From Gemella sp. zg-570 (lineage in GTDB: Bacteria; Bacillota; Bacilli; Staphylococcales; Gemellaceae), in the NCBI RefSeq assembly GCF_018866345.1, contig NZ_CP076443.1:643501-707500 (forward strand): a stretch of 64,000 nt of DNA. The letters are read 5' to 3'. This document shows positions 1 to 64,000 of the stretch, piece after piece. A program made the position numbers and the translations under genes. The notes under the pieces are model-generated. The model did no database searches and was not told the DNA's origin. It saw only the letters and a list, made by a program, of their open reading frames with translations. Numbering within the stretch: position 1 is the stretch's first letter; each line of letters starts with the position of its first letter.

Positions 1-1
1 T

Positions 2-892
2 GAAACTTTTGATTCTAATGAGGCTCTATTAACTAAGTTAAAATCAGGTTCAACTTCTTATGATTTAGTTGTACCCTCTGATTATATGATTAAAAAAATG
101 ATAGATTTTAATTTGTTACAAGAAATAGATAAATCTAAATTAACAAATTTTAATAAAATAAATCCAGAGTTATTAAATAAAAGTTTTGATATGAATAATA
201 AATATTCAATTCCTTATTTTTGGGGAACTCTTGGAATAATTTATAATCCAGACTTGCTTGATAAAGACCAAAAATTTGAAAAATGGGATGACCTTTGGGA
301 CGAACGTCTTAAAAATGAAGTAATACTCATAGATGGAGCAAGGGAAATGTTAGGTTTATCTTTGCAATCGCAAGGCGAATCAGTAAATGAAACTGATGAA
401 ATAAAATTAAAGTTGGCAGAGAAAAAATTAGAGTTGATGGGGGCTAATATAAAAGCTATTAACAATGATGAAAAAACTATGTTAATGGTCAATGAAGATG
501 CCAAAGTTGCAATTACTTATTCTGGAAGTGCTGCACAGATGATAGCAGAAAATGAAAAATTAGTTTATTCAGTTCCTAAAGAAGGAAGCAACATTTGGTT
601 TGATAATATGGTAATTCCAAAAGTAGCAAAAAATGTAGAAGCAGCCCATAAATTTATAGATTTTATTTTAAGACCAGAAAATGCTGCTAAAAATGCTGAA
701 TTTGTTGGCTATGCTACACCTATTTTGGACGCTTATGAGATATTAGGTGAAGAAATTACTTCAGATGAGCAATTTTATCCTAGTGAAGAAACAATGAATC
801 ATTTAGAAGTATATGACGCACAAAGTCAAAAAATTGTTCAAATGCAAAATGATTTGTTTTTAGAATTTAAAATAAATATTAATAGACCTTAG
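2..892 (+). CDS. potD: Spermidine/putrescine-binding protein PotD, 3' part (5' end outside window)
   Basis: The frame is open from base 2 and already reads YDLVVPSDYMIKKM, a hallmark of the extracellular polyamine-binding lipoprotein of the PotABCD ABC importer, so the ATG at 86 is internal. Further family features are the PYFWGTLGIIYNPD segment, the KWDDLWD motif and the late stretch AHKFIDFILRPENAAKNAEFVGYATP. About 296 residues are visible; the signal peptide and N-terminal lobe lie upstream. The expected partners potA, potB and potC are not in the window and would precede it. The family binds spermidine or putrescine outside the membrane and delivers it to the permease. The last residues (KININRP) replace the usual longer tail, which is minor. 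Confidence 0.9.
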   Translation, partial: ETFDSNEALLTKLKSGSTSYDLVVPSDYMIKKMIDFNLLQEIDKSKLTNFNKINPELLNKSFDMNNKYSIPYFWGTLGIIYNPDLLDKDQKFEKWDDLWDERLKNEVILIDGAREMLGLSLQSQGESVNETDEIKLKLAEKKLELMGANIKAINNDEKTMLMVNEDAKVAITYSGSAAQMIAENEKLVYSVPKEGSNIWFDNMVIPKVAKNVEAAHKFIDFILRPENAAKNAEFVGYATPILDAYEILGEEITSDEQFYPSEETMNHLEVYDAQSQKIVQMQNDLFLEFKININRP

Positions 893-1056
893 TTCTATAA
901 ATTGTGCATACTAAATTAATTTTATAATTATAAAAAAATTGAAATTCAGTTTATGTTTGTAAATTTAGTTTTAAAATATTTATCAATAGAATTTTTTATA
1001 AAATAATAAATATAAAATAAATTATTAAAAATAAAAATTATAAGAATATATTAAAC

Positions 1057-1099
1057 AAAAATATCTCATGCTAAATATTTAGTATGAGATATTTTATTA
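1057..1099 (+). terminator. Rho-independent terminator after potD
   Basis: A 17-bp arm at 1057-1074 pairs with 1078-1094 (one G-T wobble) around a tiny AT loop and runs into T-rich sequence. It is the only structure in the 285-base gap after potD, which is otherwise AT-rich and featureless until the obg promoter. The arm contains the AATATTTAGT core also found in the hairpins at 51456 and 62149. Confidence 0.65.
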
Positions 1100-1105
1100 T
1101 GATAA

Positions 1106-1134
1106 TTTAAAAAACATTAGAAATATGTTATAAT
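1106..1134 (+). promoter_or_regulatory. Promoter for obg operon
   Basis: TATAAT at 1129-1134 is preceded by TGT (extended -10); a weak -35 TTTAAA lies 17 bases upstream. Transcription would start about 35 bases before the chosen obg start at 1178. Confidence 0.5.
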
Positions 1135-1177
1135 GAATAGAATTTATTTAATAAAAATATTTGAAAGGTTAGAATGT

Positions 1178-2485
1178 ATGTTTATAGATGAGGTAAAAAT
1201 ATATATAAGGTCTGGTGATGGAGGAAATGGCTTAGTAGCATTTAGGCGTGAAAAATATGTTCCTAAGGGAGGGCCAGCTGGAGGGGACGGAGGTAGAGGT
1301 GCCAATATTGTCTTTAAAGTTGACGAAGGTTTGAGAACATTTATGGATTATAGATACCAAAAACGTTTTGTTGCTCCAAATGGTGAGAATGGTATGAATA
1401 AAGGAATGCACGGAAGAAAATCAAAAGATTTATATCTTATAGTACCACCAGGAACAATTATTAAAGATACGGATACTGGTGAAATTCTAGGTGATTTAAC
1501 AATACATGAACAAGAAGTAATTGTTGCACGAGGTGGGCGTGGAGGCAGAGGTAATTGTCGCTTTGCAACACCTTCAAATCCAGTTCCTGAAATAGCAGAA
1601 AATGGTGAACCAGGAGAAGAAAGAAATATAACATTAGAATTAAAATTAATGGCTGATGTAGGGTTAGTCGGTTTCCCATCAGTAGGAAAATCTACCTTAT
1701 TATCTATAACTTCAAAAGCAAAACCAAAAATTGCTGATTATCATTTTACAACCCTAGTTCCAAATTTAGGAGTAGTAGAAACAAAAGATAACAAGAGTTT
1801 TGTTATGGCAGACTTACCTGGACTTATCGAAGGAGCAAGTCAAGGTGTAGGATTAGGTTATCAATTTTTAAGACACATAGAAAGAACAAAAGTAATAGTT
1901 CATATTATAGATATGTCAGCAGCTGATGGAAGAGACCCTTATGAAGATTATAAAATAATTAATAAGGAACTAGAAGACTACAATATGCGTTTACTAGAGC
2001 GTCCACAAATAGTTGTTGCAAATAAAATGGATATGCCAGAATCAAAAGAAAATCTAAAAATTTTCAAAGAAAAAATTGCAGAAAATAATGAAGAAATAGA
2101 TTTAATAGAAATATCGGCATTTACTCATTCTAATATTGATAACTTACTTTATAAGATAAGTGATTTATTAGACAAAACTAACTATAATACTTTATATGAA
2201 ATTGATATTAATAAAGAAGAAACTATTGAAAATAGGGTTTTATATAAACATAAGCCGAATGATGAAACATTTAATATAAGTCGTGATGATACCGGTGCTT
2301 ACGTTGTTAGTGGTGCTGGAATAGAAAGAGCATTTATGATGACAGACTTTAATCGTGATGCTTCAGTAAGAAGATTTGCACAACAAATGCGTTCTATGGG
2401 AGTAGATGATGCCCTAAGAGCAAGAGGTTGTTCAAATGGAGATACCGTTAAAATATTAAAAGGCGAATTTGAATTTGTAGAGTAA
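1178..2485 (+). CDS. obgE: GTPase Obg (CgtA)
   Basis: Essential ribosome-associated GTPase acting in 50S subunit maturation and stress signalling. The product of 435 residues begins [18 protein letters not shown], the start of the glycine-rich Obg fold (about 1-158), followed by the G domain with P-loop GFPSVGKS near residue 165, the DLPG G3 motif and NKMD G4 motif, and a C-terminal Obg-specific domain. An upstream in-frame ATG at 1133 exists but overlaps the promoter; the ATG at 1178 has GAAAGG eight or nine bases before it and matches the family N-terminus. It is followed after two bases by the ACT-domain gene, an order seen in Bacillus (obg-pheB). Confidence 0.97.
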
Positions 2486-2487
2486 GT

Positions 2488-2934
2488 ATGAAAGAAAATA
2501 AAAATTATTATATAATAAGAGAAGACGTTTTACCAGAAGCTGTTCAAAAAACAATAAAAATAAAAAAAGAATTGGAAAAAAATCCAAATTTATCAATATT
2601 AGAAGCTTCTAAAAAATATGATTTGAGCAGAAGTGCTTTTTATAAATATAGGGATACTATATTTCCTATTCAAGATTTTAAAAAGGAATCTATTTTATCA
2701 TTATCTATTAATGTAGATGACATAGTAGGAATGCTAGGAAAAGTTTTGAGTATTATTCACGGAGAAAAGTGTAATGTTATTACCATACACCAAACAGTTC
2801 CTATTAACGATAGAGCAACGATAATTTTATCATTGAATATGAATATAAATTTTACAAATATAGAAAAATTAAAATCATTACTAGAAAATTTGCCCCATGT
2901 AAATTCTGTAAAAGTTATAGGATTTAATATTTAG
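2488..2934 (+). CDS. pheB: ACT domain-containing protein, PheB/UPF0735 type
   Basis: A 148-residue protein. Residues 1-60 form a small helical segment with a helix-turn-helix look (SILEASKKYDLSRSAFYKYRD), and residues 68-148 read as an ACT domain (SLSINVDDIVGMLGKVLSIIHG, then VNSVKVIG). This matches the UPF0735 family encoded beside obg in Bacillus and Staphylococcus. ACT domains usually bind amino acids, and PheB is associated with phenylalanine metabolism by its neighbour pheA in Bacillus; pheA is absent here, so the ligand is unknown. The start lies two bases after the obg stop, implying co-transcription. Confidence 0.85.
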   Translation: MKENKNYYIIREDVLPEAVQKTIKIKKELEKNPNLSILEASKKYDLSRSAFYKYRDTIFPIQDFKKESILSLSINVDDIVGMLGKVLSIIHGEKCNVITIHQTVPINDRATIILSLNMNINFTNIEKLKSLLENLPHVNSVKVIGFNI

Positions 2935-2988
2935 ATAAGGAAATTTATGAAAAAAAATTTTTAATATTTTAAAAAAAATCCTAGAAGT

Positions 2989-3623
2989 ATGAATAATAAA
3001 GAAGTATTGCTATAATACTATATAAAATTTGCTAATATAATAACAGATAGCAATCAAAAAGTTTTGCAGAAAGTAGAAAAGTTAATTTTACAGACTGAAA
3101 CCTATATAAATGAAAATACTAATTTTTTAGAAAATAGGGGAATAGATAAAAATAATATAGCTAAAGAAGAACTTATTTGGATATTATTTTCAGATATTTT
3201 AATTGAAAATTTCTATGCAGAAAAATTTGATTGGCAATGTGAGTTAGAAGATTTTGAATATCTACTTATGAATTTAAATCAATTTAAAACTAAATTTCAA
3301 AACTTGAAATTTTCTAATTTAAGGTAAGATGATAGCCTAGAAGGATATATCAAACAAATAATAAATTTTTGGCAAAAAGAAAATGTATTAGCACTGAGCA
3401 TTTGATATATTTAAAAAATATGGTGGCAAGAGTTAATAATTTAGGGCAAGAAAATATAGCTAGATTGGTAGAAAGTAAAGGAATAGAAGTCAATGATTTA
3501 AGAGATAAGATAGATGACTTAGAATTTTTTATGCTAGAGCAGAATTTAGATGAATTAAGTTCAGACTTTTTAAGAAATCACAAAGATTTATATGCCTTAC
3601 CTTTTAATCAAATATATATATAA
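2989..3623 (+). pseudogene. Decayed hypothetical gene broken by frameshift and stop mutations
   Basis: Two short open frames (3064-3327 and 3369-3623) lack ATG starts and ribosome sites. Reading on past the TAA at 3325 in the same frame gives another 25 protein-like codons (DDSLEGYIKQIINFWQKENV) to a TGA, after which coding character continues in the next frame to 3623 (KDLYALPFNQIYI). Upstream, the first frame is open back to 3016, and a start ATG at 2989 reaches it only by a frameshift. The simplest reading is one acidic, helical protein of about 200 residues disabled by at least one nonsense and two frameshift mutations. I do not recognise the family. Two tiny independent genes starting at TTG are less likely. 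Confidence 0.5.
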
Positions 3624-3665
3624 ATAGAAAAATTTTTAGGATATAAATTTACAAATTATTAAAAT

Positions 3666-3696
3666 AATAGTAATGGCTTTACCATTACTATTTTTA
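3666..3696 (+). terminator. Rho-independent terminator upstream of rlmD
   Basis: An 11-bp perfect stem AATAGTAATGG / CCATTACTATT around CTTTA, followed by TTTTT. It ends transcription through the broken gene before rlmD. Confidence 0.75.
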
Positions 3697-3714
3697 AATT
3701 ACAAGGTGAATTAA

Positions 3715-5049
3715 ATGAAGAAAAATGATGAATTTATTGCTGAAGTAATAGACTATACTCATGACGGACTAGGAGTTATAAAGATAGATAATTTTCCGTT
3801 ATTTGTAGAAGATGTTATAGTAGGCGAAAAAATAAGAGTAAAAATTACAAAACTTAAAAAAAATTTAGGATATGCTAGATTAATAGAGATAATTTCTTCT
3901 TCTCCTAATAGGGTTGAAGTAGAAGAGAAAACATCAGGTGCTAACTTAATGCACATGACATATCAAGAACAACTTTCTTTTAAAACAAATAAGGTGAAAA
4001 ACATTATAAATAAAATAGTTGGAGCTAACAAGATAGAAGTTTTATCTACACTAGGAATGGGCAAACCAACTTATTATAGAAATAAATCAGTAGTGCCTGT
4101 ACAAGTAAAAAATAATGAAGTTAAAATGGGTTATTATAGACCTAGAAGTCATGACGTTATAAATACAAATGACTGTAAAATACAGTACAAAGAACATAAT
4201 TTTTTGGTAAATAACATAAGAAAAATTATTTCTGATATGCAGCTTTCAATATACGATGAGGAAAAGCATGAGGGTGCAATAAGACATATTATGTTTAGAA
4301 CAAATAGCTCCAAAACAGAAATTATGGTTGGTATTATAGCTAAAGAGAAATTTTTTAATTTAGATAGATTTGTTGAAAAAATTATTGAACTGGATAAAAG
4401 AATAGTTAGCATTATGTTAAATATAAATTCTAAAAAAACTAATGTAATACTCGGAGAAAAAAGTATTAAACTTTATGGAAAAGATTTTATAGAAGATGAT
4501 ATTAAGGGTATAAAGTTCAATATTTCTCTAGCATCTTTTTATCAAGTAAATCCCACTCAAACTAAGATTTTATATTCAAAAGCAATAGAACTTGCAAATT
4601 TAAAAAATACTGATGTGATAATTGACGCATATTGCGGTATAGGAACAATAAGTTTATTTGCTGCTAATATGGTAAAAAAAGTATATGGGATAGAAGTAGT
4701 AGAAGAAGCTGTTATAAACGCTAAAGAAAATGCCAAAATAAATAATATAAAAAATGTTAAATTTTTACTCGGTAAAAGCGAATATAAGATAAGAGAATTA
4801 ATAGAAAAAAAAATAAAAATAGATGCTGTTATCGTAGACCCTCCTAGAAAGGGATGTGATGAAAGTTTTTTACGCAACATGGCAGACATGAATATACCTA
4901 AAATAGTTTATGTAAGTTGCAATCCAGCAAGTCTAGCTCGTGATTTGCAAATTATGATAGATTTAGGTTATAATGTGGATAAAATTCAACCTATTGATAT
5001 GTTTCCACAAACAAGTGAAGTGGAAGCAGTAACGCTATTGACTAAATAA
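3715..5049 (+). CDS. rlmD: 23S rRNA (uracil-C5)-methyltransferase, RlmD/RlmCD (TrmA family)
   Basis: SAM-dependent enzyme making m5U in 23S rRNA. The 444 residues comprise an N-terminal TRAM RNA-binding domain (1-60), a middle domain, and a C-terminal Rossmann methyltransferase with DAYCGIGTIS, the VDPPRKG motif and the catalytic SCNPASLARD cysteine loop. In Firmicutes the single enzyme RlmCD can modify both U747 and U1939. Oddity: the Fe-S cluster region that normally reads CxxxxxCGGC is TSGANLMHM here, so three cluster cysteines are gone, although the fourth equivalent (NDCKIQ) remains. Cluster-free homologues may exist in other Firmicutes. Start chosen at ATG with AAGGTG upstream. Confidence 0.9.
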   Translation: MKKNDEFIAEVIDYTHDGLGVIKIDNFPLFVEDVIVGEKIRVKITKLKKNLGYARLIEIISSSPNRVEVEEKTSGANLMHMTYQEQLSFKTNKVKNIINKIVGANKIEVLSTLGMGKPTYYRNKSVVPVQVKNNEVKMGYYRPRSHDVINTNDCKIQYKEHNFLVNNIRKIISDMQLSIYDEEKHEGAIRHIMFRTNSSKTEIMVGIIAKEKFFNLDRFVEKIIELDKRIVSIMLNINSKKTNVILGEKSIKLYGKDFIEDDIKGIKFNISLASFYQVNPTQTKILYSKAIELANLKNTDVIIDAYCGIGTISLFAANMVKKVYGIEVVEEAVINAKENAKINNIKNVKFLLGKSEYKIRELIEKKIKIDAVIVDPPRKGCDESFLRNMADMNIPKIVYVSCNPASLARDLQIMIDLGYNVDKIQPIDMFPQTSEVEAVTLLTK

Positions 5050-5091
5050 AATGTAATATTAATAGGATAATTAAAAAATTAGGAGATAATA

Positions 5092-5778
5092 ATGAATATT
5101 AAATTATTGAAAGAATATCTTTATGTAAGTCGTGAGGCATACTATTACAATGAAAAAAATGAATTTCGCTGGCAATCTGTACATGGGCAATCTGTACAAG
5201 GGAAAGACTGTCCCAGATTTAAAACTTCAAAGGAGCAATTAAAAAATTATAGAGGAACAGCCGTTAAATCAACAGTGAAAGAAATAGGGGAATTAGTTTT
5301 AAATTTTTTATCGGGTTTAGGAGTTATTGATAAAATTTTCGCCCAAACTTATAATCCAATATTTAATCTTAATAATCTTAATTATAAAGATATTAAAAAA
5401 AAATATAATTTGAATGATGAAAGAGATATAGTATGGATGAAATTTACTAAAGAAGGATTTTTAGGAGTTGTTGCTTGCAGTAATGATATAAACTTTGATA
5501 TTCCAAAAAATGCAAAACAATATGACGAAAAAGATATTTACGATAAGCGTAAGTGGAAATATAATACTTCAGGAATAATAATTCATCAATTAAAACAAGA
5601 ATGGAATGAAAACTTTGTATTATTATTTCCTTTAGAAAAAATTCCTAAAGATTACAATAGACTACATATTGAATGGGCAGTTGGAAATTACTTGATTGAA
5701 AACAAAATTCCTATTTTAGACCTATATTCTCATCAAATGAATAAGTTTTCTTACGAAGAAATTAATAAAAATATATAA
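5092..5778 (+). CDS. Hypothetical protein, unknown family
   Basis: A 228-residue soluble-looking protein with no signal peptide or membrane segment that I can see and no motif I recognise. It is basic and aromatic-rich, with KRKWKYNTSGIIIHQLKQEW in the middle and a C-terminal HIEWAVGNYLIENKIPILDL segment. A clear ribosome site (AGGAGATAAT) precedes the ATG. Codons 27-36 contain a 15-base tandem duplication encoding WQSVH/GQSVQ. It sits between rlmD and glyA with short gaps and could be co-transcribed with either. It is probably a real gene because of its length, ribosome site and codon use like its neighbours. Confidence 0.7.
   Translation: MNIKLLKEYLYVSREAYYYNEKNEFRWQSVHGQSVQGKDCPRFKTSKEQLKNYRGTAVKSTVKEIGELVLNFLSGLGVIDKIFAQTYNPIFNLNNLNYKDIKKKYNLNDERDIVWMKFTKEGFLGVVACSNDINFDIPKNAKQYDEKDIYDKRKWKYNTSGIIIHQLKQEWNENFVLLFPLEKIPKDYNRLHIEWAVGNYLIENKIPILDLYSHQMNKFSYEEINKNI
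5171..5200 (+). repeat. 15-bp tandem duplication inside the hypothetical gene
   Basis: GGCAATCTGTACATG is followed at once by GGCAATCTGTACAAG (14 of 15 identical). The length keeps the frame and duplicates five codons. Confidence 0.85.
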
Positions 5779-5829
5779 TTAACTAAGTATTAAATATTAT
5801 AATAAATATAAGAAAAGGAGAAAATACTT

Positions 5830-7041
5830 ATGAAAGATGAATTAGTAAAAAAATATATAGAAATGGAGCAAAAACGTCAGTATGAAAATATTGAACTTAT
5901 TGCTTCTGAAAATTTTGTTTCTGAAGATATTTTAGAAGCTTGTGGTAGTATTCTAACGAATAAATACGCTGAGGGTTATCCTAATGCACGTTATTATGAT
6001 GGTTGCGAAAATGTTGATTTAATTGAACAGTTGGCTATTGACCGTCTAAAAACTTTATTTAAGGCAGAGCATGCTAATGTTCAGGCACATTCTGGTTCAC
6101 AGGCTAATATGGCAGTTTATATGGCTATTTTAAATCCTGGTGATAAGGTGTTGGGAATGGATTTAAATTCTGGAGGACATTTAACGCACGGTCATCCAAT
6201 GAATTTTTCTGGTGTTTTATATGATTTCTATGCTTATGGAGTAAATAAAGAAACAGAAATGTTAGATTATGAAGAAATTAGAAAGTTAGCTTTAGAAATT
6301 AAACCTAAGTTAATAGTTGCTGGAGCAAGTGCTTATTCACGCATAATTGATTTTAAAAAATTTGGAGAAATTGCTGATGAAGTAGGAGCGTATTTAATGG
6401 TAGACATGGCTCATATAGCGGGCTTAATAGCTACAGGCTTACATCCTAATCCAGTTCCTTATGCTGATTTTGTAACTAGCACAACTCATAAAACTTTAAG
6501 AGGGCCGAGAGGTGGAATTATTCTTTGTAAGGAAGAATATGCAAAAAAAATAAATTCACGCATCTTTCCTGGTACCCAAGGCGGTCCTTTACAACACATT
6601 ATAGCCGCTAAAGCAATTTGTTTCCAAGAAGCAATGCAAGATGAATATAAAGAATATATCAAACAAGTAGTGGCTAACATGCAGGCTATGGCTCAGAGAT
6701 TTACCGAAAAAGGGGTAAGAGTAGTTTCAAATGGAACGGATAATCATTTGTTGATGATAGATGTAAAAAATAAATTTAACATCACCGGTAAAGAAGCGGC
6801 TTCTTTACTAAGTAAAGTTAATATTACATGTAATAAAAACAGCATTCCTTTTGATAATGAAAAACCAGTACACACTAGTGGTATCCGTTTAGGCAGTGCT
6901 GCTATGACTACAAAGGGATATAAAGAAAAAGAATTTATTCAAATAGCAGATTGGATTTGTGAACTTTTAGAACATAAAGAAGTTGTTGTAGAAAAAATTG
7001 CAGCTGAAGTGCTAAATTTAACTAAGAATTTTAAAGGATAA
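5830..7041 (+). CDS. glyA: Serine hydroxymethyltransferase
   Basis: PLP enzyme converting serine and tetrahydrofolate to glycine and 5,10-methylene-THF, the main entry of one-carbon units. The 403 residues match the family from start to end: [11 protein letters not shown] near residue 20, the [17 protein letters not shown] substrate loop, and [13 protein letters not shown] with the PLP lysine at about K221. AAAAGGAG precedes the ATG. Together with fhs at 53.8 kb it indicates working folate one-carbon metabolism. It is followed by a strong palindrome and terminator. Confidence 0.98.
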
Positions 7042-7043
7042 TA

Positions 7044-7122
7044 TTATATACTTACTTAATTAATTAAGTAAGTATATAAAAAGGGAAATATAATTTTAAG
7101 ATTGTATTCCCCTTTTATTTTT
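7044..7122 (+). terminator. glyA terminator region: perfect palindrome plus G-C hairpin
   Basis: 7044-7079 is a 36-base perfect AT palindrome centred on TTAATTAA. It is followed by a second hairpin, AAAAGGG near 7079-7085 pairing with CCCTTTT at 7110-7116 with one internal mismatch, and a run of T. The second hairpin is the likely terminator; the first may be an operator or a second stem. Confidence 0.6.
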
Positions 7123-7175
7123 TTTAAAATTACATAAATATAAATATTAATAAAAAGTATTGGTAGAAAAATTAG

Positions 7176-7300
7176 AACATGTCCCAAAAACTAGACACAA
7201 AAATAATAAATGTGTTGGTAGAAAGAGGATATGTTTTTATTATGGAAAAAAGTAAAATAGACTATAAGAAAAGAAAAGAAATAGTAAAAAAGGATTAATT
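7176..7300 (+). mobile_element. Possible remnant of an IS3-like element end
   Basis: TGTCCCAAAAACTAGACACA resembles the outer end of IS3-family elements as I remember them. It is followed about 60 bases later by ATG and 17 lysine-rich codons (MEKSKIDYKKRKEIVKKD) typical of a transposase OrfA start, then a stop. No further transposase or second end is visible, so this would be a truncated relic. The flanking bases hold two GGTAGAAA copies about 50 bases apart. This is recognition by resemblance only. Confidence 0.3.
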
Positions 7301-7330
7301 AAGAAAAAATTATTTCACGTTTATCAACTA

Positions 7331-7792
7331 TTACTTTTTTATTTTAAAATCTTTAAATATTTCTTCTACTATATTAGTCCATGAATTAATTTCTTCTTCT
7401 GAAAATCTGTTAAATTTTACAGAATCTATATCTAATAATGCTACGACTTTATCTTTATCCAATATTGGTATTACAAGTTCACTGTTTGAAGCAGAGTCAC
7501 AGGCAATATGACCAGGAAATTCGTGTACATTTTCTACATAGATAGTTTTTTTATCTGTGTAACATTTTCCACAAACTCCCTTATTAAATGGTATTCTAAC
7601 ACATGCAACTTTACCTTGAAATGGACCTAAAACTAAATTTTTGCTTTCAAAATCAACTAAATAAAATCCTACCCAATTAGTATCTGGTAAATATTCTTTA
7701 AATAATGCTGATAAATTCGCTAGATTTGCATATAAATTATTTTCGTCATTTATTAAAGATTTAGCTTGAGCGATTATAATATTTTTTTTCAT
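7331..7792 (-). CDS. msrC: Free methionine-(R)-sulfoxide reductase, GAF domain (YebR/fRMsr)
   Basis: Repairs free L-methionine-(R)-sulfoxide. The 153-residue GAF domain carries VACVRIPFNKGVCG and the HEFPGHIACDSASNSE signature. C64, C74 and C98 match in spacing the three redox cysteines described for the E. coli enzyme; an extra C77 is present. The start at 7792 is the family start; its AGGAG is 13 bases away, but a three-codon reading frame (ATGAAATTATGA) lies between with ideal spacing and overlaps the start codon by ATGA. The gene is alone on the minus strand, between glyA and tlyA. Confidence 0.93.
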   Translation of the reverse strand: MKKNIIIAQAKSLINDENNLYANLANLSALFKEYLPDTNWVGFYLVDFESKNLVLGPFQGKVACVRIPFNKGVCGKCYTDKKTIYVENVHEFPGHIACDSASNSELVIPILDKDKVVALLDIDSVKFNRFSEEEINSWTNIVEEIFKDFKIKK

Positions 7793-7932
7793 AATTTCAT
7801 ATACACTCCTAAAAATATTTTTAATAATTATCACATAAAAATAAAAAAATTAAAAGTAATTAATATTCCATATTATAGATAAAAATAAGTATATATGATA
7901 AAATTAAAACAAATAAACTTATTGGAGCGTGT

Positions 7933-8736
7933 ATGTTAAAAGAAAGAGCTGATGTTCTTTGTGTAAGTCAAGGATTATTTGATTCTAGAGAAAAAGCAAA
8001 AAGAGCAATAATGGCAGGAATAATTTTTTATGATTCTAATCGTGTCGACAAACCTGGTGAAAAAATAGATGTTAATGTTAATTTGAGAATAAAAGGAAAA
8101 ACTTTACCTTATGTTAGTAGGGGAGGTTTAAAATTAGAAAAAGCAATAAAATATTTTAATTTTAATGTTGCTGATAAAGTTATGTTGGATATTGGTGCTT
8201 CTACTGGTGGTTTTACTGATTGTGCATTGCAAAACGGGGCGTCTTATGTGTATGCACTAGATGTGGGTACAAATCAGTTATCATGGAAATTAAGGTCTGA
8301 TAGTAGGGTTTCTGTAATGGAAAAAACTAATTTTAGATATTGCACCAAAGATAATTTTTCAAAACCGATTGAGCGAGTTTCTATTGATGTATCTTTTATA
8401 TCGTTAAATTTAATATTACCTACTCTTGCAGAAATAATTGAAATTTCTGGAGAAGTTTGTACTCTTATAAAACCTCAGTTTGAAGCTGGGAAAGACAAGG
8501 TAGGAAAGGGTGGAATAGTTAGAGATAAACTTGTTCATCAAGAAGTAGTTGAAAATATATTTTATTTATCTAATAATCTAGGATTTAGTGTTAAGGAATT
8601 AACTTATTCACCGATTACAGGTGGAGATGGAAATATTGAATATTTAATGATTTTAAAATATACACCTGATAATGTAATTAATAAGGATATAAATATAAAA
8701 AAAATAGTAGAAGAAGCAAATAGACAATTTAAGTAA
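7933..8736 (+). CDS. tlyA: TlyA family rRNA (cytidine-2'-O)-methyltransferase
   Basis: A 267-residue protein with an N-terminal S4 RNA-binding domain (ERADVLCVSQGLFDSREKAKR, about 3-60) and an FtsJ-like SAM methyltransferase domain (LDIGASTGGFTDC; DVSFISL; IKPQFEAG). Family members methylate 16S/23S rRNA 2'-O positions and were once called hemolysins. The ATG has GGAGCG seven bases upstream, and an extended -10 (TGATAAAAT at 7896-7904) precedes it. In Bacillus tlyA (yqxC) is followed by argR and recN; here argR is missing and recN follows directly. Confidence 0.93.
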   Translation: MLKERADVLCVSQGLFDSREKAKRAIMAGIIFYDSNRVDKPGEKIDVNVNLRIKGKTLPYVSRGGLKLEKAIKYFNFNVADKVMLDIGASTGGFTDCALQNGASYVYALDVGTNQLSWKLRSDSRVSVMEKTNFRYCTKDNFSKPIERVSIDVSFISLNLILPTLAEIIEISGEVCTLIKPQFEAGKDKVGKGGIVRDKLVHQEVVENIFYLSNNLGFSVKELTYSPITGGDGNIEYLMILKYTPDNVINKDINIKKIVEEANRQFK

Positions 8737-8749
8737 GGAGCATTAATTA

Positions 8750-10453
8750 ATGTTATTACAATTAAATATAAAACAATTCGGAATTATTGAAGAGGTTAGT
8801 ATTGATTTTAATAATGGTTTTACAGTATTAACTGGTGAAACTGGTGCAGGGAAATCTATGATTTTATCTGCCATATCGCAATTATCAGGGCAAAGAACCT
8901 CAATTAATTATATAAGACATGGTGAAGAAAAGTCTACTATTGAAGGAGTTTTTGATTTTCCTGAAAATGAGGAATTAAATGATATTTTTTCTTCTTTGGA
9001 TATTGAACTTGATGATTTGATTATAATAAAAAGGGATATATTTTCTAATGGGAAAAGTATTTGTCGGATAAACAATACGGTAGTTAATTTATCTACTTTG
9101 AAAAAAATATCTTCTTTTTTAATAGATATTCATGAACAGCACGACAATCAAACTTTGTTATTAGAAAAAAAACATTTATTTTTAATAGATTCTTATGGTA
9201 AAAAAATTTTAAGTCCCTTTATAGAAAATTATAAAAATAATTATTTTGAATATAGGAAACTGTACAAAAAAATAGAAGAATTGGAAGAAGATAGTAGTGA
9301 AATATCCAAAAAAATAGATTTTACTAAATACCAAATTAATGAAATAGAAGCAATAAATTTGCAGAAAAATGAAGTAGAAAATCTTAAATCAGAGATAGAC
9401 TACTTATCTAATTATGAAAAAATAAATTCATTAATTTTAGGAATAAATCAAAATTTGAATACTGAAGGCGGAGTTCTTGAAAAAACATATAATATCAAAA
9501 CTTTATTAGAGAAATTGTCAAGGCATAATGGAGATTTCTCTTCTAAATATCAAGAAATAAATGATTTTTACTACATTTTAGAAGACCTTAAGTATGATTT
9601 ATCAAGGTTTAATGATAATTTAGATTATGACGAGGCAAGACTAAATGAAATGGGAAATCGTCTTTTAACCATAAAATCACTTGAAAAGAAATATATGAAA
9701 AATGCAGATGAACTTTTGCTATATAAAGATGAATTAAAAAACGAATTATTTTACTTAGAAAATTATAGTTCTAATTTAGATGAATTAAAATTAAAATTAC
9801 ATACTTTAGAGAAAAATCTTTTAGATAGTGCCAAGTTACTATCAGATAATAGAAAAAAAATTGCTGAAATATTAGAAAAGAAAATCCAATCAGAACTTAA
9901 ATTTTTATGTATGGAAAAAAGTACTATTAAAATAGATTTTAAATATAAAGATTTTTCTGCAGATGGGATAGATGATTTGAAAATTTTAATCAGCGCTAAC
10001 TTAGGAGAACCTTTGAAATCACTATCTAAAGTTGCTTCTGGAGGAGAACTTTCAAGAATTATGCTGGCATTAAAAATTATTTTTTCTGATAATATTAAAG
10101 GACTATCAATAATATTTGATGAAATTGATACCGGCGTTAGCGGTAAGGTTTCGCAAAGAATGGCAGAAAAAATTTATCAATTATCTCAAAAAAATCAAAT
10201 TTTATCTATATCACACTTACCTCAAACTACGGCTTTATCTGATTATAACTTATATATAGAGAAATCTATAATTGATAATCGTACGATTTCTAAGGTTAAA
10301 TATTTAGATGAGGAAGAAAAGGTTAATGAAATATCTAGAATGATTTCAGGTAACAATACAACGAAATTATCTAAAGAACATGCAATAGAGATGATTAAGA
10401 TTTCAGAAAAAATAAAAAAAGAAATTGCAGGTAGTGTGGCAAATGATATCTAA
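8750..10453 (+). CDS. recN: DNA repair protein RecN
   Basis: SMC-like ATPase of double-strand break repair. The 567 residues contain Walker A GETGAGKS at 29-36, a long central coiled coil (about 150-380), the signature ASGGELSRIMLALK and Walker B IIFDEIDTGVSG, followed by the SHLPQTTALSD switch. AAGGAG precedes the ATG. It overlaps rsgA by 11 bases, an unusual link; in Bacillus these belong to different operons. Confidence 0.97.
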   Translation: MLLQLNIKQFGIIEEVSIDFNNGFTVLTGETGAGKSMILSAISQLSGQRTSINYIRHGEEKSTIEGVFDFPENEELNDIFSSLDIELDDLIIIKRDIFSNGKSICRINNTVVNLSTLKKISSFLIDIHEQHDNQTLLLEKKHLFLIDSYGKKILSPFIENYKNNYFEYRKLYKKIEELEEDSSEISKKIDFTKYQINEIEAINLQKNEVENLKSEIDYLSNYEKINSLILGINQNLNTEGGVLEKTYNIKTLLEKLSRHNGDFSSKYQEINDFYYILEDLKYDLSRFNDNLDYDEARLNEMGNRLLTIKSLEKKYMKNADELLLYKDELKNELFYLENYSSNLDELKLKLHTLEKNLLDSAKLLSDNRKKIAEILEKKIQSELKFLCMEKSTIKIDFKYKDFSADGIDDLKILISANLGEPLKSLSKVASGGELSRIMLALKIIFSDNIKGLSIIFDEIDTGVSGKVSQRMAEKIYQLSQKNQILSISHLPQTTALSDYNLYIEKSIIDNRTISKVKYLDEEEKVNEISRMISGNNTTKLSKEHAIEMIKISEKIKKEIAGSVANDI

Positions 10454-11312
10454 AGAGGGAAAAATAATCAAAGCTATGAGTGGGTTTTATTATGTTTTGT
10501 CTGATGATGAAATAATTACTTGTAGAGCAAGAGGAAATTTTAGAAATAAGGATATAGAACCCTTGGTAGGAGATTATGTAACAATAAAAATAGAAGAAGA
10601 TTCTCTTGGATATATTATAGATATAAAAGATAGAAAAAATGAGCTGCTTAGACCTAAAGTATCTAATATAGATTATGGAATTATAACCGTATCAGTTAAA
10701 GAACCTGATTTTTCAAGCAAATTACTTGATAAGATGATTATTTTAAATGAATATAGTAATATTAAAACAATTATAATTTTCACGAAATTAGATAAGTTAA
10801 ATGAAATTGAATTTAAGAATTTTACTAACATAATAAATTATTATAAAAAAATAGGTTATATCATTTTTTCTAATAAAGATGAGGATATAAGAGATTTAAA
10901 AAATAAAATAAAAGATAAATTTGTATCTATTTCAGGGCAATCTGGTTCTGGCAAATCAACTTTTATTAATAAATTATCCAATAATAAACTTGAACTTAAA
11001 ACTTCAGAAATATCTAAACATCTAGGTAGGGGAAAACACACTACTAGACATATAGAATTTCATAAAATAGATAATTTTTATATTGCAGACACCCCAGGTT
11101 TTTCTTCTTTAGATATAAACTTTATTGAAAAAGAAGAATTAAAATATTTATTTTCAGATTTTTATAATATAGAATGTAAATTTAAAACTTGTAACCATAT
11201 TGACGAACCTAATTGCAATATAAAAAATAATTTAGAAGATGATTATTTTAAAGAAAGATACAATAATTATAAGATGTTTTTTGAAGAAATTAAAGAAATA
11301 AAAAGGAGATAA
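10443..11312 (+). CDS. rsgA: Ribosome small subunit-dependent GTPase RsgA
   Basis: Circularly permuted GTPase in late 30S maturation. The 289 residues show an OB domain (1-65), TKLDK G4-like motif, the P-loop SGQSGSGKSTF, DTPGFSS, and a C-terminal zinc site built from CKFKTCNHIDEPNC. An in-frame ATG at 10425 exists, but the ATG at 10443 gives the usual N-terminus (ISKEGKIIKAMSGFYYV). The order rsgA-rpe-thiN is the same as in Bacillus. Confidence 0.96.
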   Translation: MISKEGKIIKAMSGFYYVLSDDEIITCRARGNFRNKDIEPLVGDYVTIKIEEDSLGYIIDIKDRKNELLRPKVSNIDYGIITVSVKEPDFSSKLLDKMIILNEYSNIKTIIIFTKLDKLNEIEFKNFTNIINYYKKIGYIIFSNKDEDIRDLKNKIKDKFVSISGQSGSGKSTFINKLSNNKLELKTSEISKHLGRGKHTTRHIEFHKIDNFYIADTPGFSSLDINFIEKEELKYLFSDFYNIECKFKTCNHIDEPNCNIKNNLEDDYFKERYNNYKMFFEEIKEIKRR

Positions 11313-11314
11313 TA

Positions 11315-11959
11315 ATGAAAAAAATATTACCATCACTACTAGCGGCTGATTTTTCAAATTTAGAAAAAGATATTAGGGAAATGGAAGATATTGGAATAGA
11401 TATGTTTCATTTAGATGTTATGGATGGGCATTTTGTTCCTAATATTTCATTTGGTTTTCCAGTTATAGAATCAATCAGAAAAACTACAAATAAAACTTTA
11501 GATGTACATTTAATGGTTGCCAACCCCGATATATATTTAGAAGAATTTTGTAATATAGGTTCTGATATGGTTTCTTTTCATATAGAAGCAACAAATCATG
11601 CAGATAGACTAATCGATGTTATAAAAAATAAAGGAAAAAAAGCAGGAATAGTATTAAACCCTCAAACACCTATATCAACTATTAAACATATTCTTCACAA
11701 AGTAGATTATGTCTTGTTAATGACTGTTAATCCAGGTTTTGGTGGACAAAAATTTATTGAAGGAATGCTAGAAAAAATCGAAGAATTGGATAAGATAAGA
11801 AAAGACAAGAAATATAATTTTTTAATACAAGTCGATGGGGGAATAAATATAGTAACCTCTAAATTGTGTCGAGATAGGGGGGCAGATTTAATAGTATGTG
11901 GTTCATTTTTATTTAATTCTAGCAATAAAGAAGAAACACTGAGCCAATTATTAAAATAA
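11315..11959 (+). CDS. rpe: Ribulose-phosphate 3-epimerase
   Basis: Interconverts ribulose-5-P and xylulose-5-P in the pentose phosphate pathway. The 214-residue TIM barrel shows PSLLAADFSNL, HLDVMDGHFVPN with the metal/acid residues, MTVNPGFGGQ and QVDGGI. AAAAGGAG lies just before the ATG and the gene starts two bases after rsgA, so the two are co-transcribed. Confidence 0.97.
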   Translation: MKKILPSLLAADFSNLEKDIREMEDIGIDMFHLDVMDGHFVPNISFGFPVIESIRKTTNKTLDVHLMVANPDIYLEEFCNIGSDMVSFHIEATNHADRLIDVIKNKGKKAGIVLNPQTPISTIKHILHKVDYVLLMTVNPGFGGQKFIEGMLEKIEELDKIRKDKKYNFLIQVDGGINIVTSKLCRDRGADLIVCGSFLFNSSNKEETLSQLLK

Positions 11960-11963
11960 TATT

Positions 11964-12602
11964 ATGAATATGAATGAAATATTAGAAATAAATGTCATGC
12001 TAGGTGGATTAAAACCTACTTTTTTACATAAAAAAAATATTTGGGTAGGAGTAGATTCAGGTGCTGAATTTTTAATAGATAATAATATACAACCAATTTT
12101 AATCTGTGGAGATTTAGATTCTTTTGATTATGCTACCTATAAAAAAATATTAAAAAATACTAGAATTATAAAAAAAGAAAATCAAGATTTAACAGATGCA
12201 GAGTTTTCCTTGGATGTTATAATAAAAAATTTTTCTAATGTAAAAAAAATAAATATTTTCGGGGCAACAGGCAAGAGATTAGACCATTTTTTTGGTAATA
12301 TCTTATTGCTTAACAACTTAAAATACGAACATTTAGAAATTACACTTTATGATAATAATAATATTATTTTTGTTTCAAAATTAGGTGTTAATAAATTAAC
12401 AAACAATAAAGAGTACAAGTATATATCTTTTGTACCTATTTTTGAAAATACTGTAATAAGTATACATAATGCAAAATATAGCGTTGAAAATTTTAAACTG
12501 ACATTAGATAGGGCAAATGCTACAAGTAATGAATTTTTTGAAGATAGTAATATAATTTTAAATACAAATAAAAAATGTTTAATAATATATTCAAAGGATT
12601 AA
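11964..12602 (+). CDS. thiN: Thiamine pyrophosphokinase
   Basis: Transfers pyrophosphate from ATP to thiamine to make TPP. The 212 residues contain the family landmarks GVDSGAEFLIDN, CGDLDSF, ENQDLTDAEFSLD and FGATGKRLDHFFGNI, ending with the beta-sandwich domain. No strong ribosome site precedes the ATG; translational coupling to rpe four bases upstream is likely. An internal ATG two codons later is an alternative. No TPP riboswitch is seen upstream. Confidence 0.93.
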   Translation: MNMNEILEINVMLGGLKPTFLHKKNIWVGVDSGAEFLIDNNIQPILICGDLDSFDYATYKKILKNTRIIKKENQDLTDAEFSLDVIIKNFSNVKKINIFGATGKRLDHFFGNILLLNNLKYEHLEITLYDNNNIIFVSKLGVNKLTNNKEYKYISFVPIFENTVISIHNAKYSVENFKLTLDRANATSNEFFEDSNIILNTNKKCLIIYSKD

Positions 12603-12622
12603 TTTAGGGAGATGATAAAGTT

Positions 12623-13468
12623 ATGAGTATTTTTTACTTAATATTATGGTCTATACTAGCAGGATTTATAGGTTCTTTAGTGGGACTTGGGGGAGGATTA
12701 ATAGTAACTCCTGTACTCACAATATTTTTTGGAGTAGATATAAAATATGCAATAGGAGCTAGCATTATTGCCGTAATTGCAACAAGCAGTGGTTCTGCAA
12801 TAGCCTTTGTTAAAGACGGAATTTCTAATATAAAAATAGGATTGTTTTTAGAAATTTTTACAACTGTTGGAGGAATAATAGGAGCATTACTTTCTGGTAT
12901 CTTTTCTTCAAAATTATTATATATTTTCTTTTCTATAATTTTATTAAATTCATTTTATGGAATGTTAAAAAAATCAGGAATAATAAAAAAATTCAAGGTG
13001 AAAAATGAATTTGTAGAAAACGATAAATACTCAAAAAAATTTGAATTTTCATCCTCATATTATGACAAGGCAGAAAAAAAAGAAGTTTCTTATAATGTTA
13101 CAAATGTTGAAAAAGGTTCTTTAGTGATGTTTGGAGCAGGTATGGCTAGTGGGTTACTAGGTATAGGAAGTGGAGCTTTCAAAGTAATAGCATTAGATGA
13201 TTATATGAAATTACCTTTAAAAGTCAGTACAGCAACAAGTAATTTTATGATGGGAGTAACAGCTTGTGCTAGCGCCCTTATATATTTTTTCAATGGAACT
13301 ATAAATCCATTTATAGCTGCTCCTGTCGCAATAGGTACTTTAATAGGGTCTAGGTTCGGAGCTAAAGTTATGCAAAAAATCAATGCCAAATATATAAGAT
13401 TAATTTTTTTACCGATACTATTATTTACTATTATTAATATGTTTTTGAAAGGTTTAGGGCTACTATAA
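12623..13468 (+). CDS. TauE/SafE family anion transporter
   Basis: A 281-residue integral membrane protein with seven to eight hydrophobic helices in two repeats, each with the GLGGG / GIGSG type loop (SLVGLGGGLIVTP near 20; GLLGIGSGAFKV near 185). The family exports or imports sulfite, sulfonates or other small organic anions; the substrate cannot be told here. An extended hydrophilic loop lies at about 120-165. AGGGAGATG precedes the ATG. The partner DUF1634 gene begins on the base after the stop. Confidence 0.88.
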   Translation: MSIFYLILWSILAGFIGSLVGLGGGLIVTPVLTIFFGVDIKYAIGASIIAVIATSSGSAIAFVKDGISNIKIGLFLEIFTTVGGIIGALLSGIFSSKLLYIFFSIILLNSFYGMLKKSGIIKKFKVKNEFVENDKYSKKFEFSSSYYDKAEKKEVSYNVTNVEKGSLVMFGAGMASGLLGIGSGAFKVIALDDYMKLPLKVSTATSNFMMGVTACASALIYFFNGTINPFIAAPVAIGTLIGSRFGAKVMQKINAKYIRLIFLPILLFTIINMFLKGLGLL

Positions 13469-13810
13469 ATGAATTATGTTAATAAAAAAATTTCAAATAT
13501 TTTGCTTTCTGGAGTTTTAGCTAGTTCTTTTTTTATTGTTATTGGAATACTATTGTCTATAAAAGAAAATAAAGATTTTTTTCACTATGAAAAATTTAAT
13601 TACTATTCATTAATTGATAATTTAATAAATTTTAAAGCAGAATTTTTCTTATTAATAGGACTTTTTATACTGATATTAACTCCGATAATAAGAGTCTTAG
13701 GTATGATGTTTCAATTTTATATTGAAAAAAATTCTGTATATGTAAAAATTTCATTAATTGTACTCTTTATTTTATTTTTAAGTTTATTTTTGGGTGTAAG
13801 CCACAATTAA
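13469..13810 (+). CDS. DUF1634 membrane protein, partner of TauE
   Basis: A 113-residue protein with three predicted transmembrane helices (about 10-30, 50-75 and 88-110) and the PIIRVLGMMFQF motif typical of DUF1634. Genes for this family are commonly placed right after TauE/SafE transporters, as here where stop and start are adjacent. The function is unknown; a subunit or chaperone of the transporter is a reasonable guess from gene order only. Confidence 0.85.
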   Translation: MNYVNKKISNILLSGVLASSFFIVIGILLSIKENKDFFHYEKFNYYSLIDNLINFKAEFFLLIGLFILILTPIIRVLGMMFQFYIEKNSVYVKISLIVLFILFLSLFLGVSHN

Positions 13811-13971
13811 AATTAATATAATTGTCTAAATTGTGAACTTTTATTGTTTTTTTTGAAAAATCTTCTTTGAAATATATATAAAATTCTTTTTAATACAAAG
13901 ATAATATAATAAAATTAAAGTATAATAAAATTTACTTATTATTATAATTAATATTTTAAGGAGGTATAAAA

Positions 13972-15351
13972 GTGGACTTATTATTTCTTTCGAGATTACA
14001 GTTTGCGGCAACAACCGTATTTCACTTTTTCTTTGTACCTATAACTATAGGGATGGTTTTCTTAATAGCAATCTTTGAAACCATGTATGTTAAAAGTGGT
14101 GATGAACACTATAAAAGAATAACTAAGTTTTTTGGACATTTATTCTTGATAAACTTTGCCGTAGGTGTTGTAACGGGTATACTACAAGAATTTCAATTTG
14201 GAATGAACTGGTCTGAGTATTCTTCATTTGTAGGTGATGTTTTCGGACCATCATTAGCTATAGAAGCTTTATTGGCCTTCTATTTGGAATCAACTTTTAT
14301 AGGTATTTGGATTTTTTCATGGGAAAAAATCAATAAAAAATTACACGCTATGTGTATATGGTTAGTGTCAATCGGTACTATCTTATCAGCATTTTGGATT
14401 TTATCTGCGAACTCATTTATGCAAAGACCAGTAGGATTTAAAATAGTTGAAAATGATATTATTGGTAAAAAAGCAGAGATGGTGGATTTTCTTTCAATAA
14501 TTACTAATAGATATTTGTGGAATCAATTTCCACATGTAATGTTTACATCATTAACAGTAGGGGCTTTTGTAATATCAGGTATAGCAGCATGGAAAATGGC
14601 TAAAGGACATGAAGTTACACTATTTAGAAAAGCATTCAAAGTTTCTATAATTGCTGCCTTAATAGGTTCTTTAGGTTTAGGAGTTACAGGACATTCACAA
14701 ATGCAATATCTTGTTCGTGAATATCCTATGAAAGTTGCCGCAGCGGAAGCACTTTATGAAAATTCTGCTGATCCAGCACCTTTTACAGTATTAGCTTTAA
14801 TTAATGAAAAACAACAAGAATCAAAACCTTTAATTGAAATTCCAGGTTTACTTAGTTTCTTATCATTTGATAAATTCGAAGGTTCTTTAAAAGGTATGAA
14901 AGAACTTCAAAAAGAATTGGATCAAAAATATTATCCAGTTGTTGGAGAACATTTGAATTATATACCAGATGTAACGACAATATTTTATTCATTTAGAGTA
15001 ATGTCAGGTTCTGTTTCGATTCTTTTAGCTGTATCTTTATTCGGAACTATAGCTTCTTTAAGAAAAACAGAACTTAAAAGAAAGTGGTTTTTAAAAAGTG
15101 TTCCTTGGATGATTTTAATAGCTGAAGTAGCAACTGCGGCTGGTTGGATTTATGCCGAGATGGGACGTCAGCCTTTTATAATTTTTGGTATTCTGCCAAC
15201 AAGTAAAGGAGTTTCCCCTATTGCAGCAGAATCGGTACTATTTTCATTAATAGTATTTTGTGGATTATATACTGTTTTAGGTATTGCACAATTTGTATTA
15301 TTTAGATATATGATGAAGAAAAAAGAAGCAACAATAAAGGAGGTAATCTAA
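13972..15351 (+). CDS. cydA: Cytochrome bd ubiquinol/menaquinol oxidase subunit I
   Basis: Quinol-oxidising, haem-binding subunit of the high-affinity terminal oxidase. The 459 residues have about nine membrane helices, the N-terminal RLQFAATTVFHFFFVP with a haem ligand candidate H18, FMQRPVGF, GHSQMQYL and a late GRQPFIIFGILPT. The length indicates a short Q-loop type. The start is GTG with AAGGAGGT upstream. The 160-base upstream gap is AT-rich with several TATAAT-like boxes and one Rex-like half site (TTGTGAAC near 13833), too weak to claim. First gene of cydABDC. Confidence 0.97.
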   Translation: MDLLFLSRLQFAATTVFHFFFVPITIGMVFLIAIFETMYVKSGDEHYKRITKFFGHLFLINFAVGVVTGILQEFQFGMNWSEYSSFVGDVFGPSLAIEALLAFYLESTFIGIWIFSWEKINKKLHAMCIWLVSIGTILSAFWILSANSFMQRPVGFKIVENDIIGKKAEMVDFLSIITNRYLWNQFPHVMFTSLTVGAFVISGIAAWKMAKGHEVTLFRKAFKVSIIAALIGSLGLGVTGHSQMQYLVREYPMKVAAAEALYENSADPAPFTVLALINEKQQESKPLIEIPGLLSFLSFDKFEGSLKGMKELQKELDQKYYPVVGEHLNYIPDVTTIFYSFRVMSGSVSILLAVSLFGTIASLRKTELKRKWFLKSVPWMILIAEVATAAGWIYAEMGRQPFIIFGILPTSKGVSPIAAESVLFSLIVFCGLYTVLGIAQFVLFRYMMKKKEATIKEVI

Positions 15352-15352
15352 A

Positions 15353-16381
15353 ATGGATTTAGCGGTTGTATTACCTAATATTTGGTTTCTTTTAATAACT
15401 ATTTTATTTACAGGATTTTTTATTTTAGAAGGTTATGACTTCGGAGTAGGTGTACTATCTCAAGCATTAGGTCGTAATGATTTAGAAAAAAGATTATACT
15501 TTAATACAATAGGACCTTTTTGGGATGCTAACGAGGTTTGGTTGTTGACAGGTGGAGGTGCTATGTTTGCTGCTTTCCCCATATGGTATGGAAAATTATT
15601 TAGTGGTTATTACATAGCTTTTGTTTTAATGCTTGTTGCACTTATCTTGCGAGGCGTATCATTTGAATTTAGAGGAAAATTAGGCGATAATAGATTATGG
15701 ATTAGATTTTGTGATTTTTCTATGCTTATTGGTAGTGCATTGCCACCGATTCTTTGGGGGGTAGCAGTTGCTAATTTCATGACTGGAGCTAGATTAAGTG
15801 AAAATAAAGCCTTATTAGACGGCTTTTTAGGATTGTTATCACCATTTACAATATTGGGTGGTTTAATGATGTTTTTACTTATGTTAGTTCATGGTTCTCA
15901 ATTCCTTGTTTTAAAAACAGAGGGAGGTTTGAGAAAATCAGCACAAAAAATCTCAACTTTACTATTCCCTATATCTGCTGTGGTTACTTTGGTATTCGCT
16001 GGCTGGGCATTTATTAAGACAGATATATTTACTAATAACTATTATGTTGGTGCTGTTTTAGCAGTAATTGCAGTAGTATTTTATGTAGCATCATTTTTCC
16101 TTAACAGAAGTAATAAAGACTTACTAGCATTTTTATCTACTTCAGGCACTTTAGGTTTTTTAACTTTAAGTGTTTTCGCAGGAATGTTCCCAAGAGCTAT
16201 TATAAATAGTGAAGATGTTACAAAATCATTATTTATATATGACGCTGCAAGTGGAATTTACACTTTAAAACTTATGACTTATGTGGCATGTTTTATGTTA
16301 CCTTTTGTCCTAGGTTATCAAGTGTGGTCGTACATTATTTTCAGAAAACGACTTAGAAAAGAAGATGAATTGGAGTATTAA
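15353..16381 (+). CDS. cydB: Cytochrome bd oxidase subunit II
   Basis: The 342-residue partner of CydA with about eight membrane helices. Landmarks are FFILEGYDFGVGVLSQ near the N-terminus, TIGPFWDANEVWLLTGGGAMFAAFP and LRGVSFEFRGK. AAGGAGGTAATC sits at the end of cydA, and the genes are separated by one base. It completes the two-subunit oxidase that takes electrons from the quinol pool, probably filled by the NDH-2 at 23.3 kb. Confidence 0.97.
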   Translation: MDLAVVLPNIWFLLITILFTGFFILEGYDFGVGVLSQALGRNDLEKRLYFNTIGPFWDANEVWLLTGGGAMFAAFPIWYGKLFSGYYIAFVLMLVALILRGVSFEFRGKLGDNRLWIRFCDFSMLIGSALPPILWGVAVANFMTGARLSENKALLDGFLGLLSPFTILGGLMMFLLMLVHGSQFLVLKTEGGLRKSAQKISTLLFPISAVVTLVFAGWAFIKTDIFTNNYYVGAVLAVIAVVFYVASFFLNRSNKDLLAFLSTSGTLGFLTLSVFAGMFPRAIINSEDVTKSLFIYDAASGIYTLKLMTYVACFMLPFVLGYQVWSYIIFRKRLRKEDELEY

Positions 16382-16384
16382 TTA

Positions 16385-18100
16385 ATGAAAGAAGCAAGGA
16401 AGAAAAAAATAAAACTTCCTGTAAAGAAAAACTTGAACATTTTATTAATATTACTATCTATTTTAGAAGCAGTTTGTATAATTATGCAAACTGCTTTTTT
16501 AGCTAAAGTAATTGTTAGTCTATTTTATGGAGATTATAATATTTTTAAAAATTCAATATTTTTCTTTTTAGGATATTTATTTAAAACTATATTTTTACAT
16601 TTGCAACAGTATGTAACAGAATTAGAATCGGTAAAATTAGAAAAAAAATTGCGTAGGGAATTAATAGATGTTTATCTTGTTAATGGTACTGATTTTTCTA
16701 GTAAACAAGGGACAGGTAAGTTAGTAACTTTATTGATAGAAGGTATAGGTCAAGTGAAAAATTTCTTTGAACTTAATGTTTCAAAAAAAATGCGTAGTGT
16801 AATTATTCCAGTTTTCACATCATTTTTTATTTTTTATACAGATAAGGTTTCTGCTATTATGATATTTTCTTTTATTCCAGTTATTGTTATTTTTATGATT
16901 TTATTAGGTGTTACTGCAAAAGAAATGGCAGACCGCCAATATAAAAAATATCGTATGCTTTCTAACAATTTTATTGATACTATAAGAGGTATAGAATCTT
17001 TAAAATTTTTAGGTATTTCTAAAAAATACCTACCAATCATGGAAAATAAAAATAGAGAATATCGTAGAAGCACTATGAATACTTTAAAATATGCTTTTTT
17101 AAATAGTTTTGCATTAGATATTTTAACTACTTTAGCAATAGCATTTTTAGCTGTGAGATTAGGAATATTATTATTGGACGGAGAAACTTATCTATTGCCA
17201 TCTTTAACGGTTTTACTAATAGCACCAGAATTTTTCTTGCCTATGAAGCAAGCAGCAACTGATTATCATGCTAGTTTAAATGGTCAGATTGCCTATGAAG
17301 AAATATGTAGAATTATAAACAGTAAAAAACAATTGGAAAAAGAATATGTAAAAATAGATAAATTTAATAAAATAGAATTTAAAAATGTGGATTTAATAAA
17401 AGAAGAAAATAAAATTTTAAGTAATTTGAATTTTACTGTTAAGTCTGGGGATAAATTATGTTTAATAGGGCATAGTGGTTCTGGAAAGTCCTCTTTAATT
17501 TCAATATTATCGGGCTTATCTAGTTTTAATAGTGGAAATATCTTATTAAATGATAAAGATATTGATTTGAAAAATTCTAATTGGTTAAATAAAATTTCTT
17601 ATATCCCTCAGTTCCCTTATATTTTTCCAGACACTATAAAAAATAATATATTATTCTATACTAAAGAAAAAATTAGCGAAAATAAATTGTTAGAAATTTG
17701 TAATATAGTTGGTCTTCAAGAATTTATAGAAAATTTAGAAGACGGATTGGAAACTTATATAGGTGAGGGTGGTCTTGAGCTGAGTGGTGGTCAATCACAA
17801 CGTATAGCTATTGCAAGAGCATTAATAAGTAATAGAGAAGTGGTAGTATTAGACGAACCTACTAGCCATTTAGATATTGAAACTGAATTTGAAATAAAAG
17901 AAAAGTTATTAGAATTATTTAAAGGAAGAACAGTTATTATTGCTACTCATAGATTGCACTGGTTAAATAATATGGACTATGCTTTACATATTGACAAAGG
18001 AAATATCAAAAAAATTATAAATCTTAATGATTATAAAAATTCTAGTTATTATAAAGAATTAAAACTATCTCTAACAGGAGGTTTTTATGAAAGTAAATAA
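16385..18100 (+). CDS. cydD: Thiol reductant ABC exporter, CydD-type subunit
   Basis: A half-transporter needed to assemble cytochrome bd; CydDC exports cysteine/glutathione. The 571 residues hold six membrane helices (about 15-290), Walker A GHSGSGKSS, a Q-loop, signature LSGGQSQRIAIARAL, Walker B VVVLDEPTSHLD and the switch THR. The N-terminus (ILEAVCIIMQTAFLAKVI) looks more like CydD than CydC, although Firmicute annotations often swap the names. It follows cydB after three bases and overlaps the next subunit by 14. Confidence 0.92.
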   Translation: MKEARKKKIKLPVKKNLNILLILLSILEAVCIIMQTAFLAKVIVSLFYGDYNIFKNSIFFFLGYLFKTIFLHLQQYVTELESVKLEKKLRRELIDVYLVNGTDFSSKQGTGKLVTLLIEGIGQVKNFFELNVSKKMRSVIIPVFTSFFIFYTDKVSAIMIFSFIPVIVIFMILLGVTAKEMADRQYKKYRMLSNNFIDTIRGIESLKFLGISKKYLPIMENKNREYRRSTMNTLKYAFLNSFALDILTTLAIAFLAVRLGILLLDGETYLLPSLTVLLIAPEFFLPMKQAATDYHASLNGQIAYEEICRIINSKKQLEKEYVKIDKFNKIEFKNVDLIKEENKILSNLNFTVKSGDKLCLIGHSGSGKSSLISILSGLSSFNSGNILLNDKDIDLKNSNWLNKISYIPQFPYIFPDTIKNNILFYTKEKISENKLLEICNIVGLQEFIENLEDGLETYIGEGGLELSGGQSQRIAIARALISNREVVVLDEPTSHLDIETEFEIKEKLLELFKGRTVIIATHRLHWLNNMDYALHIDKGNIKKIINLNDYKNSSYYKELKLSLTGGFYESK

Positions 18101-19823
18101 TTCTATAGTAAGAAGTGAAATTTCAAGAAATAATAAGCAGATAAGTTTAATAATTTTTCTTGGTTTGATTTCTGCTGTTTCAAGCGTAGCCCTTATGTTT
18201 GTATCTGGTTACTTGATAAGTAAATCATCTTTAAGGATAGGAAATATTTTATTGTTACAAGTTCCTACGGTTTTAACCAGAACTTTTTCATTATCCCAAT
18301 CAGTATTTTCTTATGTTCAAAGATTATTTAGTCATAATTTAGTACTAAAAATTATAGAAAAAATGAGAAGTAGGGTTTATTCTATTTTAGAACCCATGTC
18401 ATTAAAATTAAAAAAAGAATATAAATCAGGAGATTTACTGGGATTAATTGCTGAAGATATCGACCATTTGCAAAATATCTATTTAAAAAGTATATTTCCT
18501 AGCATAATTTCTTTGCTATTATATACTATATTTATTACTATGATGTTTGGATATGATGCTAATTATGCTATGCTAGCTCTTATTTTCGGAATTTTTATCA
18601 TTTTTGTTATACCATTTTTATCACTACTATTTACTAAAAAAAATCTACATGTAATGAAAAAATCTAAACATGACCTATATAGAGATTTTACAAATGCTAT
18701 TTTTGGTATAACGGATTTAGTATCTGCGGGGAAAGTTGATAAATTAATTTCAGATTATTCTAGCAAGGAAAAATTACTCTTAAAGAAAGAACATAAAATA
18801 AAAATATTTATTCACTTTAGAGAAATATTTATTCAATTTTTTGCTGCTTTAATTGCAGTATTTATGATTTATTCATGCCGTAATATGATGATTAATGATG
18901 TTATTAGTAATGTTTATATTGCTTCTTTTTGTATGGTTAGTTTATCAGTTTTAGCCGTAGTTACAATGGTAGGAGATGCCGTTTCTCAAATTCCAGCATA
19001 TCAAATATCTATCGACAGGGTAAAAGATTTTTATAAAAATGAAAAAGAAAATAGTGATAAAATTAATTTTGAAGATGTAGATTATGAAAATATTATAGAA
19101 ATAGATAATTTAAGCTTTTCTTACGATAAGAGTTCAAAAGTTTTGGATAATATTTCTCTTAATATAAAAAAAGGAGAAAAAGTAGCTATATTAGGGCGTA
19201 GTGGTGTAGGAAAATCTACATTAATAAAATTATTAACAGGAACTTACAATAATTATGAAGGTCAAATAAAAGTTTTTGGTAATAAACCAAATGAAGAATT
19301 ACTTGGCAATAAAATATCCATGCTTAGTCAAAAACCTTACTTGTTTGATATGACAATTAAAGAAAATATCGAACTTGCAGTTCTTAATTCTGATATTGAT
19401 ACTGAAATTTTGAATAAACAAATTGATGAAAGTCTTGATAAATCAAAAATAAAAGATTTAATTTATAGTTTGCCAGAAAAAATAAATACAAGTGTTTATG
19501 AAACTGGCTCAAGATTTTCTGGTGGAGAAAGACAAAGAATAGCATTCGCTAGAACTTTGATACAGGAAAATGAAGTTTTATTTTTAGATGAGCCAACCGT
19601 TGGACTGGATCCTAAAACAGAAACTGAATTATTAAAAACTATTTTTGAAAATTCAAAAGAAAAAACAATTTTATGGATTACTCATCATCTAAATTCAATA
19701 GAAGAAATGGATAGAATAATTTTCTTAAAAGATGGAAAGATAGAACTTGATGGTAGTCATGATTATCTCTATAAAAATAGTGATAAGTATCGTAATTTAT
19801 ATGATATGGATATGGGATATTAA
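18087..19823 (+). CDS. cydC: Thiol reductant ABC exporter, CydC-type subunit
   Basis: The second half of the CydDC exporter, 578 residues: six membrane helices, Walker A GRSGVGKST, Q-loop SQKPYLF, signature FSGGERQRIAFARTL, Walker B LFLDEPTVGLD and the switch THHLNS. Its N-terminus (SAVSSVALMFVSGYLISKSS) is CydC-like. CAGGAGG precedes the ATG inside cydD. It is the last gene of the operon and is followed by a strong terminator. Confidence 0.92.
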   Translation: MKVNNSIVRSEISRNNKQISLIIFLGLISAVSSVALMFVSGYLISKSSLRIGNILLLQVPTVLTRTFSLSQSVFSYVQRLFSHNLVLKIIEKMRSRVYSILEPMSLKLKKEYKSGDLLGLIAEDIDHLQNIYLKSIFPSIISLLLYTIFITMMFGYDANYAMLALIFGIFIIFVIPFLSLLFTKKNLHVMKKSKHDLYRDFTNAIFGITDLVSAGKVDKLISDYSSKEKLLLKKEHKIKIFIHFREIFIQFFAALIAVFMIYSCRNMMINDVISNVYIASFCMVSLSVLAVVTMVGDAVSQIPAYQISIDRVKDFYKNEKENSDKINFEDVDYENIIEIDNLSFSYDKSSKVLDNISLNIKKGEKVAILGRSGVGKSTLIKLLTGTYNNYEGQIKVFGNKPNEELLGNKISMLSQKPYLFDMTIKENIELAVLNSDIDTEILNKQIDESLDKSKIKDLIYSLPEKINTSVYETGSRFSGGERQRIAFARTLIQENEVLFLDEPTVGLDPKTETELLKTIFENSKEKTILWITHHLNSIEEMDRIIFLKDGKIELDGSHDYLYKNSDKYRNLYDMDMGY

Positions 19824-19828
19824 TATAA

Positions 19829-19863
19829 GGCTAGAGTCAATTTATTGACTCTAGCTATTTTTA
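19829..19863 (+). terminator. cydABDC operon terminator
   Basis: An 11-bp perfect stem GCTAGAGTCAA / TTGACTCTAGC with loop TTTA, then TATTTTTAT. Confidence 0.85.
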
Positions 19864-19906
19864 TGTTATTATTTTAAAGTGATAAAATAAATATAAAGAG
19901 GTTTTT

Positions 19907-20680
19907 ATGAGAGTTCTACTTTTTTGTAGATATGACGGAAGTAATTATTTTGGATTTCAAATTCAACCAAATCATATAACAGTTCAGGAAGTAATAGAAA
20001 AAAGTTTAAAGAAAATTCACAAAGGAAATGATGTTAAAATTCACATGAGCGGTCGAACAGATAGTGGTGTTCACGCCTATATTCAACCTATACATTTTGA
20101 CACTTATTTAAATATAAATGAATCAGGGTGGGTTGATTCTGTCAATGCTTACTTGCCAAAAGACGTTAGAATATTAGGAGCTAAAATTGTTGATGATAAT
20201 TTTCATGTTAGATTTAATAGTCTTGCAAAAACATACGAATACAGACTATGTATTTCTAAAAATGTTGACCCTTTTTTAGCTAACTATGTTGGACATTTCC
20301 CATATAATTTTGATTATAACAAAGCTGAAGAGTGCTTAAATTTATTTTTGGGAACTCACGACTTCACTTCCTTTTGTTCTAAAAATAGTAGTATAGAAAA
20401 TAAAATAAGAACAATAACTAATTTTACTATAAAAAAAGAAGGGGATATTGTTATTTTTGAAATAAGTGGAGATGGTTTTTTATATAATATGGTTAGGATA
20501 ATAATAGGAACTATAATTAATGTAGCTAATAATAAATATCCTAAAGAATATATTGTTGATATATTAAAAGCAAAAGATAGAAGTTTAGCTGGGAAAAGAG
20601 CAGAAGCTAGTGGACTATTCTTAAAAAAAGTGGAATATGATAATGAAAATATTAATAAATTTATAGATACATTAGTTTAA
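19907..20680 (+). CDS. truA: tRNA pseudouridine(38-40) synthase TruA
   Basis: Isomerises uridines 38-40 of tRNA anticodon arms. The 257 residues start RVLLFCRYDGSNYFGFQIQP and carry the catalytic aspartate motif GRTDSGVHA, then SLAKTYEYRL, GTHDFTSFCS and the C-terminal GDGFLYNMVRIIIGT. AAGAGG precedes the ATG. Its own extended -10 (TGATAAAAT at 19880-19888) is likely, since a terminator separates it from cydC. Confidence 0.96.
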   Translation: MRVLLFCRYDGSNYFGFQIQPNHITVQEVIEKSLKKIHKGNDVKIHMSGRTDSGVHAYIQPIHFDTYLNINESGWVDSVNAYLPKDVRILGAKIVDDNFHVRFNSLAKTYEYRLCISKNVDPFLANYVGHFPYNFDYNKAEECLNLFLGTHDFTSFCSKNSSIENKIRTITNFTIKKEGDIVIFEISGDGFLYNMVRIIIGTIINVANNKYPKEYIVDILKAKDRSLAGKRAEASGLFLKKVEYDNENINKFIDTLV

Positions 20681-20712
20681 AATGAAAAATATAAAAAAAT
20701 AACTAAAAAACT

Positions 20713-20741
20713 TTGTTTTTATTTAAGAAAAGTGTTATAAT
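20713..20741 (+). promoter_or_regulatory. Promoter for ezrA
   Basis: TTGTTT at 20713-20718, a 17-base spacer, and TATAAT at 20736-20741, 45 bases before the ezrA start. Confidence 0.65.
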
Positions 20742-20786
20742 TTCATTAATAATGTATTTATAAAAAATAATAGTGGAGGTTTTAAT

Positions 20787-22487
20787 ATGGTATATGTTTA
20801 TTCTATTATTTTCATAGCGATTATAGTAGGAATTGCTTATTTATTTATAATAAAAAATAGAAAAAAGCAGGATTTGTTACCTTTGTTTGAAACTAAAGAT
20901 AATTTAGAAAGAGAAACTTTATCTGATGAGTTAAGAGAAGTAAAGAATCTTAATATGGCAGGTAAAGCACAAGTTTTATATGACGGTTGGGAAAGTTCTT
21001 GGTATGAAATACAAAGTATTGATATAGATGAATTAGATAAAGATTTATATCTTGCAGATAGTTATATAGATAAATTCAATTTTAAAAAAGCAGATGAAAT
21101 AATTTTCAACTGTGGAGAATCGGTATCTAAAATCAAAGAAAAAATCTCTACTATAAGAAAAGAAATAAAAGAATTATCTGAAATAGAACCTAAAAATAAA
21201 GAAAAATATGAAGAGATAGTTCAAGAATATAAAGAAATGAATAGGGAATTGTTGGCAAAAAGACACCAATACGGAGGTGCTGCTGATAATTTTGAACAAG
21301 AGATTAAAAATTTAGCTCCTAAGTTAGATGAATTTAAAAATTTAACAGCAAGTGGAAAATACATAGAAGCAAAAGAACAACTTGATATTATTAATGATGA
21401 ACTCTTGAATTTAAAAGAAAAAATGACTATTCTACCAGAAGTGTTGAAAGAAATCGAGAAAACAACGCCTACACAAATACAAACTCTTAGACTAAATGTA
21501 GAGCAAATGGAAAAAAAAGGATTTAAATTATCGCATTTAGAAATTCCTAATAAGATTGAAAGTTGTGTTTGGCAATTAAATGATGCTCGAGAAAAAATTA
21601 AATCTGGAAATATTGATTTGGTAGAATCTATACTAGATGGTATATATGATATTATAGAAGAAGTTTCTAATAATCTAAAAAAAGAACTTGAATATAAAAA
21701 GTATGTAGAAGAAAACTATTCTGATGTTACTAATAAAATAAAAGTACAGGATAAGTTAAATGAGGCTCTATATAATAATATACAAGAAATAAAAAATAGG
21801 TATCAAATCTATTCACAAGATGAAGAAATGATTGCTAGAAATTTTGAATCGATAAGTAATATAATAGATGATAAATATGAGATAGATGTTTATATCGGCA
21901 ATCAGCCTAAATTAAATTATAAAGATTTAAAAAATAAAATTCATGCACTATTAGAAGAAATAGAAAAAATAGAAGATGAACAAACAGCTTATTCTAGGTA
22001 TCTTACAAGTCTTAGAGAAGAAGAATTATCAGCTAGAGAAAAATTAAATTATATAAATCAAGAAAAAGAAGTTGTTAAACGTAAATTATCTAATTCTAGA
22101 GTTCCAGGTTTTAGTGATAGATTTGTTGTTTTATACAAAGAAGTAAGGGATAGTTATAAGTATGCACTTGAAGAACTTAAAAAAGAACCAATGAACATAG
22201 ATTTGGTAAAAGAAGCAGTTGAAGAAGTTGAAGAATCATTGAATGTTTATAAATCTGAAGTTGATAATATTCTTACAGATATAGAATTAGTAGAAAAACT
22301 AATAAGATATACAAATAGATATAGAAAAGATAATATTGAATTACATAAACAATTAACAATAGCAGAACAATATTATAAAGAATATAGATATAACAAAACA
22401 TTAGACATTATAAAAAATTCTCTTGATAAAATAGAATTAGGAGCCTATGAAAGGATAAAAGAAACCGTTAAAAATAAAAAGTTGTAA
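20787..22487 (+). CDS. ezrA: Septation ring formation regulator EzrA
   Basis: Membrane-anchored cytoplasmic protein that binds FtsZ and limits Z-ring formation to midcell. The 566 residues have one N-terminal membrane helix (about 3-23), a basic stop-transfer, then almost entirely spectrin-like coiled coils rich in E and K. Length and topology match EzrA of Bacillus and Staphylococcus. GTGGAGG precedes the ATG. It is monocistronic, with its own promoter and a terminator shared with nfu. Confidence 0.95.
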   Translation: MVYVYSIIFIAIIVGIAYLFIIKNRKKQDLLPLFETKDNLERETLSDELREVKNLNMAGKAQVLYDGWESSWYEIQSIDIDELDKDLYLADSYIDKFNFKKADEIIFNCGESVSKIKEKISTIRKEIKELSEIEPKNKEKYEEIVQEYKEMNRELLAKRHQYGGAADNFEQEIKNLAPKLDEFKNLTASGKYIEAKEQLDIINDELLNLKEKMTILPEVLKEIEKTTPTQIQTLRLNVEQMEKKGFKLSHLEIPNKIESCVWQLNDAREKIKSGNIDLVESILDGIYDIIEEVSNNLKKELEYKKYVEENYSDVTNKIKVQDKLNEALYNNIQEIKNRYQIYSQDEEMIARNFESISNIIDDKYEIDVYIGNQPKLNYKDLKNKIHALLEEIEKIEDEQTAYSRYLTSLREEELSAREKLNYINQEKEVVKRKLSNSRVPGFSDRFVVLYKEVRDSYKYALEELKKEPMNIDLVKEAVEEVEESLNVYKSEVDNILTDIELVEKLIRYTNRYRKDNIELHKQLTIAEQYYKEYRYNKTLDIIKNSLDKIELGAYERIKETVKNKKL

Positions 22488-22509
22488 CTAATATTAGTTA
22501 CAACTTTTT
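22476..22509. terminator. Bidirectional terminator between ezrA and nfu
   Basis: A 34-base perfect palindrome with T runs on both sides; the nfu stop codon overlaps its right edge and the ezrA stop its left arm, so both genes are packed against the hairpin. Confidence 0.9.
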
Positions 22510-22765
22510 ATTTTATGATTTGAAAATTAATATTAATAACTTTTTTCACCTCTGGTATTTTTCTAACCAAGCTTGCCTCGATAGCATGTTCCATAGTCAG
22601 ATGTGCTATTGGGCAACTTGCACATTCTCCTAGCATTCTAACTTTAACAGTACCATTTTTAAAATTTAAAAATTCGATGCTTCCATTATCTTTTTCTAAT
22701 TTTGGTTTTAATTTTTCAATTTCTAATTTTATTTTATTTATTATTTCTAAATCATTATTAAGCAT
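22508..22765 (-). CDS. nfu: NifU-like Fe-S scaffold/carrier (Nfu domain)
   Basis: An 85-residue Nfu domain with the cluster-binding motif GECASCPIA and the following helix TMEHAIEASL. Nfu proteins receive and transfer 4Fe-4S clusters. It is the counterpart of Bacillus YutI, and its divergent neighbours (an IscA-like protein and an NDH-2) correspond to the yutM and yutJ neighbourhood, supporting a shared Fe-S/respiratory role. The gene is divergent from the IscA-like gene across a 116-base gap. Confidence 0.92.
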   Translation of the reverse strand: MLNNDLEIINKIKLEIEKLKPKLEKDNGSIEFLNFKNGTVKVRMLGECASCPIAHLTMEHAIEASLVRKIPEVKKVININFQIIK

Positions 22766-22809
22766 AGTATTCTCTTTTCCAAAAATTTTATAAAATTATA
22801 ATTTTTTTT

Positions 22810-22852
22810 AAGCGTTATACTATCATTTTACTATAAAAAGCGTTATAATAAT
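22810..22852. repeat. Direct repeat AAGCGTTATA in divergent promoter region
   Basis: AAGCGTTATA occurs at 22810 and 22838, 28 bases apart, in the gap between nfu (minus) and the IscA-like gene (plus). The second copy supplies the TATAAT -10 (22844-22849) for the plus gene. It may be a duplicated promoter or an operator pair. Confidence 0.5.
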
Positions 22853-22881
22853 AGCATAAAGAAAAAAGAGGGAAAAATTTA

Positions 22882-23247
22882 ATGGTTTCAGAAAAAATAA
22901 ATCTAGTTCATATAACAGAAGTTGCCATAGAAAAATTTAAAACAATGCTTTTAGATGCAGGTGATGAAAATCTGTACCTAAAATTATCTGTTGCAATTGA
23001 TGGTACACAAATGCATTATAATATTGATACAGTAGATACTGAACTGTCAGGAGATAAAATTTATAATTATAAGGACTTAAAAGTTTTAATCAATGAAGAT
23101 GATGAAGAATTATTAAGCGGGGCAGTTATTGATTATATTATCGACGATGAGGGAGAAAATATAATTATAGATAATCCTAATCTTATTCAATATGATGGGA
23201 GTGATGACGGTGGTTGCTGTGGTCGTGGATGTTGTTTCGGAAATTAG
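22882..23247 (+). CDS. A-type Fe-S carrier-like protein (HesB/IscA fold) with altered cysteines
   Basis: A 121-residue protein aligning by eye with Bacillus YutM: LVHITEVAIEKFKTML, the central VLINEDDEELLSGAVIDYI and NPNLIQYDG near the C-terminus. A-type carriers use one cysteine in a GGCSG loop and two in a C-terminal CGCG. Here the loop is VAIDGTQMHYNI with no cysteine, while the tail is GGCCGRGCCFGN with four cysteines. It may bind metal or cluster differently or serve another role. AGAGGG precedes the ATG. It lies beside nfu and an NDH-2. Confidence 0.75.
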   Translation: MVSEKINLVHITEVAIEKFKTMLLDAGDENLYLKLSVAIDGTQMHYNIDTVDTELSGDKIYNYKDLKVLINEDDEELLSGAVIDYIIDDEGENIIIDNPNLIQYDGSDDGGCCGRGCCFGN

Positions 23248-23257
23248 ACAAACAAAT

Positions 23258-23285
23258 AAAATATAAAATATAAAATATAAAAAAT
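23258..23285 (+). repeat. Short AT tandem repeat (about four ATAAAAT units)
   Basis: Three to four near-identical 7-base ATAAAAT units just upstream of the NDH-2 ribosome site; probably simple AT low-complexity sequence. Confidence 0.5.
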
Positions 23286-23305
23286 TAATATAAGGAGAAA
23301 ATAAA

Positions 23306-24508
23306 ATGAAAAATATTGTTATTTTAGGAGCAGGATACGGAGGACTAACTACTCTTAAAGGTTTAAAAAAAGTTATTAAAAGTGGGGAGGCTAAAGTTAC
23401 TTTAGTAAATAAAAATTCATATCATTATGATAGTGTTAATTTACATGAAGTTTCTGCTGGTAACATTTCAAGTAGTGAAATATGTATAGAGATAAAAGAT
23501 ATCTTAGAAACTGGTGTAAACTTTTTACAAGATGAAGTAGTTAAAATTGATACTGATAAAAAGTTAGTTCATACAAAAACTAAAGAGTTAGCTTATGATA
23601 TTTTAGTTGTGGGATTAGGATTTGAATCAAACACATTTGGCATAGAAGGTATGTTAGATAATTCTATGCCTATTACAGATATTAAAGCTGCTGAAAAAAT
23701 TTCTAAAAAAATAGAAGAAAATTTCAAAAAATATGCAGAGTCAACAGAAAAAGATGAAAAAGATATTTCTATAATTGTTGGAGGTACTGGGCTTGCTGGT
23801 ATAGAATTTTTAGCAGAACTAGTAGATAGAAGAAAAGTATTATGTAAGAAATATGGAATTGATGAAAAATTAGTAAAAATATATGGTTTAGATGCAGCAC
23901 CTGTTTTACTTCCAATGTTCGATAAAGAATATAGCGATTATGCTAGAAAATATTTGGAAGATAGAGGAGTAGAAATTATTTTAGGAGCAGGTATTAAGGG
24001 TTCAACACCAGATAGCTTTATAATTGAAGTTGAAGGAGAAAGAAAAGAACTTAAGGCCTCTACGCTAGTATGGACTGCTGGAGTTAAGGGAAGTAGAATT
24101 ATGGACGAAACTTTCCCAGAATTAGCTAAAAACGGTCGCTTAGTAACAACACAAGAACTAACAGTTCCAGGATTAGAAGAAGTTTATATAGTAGGTGATT
24201 GTGCAGCGTTTATAGAAGAAGGACAATCAAGACCTTATCCACCTACAGCACAAATAGCAAATCAAATGGGTGAATATGTATCTAATCATATCTTAAATAG
24301 ACTAAGGGGAACAAGCTCAACTAATTTCAAATATATTAATCGTGGCGTTGTTTGCTCTCTGGGTTCTAAAGATGCAATAGCTTCAGTTTTTGGAAAATTT
24401 AAGTATAAAGGCTTTCTTGCCTCAAAAACTAAAAAACTTATTGAAGCAAAATCTATAAATCAATGTACTAATTTAAAGACAGCAATAAGAAGTCAAAGAA
24501 TTTTATAA
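23306..24508 (+). CDS. ndh: Type II NADH:quinone oxidoreductase-like FAD protein
   Basis: A 400-residue two-Rossmann flavoprotein: FAD site ILGAGYGGLTTLKGL at the N-terminus, NKNSYHYDSVNLHEVSAG typical of NDH-2, the second dinucleotide site IIVGGTGLAGIEF near 155, STLVWTAGV, and VYIVGDCAAF followed by PPTAQIANQMG. The C-terminus is basic and amphipathic, consistent with peripheral membrane binding. It is the likely non-proton-pumping NADH dehydrogenase feeding cytochrome bd. AAGGAG precedes the ATG. It resembles Bacillus YutJ by position. Confidence 0.9.
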   Translation: MKNIVILGAGYGGLTTLKGLKKVIKSGEAKVTLVNKNSYHYDSVNLHEVSAGNISSSEICIEIKDILETGVNFLQDEVVKIDTDKKLVHTKTKELAYDILVVGLGFESNTFGIEGMLDNSMPITDIKAAEKISKKIEENFKKYAESTEKDEKDISIIVGGTGLAGIEFLAELVDRRKVLCKKYGIDEKLVKIYGLDAAPVLLPMFDKEYSDYARKYLEDRGVEIILGAGIKGSTPDSFIIEVEGERKELKASTLVWTAGVKGSRIMDETFPELAKNGRLVTTQELTVPGLEEVYIVGDCAAFIEEGQSRPYPPTAQIANQMGEYVSNHILNRLRGTSSTNFKYINRGVVCSLGSKDAIASVFGKFKYKGFLASKTKKLIEAKSINQCTNLKTAIRSQRIL

Positions 24509-24511
24509 TCA

Positions 24512-24543
24512 AAAAAGAGAGTTTATTTCTAAACTCTCTTTTT
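24512..24543 (+). terminator. ndh terminator
   Basis: A 14-bp perfect stem AAAAAGAGAGTTTA / TAAACTCTCTTTTT around TTTC, ending in T residues. Confidence 0.85.
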
Positions 24544-24557
24544 AATTTGTGCATTAA

Positions 24558-24586
24558 TTGAAAAAATAATATGTTTGTGATAATAT
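24558..24586 (+). promoter_or_regulatory. Promoter for the fusion enzyme-rpoY-rnjA transcript
   Basis: TTGAAA at 24558-24563, a 17-base spacer ending in TGA, and TAATAT at 24581-24586: an extended -10 promoter 38 bases before the ATG. Confidence 0.7.
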
Positions 24587-24624
24587 AGAATTTAGGAAAA
24601 TTTATAATAAAATAATTTGGTGAT

Positions 24625-26202
24625 ATGATGATATATAAAATTGCAAATACAAAAGAAGAATATGAACAAATATTTAAATTAAATTATGAAACTTTTGTAA
24701 ACGAAATACCTCAGCATGAAAAAAATGAAGATGAAATATTAATTGATAAATTTCATGATAATAACATATATATTATAGCAAAAAAAGGTTCTGAAGTTAT
24801 TGGGATGATATCTTTGTGTGATAAGCGTCCTTTTTCTTTAGATCAAAAAGTTAATGGAATTGAAAAACATTATAAGGGGGATTTTAATAAACCAATAGAA
24901 ATAAGATTATTATCTATTAAAAATGAATATAGAAAAACAAAAGTATTTTTTTCTCTTGTAGAAAGAGTTTTTAGTTATACTATTCAAAATTCTTACGACA
25001 TAATATTCATTTCAGGAACTATTCGTCAAGAAAAATTATATAACCACATAGGTTTTAAAAGATTTTATGATAATGTAGGAACTAAAGATGCAGAATATAT
25101 ACCTATGTTTTTAAATCTAAAAGAAAGTGATAGTAAAGTTCTAAAAAAATTATCTAATTATAAGACTATTAACTATCTTCCAGGCCCAGTAGATTTGTCA
25201 AATGAAGTGCTAGAAAAACTTCACAAAAAATTATATTCGCATAGAAGTAAAGAATTTGTGAATCTTGCTGAAAATACAGTAGAAAAATTAAAAAGAATAT
25301 TGTCAGTAAAGAATGTTACAATACTTCACGGTTCTGGAACTTTGGCAAATGAATCAATATTTGCACAATTAACAGAGAGAAAACTAGGCAAGGGTATAAT
25401 ACTTGCTAATGGAGAATTTGGGAAAAGGCTTATAAATCAGGCTAAAAGACATGATTTATATTTTGAAACTTATTCTGTTGATTTTGGAGAAAGTTTTGAC
25501 TTAGATTATTTACTAAATGAAATTAAAAATAATAACTATAAATATATCTATCTTGTCCATCATGAAACAAGTGTGGGAATATTAAATAATTTACATGAAA
25601 TAACAGATATTGCTAGAGAAAATAATTTAGTAATTGCTGTTGATGCTATTTCTGCAGCAGGAGCAATAAAATATGATTATAGTAATGTGGATTATGTTGC
25701 CTGTTCTTCAGGTAAGGCTTTATGTTCTGTTGCTGGACTAGCAATAGTAGGTCATAATACTGAATTGTTGGATTTATCTTCAGAGAGTTTATATCTTGAC
25801 TTAAGTTATGCCAATAAAAATTTATCGATACCCTTTACCCAACCATCATTATTAATGGAATCTCTTAATATGGCTTTGGATAATTTTAAAAATGATAATG
25901 TTTATTTTGATATTTTAAAAAGATATAAGTATATGAAAGATAAGTTGGAAAAAATAAATTTATCAATAATGAAGGTAAAAGAATCAGAGCAATCCCCTAT
26001 AATTATAACAGTTATCATTCCTAATAATATTTCATCTAAAAATATTGGGGATTCTCTGGCTATTAATAACATTTTTATACATTATAATAGTAAATATTTA
26101 GTTGAAAAAAATTTATTACAATTTTCTTTTATAAATAAATATACAAATTTTGAAGAAATAGACTACACAGTAGATATATTAAACGAAATGATAGGAGAAT
26201 AA
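24625..26202 (+). CDS. GNAT acyltransferase-class V aminotransferase fusion
   Basis: A 525-residue two-domain protein. Residues 1-165 look like a GNAT acyltransferase of the autoinducer-synthase/N-acyl amino acid synthase type (YETFVNEIPQHEKNEDE, EVIGMISLCDKRPF, IEIRLLSIKNEYRKTKV, LYNHIGFKRF). Residues 180-525 are a fold-type I aminotransferase of class V (serine/alanine-glyoxylate type): NYLPGPVDLS, SHRSKEF, HGSGTLANES, VHHETSVGI, VDAISAAGAIKYD, and SSGKALCSVAGLA with PLP lysine K364. The two activities suggest making and acylating an amino compound; substrates are unknown. It is followed three bases later by rpoY, so it likely shares their transcript. Confidence 0.8.
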   Translation: MMIYKIANTKEEYEQIFKLNYETFVNEIPQHEKNEDEILIDKFHDNNIYIIAKKGSEVIGMISLCDKRPFSLDQKVNGIEKHYKGDFNKPIEIRLLSIKNEYRKTKVFFSLVERVFSYTIQNSYDIIFISGTIRQEKLYNHIGFKRFYDNVGTKDAEYIPMFLNLKESDSKVLKKLSNYKTINYLPGPVDLSNEVLEKLHKKLYSHRSKEFVNLAENTVEKLKRILSVKNVTILHGSGTLANESIFAQLTERKLGKGIILANGEFGKRLINQAKRHDLYFETYSVDFGESFDLDYLLNEIKNNNYKYIYLVHHETSVGILNNLHEITDIARENNLVIAVDAISAAGAIKYDYSNVDYVACSSGKALCSVAGLAIVGHNTELLDLSSESLYLDLSYANKNLSIPFTQPSLLMESLNMALDNFKNDNVYFDILKRYKYMKDKLEKINLSIMKVKESEQSPIIITVIIPNNISSKNIGDSLAINNIFIHYNSKYLVEKNLLQFSFINKYTNFEEIDYTVDILNEMIGE

Positions 26203-26205
26203 ATT

Positions 26206-26424
26206 ATGCAAGTATTTAAAGTTTTTTATCAAGAAAATGCAAAAGAAATACCAGTAAGAGAAAATACAAAAACAATTTATGTGGAAGCTGAAAATATACC
26301 AGAAGTATTAAAATTTTTAGAAAATAGAAATTTTAATATTGAGTTTGTACAAGAACTTAGTCCAGCACATCTTGAATTTGAAAAAAAATCAGATAATTTT
26401 AAATTGGAGAAAGTAAATGGATAG
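26206..26424 (+). CDS. rpoY: RNA polymerase epsilon subunit RpoY
   Basis: A 72-residue protein of the DUF1447/YkzG family, a small Firmicute RNA polymerase subunit. It begins [19 protein letters not shown] and includes [19 protein letters not shown] and [11 protein letters not shown], all family-typical. Its place immediately upstream of rnjA, which it overlaps by eight bases, is the conserved arrangement. ATAGGAG precedes the ATG. Confidence 0.93.
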
Positions 26425-28087
26425 ATTTATCGAAAAACACGAAGTAGGGATAGCTGCTATAGGTGGTATGGGAGAAATAGGGAAAAATACTTATGCCATA
26501 CAATATCGTGATGAGATAATCATTATTGATGCAGGAGTAAAATTTCCTGGAGATAATATGTTGGGGATAGACTATATAATACCTGATTATACATACATCA
26601 AAAAAAATATTAACAAAGTAAAAGCCTTAATAATAACTCATGGTCATGAAGACCATATTGGGGGTATACCTTTTTTACTTAGGAGTGTAAGTCTACCGAT
26701 ATATGGAGGTCCTCTTGCCCTGGGTTTGATTAAATCAAAATTAGCGGAACATAATTTACTTTCGAGAGCAGAATTTCATGAAATAAATGAAGATACAATT
26801 TTAAATTTTAAACATTTATCAATAGAGTTTTACAATACTACTCATTCTATACCAGATGCTTTTGGAATAATTGTAAATACACCCCAAGGAAGAATTGTTC
26901 ATACTGGAGATTTTAAATTTGATTTCACACCAGTAGGAAAACCAGCAAATTTATATAAAATGGCTAAAATAGGAGAAGAGGGTGTTCTTTGCTTACTTTC
27001 TGACTCGACCAATTCTGAAAGAAATGAATTTACTATGAGTGAAAAAGAAGTAGGTATTACTATTTCAAATATTTTAAGAAAAGTTAAGCATAGAATTATT
27101 TTTGCAACTTTTGCTTCTAATGTGTTTAGGGTAAAACAAGTTGTAGAGGCTTGTATTGCACACAATAGGAAAATAGCGGTTTTTGGACGTTCTATGGAAA
27201 AAGCAATAAAAATAGGAACGGAGTTAGGTTATATAAAAGCCCCAAAAGATACGTTTATAAGTTCTAAACACCTAAAAGAAGTAGATCCTAATAAACTACT
27301 TATACTTTGTACGGGAACTCAAGGAGAAGAGTTGGCCGCCTTAACAAGAATTGCAAATGGAACACATAAAAAAATAACTATAATGCCAACAGATACGATT
27401 GTATTTGCTAGTTCTGCCATTCCTGGGAATGCAGTGTCAATTAACAAAAATATTGACCTATTATCAAAATTAGGTGCTAATGTTATAACATCTAGTATTA
27501 ATAATGTTCATACTTCTGGGCATGGAGCAAAAGAAGAACAAAAATTAATGTTTAGATTAATAAAACCTAAGTATTTCATGCCTATTCATGGAGAGTATAG
27601 AATGCAGGTTATGCACGCTAAAACTTCTATTGAATGTGATGTTAAAGAGGAAAATACATTTATAATGGCAAATGGAGATATACTAGCTTTAACGAAAGAT
27701 TCTGCAAGAGTAACTGGGAAGATTGAAGCAGCAGATGTTTATGTTGATGGTTTGGGAATAGGAGATATAGGAAGTGTAGTAATTAAGGCTAGAAAAGACT
27801 TATCTGAAAATGGAACAGTAATTGTTTCGGTAGTTATTGATTTAAATAATAAAAAATTAATAGGGACACCTGATTTAATCTCAAGAGGATTTACACAAGG
27901 TAATGACTCTAAAGAAATAATAAATAATGCTAAGGAAATTGTAGAAAATGCTGTTTTATTTTCTATTAGAAAAAAAACTACTAGTATTTACTCTATTAGG
28001 CAGTCAATAATAGAAAATTTATCACTGTATTTCGATAAGGAAGCAGGAAGAAAACCAGTTATAATTCCTACAATAATAGAATTATAA
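26417..28087 (+). CDS. rnjA: Ribonuclease J1
   Basis: 5'-3' exoribonuclease/endonuclease of the beta-CASP metallo-beta-lactamase family, central to mRNA decay and rRNA maturation. The 556 residues show [13 protein letters not shown], the zinc motif [39 protein letters not shown], the beta-[12 protein letters not shown] and HTSGHG, and HGEYRM. It is closer to J1 than J2 throughout. The start overlaps rpoY and has TTGGAG upstream. Confidence 0.97.
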
Positions 28088-28091
28088 CAAG

Positions 28092-28132
28092 ATATTTGCA
28101 GCGTGGATTTTTCATGTTGCAAATATTTTTAT
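28092..28132 (+). terminator. rnjA terminator
   Basis: Stem ATATTTGCAGCGTG (28092-28105) with CATGTTGCAAATAT (28113-28126), two wobble pairs, then TTTTTA. Confidence 0.7.
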
Positions 28133-28153
28133 TCTTAATAGGAGAAGTTAGTA

Positions 28154-28339
28154 ATGAAGTTTAGAAGTCTATTTGATATAATTGATTCTATAATGGTAAG
28201 TCTATCGAGTTCTCAGACAGCAGGAGTAGCTAGAATAGGGCAAGAATTATCACCTAAATTTAAAGAAACTGCTAGAAGGGGTTTAGCTATAAGGAAAAAA
28301 GAGGAAGAATATAGGAGCTTATTATTTGGTAATGAATAA
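28154..28339 (+). pseudogene. In-frame scar of the L-serine dehydratase genes sdaAB-sdaAA (61 codons)
   Basis: Residues 1-30 (MKFRSLFDIIDSIMVSLSSS, then QTAGVARIG) closely follow the N-terminus of the beta subunit SdaAB as I know it, which reads FDIIGPVMIGPSSSHTAGAARIG; the conserved SSSHT is now SSSQT. The remainder (KFKETARRGLAI, ending LLFGNE) resembles the alpha subunit's C-terminal tail. In Bacillus sdaAB and sdaAA lie immediately upstream of recG, exactly this position. The best reading is one large deletion joining the start of sdaAB to the end of sdaAA in frame. A good ribosome site (AGGAG) and an open frame remain, so a small peptide could still be made, and the end overlaps recG. 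Confidence 0.6.
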
Positions 28340-30347
28340 TATATTGGAATATAATCTTAACAATATAAGCGGTATAGGGCCTAAAACATTAGAAGTGTTA
28401 AATTCATTAGGGATAAGTAGTGTTAAAGATTTACTTTTTAATATTCCTTATAGAATTAACCACTTATCTGACTTGTCGGCTGATATGAAAGATGGTGAAA
28501 AAGTAAATGTTTACGGGAGAATTAGTAGCAAACCACTCTCTCAATTTTATAGTAAAAGAAAAAGTAGAACACAATTTTTAATTTCAACAGAAATTGGTAT
28601 TATAAAAATAGTTTTTTTTAACCAACAATACTTAAAAAAATATCTATCTGAAGGTCAAAAAATATTAATAATAGGAAGATATAGTAAATCATCTAATACA
28701 ATCACAGCATCTAAAATTAATTTTAATAATGAAGAACTTTTGGCTAAATCAAAAAATTCAAATATTGAAGTTTTATATCATCTTAAACAAGGAATAAGTC
28801 AAAAAAAATATTCAAAATTAGTAGCTACTTGTTTTGAATTAATTGATAAAAATAATTATATATTAGACTTGGTACCAAAAAATTTTAAGGGTATTTGGGA
28901 CTTAAATAAAATTCTATATACTTTACATTTTCCCAAAGATGTATTATCTTTTTATAAAGCAAAAAAAATGTTTGCTTTCCATGAACTTCTGGAATATCAA
29001 TTAAAATTACAATTACAAAATATTAATAATAGTATAGTAGATGAGGATTATAAAATAAATATAGATTTAGAAAATATTAATTCATTTATAAAAACTTTGA
29101 ATTTTGATTTAACTAATTCTCAAAAAAGTGTTATTGATGAAATAATTATAGATTTATCAAGACCTCAACCCATGGAAAGATTGTTACAGGGAGATGTTGG
29201 TTGTGGGAAAACTGTTGTGGCTGCTGCTTTAGTTTATGGAGTAATTAAATCGGCTTATCAAGCAGCAATAATGGCACCTACTGAAATATTAGCTAGTCAG
29301 CATTTTGAAACTTTTTTTGATTTTTTTAAAAATCTTGATGTCTCTATTGCCTTGCTAACAAGTAGCACACCTAAAAAGGAAAAAGAAAAAATTTTAAAAC
29401 TACTTTCTGAAGGGCAAATTAATATACTGGTAGGAACGCATGCTATTATTCAAAAAAATGTTATCTTTAAAAACTTAAAATTTGCAATTACAGATGAACA
29501 ACATAGATTTGGTGTTAATCAAAGAAAGTTTTTTGCAGAAAAAGGAGAAAAGGTTAATACTTTGATGATGACAGCTACACCCATACCTAGAAGTTTGGCA
29601 ATAAGCTTGATTTCAAATATTAAGGTTTCTACAATAAGTGAACTTCCACAGGGAAGAAAAAAAGTAAAAACTTATAAGGCTAGCACAAAGGAAATTAATT
29701 CAGTTTTTGATAATATACTTATAGAATTAGAAAAGGGTAGACAAGGCTATGTTGTTTGTCCCTTAATTGAAGAGTCAGAAAAAATTGACTTGAAAAATGT
29801 TGATGAAATGTATGAGAAAATGAAAAATTATTTTCCAGACAGGGTAGGGATAGCTATATTACATGGAAAAATGAAGAATGCTGAAAAGGATAGTATAGTT
29901 GAAAAATTTTTAAATAAGCAAATAGATATTTTAATATCGACTACGGTAATTGAAGTGGGGGTTAATGTACCCAATGCTTCTTTTATGCTTATAATGGACG
30001 CTAATAGATTTGGTTTAGCGACCTTGCATCAACTTAGGGGAAGGGTGGGTAGAAGTTCTCATCAATCCTACTGTATATTAATATCTGATGTTAAATCAGA
30101 AAGAATTGATATTATGTGCTTAGAAAATGACGGTTTTAAAATATCAGAATTTGATTTAAAAAATAGGGGACCAGGAGATTTTTTTGGAACCAGGCAAAGT
30201 GGGTTACCTAGCTTTAAGGTGGCCGATATAATCAATGATACTGAATTAATGTATTTAGCTAAGCAATTAGCTAGTAAACTTATAGAATTTTCAGAAAATA
30301 CAGATAGAATAAAAAGTTACATTAATTTATCTAAGACTAGATATTAG
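28326..30347 (+). CDS. recG: ATP-dependent DNA helicase RecG
   Basis: Branch-migrating helicase for stalled forks and Holliday junctions. The roughly 672 residues contain the N-terminal helix-hairpin region (NISGIGPKTLEVLNSLGI), wedge/OB domain, Walker A GDVGCGKT, APTEILASQH, the helicase box DEQHRFGV, TATPIPRS, and the late motifs HGKMKNAEKD, STTVIEVGVNVPNA, QLRGRVGRS. Start choice is uncertain: TTG at 28326 has AGGAG eight bases away, while ATG at 28332 is 14 away. Either start overlaps the serine dehydratase scar. Confidence 0.97.
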   Translation: MVMNNILEYNLNNISGIGPKTLEVLNSLGISSVKDLLFNIPYRINHLSDLSADMKDGEKVNVYGRISSKPLSQFYSKRKSRTQFLISTEIGIIKIVFFNQQYLKKYLSEGQKILIIGRYSKSSNTITASKINFNNEELLAKSKNSNIEVLYHLKQGISQKKYSKLVATCFELIDKNNYILDLVPKNFKGIWDLNKILYTLHFPKDVLSFYKAKKMFAFHELLEYQLKLQLQNINNSIVDEDYKINIDLENINSFIKTLNFDLTNSQKSVIDEIIIDLSRPQPMERLLQGDVGCGKTVVAAALVYGVIKSAYQAAIMAPTEILASQHFETFFDFFKNLDVSIALLTSSTPKKEKEKILKLLSEGQINILVGTHAIIQKNVIFKNLKFAITDEQHRFGVNQRKFFAEKGEKVNTLMMTATPIPRSLAISLISNIKVSTISELPQGRKKVKTYKASTKEINSVFDNILIELEKGRQGYVVCPLIEESEKIDLKNVDEMYEKMKNYFPDRVGIAILHGKMKNAEKDSIVEKFLNKQIDILISTTVIEVGVNVPNASFMLIMDANRFGLATLHQLRGRVGRSSHQSYCILISDVKSERIDIMCLENDGFKISEFDLKNRGPGDFFGTRQSGLPSFKVADIINDTELMYLAKQLASKLIEFSENTDRIKSYINLSKTRY

Positions 30348-30361
30348 AAATTGGAGATATA

Positions 30362-31000
30362 ATGAAAAATAAAAGAATAAAAATTATAATTATTAACTTA
30401 ATAATAGCTATTTTACTAATAACATCTTTGTTGCTAATTTTTAAAAATAAAATTAGAGAGTATCTTACGGGTAGTATTAATGATAAAATAATTACAGCCT
30501 ATAAAAATAATGAAGAAGAAGTAAGTGTTCCATGGTGGCAAAAGGCTTTTACGGATAATTCTTCAAATATTCAATTAACTGATTCAATGCTAGGAATTTT
30601 ACTTATTGATGATTTAAAAATTCAAGAGCCTATATTTCAAGGTGATTCGGAGATTAACTTATTAAATGGTGTTGCTACGGTTGATCCTAAGCAAAGCTTG
30701 GATGACCAAAATGTTGTTTTGGCAGGACACAGCGTTTTGGGTATTGATATAAGATTTTATAATCTTAGAAAAATTCAAGTGGGAACAGAAGTAAATATAG
30801 TAACAAAAGATAGGTTATTAAAATATCAAGTAAGTAGGGTTTATAATGTTTTTGATAATCAGGTTGAAATTTTAAATCAGCACCCGGGTGAAGCAAATAT
30901 ATTAACTATGTTTACTTGTGATGCTTATAACTATAAAACTGGTGTTTGGGAAGAGAGATTTGTAGTAGAAGCGAAATTTTTAGGAGAAGAAAAGGCGTAA
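30362..31000 (+). CDS. srtA: Class A sortase
   Basis: Membrane-anchored transpeptidase that attaches LPxTG proteins to peptidoglycan. The 212 residues have an N-terminal membrane anchor (about 7-27), then the beta-barrel domain with catalytic H123 (LAGHSV), C186 (TMFTCDAY) and R199 (WEERFVV). ATTGGAG precedes the ATG. It lies between recG and plsX, where Bacillus and Staphylococcus carry fapR, so the sortase has replaced or displaced that lipid regulator. No LPxTG substrate gene is in the window. Confidence 0.93.
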   Translation: MKNKRIKIIIINLIIAILLITSLLLIFKNKIREYLTGSINDKIITAYKNNEEEVSVPWWQKAFTDNSSNIQLTDSMLGILLIDDLKIQEPIFQGDSEINLLNGVATVDPKQSLDDQNVVLAGHSVLGIDIRFYNLRKIQVGTEVNIVTKDRLLKYQVSRVYNVFDNQVEILNQHPGEANILTMFTCDAYNYKTGVWEERFVVEAKFLGEEKA

Positions 31001-31001
31001 T

Positions 31002-31970
31002 ATGAAAATAGGTATTGATTTACTTGGGGCAGATGATAAACAAAATATTATTAATTTTATAAATAAATTTAGTGATAATGAAGTAGAAGTATTTGCTTAT
31101 GGTTTAGAAGAAGACTTAAGTCTTATTACAAATAATAATATAATAAAAGTTTTGTGTAGGGAAGAAGTTTTTATATCAGATGATCCGGCAAGGGTTCATA
31201 GAAAAAAGAAAGATTCATCTATGATAAAAATGCTTGAAGATTTGAAAGTTGGCAAGATAGATGTTAGTATATCTGCTGGGAGTACGGGAGCTTATATGGC
31301 AAGTGGACTTTTTATTCTAGGAAGAATAGAAGGAGTTGCCAGACCAGCTCTAGCTACCATGTTACCAACTGCATCTAAGCATAAATTTTTACTAACCGAC
31401 TTAGGAGCAAATGTAGAAGCAAAGCCAGAAGATTTACTTAATTATTTAAGACTGGCTAATATATATATGAAAAATATTTATAGTATTGCTAATCCTTCTT
31501 CAGCTTTAATAAATATAGGGCATGAAGAAAATAAGGGGAGCAAACTTTATAAGGATAGCTACAAATTATTAAAAGAGAATGTTAGTAACTTTAAGGGTAA
31601 TTTGGAAGCTAGAAATATTTTAGAGCATAATTATGATATAGTTATTTCTGATGGTTTTTCTGGGAATATATTATTAAAAACAATAGAGGGTGTTGCCTTG
31701 TCTCTGGGTGGTATGTTAAAAAGTATATTTTTATCTAGTTTTTTAAGTAAAATGTCAGCCCTAATTATTAGAAAAGAATTAAAAGAATTTAAAAGAAAAT
31801 TTGATTATAGTGAATACGGCGGAGCAGTACTTTTGGGTTTGAAAAATCCTGCAATTAAAATTCATGGTTCTGCTGATGAAAAAGCAGTTTATTATGCAGT
31901 CCAGCAAGCAAAAAATATACATAAAACAAGATTATATGATAAAATGGTGGAAGAATTTAAAGGAGAATAA
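31002..31970 (+). CDS. plsX: Phosphate acyltransferase PlsX
   Basis: Makes acyl-phosphate from acyl-ACP for phosphatidic acid synthesis. The 322 residues include KIGIDLLGADD, the SAGSTGAYMASGLFILGRI motif, LPTASKHKFLLTDLGAN, VISDGFSGNILLKT and YGGAVLLGL. The DLLGADD element replaces the more usual DAMGGD. It starts one base after the sortase stop and is followed by acpP, as in the conserved plsX-acpP grouping; fabD and fabG, usually between them, are absent. Confidence 0.94.
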   Translation: MKIGIDLLGADDKQNIINFINKFSDNEVEVFAYGLEEDLSLITNNNIIKVLCREEVFISDDPARVHRKKKDSSMIKMLEDLKVGKIDVSISAGSTGAYMASGLFILGRIEGVARPALATMLPTASKHKFLLTDLGANVEAKPEDLLNYLRLANIYMKNIYSIANPSSALINIGHEENKGSKLYKDSYKLLKENVSNFKGNLEARNILEHNYDIVISDGFSGNILLKTIEGVALSLGGMLKSIFLSSFLSKMSALIIRKELKEFKRKFDYSEYGGAVLLGLKNPAIKIHGSADEKAVYYAVQQAKNIHKTRLYDKMVEEFKGE

Positions 31971-31976
31971 TCAAGT

Positions 31977-32207
31977 ATGGTAATTTTTGAAGAAGTAAAA
32001 GAAATAATATTAAAACATATAAATATTGATTCTGAAGATATTAAATTAGATTCTAATTTGAATGACGATTTAGACGCTGATTCTATAGAAATAGCTGAAA
32101 TTGTTATGGATATTGAAGAAAAATATAATTTTGAATTTTCTGATGAAGATGCAAGTAATATAGAAAAAATTAGTGATTTAATAAGTCATATAGAAAAAAA
32201 TAAATAG
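31977..32207 (+). CDS. acpP: Acyl carrier protein
   Basis: A 76-residue acidic four-helix protein whose DADSIE motif provides the phosphopantetheine serine S36. DSNLNDDLDADSIEIAEIVM is a slight variation on the normal DSL motif (leucine is replaced by isoleucine). AGGAG precedes the ATG by 11 bases. It carries acyl chains for fatty acid and phospholipid synthesis and is coupled to plsX; a strong terminator follows. Confidence 0.9.
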   Translation: MVIFEEVKEIILKHINIDSEDIKLDSNLNDDLDADSIEIAEIVMDIEEKYNFEFSDEDASNIEKISDLISHIEKNK

Positions 32208-32208
32208 A

Positions 32209-32250
32209 AAAAAGCATAATTTAGATAGGGCGTCTAAATTATGCTTTTTA
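32209..32250 (+). terminator. acpP terminator
   Basis: A 17-bp perfect stem AAAAAGCATAATTTAGA / TCTAAATTATGCTTTTT around TAGGGCG; the A and T runs would let it work for hsdS too. Confidence 0.9.
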
Positions 32251-32269
32251 TAATATAAGATAATAGCTA

Positions 32270-33493
32270 TTAAATAGGTTTTTTCCTATATTCTTCTGGT
32301 ATTTCTATTTCTCTTACATCTATTTTTCCTGTAACTACATCAGAAATTAATGTTAGTTTTAGTTCTTGTAAGTTTTGGATTTGTTGATTTACTAAACTTT
32401 TATACATTTTAATTTTGTTTTCTAACATATTAATTTTTTTATTGATATTTTTCTGAATTTTAATTGTAGGTAATTTAACTTTAGTTTTAATAATTTCATC
32501 GGCAACCACACTTGGCTTCACTGTATTAGTGGTAAATATTTCCCACTTAAATATTCTTAAGATATAATATAAATAATCAAAACTTACTTTTTTATTATTT
32601 GTAATAGCATAAGCAGTGTCAACAAGCCAAAATTTTTTATCTAAAATATAAGGCTTCCCAATAGTTCCTTTTCTTCCAAATATAATATATTTCCCATCAA
32701 ACAAATAATTACTTGTATATTTAAATGCTGTAGGGCCAGAACCATACACTTCAAAAGAAGAACTACTTTTTTTAATTTCATCTACGACTTCTTTTCCAGA
32801 ATACACATTACTAATTCTTTTTAATGTTACTAAATTATAATTTTTCAAGTTATCATATATTGAATTTAATTTATTAAACAACAACTCATCCAGCTTTTCA
32901 ATTTTATTTTTCTCCAGTCCCACCAACCTATCAATCTCCCCTATCTTCCAATCAAGAAAGTTGGCTATTTGGTTTTGTTCTGATAGGGGGGGGATAGCAA
33001 ACGAAAATAAACCTAATTTGTTTTGTGAAATCCCATTTCTATCACCATTAATGTTAGTATTATAGTAATTTTTAAATATAGTTGAATTAATAACATAAAA
33101 TAAAAAATCTATATTTACTTCGAAAGAATTAATATTACACAGTTTATTACCATAACAAGCATCCTCAGTTAATCTAGCAACTTTTTTTCCACCACTTCCA
33201 CCTTCAATACAAACCAACAAACTATTTTTTTGTGCTACTTTAAAGTTTTTGTTTTTATTAGATATATATAGATTAGATTTGTGCTTAATTGATTTAGTTT
33301 CAAAATCTAAATCTGAAGTAGAAATATACTTATAACTATTATCAGTAATGCTAAAGTGTTTTTTTTCTTCATTCTTTATACTATTACCAGTAGTATATTT
33401 TGCTATGTTTTTTAATAAATTTATCTCCCAATGTTCAGGCACTTCCCTTAACCAGGGCAAATCTACTTGCTTATATTTTTTATATCTTTTCAT
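32270..33493 (-). CDS. hsdS: Orphan type I restriction specificity subunit HsdS
   Basis: DNA-recognition subunit of a type I restriction-modification enzyme. The 407 residues start with the family signature PWLREVPEHWEI, then target recognition domain 1, a central conserved helix region (IPPLSEQNQIANFLDWKIGEIDRL), domain 2, and the C-terminal repeat ending LISDVVTGKIDVREI. No hsdM or hsdR lies nearby, so it is an orphan here. The coding strand has eight consecutive C (32986-32993) at codons 167-170, extraordinary for this AT-rich genome and suited to slippage; a shift would leave a protein with one recognition domain. AAGG precedes the ATG. Confidence 0.92.
   Translation of the reverse strand: MKRYKKYKQVDLPWLREVPEHWEINLLKNIAKYTTGNSIKNEEKKHFSITDNSYKYISTSDLDFETKSIKHKSNLYISNKNKNFKVAQKNSLLVCIEGGSGGKKVARLTEDACYGNKLCNINSFEVNIDFLFYVINSTIFKNYYNTNINGDRNGISQNKLGLFSFAIPPLSEQNQIANFLDWKIGEIDRLVGLEKNKIEKLDELLFNKLNSIYDNLKNYNLVTLKRISNVYSGKEVVDEIKKSSSSFEVYGSGPTAFKYTSNYLFDGKYIIFGRKGTIGKPYILDKKFWLVDTAYAITNNKKVSFDYLYYILRIFKWEIFTTNTVKPSVVADEIIKTKVKLPTIKIQKNINKKINMLENKIKMYKSLVNQQIQNLQELKLTLISDVVTGKIDVREIEIPEEYRKKPI
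32986..32993 (-). repeat. Homopolymer of eight C inside hsdS (G8 on plus strand)
   Basis: ATCCCCCCCCTA on the coding strand encodes I-P-P-L of the conserved IPPLSEQ motif. It is the longest G/C run I found in the window; other runs reach six. Confidence 0.9.
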
Positions 33494-33558
33494 TATTTCT
33501 TAATTCCTTGGTTGTTACTTTATTTTCTCGAATTTAATTTTTTCTACTAGGGCTAAGT

Positions 33559-33587
33559 ATAATATAGCACATGGATTTATTATTGAA
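33559..33587 (-). promoter_or_regulatory. Probable hsdS promoter
   Basis: On the minus strand TTCAAT (33587-33582), a 17-base spacer and TATTAT (33564-33559), 66 bases before the ATG. The remainder of the 217-base gap holds only the rplA terminator. Confidence 0.45.
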
Positions 33588-33680
33588 AAGCATTTAGCAA
33601 AGGAAAAAGGGCTAATATTAAAATGATATCAAAATAGAGCTTTTGCTAGTTGTTTTTAATATTCAAAAGTAGTAAAAAAT

Positions 33681-33713
33681 AAAAAACTAGAGGAATTTTC
33701 CTCTAGTTTTTTA
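33681..33713 (-). terminator. rplKA operon terminator
   Basis: Perfect hairpin (AAAACTAGAGGAA with TTCCTCTAGTTTT) followed on the minus strand by a T run, right after the rplA stop. Confidence 0.9.
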
Positions 33714-34403
33714 TTTAAATTCTGCAGTGTCTACTTTTGCAGCAGGTCCCATAGTTGAAGTAACTGCTACAGATTTGAAATAAGTTCCTTTAGCTGCCGC
33801 TGGTTTAGCTTTTGCTAGAGCCTCTTGAACAGCTTTAAAGTTTTCTACTAGGTCTTCAGTAGGGAATGAAACTTTACCGATTGGTGTGTGAACTACACCA
33901 GCTTTTTCAGCACGGTATTCAACTTTACCAGCCTTGATTTCATTTACTGCTTTTGTTACGTCCATAGTAACTGTTCCTGTTTTAGGGTTAGGCATCAAGC
34001 CTTTAGGGCCTAATAGACGACCGATTTTACCAACTTGGCCCATCATATCAGGAGTAGCAACAATTACATCAAAATCAAACCAACCTTGTTGAATTTTAGT
34101 AATATATTCACCTTGTCCTACATAATCAGCTCCGGCTGCTTCTGCTTCTGCAGCCTTATCTCCCTTAGCAAATACTAAAACTTTAGCAGTTTTACCAGTT
34201 CCTTTTGGTAAAACTACAGCTCCACGTACTTGTTGGTCATTTTTACGAGTATCTACTCCAAGACGGAATGCTACTTCGACAGTTGCGTCAAAATTAACAA
34301 GACTAGTTTTTTTAGCTAACTCGATTGCTTCTAGTACTGAATATAGTTTAGAAGAATCTATCAGTTTAGCCGCTTCAAGATATTTTTTACCTTTTTTTGC
34401 CAT
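33711..34403 (-). CDS. rplA: 50S ribosomal protein L1
   Basis: The 230-residue protein of the ribosomal L1 stalk, also a translational repressor of its own operon. Landmarks: [14 protein letters not shown] at the start, [27 protein letters not shown], and the core [29 protein letters not shown] precedes the ATG. It follows rplK after 12 bases on the minus strand, opposite to most of the window. Confidence 0.99.
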
Positions 34404-34415
34404 TTTATTATCCTC

Positions 34416-34841
34416 CTATTCAGCTACTAAGATACCCATACTACGTGCAGTACCTTCAATCATACGAACAGCTGCTTCAACCGATGCAGCGTTTAAGTCT
34501 TCCATTTTCAGTTTAGCTATTTCTTCAACTTGCTCTTTAGTTACTGTAGCAACTTTGTCTTTGTTTGGCACTGAAGAACCTTTTTCAATTTTAGCTGCTT
34601 TTTTCAGTAATACTGGAGCAGGTGGTGTTTTAGTAATAAAAGTAAATGAGCGGTCTTCATATACAGAAATTACTACGGGAATAACTAATCCTGCTTGGTC
34701 TTGTGTACGAGCGTTAAACTCTTTACAGAATCCCATGATATTAACTCCAGCTTGCCCTAAGGCAGGTCCTACTGGTGGAGCAGGGTTAGCTTTACCTGCT
34801 GGAACTTGTAACTTAACTAATTTAATAATTTTTTTAGCCAC
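34416..34841 (-). CDS. rplK: 50S ribosomal protein L11
   Basis: A 141-residue protein of the GTPase-associated centre that binds the thiostrepton region of 23S rRNA. Landmarks: [38 protein letters not shown] and the C-terminal GTARSMGI. The start codon is GTG, preceded by AGGAGG. The usual upstream partners secE and nusG are absent; the operon has its own promoter and leader. Confidence 0.99.
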
Positions 34842-34863
34842 GATAAACCTCCTATTATTTTTC

Positions 34864-34900
34864 GTGATGTGGTCTTTGAACTCTTATTGTTCTCCCACTC
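34864..34900 (-). promoter_or_regulatory. Probable L1-binding autoregulatory leader of rplK-rplA mRNA
   Basis: The minus-strand leader contains GTGGGAGAAC, a loop, GTTC, AAAG and ACCACATCACG. GTGG pairs with CCAC and GAAC with GTTC, leaving a purine internal loop. This is the general form of L1-leader structures that mimic the 23S L1 site. It lies between the promoter and the rplK ribosome site, where bound L1 would block translation. Confidence 0.55.
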
Positions 34901-34930
34901 AAACATTATGTATTTTTTAAATACTGGATA

Positions 34931-34959
34931 ATTTTAACACAAGAAAATATATAATTCAA
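34931..34959 (-). promoter_or_regulatory. rplK-rplA promoter
   Basis: On the minus strand TTGAAT (34959-34954), a 17-base spacer ending TGT, and TAAAAT (34936-34931); the leader would be about 85 bases. Confidence 0.7.
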
Positions 34960-34998
34960 GTCTTTTATTATATTTTATTAATAAAATATTTGCTTATA

Positions 34999-35027
34999 TT
35001 GACTTTTATTAGATAATATTGTAGAAT
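34999..35027 (+). promoter_or_regulatory. rny promoter
   Basis: TTGACT (34999-35004), a 17-base spacer, TAGAAT (35022-35027). Transcription from about 35034 argues for the rny start at 35093 rather than 35051. Confidence 0.65.
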
Positions 35028-35092
35028 TTAGTATGTGATAATTATTCACGATGAATTACAAATCAATAAATAAATTTAAAGAGAGGTTGCAA

Positions 35093-36643
35093 ATGTTTTA
35101 TGGAAGCATAATTGCAACTTTACTTGTTGGAATTATATCTGGATATTTTGTTGCTAAAAATACTATTCAAAAAAAATTAGTTTTATCTAAGCAAGATGCT
35201 GAATATATAGTTAATGAAGCTAAAAAGGAGGCTAAATTTATTTCTGAAAAGGAATTATTAATAGCTAAAAATGAGGCTAAAGAAATTGTTAATATTGCTA
35301 ATAAGGAAATAGAATTTAAAAAGCAAGATATAGAAAAACAAGAAGAAAGACTTATTCAAAAAGAAGCCTCTTTGGATAGACAGACAGAATTGGTTAATAA
35401 AAAGGATGAATTAATTAGTTCTAGGGAATTGAAATTAGAAGAGAAACTTCAAATTGTTGAAGATAAGAATGCAGAATTGAATGAGTTGAAAGTTCAACAA
35501 GAAAAAGAGTTGCAAAGAATTGCAAACTTGACTGAAGAACAAGCTCGAGAAGAAATAATTTCATCATTAGAAGAAGAAATGTCTAAGGAAACAGCTGTCT
35601 ATATAAGAAATAGGGAAGCTGAAGCTAAGGATGTTGCTGATAGGCGTGCAAAAGAATTGATAATACAATCTATGCAAAAATTTGCATCAGAAGTTGTAGC
35701 TGAAAATACGGTATCTGTTGTTGATTTGCCTTCTGACGATATGAAAGGGAGAATTATTGGGAGAGAGGGTCGGAATATAAGAGCCTTAGAAACTTTAACT
35801 GGTGTTGATTTGATAATAGATGATACTCCAGAAGCAGTATTGTTGTCGGGTTATGACCCAATAAGAAGAGAAATTGCTAAAACGGCTATTAATATGTTGA
35901 TTGCTGATGGGAGGATACATCCAGCTAAGATAGAAGATGCTGTTGATAGGGCTAGAAAAGATATTGACCAGCATATTAGAGATGTTGGAGAACAGGCTAC
36001 ATTTGATTTGGGTATTCATAATATGCATCCTGATTTAATAAAGATATTAGGTAAGATGAAGTATAGAACAAGCTATGGGCAAAATGGTTTGCAGCATTCT
36101 ATTGAGGTTGCTTATATTTCAGGTATAATAGCTGGTGAATTGGGACTAGATATTCAAATGGCAAGGCGGGCAGGCTTACTTCATGATATAGGGAAGGCTG
36201 TTGACCATGAAGTAGAGGGTTCTCATGTTGAAGTTGGGGTGATGTTGGCTAATAAATATAAGGAGCATCCAATAGTAATTAATGCGATAGCTTCTCATCA
36301 TGGAGATTGTGAAGCTAGTGACCCGATATCGGTGGTGGTTGCTACGGCAGATGCTTTATCAGCTTCGAGACCGGGTGCTAGAAGAGAATCCTTAGAGGCA
36401 TATATAAAACGACTTCAGGGCCTTGAAGAAATTGCGAATGAGCATAGGGGTGTTGAAAAAACTTATGCTATTAAGGCGGGTAGGGAAATAAGAGTTATTG
36501 TTAATCCTGAAGAAGTAGACGACACAAAAGCCTATAAGATTGCAAAAGAAGTAAGGAATAAAATTGAAGAAAGTATGCACTATCCTGGCAATATAAAAGT
36601 GAATGTAATTCGAGAAGTTCGAGCAGTTAAGATTGCAAAATAA
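35093..36643 (+). CDS. rny: Ribonuclease Y
   Basis: Membrane-bound endoribonuclease that starts mRNA decay. From ATG 35093 (with GAGAGG upstream) the 516 residues have an N-terminal membrane helix ([20 protein letters not shown]), a long coiled coil to about 190, a KH domain ([16 protein letters not shown]) and an HD domain with LLHDIGKA and ASHHGD. The ATG at 35051 in the same frame lacks a ribosome site. With RNase J1 at 26.4 kb this gives both main Firmicute decay nucleases. Confidence 0.97.
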
Positions 36644-36649
36644 TAATTG

Positions 36650-36681
36650 AAGATGATTAACTTAGGTTAATCATCTTTTTT
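36650..36681 (+). terminator. rny terminator
   Basis: A 12-bp perfect stem AAGATGATTAAC / GTTAATCATCTT with loop TTAG and TTTT tail. Confidence 0.85.
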
Positions 36682-36742
36682 ATACTAGAAATTTATGGAA
36701 TAAAAATATATAATATGTATAAATTAATTTTGTGAGGTGTTT

Positions 36743-38845
36743 ATGAAAAGTTTAGTATTATGTGAAAAACCTTCGGTAGCAAGAGATATAGCAAAAAATT
36801 TATCGGCTAGTAGGAATATTAATGGGTGTTTGGAGGGGGATAGATATGTTGTTACTTGGGCTTTAGGGCATTTGGTAGCCCTACAAACTCCGGATAAATA
36901 CAGGGAATTTAAAGAAATAAATTTAGATAGTTTACCCGTGATACCCAAGATAATGAAGACTGAAATTATAGGTAAAACATTTAAGCAGTATAAAGTGATA
37001 GAAAAAGCGATTAATAGAAAAGATATAAAAGAAGTAATAATTGCAACAGATGCTGGGCGCGAAGGGGAAGTATTGGCTAGACATATAATAGAAAAGGCTA
37101 GGTCTAATAAACCGATAAAAAGATTATGGATTTCGTCAATTACTGACAAATCAATAAAAGAGGGCTTTAAAAATCTAAGGGATGGAAAAGAGTATATGGG
37201 GCTTTATAACTCTGGGCTTGCAAGAGCTAGTGCAGATTGGTTGGTAGGTATTAATGCCTCTAAGGCTCTAACTTTTAAATATAATGCGGCCTTAAACTGT
37301 GGGAGAGTTCAAACTCCAACTTTGCAAATGGTGGCTGAACGTGAAGAAAAAATAAAAAATTTTAAATCAAGAGATTATTATGTATATGAAGCAGTAGTTG
37401 ACGGAGTAAAATTTATTACTGGTAATTCTGATAATAATTTAGATGATGCTAGTAATTTTGTGAATAATTATAAAAATTTTAGAATAGAAAATATTACTAG
37501 TAAATGTAAAAATAAAAAATCATCACCCAAACCACTTTACAATTTGACCGATATTCAATACACGGCGTCAAATTTGTATAAAATTTCTCCGAAACAAACG
37601 CTTAATATTATCCAAACTCTCTATGAAAAATATAAAATTTTAACTTATCCTAGAACTGACTCTAGATACTTAACCAGCGATATGAAAGGAACAATTAAAG
37701 ATAGGCTTCACGCAGTTTCTTATGGGACTTATTCAAGTATAGTTAAAAATATTTTAAGTGGAAATATAAATGCTGGAAGAATGATTAATGATAAAAAGGT
37801 TACTGAACATCACGCTATTATTCCAACGGAAGAAAGACCTAATTATAATATTATGTCTGATATGGAAATTAAGATTTATGACCTAATAACTAGGCGTTTT
37901 CTTGAAAATTTATTAGCAGATTGTAGGTATGAAGAAATACACAGGGAATTTAAAATAAAAAATAAAATTTTTTCAAATACTGCTAAGAAAACATTACAGC
38001 TGGGATATAAAATTTTTGAAAAAGAAAGTGATGATAGTATTAAAGAAATAAAAAAATTAAATATCGATTCTCTTGTATATGTGAAAAAAGAAACTTCACC
38101 TCCTTCTTATTTTACAGAAGGAAGTTTGATATATGCAATGGAAAATCCTTTTGACTATGTTGATAGTGAGAGTGAAAAGAAAATATTAAGAGAAACAAAC
38201 GGTATAGGAACAGTAGCGACTAGGGCGGATATTTTAGAAAAGTTATTTACTAACGATTATCTTTTTTCTGATAGGGAGCAAATAAAAACAACAAATAAGG
38301 CAAAACAGTTGCTTAATTTAGTGCCGGAAAAACTAAAAAGTCCGTCTTTGACTGCAACTTGGGAAAAAGATTTGGACAATATAGCTAAAAATAAATTATC
38401 CAAAGAAAAATTTTTATCGGGTGTGAAAAAATATACTCATGAAATTATTTCTGAAATTAAAAGTAGTGAAGATAAATTTAAACATGATAATATGGTTGGG
38501 AAAAAATGCGACAAATGTGGTAAATTTATGTTAGAAATAGACAGAAAAGGCACTAAAATACTCAAGTGTTCCAATGTAAGTTGTAAAAATATAAAAATTA
38601 TTTCAAAAATTACTAATTTACGTTGCAAGAATTGTCATAAAAAAATGGTATTATTTGGTAATGGAGATAGTGGGACTTATAGGTGTTCATGTGGTTTTTC
38701 AATAAAACAAAAAGAAGTTGATAGAGAAATTAAAAATAATAAAAAAGAGAAGGCTAGTTTTAAAGATATAAAAAAATATATGAATAAGGATAGTTTAGAA
38801 AATAATCCCTTAAAGGATATTTTAAAGGCTATAAAAATAAATTAA
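36743..38845 (+). CDS. topB: DNA topoisomerase III
   Basis: Type IA topoisomerase that decatenates single-strand-linked DNA. The 700 residues start with the TOPRIM domain (SLVLCEKPSVARDIAKNL; DAGREGEVLARHI), then NCGRVQTPTL, the active-site YPRTDSRY with Y302, and GIGTVATRADI. The C-terminus carries two cysteine clusters (CDKCGKFM...CSNVSC and CKNCHKKM...CSCG) resembling degenerate zinc ribbons. GTG 36737 is in frame, but ATG 36743 matches the family start. The C-terminal tail is lysine-rich. Confidence 0.95.
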   Translation: MKSLVLCEKPSVARDIAKNLSASRNINGCLEGDRYVVTWALGHLVALQTPDKYREFKEINLDSLPVIPKIMKTEIIGKTFKQYKVIEKAINRKDIKEVIIATDAGREGEVLARHIIEKARSNKPIKRLWISSITDKSIKEGFKNLRDGKEYMGLYNSGLARASADWLVGINASKALTFKYNAALNCGRVQTPTLQMVAEREEKIKNFKSRDYYVYEAVVDGVKFITGNSDNNLDDASNFVNNYKNFRIENITSKCKNKKSSPKPLYNLTDIQYTASNLYKISPKQTLNIIQTLYEKYKILTYPRTDSRYLTSDMKGTIKDRLHAVSYGTYSSIVKNILSGNINAGRMINDKKVTEHHAIIPTEERPNYNIMSDMEIKIYDLITRRFLENLLADCRYEEIHREFKIKNKIFSNTAKKTLQLGYKIFEKESDDSIKEIKKLNIDSLVYVKKETSPPSYFTEGSLIYAMENPFDYVDSESEKKILRETNGIGTVATRADILEKLFTNDYLFSDREQIKTTNKAKQLLNLVPEKLKSPSLTATWEKDLDNIAKNKLSKEKFLSGVKKYTHEIISEIKSSEDKFKHDNMVGKKCDKCGKFMLEIDRKGTKILKCSNVSCKNIKIISKITNLRCKNCHKKMVLFGNGDSGTYRCSCGFSIKQKEVDREIKNNKKEKASFKDIKKYMNKDSLENNPLKDILKAIKIN

Positions 38846-38868
38846 ATAAATTTTGTTAGAGGTGAATT

Positions 38869-40221
38869 ATGATAAAAGAGTATGATTATATTTCAATCGG
38901 TGGAGGAAGTGGAGGTATTGCTTCTATAAATAGGGCGGCTTCTTATGGTAAAAAATGCCTTTTGATAGAGGCTAAGGATATAGGGGGAACTTGTGTTAAT
39001 GTAGGTTGTGTACCCAAAAAAGTTATGTGGTATGCTGCACAGGTAGCTGATACTATTAATAATTATTCAGCAGATTATGGTTTTGATTTGAAATTAGAAA
39101 ATTTTGATTTTGCTAAATTAGTTGAAAATAGAACAGCTTATATAGGTAGAATACACACTTCTTATAATAAGGGTTTGTCAAATAACAGGGTAGATGTTAT
39201 AAAAGGTTTTGCAAAATTTGTAGATTCTAAAACAGTCGAAGTTAATGGACAATTATATAGGGCAGCACACATTTTAATTGCAACTGGGGGTAGACCTAGC
39301 ATTCCAAAAATTGAGGGGGCTGAATATGGAGTAACTTCAAATGAAGTTTTTAGTTTGAAATCTATTCCCAAACGTATAGGTATAGTCGGAGCTGGTTATA
39401 TTGCTGTAGAATTAGCTGGTGTATTTAATTCTTTAGGGACCAAAACTCATCTTTTTGTTCGTAAACACGCTCCTTTAAGAAGTTTTGATGGACTAATAGT
39501 TGAGACTTTAAAAGATATTATGGAAAAAGAAGGCTTAAAATTACATACTTTTGCTGTGCCAAAAAAAGTTATAAAAAATGATGATTCTTCAGTAACTTTA
39601 GAATTAGAAAATGGCAATAAAGAAACATTTGATTTATTGATTTGGGCAATAGGTAGAAAAGCAGTAACAGAAAATATGAATTTAGAAGTAACAGGTGTTA
39701 AAGTAAATGAAGCTGGCTATATTTTGGTAGATAAGTTCCAAAATACAAATGTTGAGGGAATATATGCAGTGGGGGATGTAACGGGTCGTGTAGAACTTAC
39801 GCCAGTAGCTGTAGCGGCTGGTAGAAGATTATCTGAAAGATTATTTAATAATAAGCCTGAAGAATATTTAGATTATGAAAATATTCCGACAGTGGTATTT
39901 GCTCACCCAGCAATAGGAACAGTAGGACTTACAGAAGAAAAAGCTATAGAAAAATATGGTAAAGATAAGATTAAAGTATATAAATCTTCTTTTACTCCCA
40001 TGTATTCAGCTATTACAAGTCATAGACAAGCTTGTGTAATGAAATTAGTTTGCTTAGGAGAAGATGAAGTAATTGTAGGCTTACACGGTATAGGATATGG
40101 TGTTGATGAAATGATTCAAGGTTTTGCTGTAGCAATAAAAATGGGGGCAAGAAAAAAAGATTTTGATAATACGGTGGCTATTCATCCTACTGGGGCAGAA
40201 GAATTTGTTACAATGAGATAG
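38869..40221 (+). CDS. gor: Glutathione-disulfide reductase
   Basis: NADPH-dependent FAD enzyme regenerating reduced glutathione. The 450 residues contain FAD site [17 protein letters not shown], the redox disulfide [21 protein letters not shown] site [13 protein letters not shown] with following [21 protein letters not shown] and the C-terminal catalytic HPTGAEEF. The [12 protein letters not shown] form is specific to glutathione reductases rather than lipoamide or mercuric enzymes. GAGGTG precedes the ATG. The organism therefore probably makes or imports glutathione. Confidence 0.93.
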
Positions 40222-40229
40222 AATTATAC

Positions 40230-40267
40230 AAAAAAGATAAGATATTAGCTAATATCTTATCTTTTTT
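40230..40267. terminator. Bidirectional terminator after gor
   Basis: A perfect palindrome of 36-38 bases with A and T runs on its flanks, between convergent genes gor and the small membrane protein. Confidence 0.9.
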
Positions 40268-40274
40268 AATTTAA

Positions 40275-40628
40275 TTATTTATTTTTTATATATTTAATTA
40301 TTTTCAGCATACATTTTCCGCTTCCTTGACCGCAGAAACAAGAAAATATATAAAGTATTACATAAGTATATAAACTTAAATTTAAAATGATTGTACAGAA
40401 TATTAAATGAAATATGGGGATAAATATAGCAAATAAAAAACTGAAATCATTATTTTTATAAGAGTAGAAATAGGATAACAGAAATATGATAATAGGTAGT
40501 ATAAATATTACGGTATTTATTAAATACTGGGCCTTGTTATTAAAAAAATAATAAAAAGATGGAGTGGTTACAAAAACTATAAATATAAATAGTAGATATG
40601 GAATTTGATTTATATATTTTTTTTCCAA
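40275..40628 (-). CDS. Small hypothetical membrane protein
   Basis: A 117-residue protein with three or four hydrophobic helices (about 8-25, 38-58, 65-85 and 85-100) and a short tail with CFCGQGSGKC. I do not recognise the family. The frame extends to an ATG at 40667, but that has no ribosome site and lies at or before the likely -10 (TATAAT on the minus strand just upstream). TTG at 40628 has a full AGGAGG ten bases away and is preferred. It converges on gor. Confidence 0.6.
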   Translation of the reverse strand: MEKKYINQIPYLLFIFIVFVTTPSFYYFFNNKAQYLINTVIFILPIIIFLLSYFYSYKNNDFSFLFAIFIPIFHLIFCTIILNLSLYTYVILYIFSCFCGQGSGKCMLKIIKYIKNK

Positions 40629-40713
40629 TTTTTGATTTCCTCCTAATTTACTAATAAATTTTAACATAATTATAAAAAAAAAACAATTTTATTATGTTGA
40701 TATTAGGCTGTGA

Positions 40714-40742
40714 TTGATTTTTTTTTTAGCATGTGATAATAT
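40714..40742 (+). promoter_or_regulatory. Promoter of the aldolase gene
   Basis: TTGATT (40714-40719), a 17-base spacer ending TGA, TAATAT (40737-40742): extended -10. Confidence 0.65.
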
Positions 40743-40779
40743 TATTTTATAAGTAAAATTAATATGATGGAGTGAAGTA

Positions 40780-41433
40780 ATGAGATTTTTTATAGATACA
40801 GCAAATGTTGATGAAATTAGATTAGCAAATGATTTAGGAATAATTTGTGGGGTTACAACTAATCCATCACTTATAGCTAAAGAAGGAAGAAATTTTGAAG
40901 ATGTTATTAAAGAAATAACGAGTATTGTTGATGGTCCAATAAGTGGAGAAGTTAAGGCTACTACAGAACTAGCTGAAGATATTATGGAAGAAGCAAGAGA
41001 AATAGCAAAAATTCATCCTAATATGATAGTTAAAATACCTATGACAGAGGAGGGTTTAAAAGCGACTAGTATTTTGTCTAAAGAAGGTATAAAAACAAAT
41101 CTTACACTTATCTTTACACCAACACAAGCCTTGTTAGCTGCAAGAGCTGGAGCGACTTATGTTTCTCCTTTTTTAGGAAGATTAGATGATATTAGTCAAG
41201 ACGGATTAAATTTAATAGGAGACATAGTAGAAATATTTAGGGTGAATAATATTGAGAGTGAAATTATAGCAGCCAGTGTTAGAAATCCAATACATGTTTT
41301 GGAGTGTGCGAAATTAGGTTGCGATATAGCTACAATACCATATAAAGTTATTAGGCAGTTAATACAACATCCTTTAACTGATAAGGGAATAGAATTGTTT
41401 AAACAAGATTACTTAAAAGTATTTGGAAAATAA
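40780..41433 (+). CDS. Transaldolase / fructose-6-phosphate aldolase family
   Basis: A 217-residue TIM barrel of the small transaldolase (FSA/TalC) class: [31 protein letters not shown] with the Schiff-base lysine, [29 protein letters not shown] and [10 protein letters not shown]. It either links the pentose phosphate pathway to glycolysis or cleaves fructose-6-P; sequence alone does not separate these reliably. TGGAGTG precedes the ATG. It is flanked by its own promoter and terminator. Confidence 0.92.
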
Positions 41434-41436
41434 AGA

Positions 41437-41471
41437 ATACTCCACTAATTTTATAGTGGAGTATAATTTTT
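41437..41471 (+). terminator. Terminator after the aldolase gene
   Basis: An 11-bp perfect stem ATACTCCACTA / TAGTGGAGTAT, then AATTTTT. Confidence 0.85.
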
Positions 41472-41488
41472 AGATAAATGGAGATATT

Positions 41489-42115
41489 ATGTTAGGGAAA
41501 TTTATAACTTTTGAAGGAATTGATGGTTCTGGAAAAACTACAATTATAAAATTTATAGGAGAATATTTACTTAAACAAGGTTATGAGGTTGTTGTTACAA
41601 GAGAACCTGGGGGTACTAAAATTAGTGAAAAGATTAGAAGTATAATCTTATTTGAAGATATTGATGCAAAAACAGAAGCCCTTTTGTTTGCAGCAAGCAG
41701 AAGACAACATATCAAGGATAAATTATTGCCTGAACTTACTGCAGGAAAAATAATATTGTGCGATAGATTTTTAGACAGTTCAATAGCCTATCAAGCCTAC
41801 GGCAGAGGACTGAGTAAGGAGGATATTCTTGTGATAAATAATTTTGCTATTGAGAACTTATCTCCAGACGCAACATTTTATTTTGATGTTGATGTAGAGG
41901 AGGCTTTATCTAGGGCTTCAAATCGTAGCGATAATAATAATTTAGATAATGAAAAAAAGGATTTTTATATTAATGTGAAAAAAGGCTATGATAAGCTAGC
42001 TTTACAGCAAGAAAAGAGAATTATAAGAGTAAATGCTAATAAGAGTATAGAAGAAGTTAAATTTGAAGTTATAAATAAGGTTAAGGAATTATTAAATAGA
42101 TGGAATATTCAATAG
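41489..42115 (+). CDS. tmk: Thymidylate kinase
   Basis: Phosphorylates dTMP to dTDP. The 208 residues show P-loop FEGIDGSGKTT, TREPGGTKISEKIR, the lid-region DRFLDSSIAYQAYGRGL and DVDVEEALSRAS. ATGGAG precedes the ATG. It heads a cluster like Bacillus tmk-yaaQ-yaaR-holB-yaaT-yabA-yabB-yazA-rsmI, but yaaQ, yaaR, yaaT and yabA are missing. Confidence 0.97.
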   Translation: MLGKFITFEGIDGSGKTTIIKFIGEYLLKQGYEVVVTREPGGTKISEKIRSIILFEDIDAKTEALLFAASRRQHIKDKLLPELTAGKIILCDRFLDSSIAYQAYGRGLSKEDILVINNFAIENLSPDATFYFDVDVEEALSRASNRSDNNNLDNEKKDFYINVKKGYDKLALQQEKRIIRVNANKSIEEVKFEVINKVKELLNRWNIQ

Positions 42116-42909
42116 ATAAGTATTTTGAAAATATTTTAAAATCAGATAAATTATCTCATGCATATTTATTTTTTAGCAATAATGAAGAAGTAATTTCTTA
42201 TACTATTTTAAGGTTTGTAAAGTCTATTTTTTGTAGAAATAATTTTAATAATAATTTTTATTATTGTGATGAATGTAAAGTATGTAAACAGATAGACAAT
42301 AATAATTATATTGATTTTTTAATTATAGAATCTGACAATTCGATAAAAAAAGAAGAAATTAATTTTTTGAAAAATAAATTAAGCATCAAATCAACTTTTG
42401 GTAAAAAAATATATTGGATAAAAGATGTTGATAAACTGACACCTCAAGCGGCAAACTCACTTTTAAAATTTTTAGAAGAACCAGAAGATGATATAATCGC
42501 AATATTAAGTAGCCTGAATTTGGCTGCTAGCTTAAAAACAATAGTATCCAGATGTCAAGTTATTAATCTGGGAAATAAAGAAGAACAAAAAATAAGTTTT
42601 GAAGATAATTATGAAAAAATATTAAATTTAAGTAATTTATTCTACAAAGATTTTTCTAAGAATAAGAATTTAGCTATAATTAATTTATTAGATAATATTT
42701 TAAGTAAAGAAGATGTAAATTTATTTTTAGATATAACTATTGAAAAAGTAAGGAATAATATTAAAGAAAATATTAATTTATTTAGACTTTATGAAATTAT
42801 CCTAAAATCTAAGAGTGATATTAGCCTTAATGTCAATGCTAGCTTAGTTTTAGAATCTTTTTTATTTGATTTGATAAAAGAAAATATAGATATGGGCAGT
42901 TTAAAATAA
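42100..42909 (+). CDS. holB: DNA polymerase III delta' subunit
   Basis: Clamp-loader subunit. The 269 residues have the reduced nucleotide fold (LSHAYLFFSNNEE, no true P-loop, as in delta'), a zinc site CDECKVCK (plus an upstream cysteine), KIYWIKDVDKLTPQAANSLLKFLEEP and TIVSRCQ. It is shorter than the Bacillus protein by about 60 residues, mainly in the C-terminal collar. The start overlaps tmk by 16 bases, indicating coupling. Confidence 0.88.
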   Translation: MEYSIDKYFENILKSDKLSHAYLFFSNNEEVISYTILRFVKSIFCRNNFNNNFYYCDECKVCKQIDNNNYIDFLIIESDNSIKKEEINFLKNKLSIKSTFGKKIYWIKDVDKLTPQAANSLLKFLEEPEDDIIAILSSLNLAASLKTIVSRCQVINLGNKEEQKISFEDNYEKILNLSNLFYKDFSKNKNLAIINLLDNILSKEDVNLFLDITIEKVRNNIKENINLFRLYEIILKSKSDISLNVNASLVLESFLFDLIKENIDMGSLK

Positions 42910-42910
42910 T

Positions 42911-43645
42911 ATGAATAATACAAAAGAAAGAGTAGATAAACTTTCTAAAAATTTTAAAATAATACAGTTAGAAGACTACTATTCAATGTCAACGGATAGC
43001 TTCTTACTTGCTGATTTTGCTAATGTTAGAAGTAATCCTTATAAAAATATTTTGGAGTTATGTAGTGGTAATGGGGCTATTTCCATTTTACTTAGAGAAA
43101 AGAGTTCTGCCAATATTTCTATGTTAGAAATACAAGAAAATTTGGTTAAACTAGCTAAAAAAAATATTAGGATTAATAATTTAAAGAATATTAATGTACT
43201 TAGGGGGGATATTAAAAATATAGCTAAGCTATTCAAGGGTTCAAGTTTTGATAATGTTATTTGCAATCCTCCCTATTTTCCAGTAGAAAATATGCCAAAT
43301 ATAAAAAATAAAACAAATCATAGTATTTCTCGTCATGAAATTTTATGTAATTTAGATGATGTGCTAAAGGCTATAAAGTATACATTAAAGCAAAATGGTA
43401 AATTTTTTATGGTACACAGAAGTTACAGAATAGCGGATATTATAAATAAGTGCCATAGTTATAATTTGGGTATAAAAAGAATTAGGTTTGTGTATAGTAA
43501 AAAAACTAGCGAAAATTCAAAAATTGTTTTAGTAGAGGGGACCTTGTCAAAAGTTAGTGATATAAAAGTAGAACAGCCTATGTATATTTATAATGAAGAT
43601 AATACTTATACAGATGAAATGAAGAAGGTGTATTATATTGAATAA
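42911..43645 (+). CDS. trmN6: tRNA1(Val) (adenine-37-N6)-methyltransferase-like (YabB)
   Basis: A 244-residue SAM methyltransferase: ILELCSGNGAISILL motif I, the N6-adenine catalytic NPPYF, and SRHEILCNLDDVLKA typical of the TrmN6/YabB group. In E. coli the family makes m6A37 in tRNA-Val1; the target in Firmicutes is less certain. It begins one base after the holB stop and overlaps yazA by eight bases. Confidence 0.9.
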   Translation: MNNTKERVDKLSKNFKIIQLEDYYSMSTDSFLLADFANVRSNPYKNILELCSGNGAISILLREKSSANISMLEIQENLVKLAKKNIRINNLKNINVLRGDIKNIAKLFKGSSFDNVICNPPYFPVENMPNIKNKTNHSISRHEILCNLDDVLKAIKYTLKQNGKFFMVHRSYRIADIINKCHSYNLGIKRIRFVYSKKTSENSKIVLVEGTLSKVSDIKVEQPMYIYNEDNTYTDEMKKVYYIE

Positions 43646-43943
43646 AAAATCAGAGTTTACATATATTTTATTATGTAGAGACAATACATTTTATATAGGC
43701 TATACAAAGGATATAAAGGAAAGAATTAAAAAGCACAATTTAAAAAAGGGGGCAAAATATACCAAGGGTAGAAGACCGGTAATTTTAAAATATTTTGAAG
43801 AGTTTGATAATAAGAGTGATGCCTTAAAAAAGGAAATGGCTTTAAAAAAACTTAGTAAAAAAGAAAAAAATCTGTATATAAGTAAGAATATGACCCTAGA
43901 AAAGCAAGAAATAATTAATGGCATAAATGAAGAAAGTAGGTAA
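43638..43943 (+). CDS. GIY-YIG nuclease superfamily protein YazA
   Basis: A 101-residue single GIY-YIG domain: TYILLCRDNTFYIGYT, KERIKKHNLKKGAKYT, then GRRPVILKYFEEF and the metal-site glutamate region DALKKEMALKKLSK. The UPF0213/YazA family is found between yabB and rsmI in Bacillus; its substrate is unknown. The start is TTG with GAAGGTG upstream, inside the end of yabB. Confidence 0.92.
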   Translation: MNKKSEFTYILLCRDNTFYIGYTKDIKERIKKHNLKKGAKYTKGRRPVILKYFEEFDNKSDALKKEMALKKLSKKEKNLYISKNMTLEKQEIINGINEESR

Positions 43944-43947
43944 GTAT

Positions 43948-44778
43948 ATGTTATATTTGGTTTCAACTCCCATAGGAAATTTAGACGATATAAGTATAAG
44001 GGCTTTAAAAGTTTTAGAAGAATCTGATATTATAGCATGTGAAGATACTCGTAATACAAAAAAATTATTAAATCATTTTAATATAAAAAATAAAAAATTA
44101 ATTTCTTATCATGAGCATAATGAAGAAGTTGCAAGTGATAGGATATTAGGATTATTAAAGGATGGGGCTAGCATATCTCTTGTGTCTGATGCAGGTATGC
44201 CTTGTATATCTGACCCTGGTTATATATTAATAAAAAAATGTAAAGAAAATCTTATAGATGTTGTTGCAATTCCTGGGGCTAATGCTGGTCTTACAGCCTT
44301 GATTGCTAGCGGGATAGAGTCTTATAATTATGTTTTTCATGGATTTCTCCCAAGAAAAAGTGGAGATTTAATGAAAAAATTAACTAGTATCTTGAATGAA
44401 GGCTATACAGCTATTATCTATGAATCACCTCACAGAATAAAAAATTTGGTAGAGCATATTGTCGATTTTGAAGAAGATAGAATAATTTCGGTAGCTCGAG
44501 AATTAACAAAAATATATGAGCAAGTAGTAACGGATAAGGCAATTAATATTTTAAACTTTTTAAATTCTAATACTATAAAAGAAAAAGGAGAGTTTGTATT
44601 AATAATTTCTCCGAATAAAAAAAATGAAGAAAAAGTTGAAATTGAAAATTTATTGTTTGAAATTGAAAAATTAGTAGAATCGGGGATAAAAATTTCAGAA
44701 GCATTAAAGATTGTATCAAAAAAATACGGTGTGAATAAAAGAGAGGTATATAAGTTATATCATGAAAAATATACATAG
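43948..44778 (+). CDS. rsmI: 16S rRNA (cytidine-1402-2'-O)-methyltransferase RsmI
   Basis: Methylates C1402 in the ribosomal P site. The 276 residues start LYLVSTPIGNLDDISIRAL and include ACEDTRNTKKLL, SLVSDAGMPCISDPG, IPGANAGLTALIASG, HGFLPRKSG and YESPHRI, all family hallmarks. An in-frame ATG at 43927 falls inside yazA; ATG 43948 after AGTAGG gives the usual N-terminus. Its end overlaps the next gene by 17 bases. Confidence 0.96.
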   Translation: MLYLVSTPIGNLDDISIRALKVLEESDIIACEDTRNTKKLLNHFNIKNKKLISYHEHNEEVASDRILGLLKDGASISLVSDAGMPCISDPGYILIKKCKENLIDVVAIPGANAGLTALIASGIESYNYVFHGFLPRKSGDLMKKLTSILNEGYTAIIYESPHRIKNLVEHIVDFEEDRIISVARELTKIYEQVVTDKAINILNFLNSNTIKEKGEFVLIISPNKKNEEKVEIENLLFEIEKLVESGIKISEALKIVSKKYGVNKREVYKLYHEKYT

Positions 44779-45100
44779 TTTAATTTTAATAAATACTTTA
44801 ATTATTTTGTGTTTATTAGCTATATATTTTAAGGTAGCCTATTATTTTTTATTTTATATAATCATTTCTCTACTATTAATTTTTAATTTATATATTATTT
44901 TAAAAAAGAGTAATTCATTAGATAAAAGAGAAGAAAAACAAAAAATTTTATTGCATAGAATAAAAAATTCTATTTCTATAATTATGGGCTATAACGAAGC
45001 TCATAATGATGGTCTGATATCAAAAGAAGTTTATAATGAAAATATTAATCAAGAGATAAGTAATATAGTAAATATATTAAAAAAAGAGTTATATAAATAA
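44762..45100 (+). CDS. Small membrane protein with a histidine-kinase-like dimerisation helix
   Basis: A 112-residue protein with two membrane helices (about 5-25 and 27-48), then a cytoplasmic segment containing LLHRIKNSISIIMGY. This resembles the H-box of sensor kinase DHp domains or of Spo0B-type proteins, followed by a second helix (INQEISNIVNILKK). No ATPase domain follows; the gene stops and the next gene is rimP. It may be a truncated kinase, a phosphotransfer protein or a chance likeness. It starts within rsmI, suggesting co-transcription. In Bacillus no counterpart occurs here. Confidence 0.6.
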   Translation: MKNIHSLILINTLIILCLLAIYFKVAYYFLFYIIISLLLIFNLYIILKKSNSLDKREEKQKILLHRIKNSISIIMGYNEAHNDGLISKEVYNENINQEISNIVNILKKELYK

Positions 45101-45101
45101 T

Positions 45102-45130
45102 TTGACAATCTATATTTTATGTGATAGAAT
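45102..45130 (+). promoter_or_regulatory. rimP-nusA-infB operon promoter
   Basis: Consensus TTGACA (45102-45107), a 17-base spacer ending TGA, TAGAAT (45125-45130). One of the strongest promoters in the window. Confidence 0.8.
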
Positions 45131-45155
45131 GTTTACAAATAAATAAATTTAACCT

Positions 45156-45191
45156 AAAAAGAGTGGTGAATTTGAGTTCTCCACTCTTTTT
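45156..45191 (+). terminator. Leader attenuator of the rimP-nusA operon
   Basis: AAAAAGAGTGG pairs with CCACTCTTTTT, with GAA/TTC continuing past one mismatch and loop TTTGAG. It lies about 20 bases after the likely transcription start and 24 bases before the rimP ATG, so it must be read through. In Bacillus the ylxS-nusA leader has a NusA-dependent terminator used for autoregulation; the same is likely here. Confidence 0.75.
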
Positions 45192-45214
45192 GTTGAATAA
45201 GAAAGAGGTGTATT

Positions 45215-45679
45215 ATGAATATTGTTGATAGGGCTAAGGAAATAGCCTTAAATAAAGTAAGAGACACAGAGTATAATTTATATGATGTTGAGTATATTAA
45301 GGAGGGTTTAGAATATTTTTTAAGAATATATTTTGATAAAGATGGTGGCTTAAATCTTGACGATTGTGTAAAATTAAGTGATTTATTATCTGAGGAATTT
45401 GATAAGGAAGATTTTATTTCTGATAAATATTATTTAGAAGTAAGTTCTCCAGGTATAGAAATAGAATTAAGAAACTTAGAAGAAATAAGTTCATCTATTG
45501 GCAAATATGTATGTCTAAAAACTTATGAAAAAATTAATAATCAAAAAGAATTTTTTGGAGATTTGATAGCTGTAGATAAAGAAAATATTTTGATAGAATA
45601 CAAAGATAAAACAAGAGTTAAAAAATTAGAAATAGATTATGCAAAAATAGCTAAAATTAGGTTGGCTGTTAAATTATAA
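45215..45679 (+). CDS. rimP: Ribosome maturation factor RimP
   Basis: Needed for 30S maturation. The 154 residues show YDVEYIKEGLEYFLRIYFDKDGGLNLDDC, then LEVSSPGIEIEL and a C-terminal SH3-like barrel. AAGAGGTG precedes the ATG. First gene of rimP-nusA-ylxR-ylxQ-infB-rbfA, located behind an attenuator. Confidence 0.96.
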   Translation: MNIVDRAKEIALNKVRDTEYNLYDVEYIKEGLEYFLRIYFDKDGGLNLDDCVKLSDLLSEEFDKEDFISDKYYLEVSSPGIEIELRNLEEISSSIGKYVCLKTYEKINNQKEFFGDLIAVDKENILIEYKDKTRVKKLEIDYAKIAKIRLAVKL

Positions 45680-45707
45680 GTATAGAATAATTAAGGAGAA
45701 TAATAAG

Positions 45708-46742
45708 ATGAGCAAGGCATTGCTTAAAGCAATAGATTTAATAGAAATAGAAAAAGGTATCTCAAAAGATGTTTTAATTGAAGCAGTGGAAATGGCGTTA
45801 TTATCTGCCTACAAAAAAAATTTTAATGCTTCTAAAAATGTTCGTGTTGACTTTAATAGAACAACTGGTGATTACAAATTTATTATAAGAAAAGATGTCG
45901 TAGAAGAAGTATATGACGATAGAATAGAATTTTCACTAGAAGATGCCCTTAAAATTAATCCAGCTTATGAAGTGGGAGATATATACGAAGAAACAGATTG
46001 TCCTAAAGATTTTGGAAGAGTTGGTGCTCAAGCTGCAAAACAGGCCTTAATGCAAAGATTGCGTGATGCGGAAAAAGAAGTATTGTTTAAAGAATATATA
46101 GAATATGAAGGTGAAATTCGCTCAGGTTATGTTGATAGGGTAGATTCTCGCTATGTTTATGTTAAATTGGGTAAAATTGAAGCTATTCTAGGAGAAAATG
46201 AAAGGGTTCCAGGAGAAATTTATATACCACAAAGCCCTATAAAAGTATATATATCCAAAGTAGAAAATCCAACAAAAGGAAGCAAACCTTATGTTTTAGC
46301 CTCAAGGGCTCATCCAGATTTTATAAAACGTTTATTCGAGCAAGAAGTTCCTGAAATTTATGACGGTCTTGTTGAAATAAAAAGTGTTTCAAGAGAAGCA
46401 GGGGAAAGAACAAAGATAGCTGTTTATTCTGAAGATAAAAATATTGACCCTGTTGGTGCTTGTGTTGGTTCTTCTGGTGTCAGAGTTTCTAACGTTTTAA
46501 AAGAAATTAATGGTGAAAAAATAGATATTGTTCCTTGGGATAAAGAGATAAAGAATTTTATAATAAATTCTCTATCACCAGCAAAAGTTGTTAATATAAG
46601 TATTAATGAAGAAGATAAAATTGCAACTGTTGAAGTAGCAGAAGACCAATTATCACTTGCGATTGGGAAAAAAGGTCAAAATGTTAGATTAGCCGCTAAA
46701 TTAACAGGTTGGAAAATTGATATAAATAGGAAAAATGATTAA
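45708..46742 (+). CDS. nusA: Transcription termination/antitermination factor NusA
   Basis: Binds RNA polymerase and promotes pausing and termination. The 344 residues have the N-terminal polymerase-binding domain (1-125), an S1 domain (EYEGEIRSGYVDRVDSRYVYVKLG, interrupted as usual), and two KH domains (DPVGACVGSSGVRVSNVLKEI; AIGKKGQNVRLAAKLTGW). As in other Firmicutes there are no C-terminal acidic repeats. AAGGAG precedes the ATG. It may control its own operon through the leader hairpin. Confidence 0.97.
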   Translation: MSKALLKAIDLIEIEKGISKDVLIEAVEMALLSAYKKNFNASKNVRVDFNRTTGDYKFIIRKDVVEEVYDDRIEFSLEDALKINPAYEVGDIYEETDCPKDFGRVGAQAAKQALMQRLRDAEKEVLFKEYIEYEGEIRSGYVDRVDSRYVYVKLGKIEAILGENERVPGEIYIPQSPIKVYISKVENPTKGSKPYVLASRAHPDFIKRLFEQEVPEIYDGLVEIKSVSREAGERTKIAVYSEDKNIDPVGACVGSSGVRVSNVLKEINGEKIDIVPWDKEIKNFIINSLSPAKVVNISINEEDKIATVEVAEDQLSLAIGKKGQNVRLAAKLTGWKIDINRKND

Positions 46743-46754
46743 GGAGACCTGCTT

Positions 46755-47042
46755 GTGAAAAAAAAGAAAATTCCGCAAAGAAAATGTATATTGACTAATG
46801 AGATGTTGCCTAAAAAAGAACTTATTAGAATAGTAAAAAATAAAGATGGTGAAATTTCTGTTGACAATACAGGTAAAAAATCAGGAAGAGGAGCTTATGT
46901 TGTTGCTGATATAGAAGTTGTAGAAGCTGCACAGAAAAAAAATAAATTAGAAAAATTTTTCGAAGCAAGTCAGGAAGAAATGCAGCCAATATATGCTGAA
47001 GTAATACGACTAATTTATAGAAAGTTGATTCCTCAAAAATAA
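46755..47042 (+). CDS. rnpM: YlxR/RnpM family RNA-binding protein
   Basis: A 95-residue DUF448 protein with PQRKCILTNEMLPKKELIRIV and SGRGAYVV. The family binds RNase P RNA and modulates its activity (named RnpM in Bacillus). The start is GTG with AAGGAG upstream. The stop overlaps the ylxQ start in TAATG. Lysine-rich, as expected for an RNA binder. Confidence 0.92.
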   Translation: MKKKKIPQRKCILTNEMLPKKELIRIVKNKDGEISVDNTGKKSGRGAYVVADIEVVEAAQKKNKLEKFFEASQEEMQPIYAEVIRLIYRKLIPQK

Positions 47043-47371
47043 TGAGAAAAGCATTAAATTTAATGGGTCTAATGAGTAAGGCTGGGAAAGTAGTAACAGG
47101 AGAAGATTTAATATTAAAAAATATCAAAAATAGTGAGATAAAATTATTATTAATAGCAAATGACTGTGGAAAAAATACCTATAAAAAACTAGTGGATAAA
47201 ACAAAGTATTACAGAGTTGATACTTGCATTGTATTTTCAATAGAGGAATTAAGTCGTGCGATAGGAAAAGAAAATCGTGTAGCAGTTGGTATTACAGATT
47301 TGGGTTTTAGTAATAGATTAAAAGAGTTAATAAGAGAAAAAGGAGGATGTATCGATAATGGAAAAAATTAG
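47042..47371 (+). CDS. L7Ae-family K-turn RNA-binding protein YlxQ
   Basis: A 109-residue protein of the ribosomal L7Ae/L30e/S12e fold: [39 protein letters not shown] and [14 protein letters not shown]. YlxQ-type proteins bind kink-turn RNAs; the physiological target is unknown. It begins by one-base overlap with ylxR and overlaps infB by 14 bases. Confidence 0.92.
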
Positions 47372-49487
47372 AATACATGAATATGCCAAAAAAGTAGATA
47401 AATCTTCAAAAGAAATAATAAAAGCATTGAAAGATGCCAACATAGCAGTTGGTAATCACATGTCAATGTTGACAGAAGAAGGATTTTTAATTTTAGAAAA
47501 GCTTTTTAATAAAAAGGAAGAAGTTAAAAATCAAAAAAGTGAAAAAACAGAAAGGGTAAAAGAAGAAAAAAATAAAAAAAGAAATTCTGAAATCTTAGAA
47601 AATAATCTAGATAAGGAATTATTTAAAAATAATAAAAAAAATAAAAAGAAAAAGATAAAAAAAGAAAAGAATAAAAAAAGTAATAAGCAACAACCAGCTA
47701 TGATAGAGGTTCCTAGTGAGAATAATATTTCAGATGATACTATTCTTGTAAAAGAAGGGATGACTGTTGGCGAGCTAGCCTCTGCTTTATCAATCACGTC
47801 AACAGAATTGATAAAAAAATTATTTATAGAATTAAAAATAATGGCTAATATTAATCAGTCATTGACTTTAGAGCAAATAGAATTAATTGCTATAGATTAT
47901 GGTAAGGAAATTCAACAAGAAGTTGAAATTAATAAGGAAGACCTTGATGTTTATTTTGAGGTAGAAGAAGACGAAAAAAACAACATGGTAAGACCTCCAA
48001 TTGTTACAATTATGGGGCATGTAGACCACGGTAAAACTACTTTACTTGATACAATTAGAAATACAAGGGTAACTGCTGGAGAAGCTGGAGGAATTACTCA
48101 GCATATAGGTGCCTATCAAGTTCGTGTTAATGATAGAAAAATTACTTTTTTAGATACTCCTGGGCATGCAGCTTTTACTACAATGAGAGCAAGAGGAGCT
48201 AAAGTAACTGATATTACAATTTTAGTAGTTGCTGCTGATGACGGAGTAATGCCACAAACAATAGAAGCAATTAACCATGCTAAAGCGGCAGAAGTACCTA
48301 TTATTGTAGCTGTGAATAAAATGGATAAGCCACAAGCTAATCCAGATAAAGTAATGGGTGAATTAGCTGAATATGGTTTAACACCAGAAGATTGGGGTGG
48401 TGATACAATATTTGTTCCAATATCAGCTTTACAGGGGCAAGGGATTGATGACTTGTTAGAAATGGTATTGTTAGTATCAGATATGCAAGAAATCAAGGCA
48501 AATCCAAATAGGCTTGGGCTTGGAACTGTTATTGAAGCAAAATTGGATAAGGGAAGAGGAGCTGTTGCTACCCTACTTGTGCAAAATGGAACACTTAATG
48601 TTGGAGACCCAATAGTAGTTGGTAATACCTACGGTAGGATACGAGCAATGATTAATGACAGGGCAAAAGCTATACAAAGTGCTAAACCCTCAACTCCAGT
48701 AGAAATTACAGGACTACAGGAAGTTCCCAATGCTGGTGATAGATTTGTAGTTTTTGGTGATGAAAAAACTGCTAGACAAATAGGGGAAATTCGTCAACAG
48801 CAATATATAGAAAGTCAAAGACAAAATTCTAGTGCAGTTTCATTAGATAACTTATTTGAACAAATGAAACAGGGTGAGATGAAAGACCTTAATATAATTA
48901 TAAAAGCTGATGTGCAAGGTTCTGTTGAGGCTCTAGCAATGTCTCTTGCTAAAATTGATGTGGAGGGAGTTAATATTCGTATAATTCATACAGGAGTAGG
49001 TGCGATAAATGAATCTGATATTACTCTAGCTCTTGCTTCTAATGCAGTGGTTATTGGATTTAATGTTAGACCTGATAACAATGCAAAAGCAATGGCACAA
49101 AATGCAGAGGTTGATATTCGTTTGCACTCAATTATATACAAAGTTATTGAAGAAATCGAATCATCTATGACAGGACTTTTAGACCCAGAATTTGTAGAAA
49201 AAGTTATCGGTCTTGCAGAAGTTCGTCAAGTAATAAGGGTATCAAAAGTTGGGACAATCGCAGGAGCTTATGTTACAGAAGGTAAAGTTTCTCGTGATGG
49301 TAAGGTTCGTGTTATTCGTGATAGTGTAGTAATATATGAAGGTAAAATTGATACATTACGTCGCTTTAAAGATGACGTTAAAGAGGTTCAAGCAGGTTAC
49401 GAATGTGGTATGACGGTAGAAAATTATAGTGATATTCGTGAGGGTGATGTATTTGAAGTATTCGTTATGGAAGAGGTTAAAAGATAG
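47358..49487 (+). CDS. infB: Translation initiation factor IF-2
   Basis: GTPase that brings fMet-tRNA to the 30S subunit. The 709 residues have an N-terminal IF2_N helix bundle ([18 protein letters not shown]), a lysine-rich low-complexity linker (about 60-115), a second IF2_N ([22 protein letters not shown]), the G domain ([28 protein letters not shown]), then domains II, III and IV ending [15 protein letters not shown]. It is short compared with Bacillus or E. coli. AGGAGG precedes the ATG by 11 bases. Confidence 0.98.
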
Positions 49488-49498
49488 AAAGGGTTAGT

Positions 49499-49849
49499 AT
49501 GTCAGAATTAAGAGTTAATAGACTAGGTGAACAAATAAAAAAAGAAATTACACAGGTTCTTACAAGCAAAGTAAAAAATCATGACTTAGGTTTTGTAACA
49601 ATAGTTGAAGTAAGGCTTACAGGAGATTACTCTCAAGCTAAAGTTTATTACACAGTATTTGGTGATGATAAGGAAAAACAAAAAGTTAAAGAATCACTGA
49701 GTAAAATAAAGGGATTTGTAAAATCAGAAGTAGCAAAAAAAATTAAAATAAGAAAATTTCCAGAATTAATCTTTACCTATGATACAAGTAGCGAATATGC
49801 TTTACACATTGAAAATTTAATAGCTAGTTTTAATAAAGGAGATAAATAA
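49499..49849 (+). CDS. rbfA: 30S ribosome-binding factor A
   Basis: A 116-residue KH-like protein for late 30S maturation and cold adaptation: RVNRLGEQIKKEITQVL, VRLTGDYSQAKVYYTVFG, KIRKFPELIFTYDTSSEYALHIENLI. It closes the conserved infB cluster. The stop codon overlaps the ABC-F start by one base. Confidence 0.96.
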   Translation: MSELRVNRLGEQIKKEITQVLTSKVKNHDLGFVTIVEVRLTGDYSQAKVYYTVFGDDKEKQKVKESLSKIKGFVKSEVAKKIKIRKFPELIFTYDTSSEYALHIENLIASFNKGDK

Positions 49850-51450
49850 TGTTACAAGTTACAAATTTAGGACTTCGCTTTGCTGATAGGAAATTATTTG
49901 AGGATGTGAATATAAAATTTACAAATGGTAATTGCTATGGTCTTATTGGAGCTAATGGAGCAGGTAAAACTACGTTTTTAAAACTCTTATCTGGAGAAAT
50001 TGGTTCTCAACAAGGGCATGTATCTCTTGGTAAGGGAGAAAGATTAGCTGTTTTGCGTCAAAATCATTTTGATTATGAAGAAGAAAAAGTAATCGATGTA
50101 GTCATGATGGGTTACGAAAAACTTTGGGACGTTATGAACAGAAAAAATGAAATTTATATGAAAGACCCTTTTACAGAAGAGGACGGTATTATTGCTGCAG
50201 AATTAGAAGCTGAGTTTGCTGAAATGGACGGTTGGAATGCAGAAAGTGATGCAGCTCAGTTATTAGAAGGTTTAGGTATTTCTAGCACTGTTCATTATTC
50301 TTTAATGAGTGAATTGGATAACTCTCAGAAAGTAAAAATATTGCTGGCTAAGGCCTTATTCGGAAATCCAGATGTATTATTATTAGACGAGCCTACAAAC
50401 GGGCTTGATATAAGTGCAATTCAGTGGCTAGAAGAATTTTTAATAAATTTTGAAAATACAGTTATTGTAGTCAGCCACGACCGCCATTTTTTAAATAATA
50501 TATGTACACATATTTGTGATTTAGATTTTGGAAAAATTCAATTATATGTTGGAAATTATGATTTCTGGTATCAATCAAGTCAACTAGCTAGAAGAATGTT
50601 AGAAGATTCTAACAAGAAAAAAGAAGAAAAAATCAAAGAATTACAAGAATTTATTGCACGTTTTTCTGCTAATGCTTCTAAATCAAAACAAGCAACGAGT
50701 AGAAAAAAAATGTTGGATAAAATTACACTCGATGATATAAAACCATCAAGCCGTCGCTACCCTTATGTTAGATTTACCCCTGATAGAGAAATTGGAAATG
50801 ATTTACTTATAGTTGACAATCTTTCAAAAACTGTAGACGGGAAAGAAGTTTTAAAAAATGTTAGTTTTACTGTAAATCCTAATGACAAGGTTATACTATT
50901 AGGTGATGAAGTTGCCAAAACTACATTATTAAAAATTTTAGCAGAAGAGATAGAAGCTGATGAAGGAAATATAAAATGGGGAATTACAACTTCTAGGTCT
51001 TATATGCCAAAAGACAATACTTTTTACTTTGAAGGACTTAAACTTTCTTTAGTTGAATGGTTACGTCAATACGCTTCACCAGAGGAAGAAGCAGAATCAT
51101 ATCTTCGTTCATTTTTAGGGCGTATGTTATTTTCTGGAGAAGAGGCACTTAAAAGAGCCCATGTTCTTTCTGGGGGAGAAAAAATGCGTTGCATGCTGTC
51201 TAAGATGATGTTATCCAAGGCTAATGTCATATTATTAGACGAACCAACAAATCATCTTGATTTAGAATCTATTACTGCTGTCAATGAAGGAATTATTGCT
51301 TTCAAAGGTTCGGTATTTTTCACATCTCATGATTACGAATTTATTCAAACGATCGCTAATCGTGTTATAGAAATTTTACCAGATGGTGGAGTAGTAAATA
51401 AAGAGATGGATTATGAAACCTATTTAAAATTTAGTGGAATAATAAAATAA
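49849..51450 (+). CDS. ABC-F family ATPase (YkpA/YbiT-like)
   Basis: A 533-residue cytosolic protein with two ABC cassettes and no membrane helices; the family acts on ribosomes. Cassette 1: GANGAGKTT, signature region SELDNSQKVKILLAKALF (non-standard, lacking SGGQ), LLLDEPTNGLD and SHDRHFLN. A basic linker follows (about 250-300). Cassette 2: GDEVAKTTLLK instead of a regular P-loop, LSGGEKMRCMLSKMML and LLDEPTNHLDLES. The unusual signature 1 and P-loop 2 recall the YkpA subgroup. It is tacked onto the rimP-rbfA operon. Confidence 0.92.
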   Translation: MLQVTNLGLRFADRKLFEDVNIKFTNGNCYGLIGANGAGKTTFLKLLSGEIGSQQGHVSLGKGERLAVLRQNHFDYEEEKVIDVVMMGYEKLWDVMNRKNEIYMKDPFTEEDGIIAAELEAEFAEMDGWNAESDAAQLLEGLGISSTVHYSLMSELDNSQKVKILLAKALFGNPDVLLLDEPTNGLDISAIQWLEEFLINFENTVIVVSHDRHFLNNICTHICDLDFGKIQLYVGNYDFWYQSSQLARRMLEDSNKKKEEKIKELQEFIARFSANASKSKQATSRKKMLDKITLDDIKPSSRRYPYVRFTPDREIGNDLLIVDNLSKTVDGKEVLKNVSFTVNPNDKVILLGDEVAKTTLLKILAEEIEADEGNIKWGITTSRSYMPKDNTFYFEGLKLSLVEWLRQYASPEEEAESYLRSFLGRMLFSGEEALKRAHVLSGGEKMRCMLSKMMLSKANVILLDEPTNHLDLESITAVNEGIIAFKGSVFFTSHDYEFIQTIANRVIEILPDGGVVNKEMDYETYLKFSGIIK

Positions 51451-51455
51451 ATGAT

Positions 51456-51497
51456 AAAAATATTTAGTGTGGATAAAATCTGTACTAAATATTTTTT
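51456..51497 (+). terminator. Terminator of the rimP-abcF operon
   Basis: AAAAATATTTAGT (51456-51468) pairs with ACTAAATATTTTT (51484-51496), loop about 15 bases, T-rich tail. Its core recurs at 62149. Confidence 0.75.
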
Positions 51498-51512
51498 ATT
51501 AATACAAAGAAA

Positions 51513-51541
51513 TTTACTAATTATTTTTAATGTGATAAAAT
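51513..51541 (+). promoter_or_regulatory. ylxM-ffh promoter
   Basis: TTTACT (51513-51518), a 17-base spacer ending TGA, TAAAAT (51536-51541). Confidence 0.6.
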
Positions 51542-51571
51542 TAAACGATAATATTATTAAAGGAGAAAATT

Positions 51572-51895
51572 TTGGAAATAGATAAAATATTAAGAGTTTC
51601 TCAGCTGTATGATTTTTATTCAGAATTATTAAATGACAAACAAAAAGAATATATAAAAAATTATTATTTTGATGATTTGTCATTAACCGAAATATCAGAA
51701 AATTTTAATGTGTCAAAACAAGCTGTTTCAAATAATATAAAAAGAATAATATTAGATTTAGAGAATTTTGAAGAAAAATTATCTTTAATAAAACTTAGTA
51801 ATGAAAGATTATTTTTTTATAAGGAAATAAAAAAAATTAATGGTAACGAGGATATTTCATATCTACTAGATCAGTTAATAAAACTAGAAAGTTAG
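51572..51895 (+). CDS. ylxM: YlxM family helix-turn-helix protein (UPF0122)
   Basis: A 107-residue sigma-70 region-4-like protein: LYDFYSELLNDKQKEYIKNYYFDDLSLTEIS, then the HTH ENFNVSKQAVSNNIKRII. The family is encoded directly upstream of ffh and, in streptococci, YlxM modulates the SRP pathway. The start is TTG with AGGAG eight bases away. Confidence 0.92.
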   Translation: MEIDKILRVSQLYDFYSELLNDKQKEYIKNYYFDDLSLTEISENFNVSKQAVSNNIKRIILDLENFEEKLSLIKLSNERLFFYKEIKKINGNEDISYLLDQLIKLES

Positions 51896-51905
51896 GAGGT
51901 TTATT

Positions 51906-53258
51906 ATGGCATTTGAAAATTTGTCAGAAAGATTACAAGCTACCATATCAAAAATAAGAGGTAAGGGAAAAGTAAGCGAATCTGATGTTAAAGAAATGAT
52001 GCGAGAAATAAGGTTAGCACTGTTGGAAGCAGATGTTAATTTTAAGGTTGTAAAAGAATTTGTAAAAAAAATTAGCGAACGTGCTGTTGGAGTAGAAGTA
52101 ATGAAGTCGCTTACTCCTGCCCAGCAAATTGTAAAAATTGTAAATGAAGAGTTAGTAGAGTTACTTGGGGGACAAACAGAAGAAGTATTAAAAAATAAAA
52201 AAATAAATACTGTAATGATGGTAGGTCTTCAGGGTGCTGGTAAAACTACTACTGCTGGCAAGTTAGCCTTAAAAGCGAAAAAAAATAACAAAAAAAGACC
52301 CTTATTAATTGCAGCAGATATTTATAGACCAGCGGCCGTAAAACAATTACAGACATTAGGTAAACAAGTTGATATTCCTGTATTTTATGTTGATAAGTCT
52401 CCTTTGGAAATAGTTAAAGAAGGACTGAAATATGCAGCAGATAATAATTTGAACTATATTATTATAGATACAGCGGGGAGATTGCATATTGATGAACTTT
52501 TAATGAATGAATTAAGGGAAATAAAAGAAGATGTTAATCCTGATGAAATATTATTAGTAGTCGATTCTATGATAGGTCAAGAATCTGTTAATATTGCTAA
52601 ATCTTTTAATGAAGAACTTGAAATAAGTGGTATAGTTTTAACAAAACTTGATGGTGATACTCGTGGAGGTGCTGCTTTATCAATAAAATCAATTATTAAT
52701 AAACCTATAAAATTAGTTGGTATGGGTGAAAAGATGAATGATTTAGAAGATTTTCATCCAGAAAGAATGGCATCAAGAATTTTGGGTATGGGTGATGTCT
52801 TAACTTTGATAGAAAAGGCCCAGAGCAGTATTGATGAAAATGAAGCTAAAAAAATGCAAGAAAAAATGTTAAATCAAACATTCACATTTGAAGATTTTTT
52901 AGCTCAATTAAATCAAATAAAAAAATTAGGTTCTATAAAAGATATACTGGGAATGCTTCCTGGTATGGGTAAATTAAAAGGCTTGGATATGTCTAAAATT
53001 GATGAAAAACAATTTATATATATAGAAGCAATAATTCAATCAATGACTGTAGAAGAAAGACAAAATCCAGATATAATAAATGTTCCTAGGAGAAATCGTA
53101 TAGCCAAAGGTAGTGGTAGACCTATTTCTGAAGTTCATAAATTAATAAAACAATTTGATGAAATGAGAAAAATGATGAAGCAATTTGGCGGTCTTATGAA
53201 TAATAAAAATAAAAGAAAGGGATTAGGTAAGTTCTTTGGCGGTAGTTTACCATTTTAA
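51906..53258 (+). CDS. ffh: Signal recognition particle protein Ffh
   Basis: GTPase that with SRP RNA targets nascent membrane proteins. The 450 residues have the N domain, G domain (GLQGAGKTTTAGKLA, DTAGRLHID, TKLDGDTRGGAAL) and the methionine-rich M domain (MLPGMGKLKGLDM, RRNRIAKGSGR). GGAGGT precedes the ATG. No SRP RNA gene was recognised nearby. Confidence 0.98.
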   Translation: MAFENLSERLQATISKIRGKGKVSESDVKEMMREIRLALLEADVNFKVVKEFVKKISERAVGVEVMKSLTPAQQIVKIVNEELVELLGGQTEEVLKNKKINTVMMVGLQGAGKTTTAGKLALKAKKNNKKRPLLIAADIYRPAAVKQLQTLGKQVDIPVFYVDKSPLEIVKEGLKYAADNNLNYIIIDTAGRLHIDELLMNELREIKEDVNPDEILLVVDSMIGQESVNIAKSFNEELEISGIVLTKLDGDTRGGAALSIKSIINKPIKLVGMGEKMNDLEDFHPERMASRILGMGDVLTLIEKAQSSIDENEAKKMQEKMLNQTFTFEDFLAQLNQIKKLGSIKDILGMLPGMGKLKGLDMSKIDEKQFIYIEAIIQSMTVEERQNPDIINVPRRNRIAKGSGRPISEVHKLIKQFDEMRKMMKQFGGLMNNKNKRKGLGKFFGGSLPF

Positions 53259-53264
53259 TAATAT

Positions 53265-53738
53265 ATGAATAATATCGTTCTTTTTCAACCTGAGATACCT
53301 GCTAATACTGGTAATGTAGCAAGAACATGTGTAGGAGCTGGTGCTAGATTACACCTGATAATGCCCCTAGGTTTTTCTATAGATGATAAACATTTAAAAA
53401 GAGCAGGATTGGACTATTGGGAGCATCTTGATTTAGTTATATGGGATAGCTTAGAAGATTTTTTGAAGAATACAAGTGATAAAAACTATTTTTTAATAAC
53501 AAAATTTGGAAGTGAAACTTATTCAAATTTTGATTTTTCTAATGAAAATAATGAAGAATTATATTTTATATTTGGTAGGGAAACTAAAGGTTTACCCGCT
53601 TCTTTTAGAGAAGAGTACTATAATAAAACTTTAAGAATACCTATTACTGATAAAGTAAGGTCGTTAAATTTATCTAATACCGTAGCAATGGTATTATATG
53701 AGGCGTTAAGGCAACAAAATTTTAAAAACATATTATAA
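53265..53738 (+). CDS. trmL: tRNA (cytidine(34)-2'-O)-methyltransferase TrmL
   Basis: A 157-residue SPOUT methyltransferase acting on wobble position 34 of tRNA-Leu. It shows VLFQPEIPANTGNVARTC, AGLDYWEHLD, YFIFGRETKGLP and the knot LRIPITDKVRSLNLSNTVAM. It starts six bases after ffh without a strong ribosome site, so coupling to ffh is likely. Confidence 0.95.
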   Translation: MNNIVLFQPEIPANTGNVARTCVGAGARLHLIMPLGFSIDDKHLKRAGLDYWEHLDLVIWDSLEDFLKNTSDKNYFLITKFGSETYSNFDFSNENNEELYFIFGRETKGLPASFREEYYNKTLRIPITDKVRSLNLSNTVAMVLYEALRQQNFKNIL

Positions 53739-53760
53739 TACTATATAGGAGAGTTTATAG

Positions 53761-55410
53761 ATGAAAACAGATTTTCAAATTTCAATAGAAAGTAAGAAAG
53801 AAAAAATTTGCAAGGTAGCAGAAAAGTTAGGAGTTTCTCTTGATGAGTTAATTCTTTATGGGGATTACAAGGCAAAAATTAAAATAGATAAATTGTCTAC
53901 AAATCCAAAGTCTAATCTTATTTTAGTTACTGCAATAAATCCTACAGCTAGTGGCGAGGGTAAATCAACAGTTACAATAGGTTTATCTGATGGATTAAAT
54001 AGAATTGGTAAAAAATCTTGTGTTGCACTAAGAGAACCTTCTTTGGGACCAGTTTTGGGTATGAAGGGTGGAGCTGCTGGTGGAGGTTATGCTCAGGTAG
54101 TTCCTATGGAAGATATTAATTTACATTTTACGGGAGATATGCACGCAGTTACGACAGCTAATAATACTATTTCTGCTGTAATTGATAATCATATTTTTCA
54201 GGGCAATGAATTAGGTATTGATAGGGTTGTATTTAATCGTGCTTTAGACATGAATGATAGAGCCTTACGTCATATTGAAGTTGCTACTGCTAATAATGGA
54301 CAACAAAGAAGCGACCATTTTGATATTACTGTTGCTAGTGAAATTATGGCAATTCTTTGTTTATCTGAAAATTTAAAAGATTTAAAAGAAAAACTTTCAA
54401 ATGTAATTGTGGCTTATAATAAAAAAAACCAACCTATATATGTTGGAGATTTAGAAATTCAAGGAGTATTAGCAGCAATTTTAAAAGATGCTATTAAACC
54501 TAATATTGTACAAACATTAGAAAATAATCCTGCTATTATTCATGGAGGTCCTTTTGCAAATATTGCTCATGGATGCAATTCTATTATTGCAACAAAAACA
54601 GCTATGAAATATGCCGATTATGTAGTAACAGAAGCAGGATTTGGAGCTGATTTAGGGGCTGAAAAATTCTTAAATATTAAATGTAGAAAAGCTGGTATTG
54701 TTCCAAAAGCTGTGGTAATTGTAGCAACTATTAGAGCCTTAAAACTTCATGGAGGAATAAGTGCAAATGAATTAACTCTTGAAAATTTAGAAGCAATAAA
54801 AAAGGGACTTCCAAACTTGGAAAAACACATAGAAAATATAAATAAATTTAATTTACCTGTAGTTGTAGCTTTAAATGTTTTCTCAACTGACACACAAGCC
54901 GAATTAGAAGTTGTTAAAGCTTGGGCAGAAGAAAATAATGTTGTAATATCAGAAACAAAAGTATTTGCTAAAGGAAGCTTGGGAGCAGAAGATTTGGCTA
55001 ATAAAGTAGTTGAGTCAGTAGAAAATAATAATAAAAAATTTGAATTATTATATTCTGATGAAAAAACTATTTTAGAAAAAATAGAAATAATATGTAAAGA
55101 AATTTATGGAGCAAGCGGAATAGATGTAAATGCAGAATCCTTAAAAGAAATTAATAATATTAATAAATTAGGCTTTTCTTATTTGCCTATCTGTATGGCA
55201 AAAACACCTTTATCACTTTCTGATGACCCAAGTATAAAAGGGCGACCATCAGATTTTATAGTTAAAATAACAGATGTAAAATTAAAATCAGGAGCAGGAT
55301 TTATAGTAGTCTATACAAATAAAATACTAACAATGCCTGGTTTACCTAAGATTCCAAATGCCATAAAAATAGATATTGATGAGCAAGAAAACATTATAAA
55401 TATATTTTAA
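53761..55410 (+). CDS. fhs: Formate-tetrahydrofolate ligase
   Basis: Makes 10-formyl-THF from formate, ATP and THF. The 549 residues carry ATP site TAINPTASGEGKST, REPSLGPVLGMKGGAAGGGYAQVVPMEDINLHFTG-type core (53.9-54.1 kb), IHGGPFANIAHGCNS and TEAGFGADLGAEKF. ATAGGAG precedes the ATG. Works with GlyA to supply purine and fMet one-carbon units. Confidence 0.97.
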   Translation: MKTDFQISIESKKEKICKVAEKLGVSLDELILYGDYKAKIKIDKLSTNPKSNLILVTAINPTASGEGKSTVTIGLSDGLNRIGKKSCVALREPSLGPVLGMKGGAAGGGYAQVVPMEDINLHFTGDMHAVTTANNTISAVIDNHIFQGNELGIDRVVFNRALDMNDRALRHIEVATANNGQQRSDHFDITVASEIMAILCLSENLKDLKEKLSNVIVAYNKKNQPIYVGDLEIQGVLAAILKDAIKPNIVQTLENNPAIIHGGPFANIAHGCNSIIATKTAMKYADYVVTEAGFGADLGAEKFLNIKCRKAGIVPKAVVIVATIRALKLHGGISANELTLENLEAIKKGLPNLEKHIENINKFNLPVVVALNVFSTDTQAELEVVKAWAEENNVVISETKVFAKGSLGAEDLANKVVESVENNNKKFELLYSDEKTILEKIEIICKEIYGASGIDVNAESLKEINNINKLGFSYLPICMAKTPLSLSDDPSIKGRPSDFIVKITDVKLKSGAGFIVVYTNKILTMPGLPKIPNAIKIDIDEQENIINIF

Positions 55411-55420
55411 TAAGAATTTG

Positions 55421-55460
55421 ATAGTAGTAAAAACTTTTGTTTTTACTACTATTGGATTTT
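55421..55460 (+). terminator. fhs terminator
   Basis: A 14-bp perfect stem ATAGTAGTAAAAAC / GTTTTTACTACTAT with loop TTTT. Confidence 0.85.
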
Positions 55461-55513
55461 TATTTTAAAGTATAATATAATTTACAATAAGTTATTATAA
55501 AAAAGGAGTATGT

Positions 55514-55984
55514 ATGTCTTTTGTAGAAATTATAGATGATTCTAATATACTTGAGTTTGAAACTAAAAATATGTTAGTAGAATTACTAGGTATTGCTGCA
55601 GATTATGAAAATATAAATAAATCAAAAACGGAATTTTCATTATCTATCGTGGATATAGAACAAATACACAAAATAAATAAGGAATATAGGGGAATTGATA
55701 GACCAACAGATGTAATTTCTTTTGCCTTAAATGATGATGTAGAAAATGAATTGAAAATTATTGGTGGCGAACAGGATAATTACATAGGTGATATTATAAT
55801 TTGTTTTGAAATAGCAAAAGAACAAGCAAAAGAATATGAACATTCTTTAGAAAGAGAGTTAGGATTTTTAGCTGTTCATGGTTTTTTACACTTATTGGGT
55901 TATGACCATGCAACAAAAGAAGATGAAATAGAAATGTTTACTAAGCAAAAAGAAATTTTAGAGAAATACGGACTTACTAGATAG
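55514..55984 (+). CDS. ybeY: Endoribonuclease YbeY (rRNA maturation)
   Basis: A 156-residue metalloenzyme involved in 16S 3'-end processing and ribosome quality control. It has the central RPTDVISFAL and the zinc motif HGFLHLLGYDH. AAAAGGAG precedes the ATG. It begins the conserved ybeY-era-recO group; the usual phoH and dgkA neighbours are missing. Confidence 0.95.
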   Translation: MSFVEIIDDSNILEFETKNMLVELLGIAADYENINKSKTEFSLSIVDIEQIHKINKEYRGIDRPTDVISFALNDDVENELKIIGGEQDNYIGDIIICFEIAKEQAKEYEHSLERELGFLAVHGFLHLLGYDHATKEDEIEMFTKQKEILEKYGLTR

Positions 55985-55990
55985 AAAGTT

Positions 55991-56905
55991 ATGATTATGA
56001 ATGAAAATTTAATAAAAACAGGTTTTATTACAATAATAGGTCGTCCCAACGCTGGGAAGTCTACACTACTTAACAATATCCTAAATCAAAAAATAGCAAT
56101 AATGTCAGACAAACCACAAACTACGAGAAATATTATTAATGGTGTATATACTGATGATGATGCTCAAATTGTTTTTATAGATACTCCAGGTATTCATAAA
56201 CCAAAACATAAACTTGGGGACTATATGATGAAATTAGCTAATAGTGCTATAAAAGAATCAGAAATAGTGTATCTTATAGTTAATGTTTTAGATGAATATG
56301 GCAGAGGCGACGAAAGAATAATTAATATTATAAAAGAACTTAATGTTCCTACTTTTTTAATATTAAATAAAATAGACTTAATTGATAGAGAAAATATTTT
56401 TAAAATAATAAATTTCTATAAAGATTTACATGATTTTGTTGAAATTATACCCATATCAGCTTTAAAATCAATTAACATTGATAATTTGTTAGATGTAACT
56501 AAAAAATATTTAACTTATAGCATTAAGATGTATCCTGACGATGTTATTACTGATAGTCCAGAATATTTTATAATTTCAGAATTTATTAGAGAAAAAGTTC
56601 TGCAACTTACAAGTCAAGAAATACCTCATTCAATAGCCGTTGTTATTGATAAAATATCATCAGAAAAAGATTTAAAAAAACAAATTATTGCTTCTATAAT
56701 AGTAGAAAGAAAATCTCAAAAAGGTATGATTATAGGTAAGCAAGGACAAATGATAAAAAAAATTGGTCAGCTAGCAAGACGAGATATTGAAGACTTATTA
56801 GGAGAAAAAATATTTTTAGAACTTTGGGTAAAGGTTATAGATAATTGGAGAAGAAAACCAAATCTTATTAAAGACCTAGGATATAGAGATGATGTCTTTG
56901 GCTAA
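55991..56905 (+). CDS. era: GTPase Era
   Basis: Essential GTPase that binds the 3' end of 16S rRNA. The 304 residues include GRPNAGKSTLLN, DKPQTTRN, DTPGIHKPKH, NKIDL and a C-terminal KH domain (MIIGKQGQMIKKIGQLARRDIE). A second ATG two codons in is an alternative start. It overlaps recO by 17 bases. Confidence 0.97.
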   Translation: MIMNENLIKTGFITIIGRPNAGKSTLLNNILNQKIAIMSDKPQTTRNIINGVYTDDDAQIVFIDTPGIHKPKHKLGDYMMKLANSAIKESEIVYLIVNVLDEYGRGDERIINIIKELNVPTFLILNKIDLIDRENIFKIINFYKDLHDFVEIIPISALKSINIDNLLDVTKKYLTYSIKMYPDDVITDSPEYFIISEFIREKVLQLTSQEIPHSIAVVIDKISSEKDLKKQIIASIIVERKSQKGMIIGKQGQMIKKIGQLARRDIEDLLGEKIFLELWVKVIDNWRRKPNLIKDLGYRDDVFG

Positions 56906-57644
56906 AAATGCTATCTTAAAAGGTATTGTAATAAAAAAAATTCCTTATAAAGATTACCATGAAATAGTACATATATTTACAGAAAACGGGCTTGTAGAAA
57001 GTTTTTTTTATGAAAATGTAAATAAGAATAAGAAAAAAAATAAATTGTTTATTCCAACTTTGGTAACAACTTCATTTTTTCGTACAAGTGGAATGAATAA
57101 AATAATAAATTTAGACGTCGACAATTATTTTTCTAATATTATTTATGATATTAAAAAGTCAAGTTATATAAAAAATATAATAGAAATAATAGGATATAAT
57201 CAATTATTAAATCCTTATTTTTATAAATTACTTAATAATTTACTTGATTTAATAAATGAAGATAAGATTGATGAAAAATTATCAAATATTTATTTTATAA
57301 TTTTATTTTTAAAATATGAGGGATTTGTATTTAAATATTTAAAAACTAATAAAAATTATGCGGGATATTCTTTTTCAAAAAATATGTTTATAGATGTAGA
57401 AGAATGTAATAATAGTTTTTTTAAATTGGATAATAAATTAATACAATTAATATATATTCTATCTAATAATTCTGTAAATATTTTGGAAAAAATACATTTA
57501 GATGATAGCGAAATTAATATAGTATTTAGATTTATAAATATAATTCTTAAAGAGTATTCAGGTATAGAAACAAAATCGTATAATAAAATTTTAGAATTAG
57601 AGAGTATTCTTAATTCTTTTGAAGGGGATAAAAATAATGAATAG
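56889..57644 (+). CDS. recO: DNA repair protein RecO
   Basis: Recombination mediator that loads RecA at gaps. The 251 residues start with the OB-fold AKNAILKGIVIKKIPYKDYHEIVHIFTENG and continue as a helical domain. The zinc cysteine cluster of many RecO proteins is not present; only one cysteine (VEECNN) is visible. The sequence is diverged and lysine/asparagine-rich, but gene order era-recO supports the call. ATG 56892 is an equal alternative start. Confidence 0.85.
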   Translation: MMSLAKNAILKGIVIKKIPYKDYHEIVHIFTENGLVESFFYENVNKNKKKNKLFIPTLVTTSFFRTSGMNKIINLDVDNYFSNIIYDIKKSSYIKNIIEIIGYNQLLNPYFYKLLNNLLDLINEDKIDEKLSNIYFIILFLKYEGFVFKYLKTNKNYAGYSFSKNMFIDVEECNNSFFKLDNKLIQLIYILSNNSVNILEKIHLDDSEINIVFRFINIILKEYSGIETKSYNKILELESILNSFEGDKNNE

Positions 57645-58428
57645 ACCTATTGGTGTTTTTGATAGTGGAGTGGGGGGAATTACAGTTGTTAAGGAAATAA
57701 TAAGACAACTACCTAATGAAACTATATATTTTTTTGGTGATGTGAAAAATTGTCCCTACGGTGATAAAAGTCAGCAAGAAATTTTAAAATATACAGAAAA
57801 AGCTGTTAAATTTTTAATATCAAAAGATGTTAAGATGATAGTTTTAGCTTGTAATACTGCAACTGCTGCATCTTTAGATTATTTAGAGGGAAAGTATAAT
57901 ATTCCAATTATTGGAGTTATTAAACCAGGAGCAAGAACAGCAATTCAAGCTACAAATAATAAAAAAGTTTTAGTTTTAGGAACAAATTTTACAGCTAAGT
58001 CAAAAGCATATACAAAAGAAATTCATAATATAAATAAAAATATCATAGTTCATAATAAGGCTTGTATAACTTTTGTTTCTTTTGTTGAAAAAGAGAATTA
58101 TAATGACAAAGAAAAGGTTTTTAAGTTATTAAATAATGAATTACTTGAAACTAAAAACTTAGATATAGATACAATAATACTGGGTTGTACTCACTATCCA
58201 ATTTTACAAAAAGATATTGAAAGTTACTATAAGAATAAAATTAAAGTTATATCTTCTGGAATAGAAACTGCTCGTGAAGTAAGTATGATTCTTACTTTTT
58301 TAAAAATTCACAATAAGAAAGAAAAAGAAGACCATAAATTTTTTATTTCTAAGGATAGTAATGAGTTTAAAAAAACAGCAAATAAATGGTTAAATGAAAA
58401 TATTTGTATAGAAGTGGTTGAATTATAA
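57637..58428 (+). CDS. murI: Glutamate racemase
   Basis: Supplies D-glutamate for peptidoglycan. The 263 residues start NRPIGVFDSGVGGITVVKEI and contain the two catalytic cysteines in VLACNTATAAS and LGCTHYP. An ATG at 57619 in frame lies inside recO; ATG 57637 has GAAGGGG upstream and gives the family start. It overlaps recO by eight bases. Confidence 0.96.
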   Translation: MNRPIGVFDSGVGGITVVKEIIRQLPNETIYFFGDVKNCPYGDKSQQEILKYTEKAVKFLISKDVKMIVLACNTATAASLDYLEGKYNIPIIGVIKPGARTAIQATNNKKVLVLGTNFTAKSKAYTKEIHNINKNIIVHNKACITFVSFVEKENYNDKEKVFKLLNNELLETKNLDIDTIILGCTHYPILQKDIESYYKNKIKVISSGIETAREVSMILTFLKIHNKKEKEDHKFFISKDSNEFKKTANKWLNENICIEVVEL

Positions 58429-58442
58429 ATAAGGAGAAATTT

Positions 58443-59018
58443 ATGAAAAAAGAATTAGTTTTAGCAACTAATAACAAGCATAAATTAATGGAGATAAGAA
58501 ATATCTTAAAAGATTACACAATTTTGACATTAGATGATATAGGCTTTAAAGATGAAATTATAGAAGATATGCCAACATTTGAAGAAAATTCTTTAAAAAA
58601 AGCCAAAATAGTTTCTAAATTTTCTGGCAAAGATACTATAGCAGATGATAGTGGTCTTTGTGTTGAATTACTTAATAATGAACCTGGTGTCTATTCTGCA
58701 AGATATTCTAAGGAGCAAACAGATGAAAGCAATATTAAACAAGTTTTAAAAAATTTGAATGGTAAAGAATCGCCAGCTAAATATGTATGTGTTATAAGTA
58801 TTGTTCATTCAGATGGTAAAAGGGCAAGTTTTAGAGGTGAATGTAAGGGGAAAATATTAACAAAGAAAATAGGAACTCAAGGCTTTGGTTATGACCCTAT
58901 ATTTTTTGTTGATAGTTTAAATAAAACATTTGCAGAAATTTCAGCAGAAGAAAAAAATAGTATAAGCCACAGAAGAGAAGCTATTGATAAATTAGTGGAT
59001 TATTTAGGGAGTTTATAA
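58443..59018 (+). CDS. rdgB: XTP/dITP diphosphatase (RdgB/HAM1)
   Basis: House-cleaning pyrophosphatase hydrolysing non-canonical purine NTPs. The 191 residues show LATNNKHKLMEIRNIL, MPTFEENSLKKAKI, ADDSGLCVELLNNEPGVYSARYS and QGFGYDPIFF, then ISHRREA. AAGGAG precedes the ATG. The murI-rdgB neighbourhood is common in Firmicutes. Confidence 0.96.
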   Translation: MKKELVLATNNKHKLMEIRNILKDYTILTLDDIGFKDEIIEDMPTFEENSLKKAKIVSKFSGKDTIADDSGLCVELLNNEPGVYSARYSKEQTDESNIKQVLKNLNGKESPAKYVCVISIVHSDGKRASFRGECKGKILTKKIGTQGFGYDPIFFVDSLNKTFAEISAEEKNSISHRREAIDKLVDYLGSL

Positions 59019-59020
59019 AT

Positions 59021-59242
59021 TTGAGAACTAAAGTAAATAGAGAAACTTGTATATCTTGTGGCAATTGCTATTCTATTTGCCCTGAAATTTATGAATGTGA
59101 TGAAGACGGTATTGCATTTTGCAAATTGGATAACAACAAGATGATAAAGACAGTAGATGATAAATTCAAATCTTTGTTATTAGAATGTTATGATTCATGT
59201 CCCACAGAATCTATAATTATAGAAAATATTGAAAGCAGGTGA
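59021..59242 (+). CDS. fer: 4Fe-4S ferredoxin
   Basis: A 73-residue low-potential electron carrier with CISCGNCYSICP and a distal CYDSCP. Together these supply one 4Fe-4S cluster, with an extra cysteine in the first motif, as in Bacillus Fer-type proteins. The start is TTG with GGGAG nine bases away. Acidic overall. Its redox partners are not evident. Confidence 0.9.
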   Translation: MRTKVNRETCISCGNCYSICPEIYECDEDGIAFCKLDNNKMIKTVDDKFKSLLLECYDSCPTESIIIENIESR

Positions 59243-59246
59243 TATT

Positions 59247-61457
59247 TTGTCAAAAAATAGGTTGAAAAAAAATAAAAAAATAAAATCAAAAAAAAAATCA
59301 ACTTCAGTTTATAAGTTATTTTTAAATTTCAAAGAAAATAATACCAGTTTTTATAATTTTTTTATTTACATAGTTCTTATTGCTATAACTACAATAACAA
59401 CTTTAAGAATGGGTTGGCTAGGTCAAACTTTTGATAATTTTATTAAATATTTATTAGGTAGTTCAAGCTATATTTTATATTTAATAGTTTTCTCTAGCGT
59501 AATATTTTCTATATTTAAAAAAAGTTTACATAATAAAATATATGTAGTAGTTATTATTTTTTTATTTTCTTTAATATTAGAATTATTTTTTTACAAATCT
59601 AGTAATTATAACTTATTTTCGTATTTTTATGTTTCTGAAAACTATAATTCTTTTTTAGGAGGGGGAAAAATTTTTTATTTTCAAAGTAAGCTAGTAGTTT
59701 ACTTATTATCTTATTATGGAGCTTTGATATTAGCTATATCTCTATTTATATTTACCATAATAATGTATATAAATAAATTATTCCCAGATAAAATTTCTAG
59801 TTTGATAACTAGTATATCATCTAAAAAGAATTTATATTTAGAAAACGAAGAAGTTGAATTTACCAAAGAATTAGATGAAGCTGATAAAATAAATACTTAT
59901 TATGATGAAATTAAAGATATTGATTTAGAAATATCAATAAATGATTTTAAAAATGAGGACTTAATAAAAGAGGATAATTTAAAAGATAATAATTATAATA
60001 CTTCTAAAAAAGAAGAAAAATTAAATTATGAAGCAGTAAATGATTATGAACATTATACTTTACCACCGCTTTCATTGTTAAAAGACCCAGTAGAGAATAA
60101 AAAAATTTCAAAAGAAGATATAGTTAATAAATCTAAGATTTTAAAAAATACATTTAAAAATTTTGGAGTAGAGGTAAAAATTGTAAAAGCTATAGTAGGA
60201 CCATCAATAACTCAATTTCAAATTATGCCGACTCCTGGTACCAAGGTTAGTAAAATAATTAATTTGAGTAATGATATTTCCTTAAATTTAGCAGCTAAAG
60301 ATGTTAGAATTGAAGCACCGATACCTGGCAAATCTCTAATAGGAATTGAAATACCCAATAGTGTTAATCAGTTGGTAACCATGAAAGAAGTTTTTGTTAA
60401 TGGAAATGACGCTTCCCCCTTATCGGTTACTTTAGGAAAAGATGTTTCTGGAGAATCTATTTTTGCAAGATTGGATAAGATGCCCCATCTTTTAGTTGCA
60501 GGGTCTACTGGTAGTGGTAAGTCTGTTTGTATAAATACCATTATAACAAGTATTTTATTAAAAAATAAACCAGATAAGGTTAAATTGATAATGATTGATC
60601 CAAAAATGGTAGAATTATCTATTTATGATGGGATACCACATCTGTTAACGCCAGTAGTAACTAATCCTTTAAAAGCTGCTGATGTTTTATATAAGGTAGT
60701 TTTAGAAATGGAAAGAAGATACAAAGAATTTTCTATTGCCAGAGTTAAAAATATTGAGGGTTATAACAAAATAGCACAAGAAGATGAAGAATATAAAGAA
60801 TTACCATACATAGTTATTATTATTGATGAATTAGCAGATTTAATGCTAGTTGCTTCAAAAGAAGTAGAAGAGTCAATTGCTAGAATAACTCAAATGGCAA
60901 GGGCTGCTGGTATACATTTAATAATAGCTACCCAAAGACCATCGGTTGACGTTATAACTGGAGTAATAAAATCAAATATACCATCTCGTATTTCTTTTGC
61001 TGTAAGTTCTAGTATAGATTCAAGAACTATCTTAGATAAGGCAGGGGCAGAAACTTTACTAGGAAGGGGGGATATGCTATTTCAATCAGCAGAATCTAGC
61101 AAGCCTGTGAGATTGCAAGGAGCATTTTTATCTGATTTAGAAGTAGAAAATATTGTAGACTTTATAAAAAATCAGTCTAAAACTGATTACGACCCTAGCA
61201 TGAAACCATCAGAAAATTCATCAAGAGAAGCTGGAAAATCTGATGAAGTAGACCCTCTATATAAAGAAGTATTACTTTTCATAGCAAAAACTCAAAAGGC
61301 TTCAGCTTCATTATTGCAAAGAAGATTCAAAATTGGATATAATAGGGCGGCAAGAATCATAGAGACCCTAGAAGAAGACGGCTATATAGGAGCTGCTGAT
61401 GGAAGCAAGCCAAGAAAAGTATTTTTAGAACCAGAATTTGCAGAAAATAATCAATAG
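59247..61457 (+). CDS. ftsK: DNA translocase FtsK/SpoIIIE
   Basis: Septal DNA pump that segregates chromosome termini. The 736 residues have four membrane helices (about 30-180), a charged linker, the alpha/beta motor (Walker A AGSTGSGKSV; IIIDELADLML; QRPSVDVITG) and a C-terminal gamma winged helix (SLLQRRFKIGYNRAARIIE) for reading KOPS/SRS signals. TTG 59247 has AGGTGA seven bases upstream and is preferred over TTG 59229, which lies inside the ferredoxin gene. It lies close to xerS and the candidate dif. Confidence 0.95.
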   Translation: MSKNRLKKNKKIKSKKKSTSVYKLFLNFKENNTSFYNFFIYIVLIAITTITTLRMGWLGQTFDNFIKYLLGSSSYILYLIVFSSVIFSIFKKSLHNKIYVVVIIFLFSLILELFFYKSSNYNLFSYFYVSENYNSFLGGGKIFYFQSKLVVYLLSYYGALILAISLFIFTIIMYINKLFPDKISSLITSISSKKNLYLENEEVEFTKELDEADKINTYYDEIKDIDLEISINDFKNEDLIKEDNLKDNNYNTSKKEEKLNYEAVNDYEHYTLPPLSLLKDPVENKKISKEDIVNKSKILKNTFKNFGVEVKIVKAIVGPSITQFQIMPTPGTKVSKIINLSNDISLNLAAKDVRIEAPIPGKSLIGIEIPNSVNQLVTMKEVFVNGNDASPLSVTLGKDVSGESIFARLDKMPHLLVAGSTGSGKSVCINTIITSILLKNKPDKVKLIMIDPKMVELSIYDGIPHLLTPVVTNPLKAADVLYKVVLEMERRYKEFSIARVKNIEGYNKIAQEDEEYKELPYIVIIIDELADLMLVASKEVEESIARITQMARAAGIHLIIATQRPSVDVITGVIKSNIPSRISFAVSSSIDSRTILDKAGAETLLGRGDMLFQSAESSKPVRLQGAFLSDLEVENIVDFIKNQSKTDYDPSMKPSENSSREAGKSDEVDPLYKEVLLFIAKTQKASASLLQRRFKIGYNRAARIIETLEEDGYIGAADGSKPRKVFLEPEFAENNQ

Positions 61458-61462
61458 TTAAG

Positions 61463-61491
61463 TTGTTGAATAAAAATATTTATGGTATAAT
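61463..61491 (+). promoter_or_regulatory. pgsA promoter
   Basis: TTGTTG (61463-61468), a 17-base spacer ending TGG, TATAAT (61486-61491): extended -10. Confidence 0.7.
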
Positions 61492-61556
61492 CAATTAAAG
61501 TATGAATCAAATAAAATTTCAAAGATAAATTATTAAAAATTAGTGTAAGGATAAAG

Positions 61557-62141
61557 TTGTATATTATGGGAACAAATTTACCAAATAAAATAACATTTTT
61601 TAGAACAATTTTAATACCAGTATTTATCTTCTTCTTACTCTTCAATATAAATGGTAATATTACAATATTAGGAGGAAGAAGTATAAGTTATAATATATTT
61701 ATAGCAGCAATAATATTTATCTTCGCTTCAATTACAGATTTTTTAGATGGATATCTGGCTAGAAAATATAACTTAGTTACTAATATTGGTAAATTTTTAG
61801 ACCCGTTAGCTGATAAATTATTGGTAGGAAGTGCCTTTATTGTAATGGTAGAACTAGCTATGATACCTAGTTGGATGGTTGTTTGTGTTATTGCTAGAGA
61901 ATTTGCTGTTACTGGTTTAAGAATGTTAGCAGTTGAACAAGGGGAGGTAATAGCAGCTGGTTTGTTAGGTAAATTAAAAACTATAACTCAACTTGTAGCA
62001 ATAATACTTATTTTACTGGGGAATCCTATTTTTAATAACTTAGGAATAGCTTTAGATAATATAATTTTATGGATATCTGTAATTTTAACTATATTATCTG
62101 GAATAGAATATTTTAAAAATTCTATACATGTTTTTAAATAA
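61557..62141 (+). CDS. pgsA: CDP-diacylglycerol-glycerol-3-phosphate 3-phosphatidyltransferase
   Basis: Commits CDP-diacylglycerol to phosphatidylglycerol. The membrane protein of 191-194 residues starts NLPNKITFFRTILIPV and contains the CDP-alcohol phosphatidyltransferase motif DGYLARKYNLVTNIGKFLDPLAD. Start is uncertain: TTG 61557 is five bases from AAGGA, ATG 61566 is 14 bases away but gives the usual N-terminus. Own promoter and terminator. Confidence 0.95.
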   Translation: MYIMGTNLPNKITFFRTILIPVFIFFLLFNINGNITILGGRSISYNIFIAAIIFIFASITDFLDGYLARKYNLVTNIGKFLDPLADKLLVGSAFIVMVELAMIPSWMVVCVIAREFAVTGLRMLAVEQGEVIAAGLLGKLKTITQLVAIILILLGNPIFNNLGIALDNIILWISVILTILSGIEYFKNSIHVFK

Positions 62142-62148
62142 TGAAAAT

Positions 62149-62193
62149 ATAATATTTAGTGTGAATAAAAAAATCTGCACTAAATATTTTTTA
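62149..62193 (+). terminator. pgsA terminator
   Basis: AATATTTAGTG (62151-62161) pairs with CACTAAATATT (62178-62188), then a T run. Nearly the same hairpin as at 51456. Confidence 0.8.
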
Positions 62194-62235
62194 TTTTACT
62201 ATATAAGATAATTTTTAAAAATAATTTTAGAAATA

Positions 62236-62292
62236 AAAAATAATAAATTATACTTATATTTTTTGGTAAAGTAAGTATAATTTATTATTTTT
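62236..62292. terminator. Long hairpin between pgsA and xerS
   Basis: A 21-bp perfect stem at 62236-62256 and 62272-62292 around a 15-base loop, with A/T runs on both sides; it would terminate xerS on the minus strand and back up the pgsA terminator. Confidence 0.75.
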
Positions 62293-62334
62293 ATTTTATT
62301 AATTGTATTTTAAATGAAGAAATCTTTATATAAA

Positions 62335-63381
62335 TTATTCATCTAATTTTTCAATGGATTTTTTAATTATTTTCTTTGATTCGTTTATATATAGAATGGA
62401 AGTTTCGCTACTTGAATGACCCATTTGTGTCATTATTATTGGTATATTTCCATTTGTTTTTTGGGCAAGTTTAGTACCGTAGCTATGCCTTAATTTATGA
62501 GGGGACATAGGTATATTATAACTTTCAGTATATTTCATAACTAATTTTTGTATGCTTCTAATAGAGATACCTTTTTTATTTTTAGTTACAAACAAATTAT
62601 CTTCCCTACCTAATTCTAAAGGTAGAGTAGTTAAGTAATTTTTAATTTTTTTAATAGCAGAATCTGTAATTATTACAGTGTCGTATTTTCCACCTTTTCT
62701 AATTACATTAATTTCAGAATTTTTAAAGTCAATATCTTTAATTTTTAAATTAGCTAGTTCGTTAACCCTAATACCGCTTCTTAAAAATAAAGTTAAAATA
62801 GCTATATCTCGATTTTTATCTCTTAAAAAGAATGTTTTGGCATGTTTAGATAAAGTTTTTTCATATTCAAATTCTATATAATTTAAAAATTCATCATCTT
62901 GAGAATCTAAAAATATTTTTTCTGATATTTTTTTTGACCTAGATGATAATGTTTCTTTTACTCTGTTAATAGGAATTTTTAACATTACATTTCTTTCAAA
63001 GTAGGATTTTCCTAATTCATTTTCACTGGTAATTGTTAAAAATTTATATAATGAACGCATGGCGGCTTTATAATTATTTATTGTAGTTTGAGAACGATAT
63101 TTTCCATTTATTTCTTCACGAGCTAATTTTTTGAAATATGATTCCATTTCTTTTTTTGATAAATTTTCTAAGGTAGATATTTTTACCGATTTAATATTAT
63201 CAGCTTCAGAAATACATTCAGTTATTAACCAATTTAAAAATGAATGATAAGTTTCTAAATAGCGATGTAGAGTTAGAGGTGATAAAATGTCATAGAAAGT
63301 ATCAAAAAAATCTTCTATATATTCTGGAAAATTTTTTATATTATTATTTATTTTTTTTTTATAATAATCTTTTTGGTTCAT
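62335..63381 (-). CDS. xerS: Tyrosine recombinase XerS
   Basis: Single-protein chromosome-dimer resolvase otherwise typical of streptococci and lactococci. The 348 residues match XerS as I know it along their length: STLENLSKKEMESYFKKL, SQTTINNYKAAMRSLYKFL, YFERNVM, ETLSSRSKKISEKIFL, then the catalytic SGIRVNEL, RKGGKYDT, HKLRHSYGTKLA and GHSSSETSILY. The start at 63381 has GGAG seven bases away; an ATG at 63408 lacks one. A dif-like site lies 29 bases upstream of the start, as difSL lies beside xerS in lactococci. A generic phage-type integrase is less likely. Confidence 0.85.
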   Translation of the reverse strand: MNQKDYYKKKINNNIKNFPEYIEDFFDTFYDILSPLTLHRYLETYHSFLNWLITECISEADNIKSVKISTLENLSKKEMESYFKKLAREEINGKYRSQTTINNYKAAMRSLYKFLTITSENELGKSYFERNVMLKIPINRVKETLSSRSKKISEKIFLDSQDDEFLNYIEFEYEKTLSKHAKTFFLRDKNRDIAILTLFLRSGIRVNELANLKIKDIDFKNSEINVIRKGGKYDTVIITDSAIKKIKNYLTTLPLELGREDNLFVTKNKKGISIRSIQKLVMKYTESYNIPMSPHKLRHSYGTKLAQKTNGNIPIIMTQMGHSSSETSILYINESKKIIKKSIEKLDE

Positions 63382-63409
63382 TGTTTTCTCCACCTTTATC
63401 TTTTTCATT

Positions 63410-63437
63410 TATACATATAATATGTATTATGCGAATA
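63410..63437. other. Candidate dif site (XerS recombination site)
   Basis: A 28-base sequence with 11-6-11 layout: TATACATATAA, TATGTA, TTATGCGAATA. The arms are inverted repeats at 8 of 11 positions. Read on the minus strand it shares TCGCATAA and TTAT with the E. coli dif arms as I remember them (about 18 of 28 bases). It sits between the xerS start and its promoter region. Confidence 0.5.
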
Positions 63438-63540
63438 ATTATATCATACTATAAATTTATATAATATTCAAAATAAAAAGCCGAGATTATTTATCTTGAC
63501 TTAATTTAGCATTTCTTATAGCTTCAAATGAAAGCAAAGT

Positions 63541-63571
63541 AAAAAACTATCTAAGAAATCTTAGATAGTTT
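63541..63571 (-). terminator. rpmB terminator
   Basis: A 13-bp perfect stem AAACTATCTAAGA / TCTTAGATAGTTT; the minus strand continues into six T. Confidence 0.85.
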
Positions 63572-63591
63572 AAAGTTAGTCTTGTGTTTAA

Positions 63592-63780
63592 TTATACACG
63601 TTGCACTTTTCCAGATTTTAAAGCACGGGCAGAAACCCAAACTTTTTTAGGTTCTCCGTCAACTAAAATAGTTACTTTTTGTAAGTTAGCTTTAAATCTT
63701 CTTTTTGTAGCGTTCATTGCATGTGAACGAGTATTTCCTGAACGTGCTTTACGCCCAGTAACGTAACAAACTTTTGCCAT
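63592..63780 (-). CDS. rpmB: 50S ribosomal protein L28
   Basis: The 62-residue protein starts [22 protein letters not shown] and ends [14 protein letters not shown], matching Firmicute L28 throughout. Only one of the zinc cysteines found in some L28 proteins is present. AAAGGAGG lies just before the ATG on the minus strand. It is monocistronic with its own promoter and terminator. Confidence 0.98.
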
Positions 63781-63840
63781 GAATTAATCCTCCTTTTTGG
63801 AAATAGTTTATTCATAACATTTACTACATACACAGTTATC

Positions 63841-63869
63841 AGTATAGCACATATTATTAAATATAACAA
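63841..63869 (-). promoter_or_regulatory. rpmB promoter
   Basis: On the minus strand TTGTTA (63869-63864), a 17-base spacer, TATACT (63846-63841), about 60 bases before the ATG. Confidence 0.65.
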
Positions 63870-63958
63870 TAATTTTTCTTAATTTTAATAAAAAAACTTC
63901 TGGTATTGTCAAAATTATTATTTCAAGATGAAATTAATCACCTAAAAATAATAAAAAG

Positions 63959-63976
63959 AAGGATTAATCAATCCTT
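63959..63976 (-). terminator. Probable terminator of a gene entering from the right edge
   Basis: AAGGATT / AATCCTT stem with loop AATC; the minus strand continues into CTTTTTATT. A stop codon for a minus-strand frame lies just before it. Confidence 0.5.
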
Positions 63977-63978
63977 GT

Positions 63979-64000
63979 TTATGCTCGAGATACATAATAT
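63979..64000 (-). CDS. Possible 3' end of a minus-strand gene cut by the window edge
   Basis: Seven codons ending YYVSRA and TAA precede a terminator-like hairpin on the minus strand. Only the position before the hairpin suggests a gene; the product cannot be told. Confidence 0.25.

What the first reader, a model, noticed from the sequence alone, without database searches (positions are those of the whole stretch)
63410..63437. Candidate dif site directly upstream of xerS
Seen: two 11-base arms matching as inverted repeats at 8 of 11 positions around a 6-base centre, with one arm containing the CGCATAA block of classical dif. Known: in Lactococcus/Streptococcus the XerS site difSL is located beside xerS. 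Inference: this is the dimer-resolution site. It looks more like a classical XerCD dif than like difSL, which would be a mix of a XerS-type recombinase with a classical-type site.
Basis: partly seen in the sequence, partly recalled or inferred. Interest (0 to 1): 0.65.

Follow-up and report, generated by a model that had tools for sequence, protein, structure and literature searches.

The report
Gemella chromosome dif site for XerS
In Gemella bacteria this short DNA palindrome sits exactly where chromosome replication ends and next to the gene xerS; it is almost certainly the site where XerS separates chromosomes that have become joined, and both the enzyme and half of the site are closest to those of large Bacillus-family plasmids rather than to the usual chromosomal system.

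Summary
Confirmed as a dif site, with a corrected origin. The window is from a complete 1.56-Mb Gemella genome. The 8-of-11 inverted repeat alone is chance-level: about 2,000 such 28-mers occur in 400 kb. Independent tests are strong. (1) The block 63407-63438 is nearly invariant upstream of xerS in nine Gemella genomes, while its flanks are scrambled. (2) It is unique in the genome. (3) The cumulative GC-skew maximum lies 0.9 kb away, three polarised 7-mers switch around it, and the skew also flips in five relatives. (4) The genome has no XerC or XerD, only XerS with an intact active site; a XerD-like protein beside scpAB has lost catalytic residues. However, its nearest known relatives are sites directly upstream of xerS on Bacillaceae megaplasmids, which share an exact 15-mer (TGTTCGTATAATACA) with Gemella variants. 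Gemella XerS also nests inside that plasmid clade, not with streptococcal XerS. So it is best read as a XerS-type site of a plasmid-related lineage that took over chromosome dimer resolution, not as XerS working on a borrowed XerCD dif. Function is inferred; no recombination has been shown.

The parts
63410..63437 (-). Gemella dif site (11-6-11): TATTCGCATAA TACATA TTATATGTATA
63407..63438 (-). full block of nearly invariant columns across nine Gemella genomes (about 32 bp)
62335..63381 (-). xerS, single tyrosine recombinase (348 aa from MNQ; ORF open from 63408)
   Evidence: NCBIfam XerS equivalog 350.9 bits against cut-off 267; catalytic R, K, H-x-x-R, H, Y all present
63443..63471 (-). putative xerS promoter TTGAAT-17-TATGAT, ending about 5 bp before the conserved block
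   Evidence: consensus match only; a promoter-like sequence with TATAAT precedes the site in relatives
59229..61457 (+). ftsK/spoIIIE translocase with alpha, motor and gamma domains, 2 kb from the site; linkage kept in L004, L005, L007, L008
61557..62141 (+). pgsA, between ftsK and xerS (synteny marker)
63592..63780 (-). rpmB, on the other side of the site (synteny marker)

Best explanation
This is the chromosome dimer resolution (dif) site of Gemella, used by the single recombinase XerS encoded beside it. Proposed mechanism (inferred from XerS/difSL and XerCD): two XerS monomers bind the inverted arms on each of two dif copies in a chromosome dimer. FtsK, loaded at the septum and steered by polarised motifs that converge on the site, brings the two copies together and activates XerS. 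XerS then exchanges strands around the 6-bp centre to give two monomers. Gemella XerS and its site descend from the same lineage as the xerS-plus-site modules of Bacillaceae megaplasmids and have replaced the XerC/XerD/dif system that the relatives in the same order (families f2 and f3, Staphylococcus-like) retain. Shown here: the sequence, its conservation, uniqueness, position at the skew switch, intact XerS active site, absence of XerC/XerD, and kinship of XerS and site to the plasmid modules. Inferred: binding, cleavage, FtsK dependence and direction of transfer.
For: Skew maximum at 706,011 against site 706,910-706,937 in a genome with dnaA at position 164. GAAGAAG, GAAGATG and ATGAAAG each change polarity within 704.3-709.4 kb. 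GC skew flips from + to - across the site in L003, L004, L005, L007 and L008. Invariant block in nine genomes. One copy per genome, and none in the two genomes where no xerS was found. No XerC or XerD over the NCBIfam cut-offs in four Gemella genomes, while the order-mates tested have both plus one classical dif. XerS residues intact, XerD-like degenerate. Gemella XerS falls with seven plasmid XerS (SH-aLRT 96) inside a 26-row clade (99), away from streptococcal XerS. The exact 15-mer TGTTCGTATAATACA lies 52-97 bp upstream of xerS on three such plasmids and 14/15 on a fourth, with no match of 14 or more in 800,000 positions of the Gemella genome region scanned.
Against: No biochemical evidence. 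The right arm of the Gemella site lacks the TTCG box seen in both arms of most plasmid-type sites, so XerS may bind it weakly or differently. Three of the seven plasmid relatives (L278-L280) show no such site in the roughly 1.4 kb upstream. The window's own species has C where the plasmid 15-mer has T, and A where it has G; the exact match is to the G. haemolysans (L004), G. sanguinis and G. bergeri variants. The tree is a quick search with long branches.
Confidence: 0.88

Rival explanations
1. A classical XerCD-type dif inherited from the staphylococcal ancestor, with XerS now acting on it.
For: 20/30 matches to the Staphylococcus-like dif and to the f46 dif, including TTCGTATAAT in the left arm; geometry 11-6-11 with TTAT at the inner right edge.
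Against: The XerD arm TTATGTAAAC is missing; XerC and XerD are missing; sites in front of the nearest XerS relatives match better, with an exact 15-mer; the site is directly upstream of xerS as in the plasmid modules.
Confidence: 0.12
2. An operator or 5'-UTR element that only regulates xerS, with no recombination.
For: It lies about 5 bp downstream of a putative -10 box and before the start codon, so bound XerS would probably repress its own gene.
Against: No reason for a plain operator to sit at the GC-skew switch in every Gemella tested. The position and orientation relative to the promoter differ between Gemella and the plasmid and streptococcal xerS genes, though each has an adjacent site. 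About 30 nearly invariant bases is longer than usual for an operator.
Confidence: 0.05
3. A difSL site in the strict streptococcal sense, acquired with a streptococcal xerS.
For: xerS is adjacent in both; 15/30 matches, p about 0.03 by composition shuffles.
Against: Streptococcal sites are almost identical to each other (TTTCCGAAAAACTATAATTTTCTTGAAA) and unlike this one; Gemella XerS branches away from the Streptococcus/f7/f46 clade.
Confidence: 0.02

Closest known systems
XerS/difSL of Streptococcus and Lactococcus (review PMC5357621)
   Same: A single 350-360 aa XerS, site directly upstream of its gene, at the terminus, no XerC/XerD; a degenerate XerD-like protein beside scpAB also occurs in Streptococcus.
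   Different: Site sequence unrelated beyond composition (15/30); Gemella XerS is in another XerS clade; the site lies downstream of the putative promoter, whereas the right arm of streptococcal difSL appears to carry the -35 hexamer of xerS.
xerS plus adjacent site on Bacillaceae megaplasmids (Niallia, Cytobacillus, Mesobacillus, Alkalihalophilus pBpOF4-01)
   Same: Closest XerS relatives (44-47% identity) and a 14-15-base match covering the left arm and half of the centre.
   Different: Plasmid-borne, orientation relative to xerS reversed, both arms usually carry the TTCG box; no dif function has been shown and none of the papers searched described them.
Classical XerCD dif of Staphylococcus-like order-mates (f2, f3)
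   Same: 11-6-11 layout, low GC, at the terminus in known systems, CGYATAA-like left arm.
   Different: The XerD arm is not conserved; no XerC/XerD in Gemella.
XerH/difH of Campylobacter and Helicobacter (PMC2731167)
   Same: Single recombinase with a nearby site.
   Different: XerH is phylogenetically unrelated to XerS according to that paper; not compared by sequence here.

Membership tests
XerS recombinase | NCBIfam XerS equivalog score above cut-off | tested here: met
   350.9 bits against 267
XerS recombinase | intact tyrosine recombinase residues R-K-HxxR-H-Y | tested here: met
   alignment
dif site (general) | located at the GC-skew switch | tested here: met
   0.9 kb from the maximum; flips in five relatives
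dif site (general) | single copy, non-coding, AT-rich | tested here: met
dif site (general) | palindromic arms around a 6-8 bp centre | tested here: met
   8/11 with a 6-bp centre, although this alone is chance-level
dif site (general) | recombinase binds, cleaves and recombines the site | not testable with these tools
   needs bench work
classical XerCD/dif | XerC and XerD both present | tested here: not met
   none over cut-off in four Gemella genomes
classical XerCD/dif | conserved XerD arm TTATGTNAAC | tested here: not met
   right arm is TTATATGTATA
streptococcal XerS/difSL | difSL sequence | tested here: not met
   15/30, shuffle p 0.034
streptococcal XerS/difSL | single recombinase with site directly upstream of its gene at the terminus | tested here: met
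streptococcal XerS/difSL | recombinase in the streptococcal XerS clade | tested here: not met
plasmid-type xerS/site module | XerS inside the clade and a TTGTTCGTATAATACA-like arm and centre upstream | tested here: met
   the right arm differs

The most novel reading that the evidence does not exclude
A plasmid maintenance module (xerS plus its site) was captured at the Gemella terminus and replaced the ancestral XerCD/dif system, independently of the streptococcal XerS takeover; in both lineages the old XerD survives only as a catalytically dead relic in front of scpAB. Single-recombinase dimer resolution would then have arisen at least twice within the XerS family by domestication.
Probability: 0.55. 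Interest if true: 0.6.

Novelty: new variant of a known kind. Interest (0 to 1): 0.5.

Why it matters
No chromosome dimer resolution site for Gemella was found in the open-access papers searched. It extends single-recombinase XerS/dif systems beyond Streptococcaceae, gives a precise terminus marker for the genus, and shows that XerS sites change with their XerS clade. That makes XerS a test case for how a recombinase and its site co-evolve, and for how a plasmid segregation module may displace a core chromosomal system.

Tried and rejected
Inverted-repeat symmetry as evidence was rejected as chance-level. A second classical dif in Gemella was looked for with the pattern ATAATATATATTATGTWAA: no hit with fewer than 2 mismatches (the reversed control pattern also gave hits). 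Phages or elements carrying the Gemella site: none in viral contigs. Streptococcal transfer of xerS was rejected by the trees. Whether the plasmid site sits at a plasmid GC-skew maximum: not so in the Niallia plasmid, where xerS is near FtsZ-like and primase genes. In the table two plasmid sites (L275, L276) were entered out of register; the corrected counts are. The whole genome was not available as a file, so skew was measured on 400 contiguous kb plus 20 sampled 10-kb stretches.

Full report
WHAT IS THERE. The window is bases 643,501-707,500 of a complete 1,558,665-bp chromosome; the relatives with 78-86% identical XerS are all Gemella. This symmetry is not remarkable by itself: 1,998 of 399,973 28-mers in the surrounding 400 kb do as well.

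WHY IT IS NEVERTHELESS A REAL FEATURE. Upstream of xerS in eight further Gemella genomes the same sequence recurs. An ungapped alignment of the nine shows TTCG[CT]ATAATACATATTATATGTA with a single C/T variable position, and near-invariance from 63438 to 63407, while columns on both sides mostly fall to 0.33-0.78 identity. The 28-mer occurs once in the own genome and once in each of the three other Gemella genomes where xerS was found; two genomes without a detected xerS (one of them 66% complete) have none. xerS, the site, rpmB on one side and pgsA-ftsK on the other keep their order in L004, L005, L007 and L008.

TERMINUS. dnaA begins at about base 164. In 400 contiguous kb the cumulative GC skew peaks at 706,011; the site is at 706,910-706,937. 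Sampled stretches elsewhere are mostly positive before and all negative after it. Three strongly polarised 7-mers, including GAAGAAG (153 leading-strand against 15 lagging-strand copies within 140 kb on either side), switch polarity between 704.3 and 709.4 kb. In L003, L004, L005, L007 and L008 GC skew is +0.11 to +0.18 before the site and -0.16 to -0.21 after it.

THE RECOMBINASE. The neighbour is a XerS by NCBIfam (350.9 bits, cut-off 267) with R, K, HxLRH, GH and Y in place. The own genome has only two other Phage_integrase matches: a stop-ridden relic at 544.7 kb and a 297-aa XerD-like protein beside scpA and scpB. The latter scores 183 bits against the XerD cut-off of 330, and its first catalytic R, the H of HxxR and the H of GH are replaced. 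XerC is absent. Order-mates in families f2 and f3 (unnamed in the collection; Staphylococcus- and Macrococcus-like by size and kinship, an inference) have XerC, XerD and one classical dif, ACTTCCTATAATATATATTATGTAAACT. FtsK next door has alpha, motor and gamma domains.

WHICH KIND OF SITE. But looking at what lies in front of other xerS genes changes the reading. Across Bacilli, many XerS groups have their own adjacent site with about 12-bp arms and a 6-bp centre: TATTACGTAAAA TATAAA TTTGACGTAATA in most f16 genomes that have xerS and in f58; TTGTTCGTTAAA ATTGTA TTTTGCGAACAA in f5; CTTTCTTGAAAG TATCAT CTTTCAAGAAAG in f7; difSL in Streptococcus. Relatives of Gemella XerS occur on 515 plasmids, and the nearest are on Niallia, Cytobacillus, Mesobacillus and Alkalihalophilus megaplasmids. 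Three of those have TGTTCGTATAATACA 52-97 bp upstream of xerS and a fourth has 14 of 15; this 15-mer is identical in the sites of L004 (G. haemolysans), L008 (G. sanguinis) and L009 (G. bergeri), and no match of 14 or more occurs in the 400 kb of the own genome on both strands. Three other plasmids of the group show no such site. In the tree Gemella XerS joins the seven plasmid proteins (SH-aLRT 96) inside a 26-row, largely plasmid clade (99), apart from streptococcal XerS (an earlier tree without the named plasmids, also separates it from Streptococcus). Site and enzyme therefore point the same way.

MECHANISM. Most likely XerS dimers on two dif copies, aligned by FtsK at the septum, exchange strands across TACATA and resolve chromosome dimers. 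Binding, cleavage position, order of strand exchange and FtsK dependence are inferred from XerS/difSL (PMC5357621). The invariant but TTCG-less right arm suggests an asymmetric complex, comparable with the left-right bias reported for difSL. The location between promoter and start codon makes autoregulation of xerS plausible (inference).

LIMITS. No recombination is shown. A remote common origin of XerS sites and classical dif cannot be excluded, since both share AT-rich inner arms and f46 dif shares TTCGTATAAT. The direction plasmid to chromosome is inferred from nesting in a quick tree with long branches. Literature absence refers only to the open-access library searched.

Noticed in passing
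L023 1438-2331 (G000 about 790.2-791.1 kb); L293: A catalytically dead XerD-like protein is kept in front of scpA-scpB in Gemella and, as a shorter 243-aa form, also in a Streptococcus: parallel decay of XerD in two XerS lineages.
   Followed up: partly
L164, L165 (f46), L166-L168 (f7): In two other Bacilli families that keep XerC and XerD, xerS lies only 0.4-1.2 kb from a classical dif, as if XerS modules settle near dif.
   Followed up: partly
L166 2675 and 5673: Two dif-like copies on the same strand about 3 kb apart in G117, flanking a few genes: a possible element integrated at dif.
   Followed up: no
L074, L076, L070, L071, L090 upstream of xerS: LexA-like boxes (CAAACATACGTTTG, GAACATATGTTCG) precede xerS in several families, suggesting SOS control of XerS.
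   Followed up: no
L234-L256, L082 upstream of xerS: A virtually invariant palindrome TATTACGTAAAA TATAAA TTTGACGTAATA sits 70-140 bp before xerS in two families (f16, f58): another candidate XerS site.
   Followed up: partly
L044-L068 upstream of xerS: The right arm of streptococcal difSL carries a TTGAAA hexamer 17 bp from a TATACT box, so the site may double as the -35 element of xerS.
   Followed up: no
L277, L282-L286 upstream of xerS: A TTATGTAAAC element, like the classical XerD arm, lies next to the XerS site on several plasmids.
   Followed up: no
L070, L071, L074-L076 XerS: XerS of families f46 and f7 have LGQ where other tyrosine recombinases have LGH near the catalytic tyrosine.
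   Followed up: no
L002, L006, L009: Contigs of three Gemella genomes end 0.1-0.3 kb after xerS, hinting at a repeat or rearrangement at the terminus.
   Followed up: no
window 32001-36000: Local drop of GC skew to 0.015 within an otherwise strongly positive replichore.
   Followed up: no
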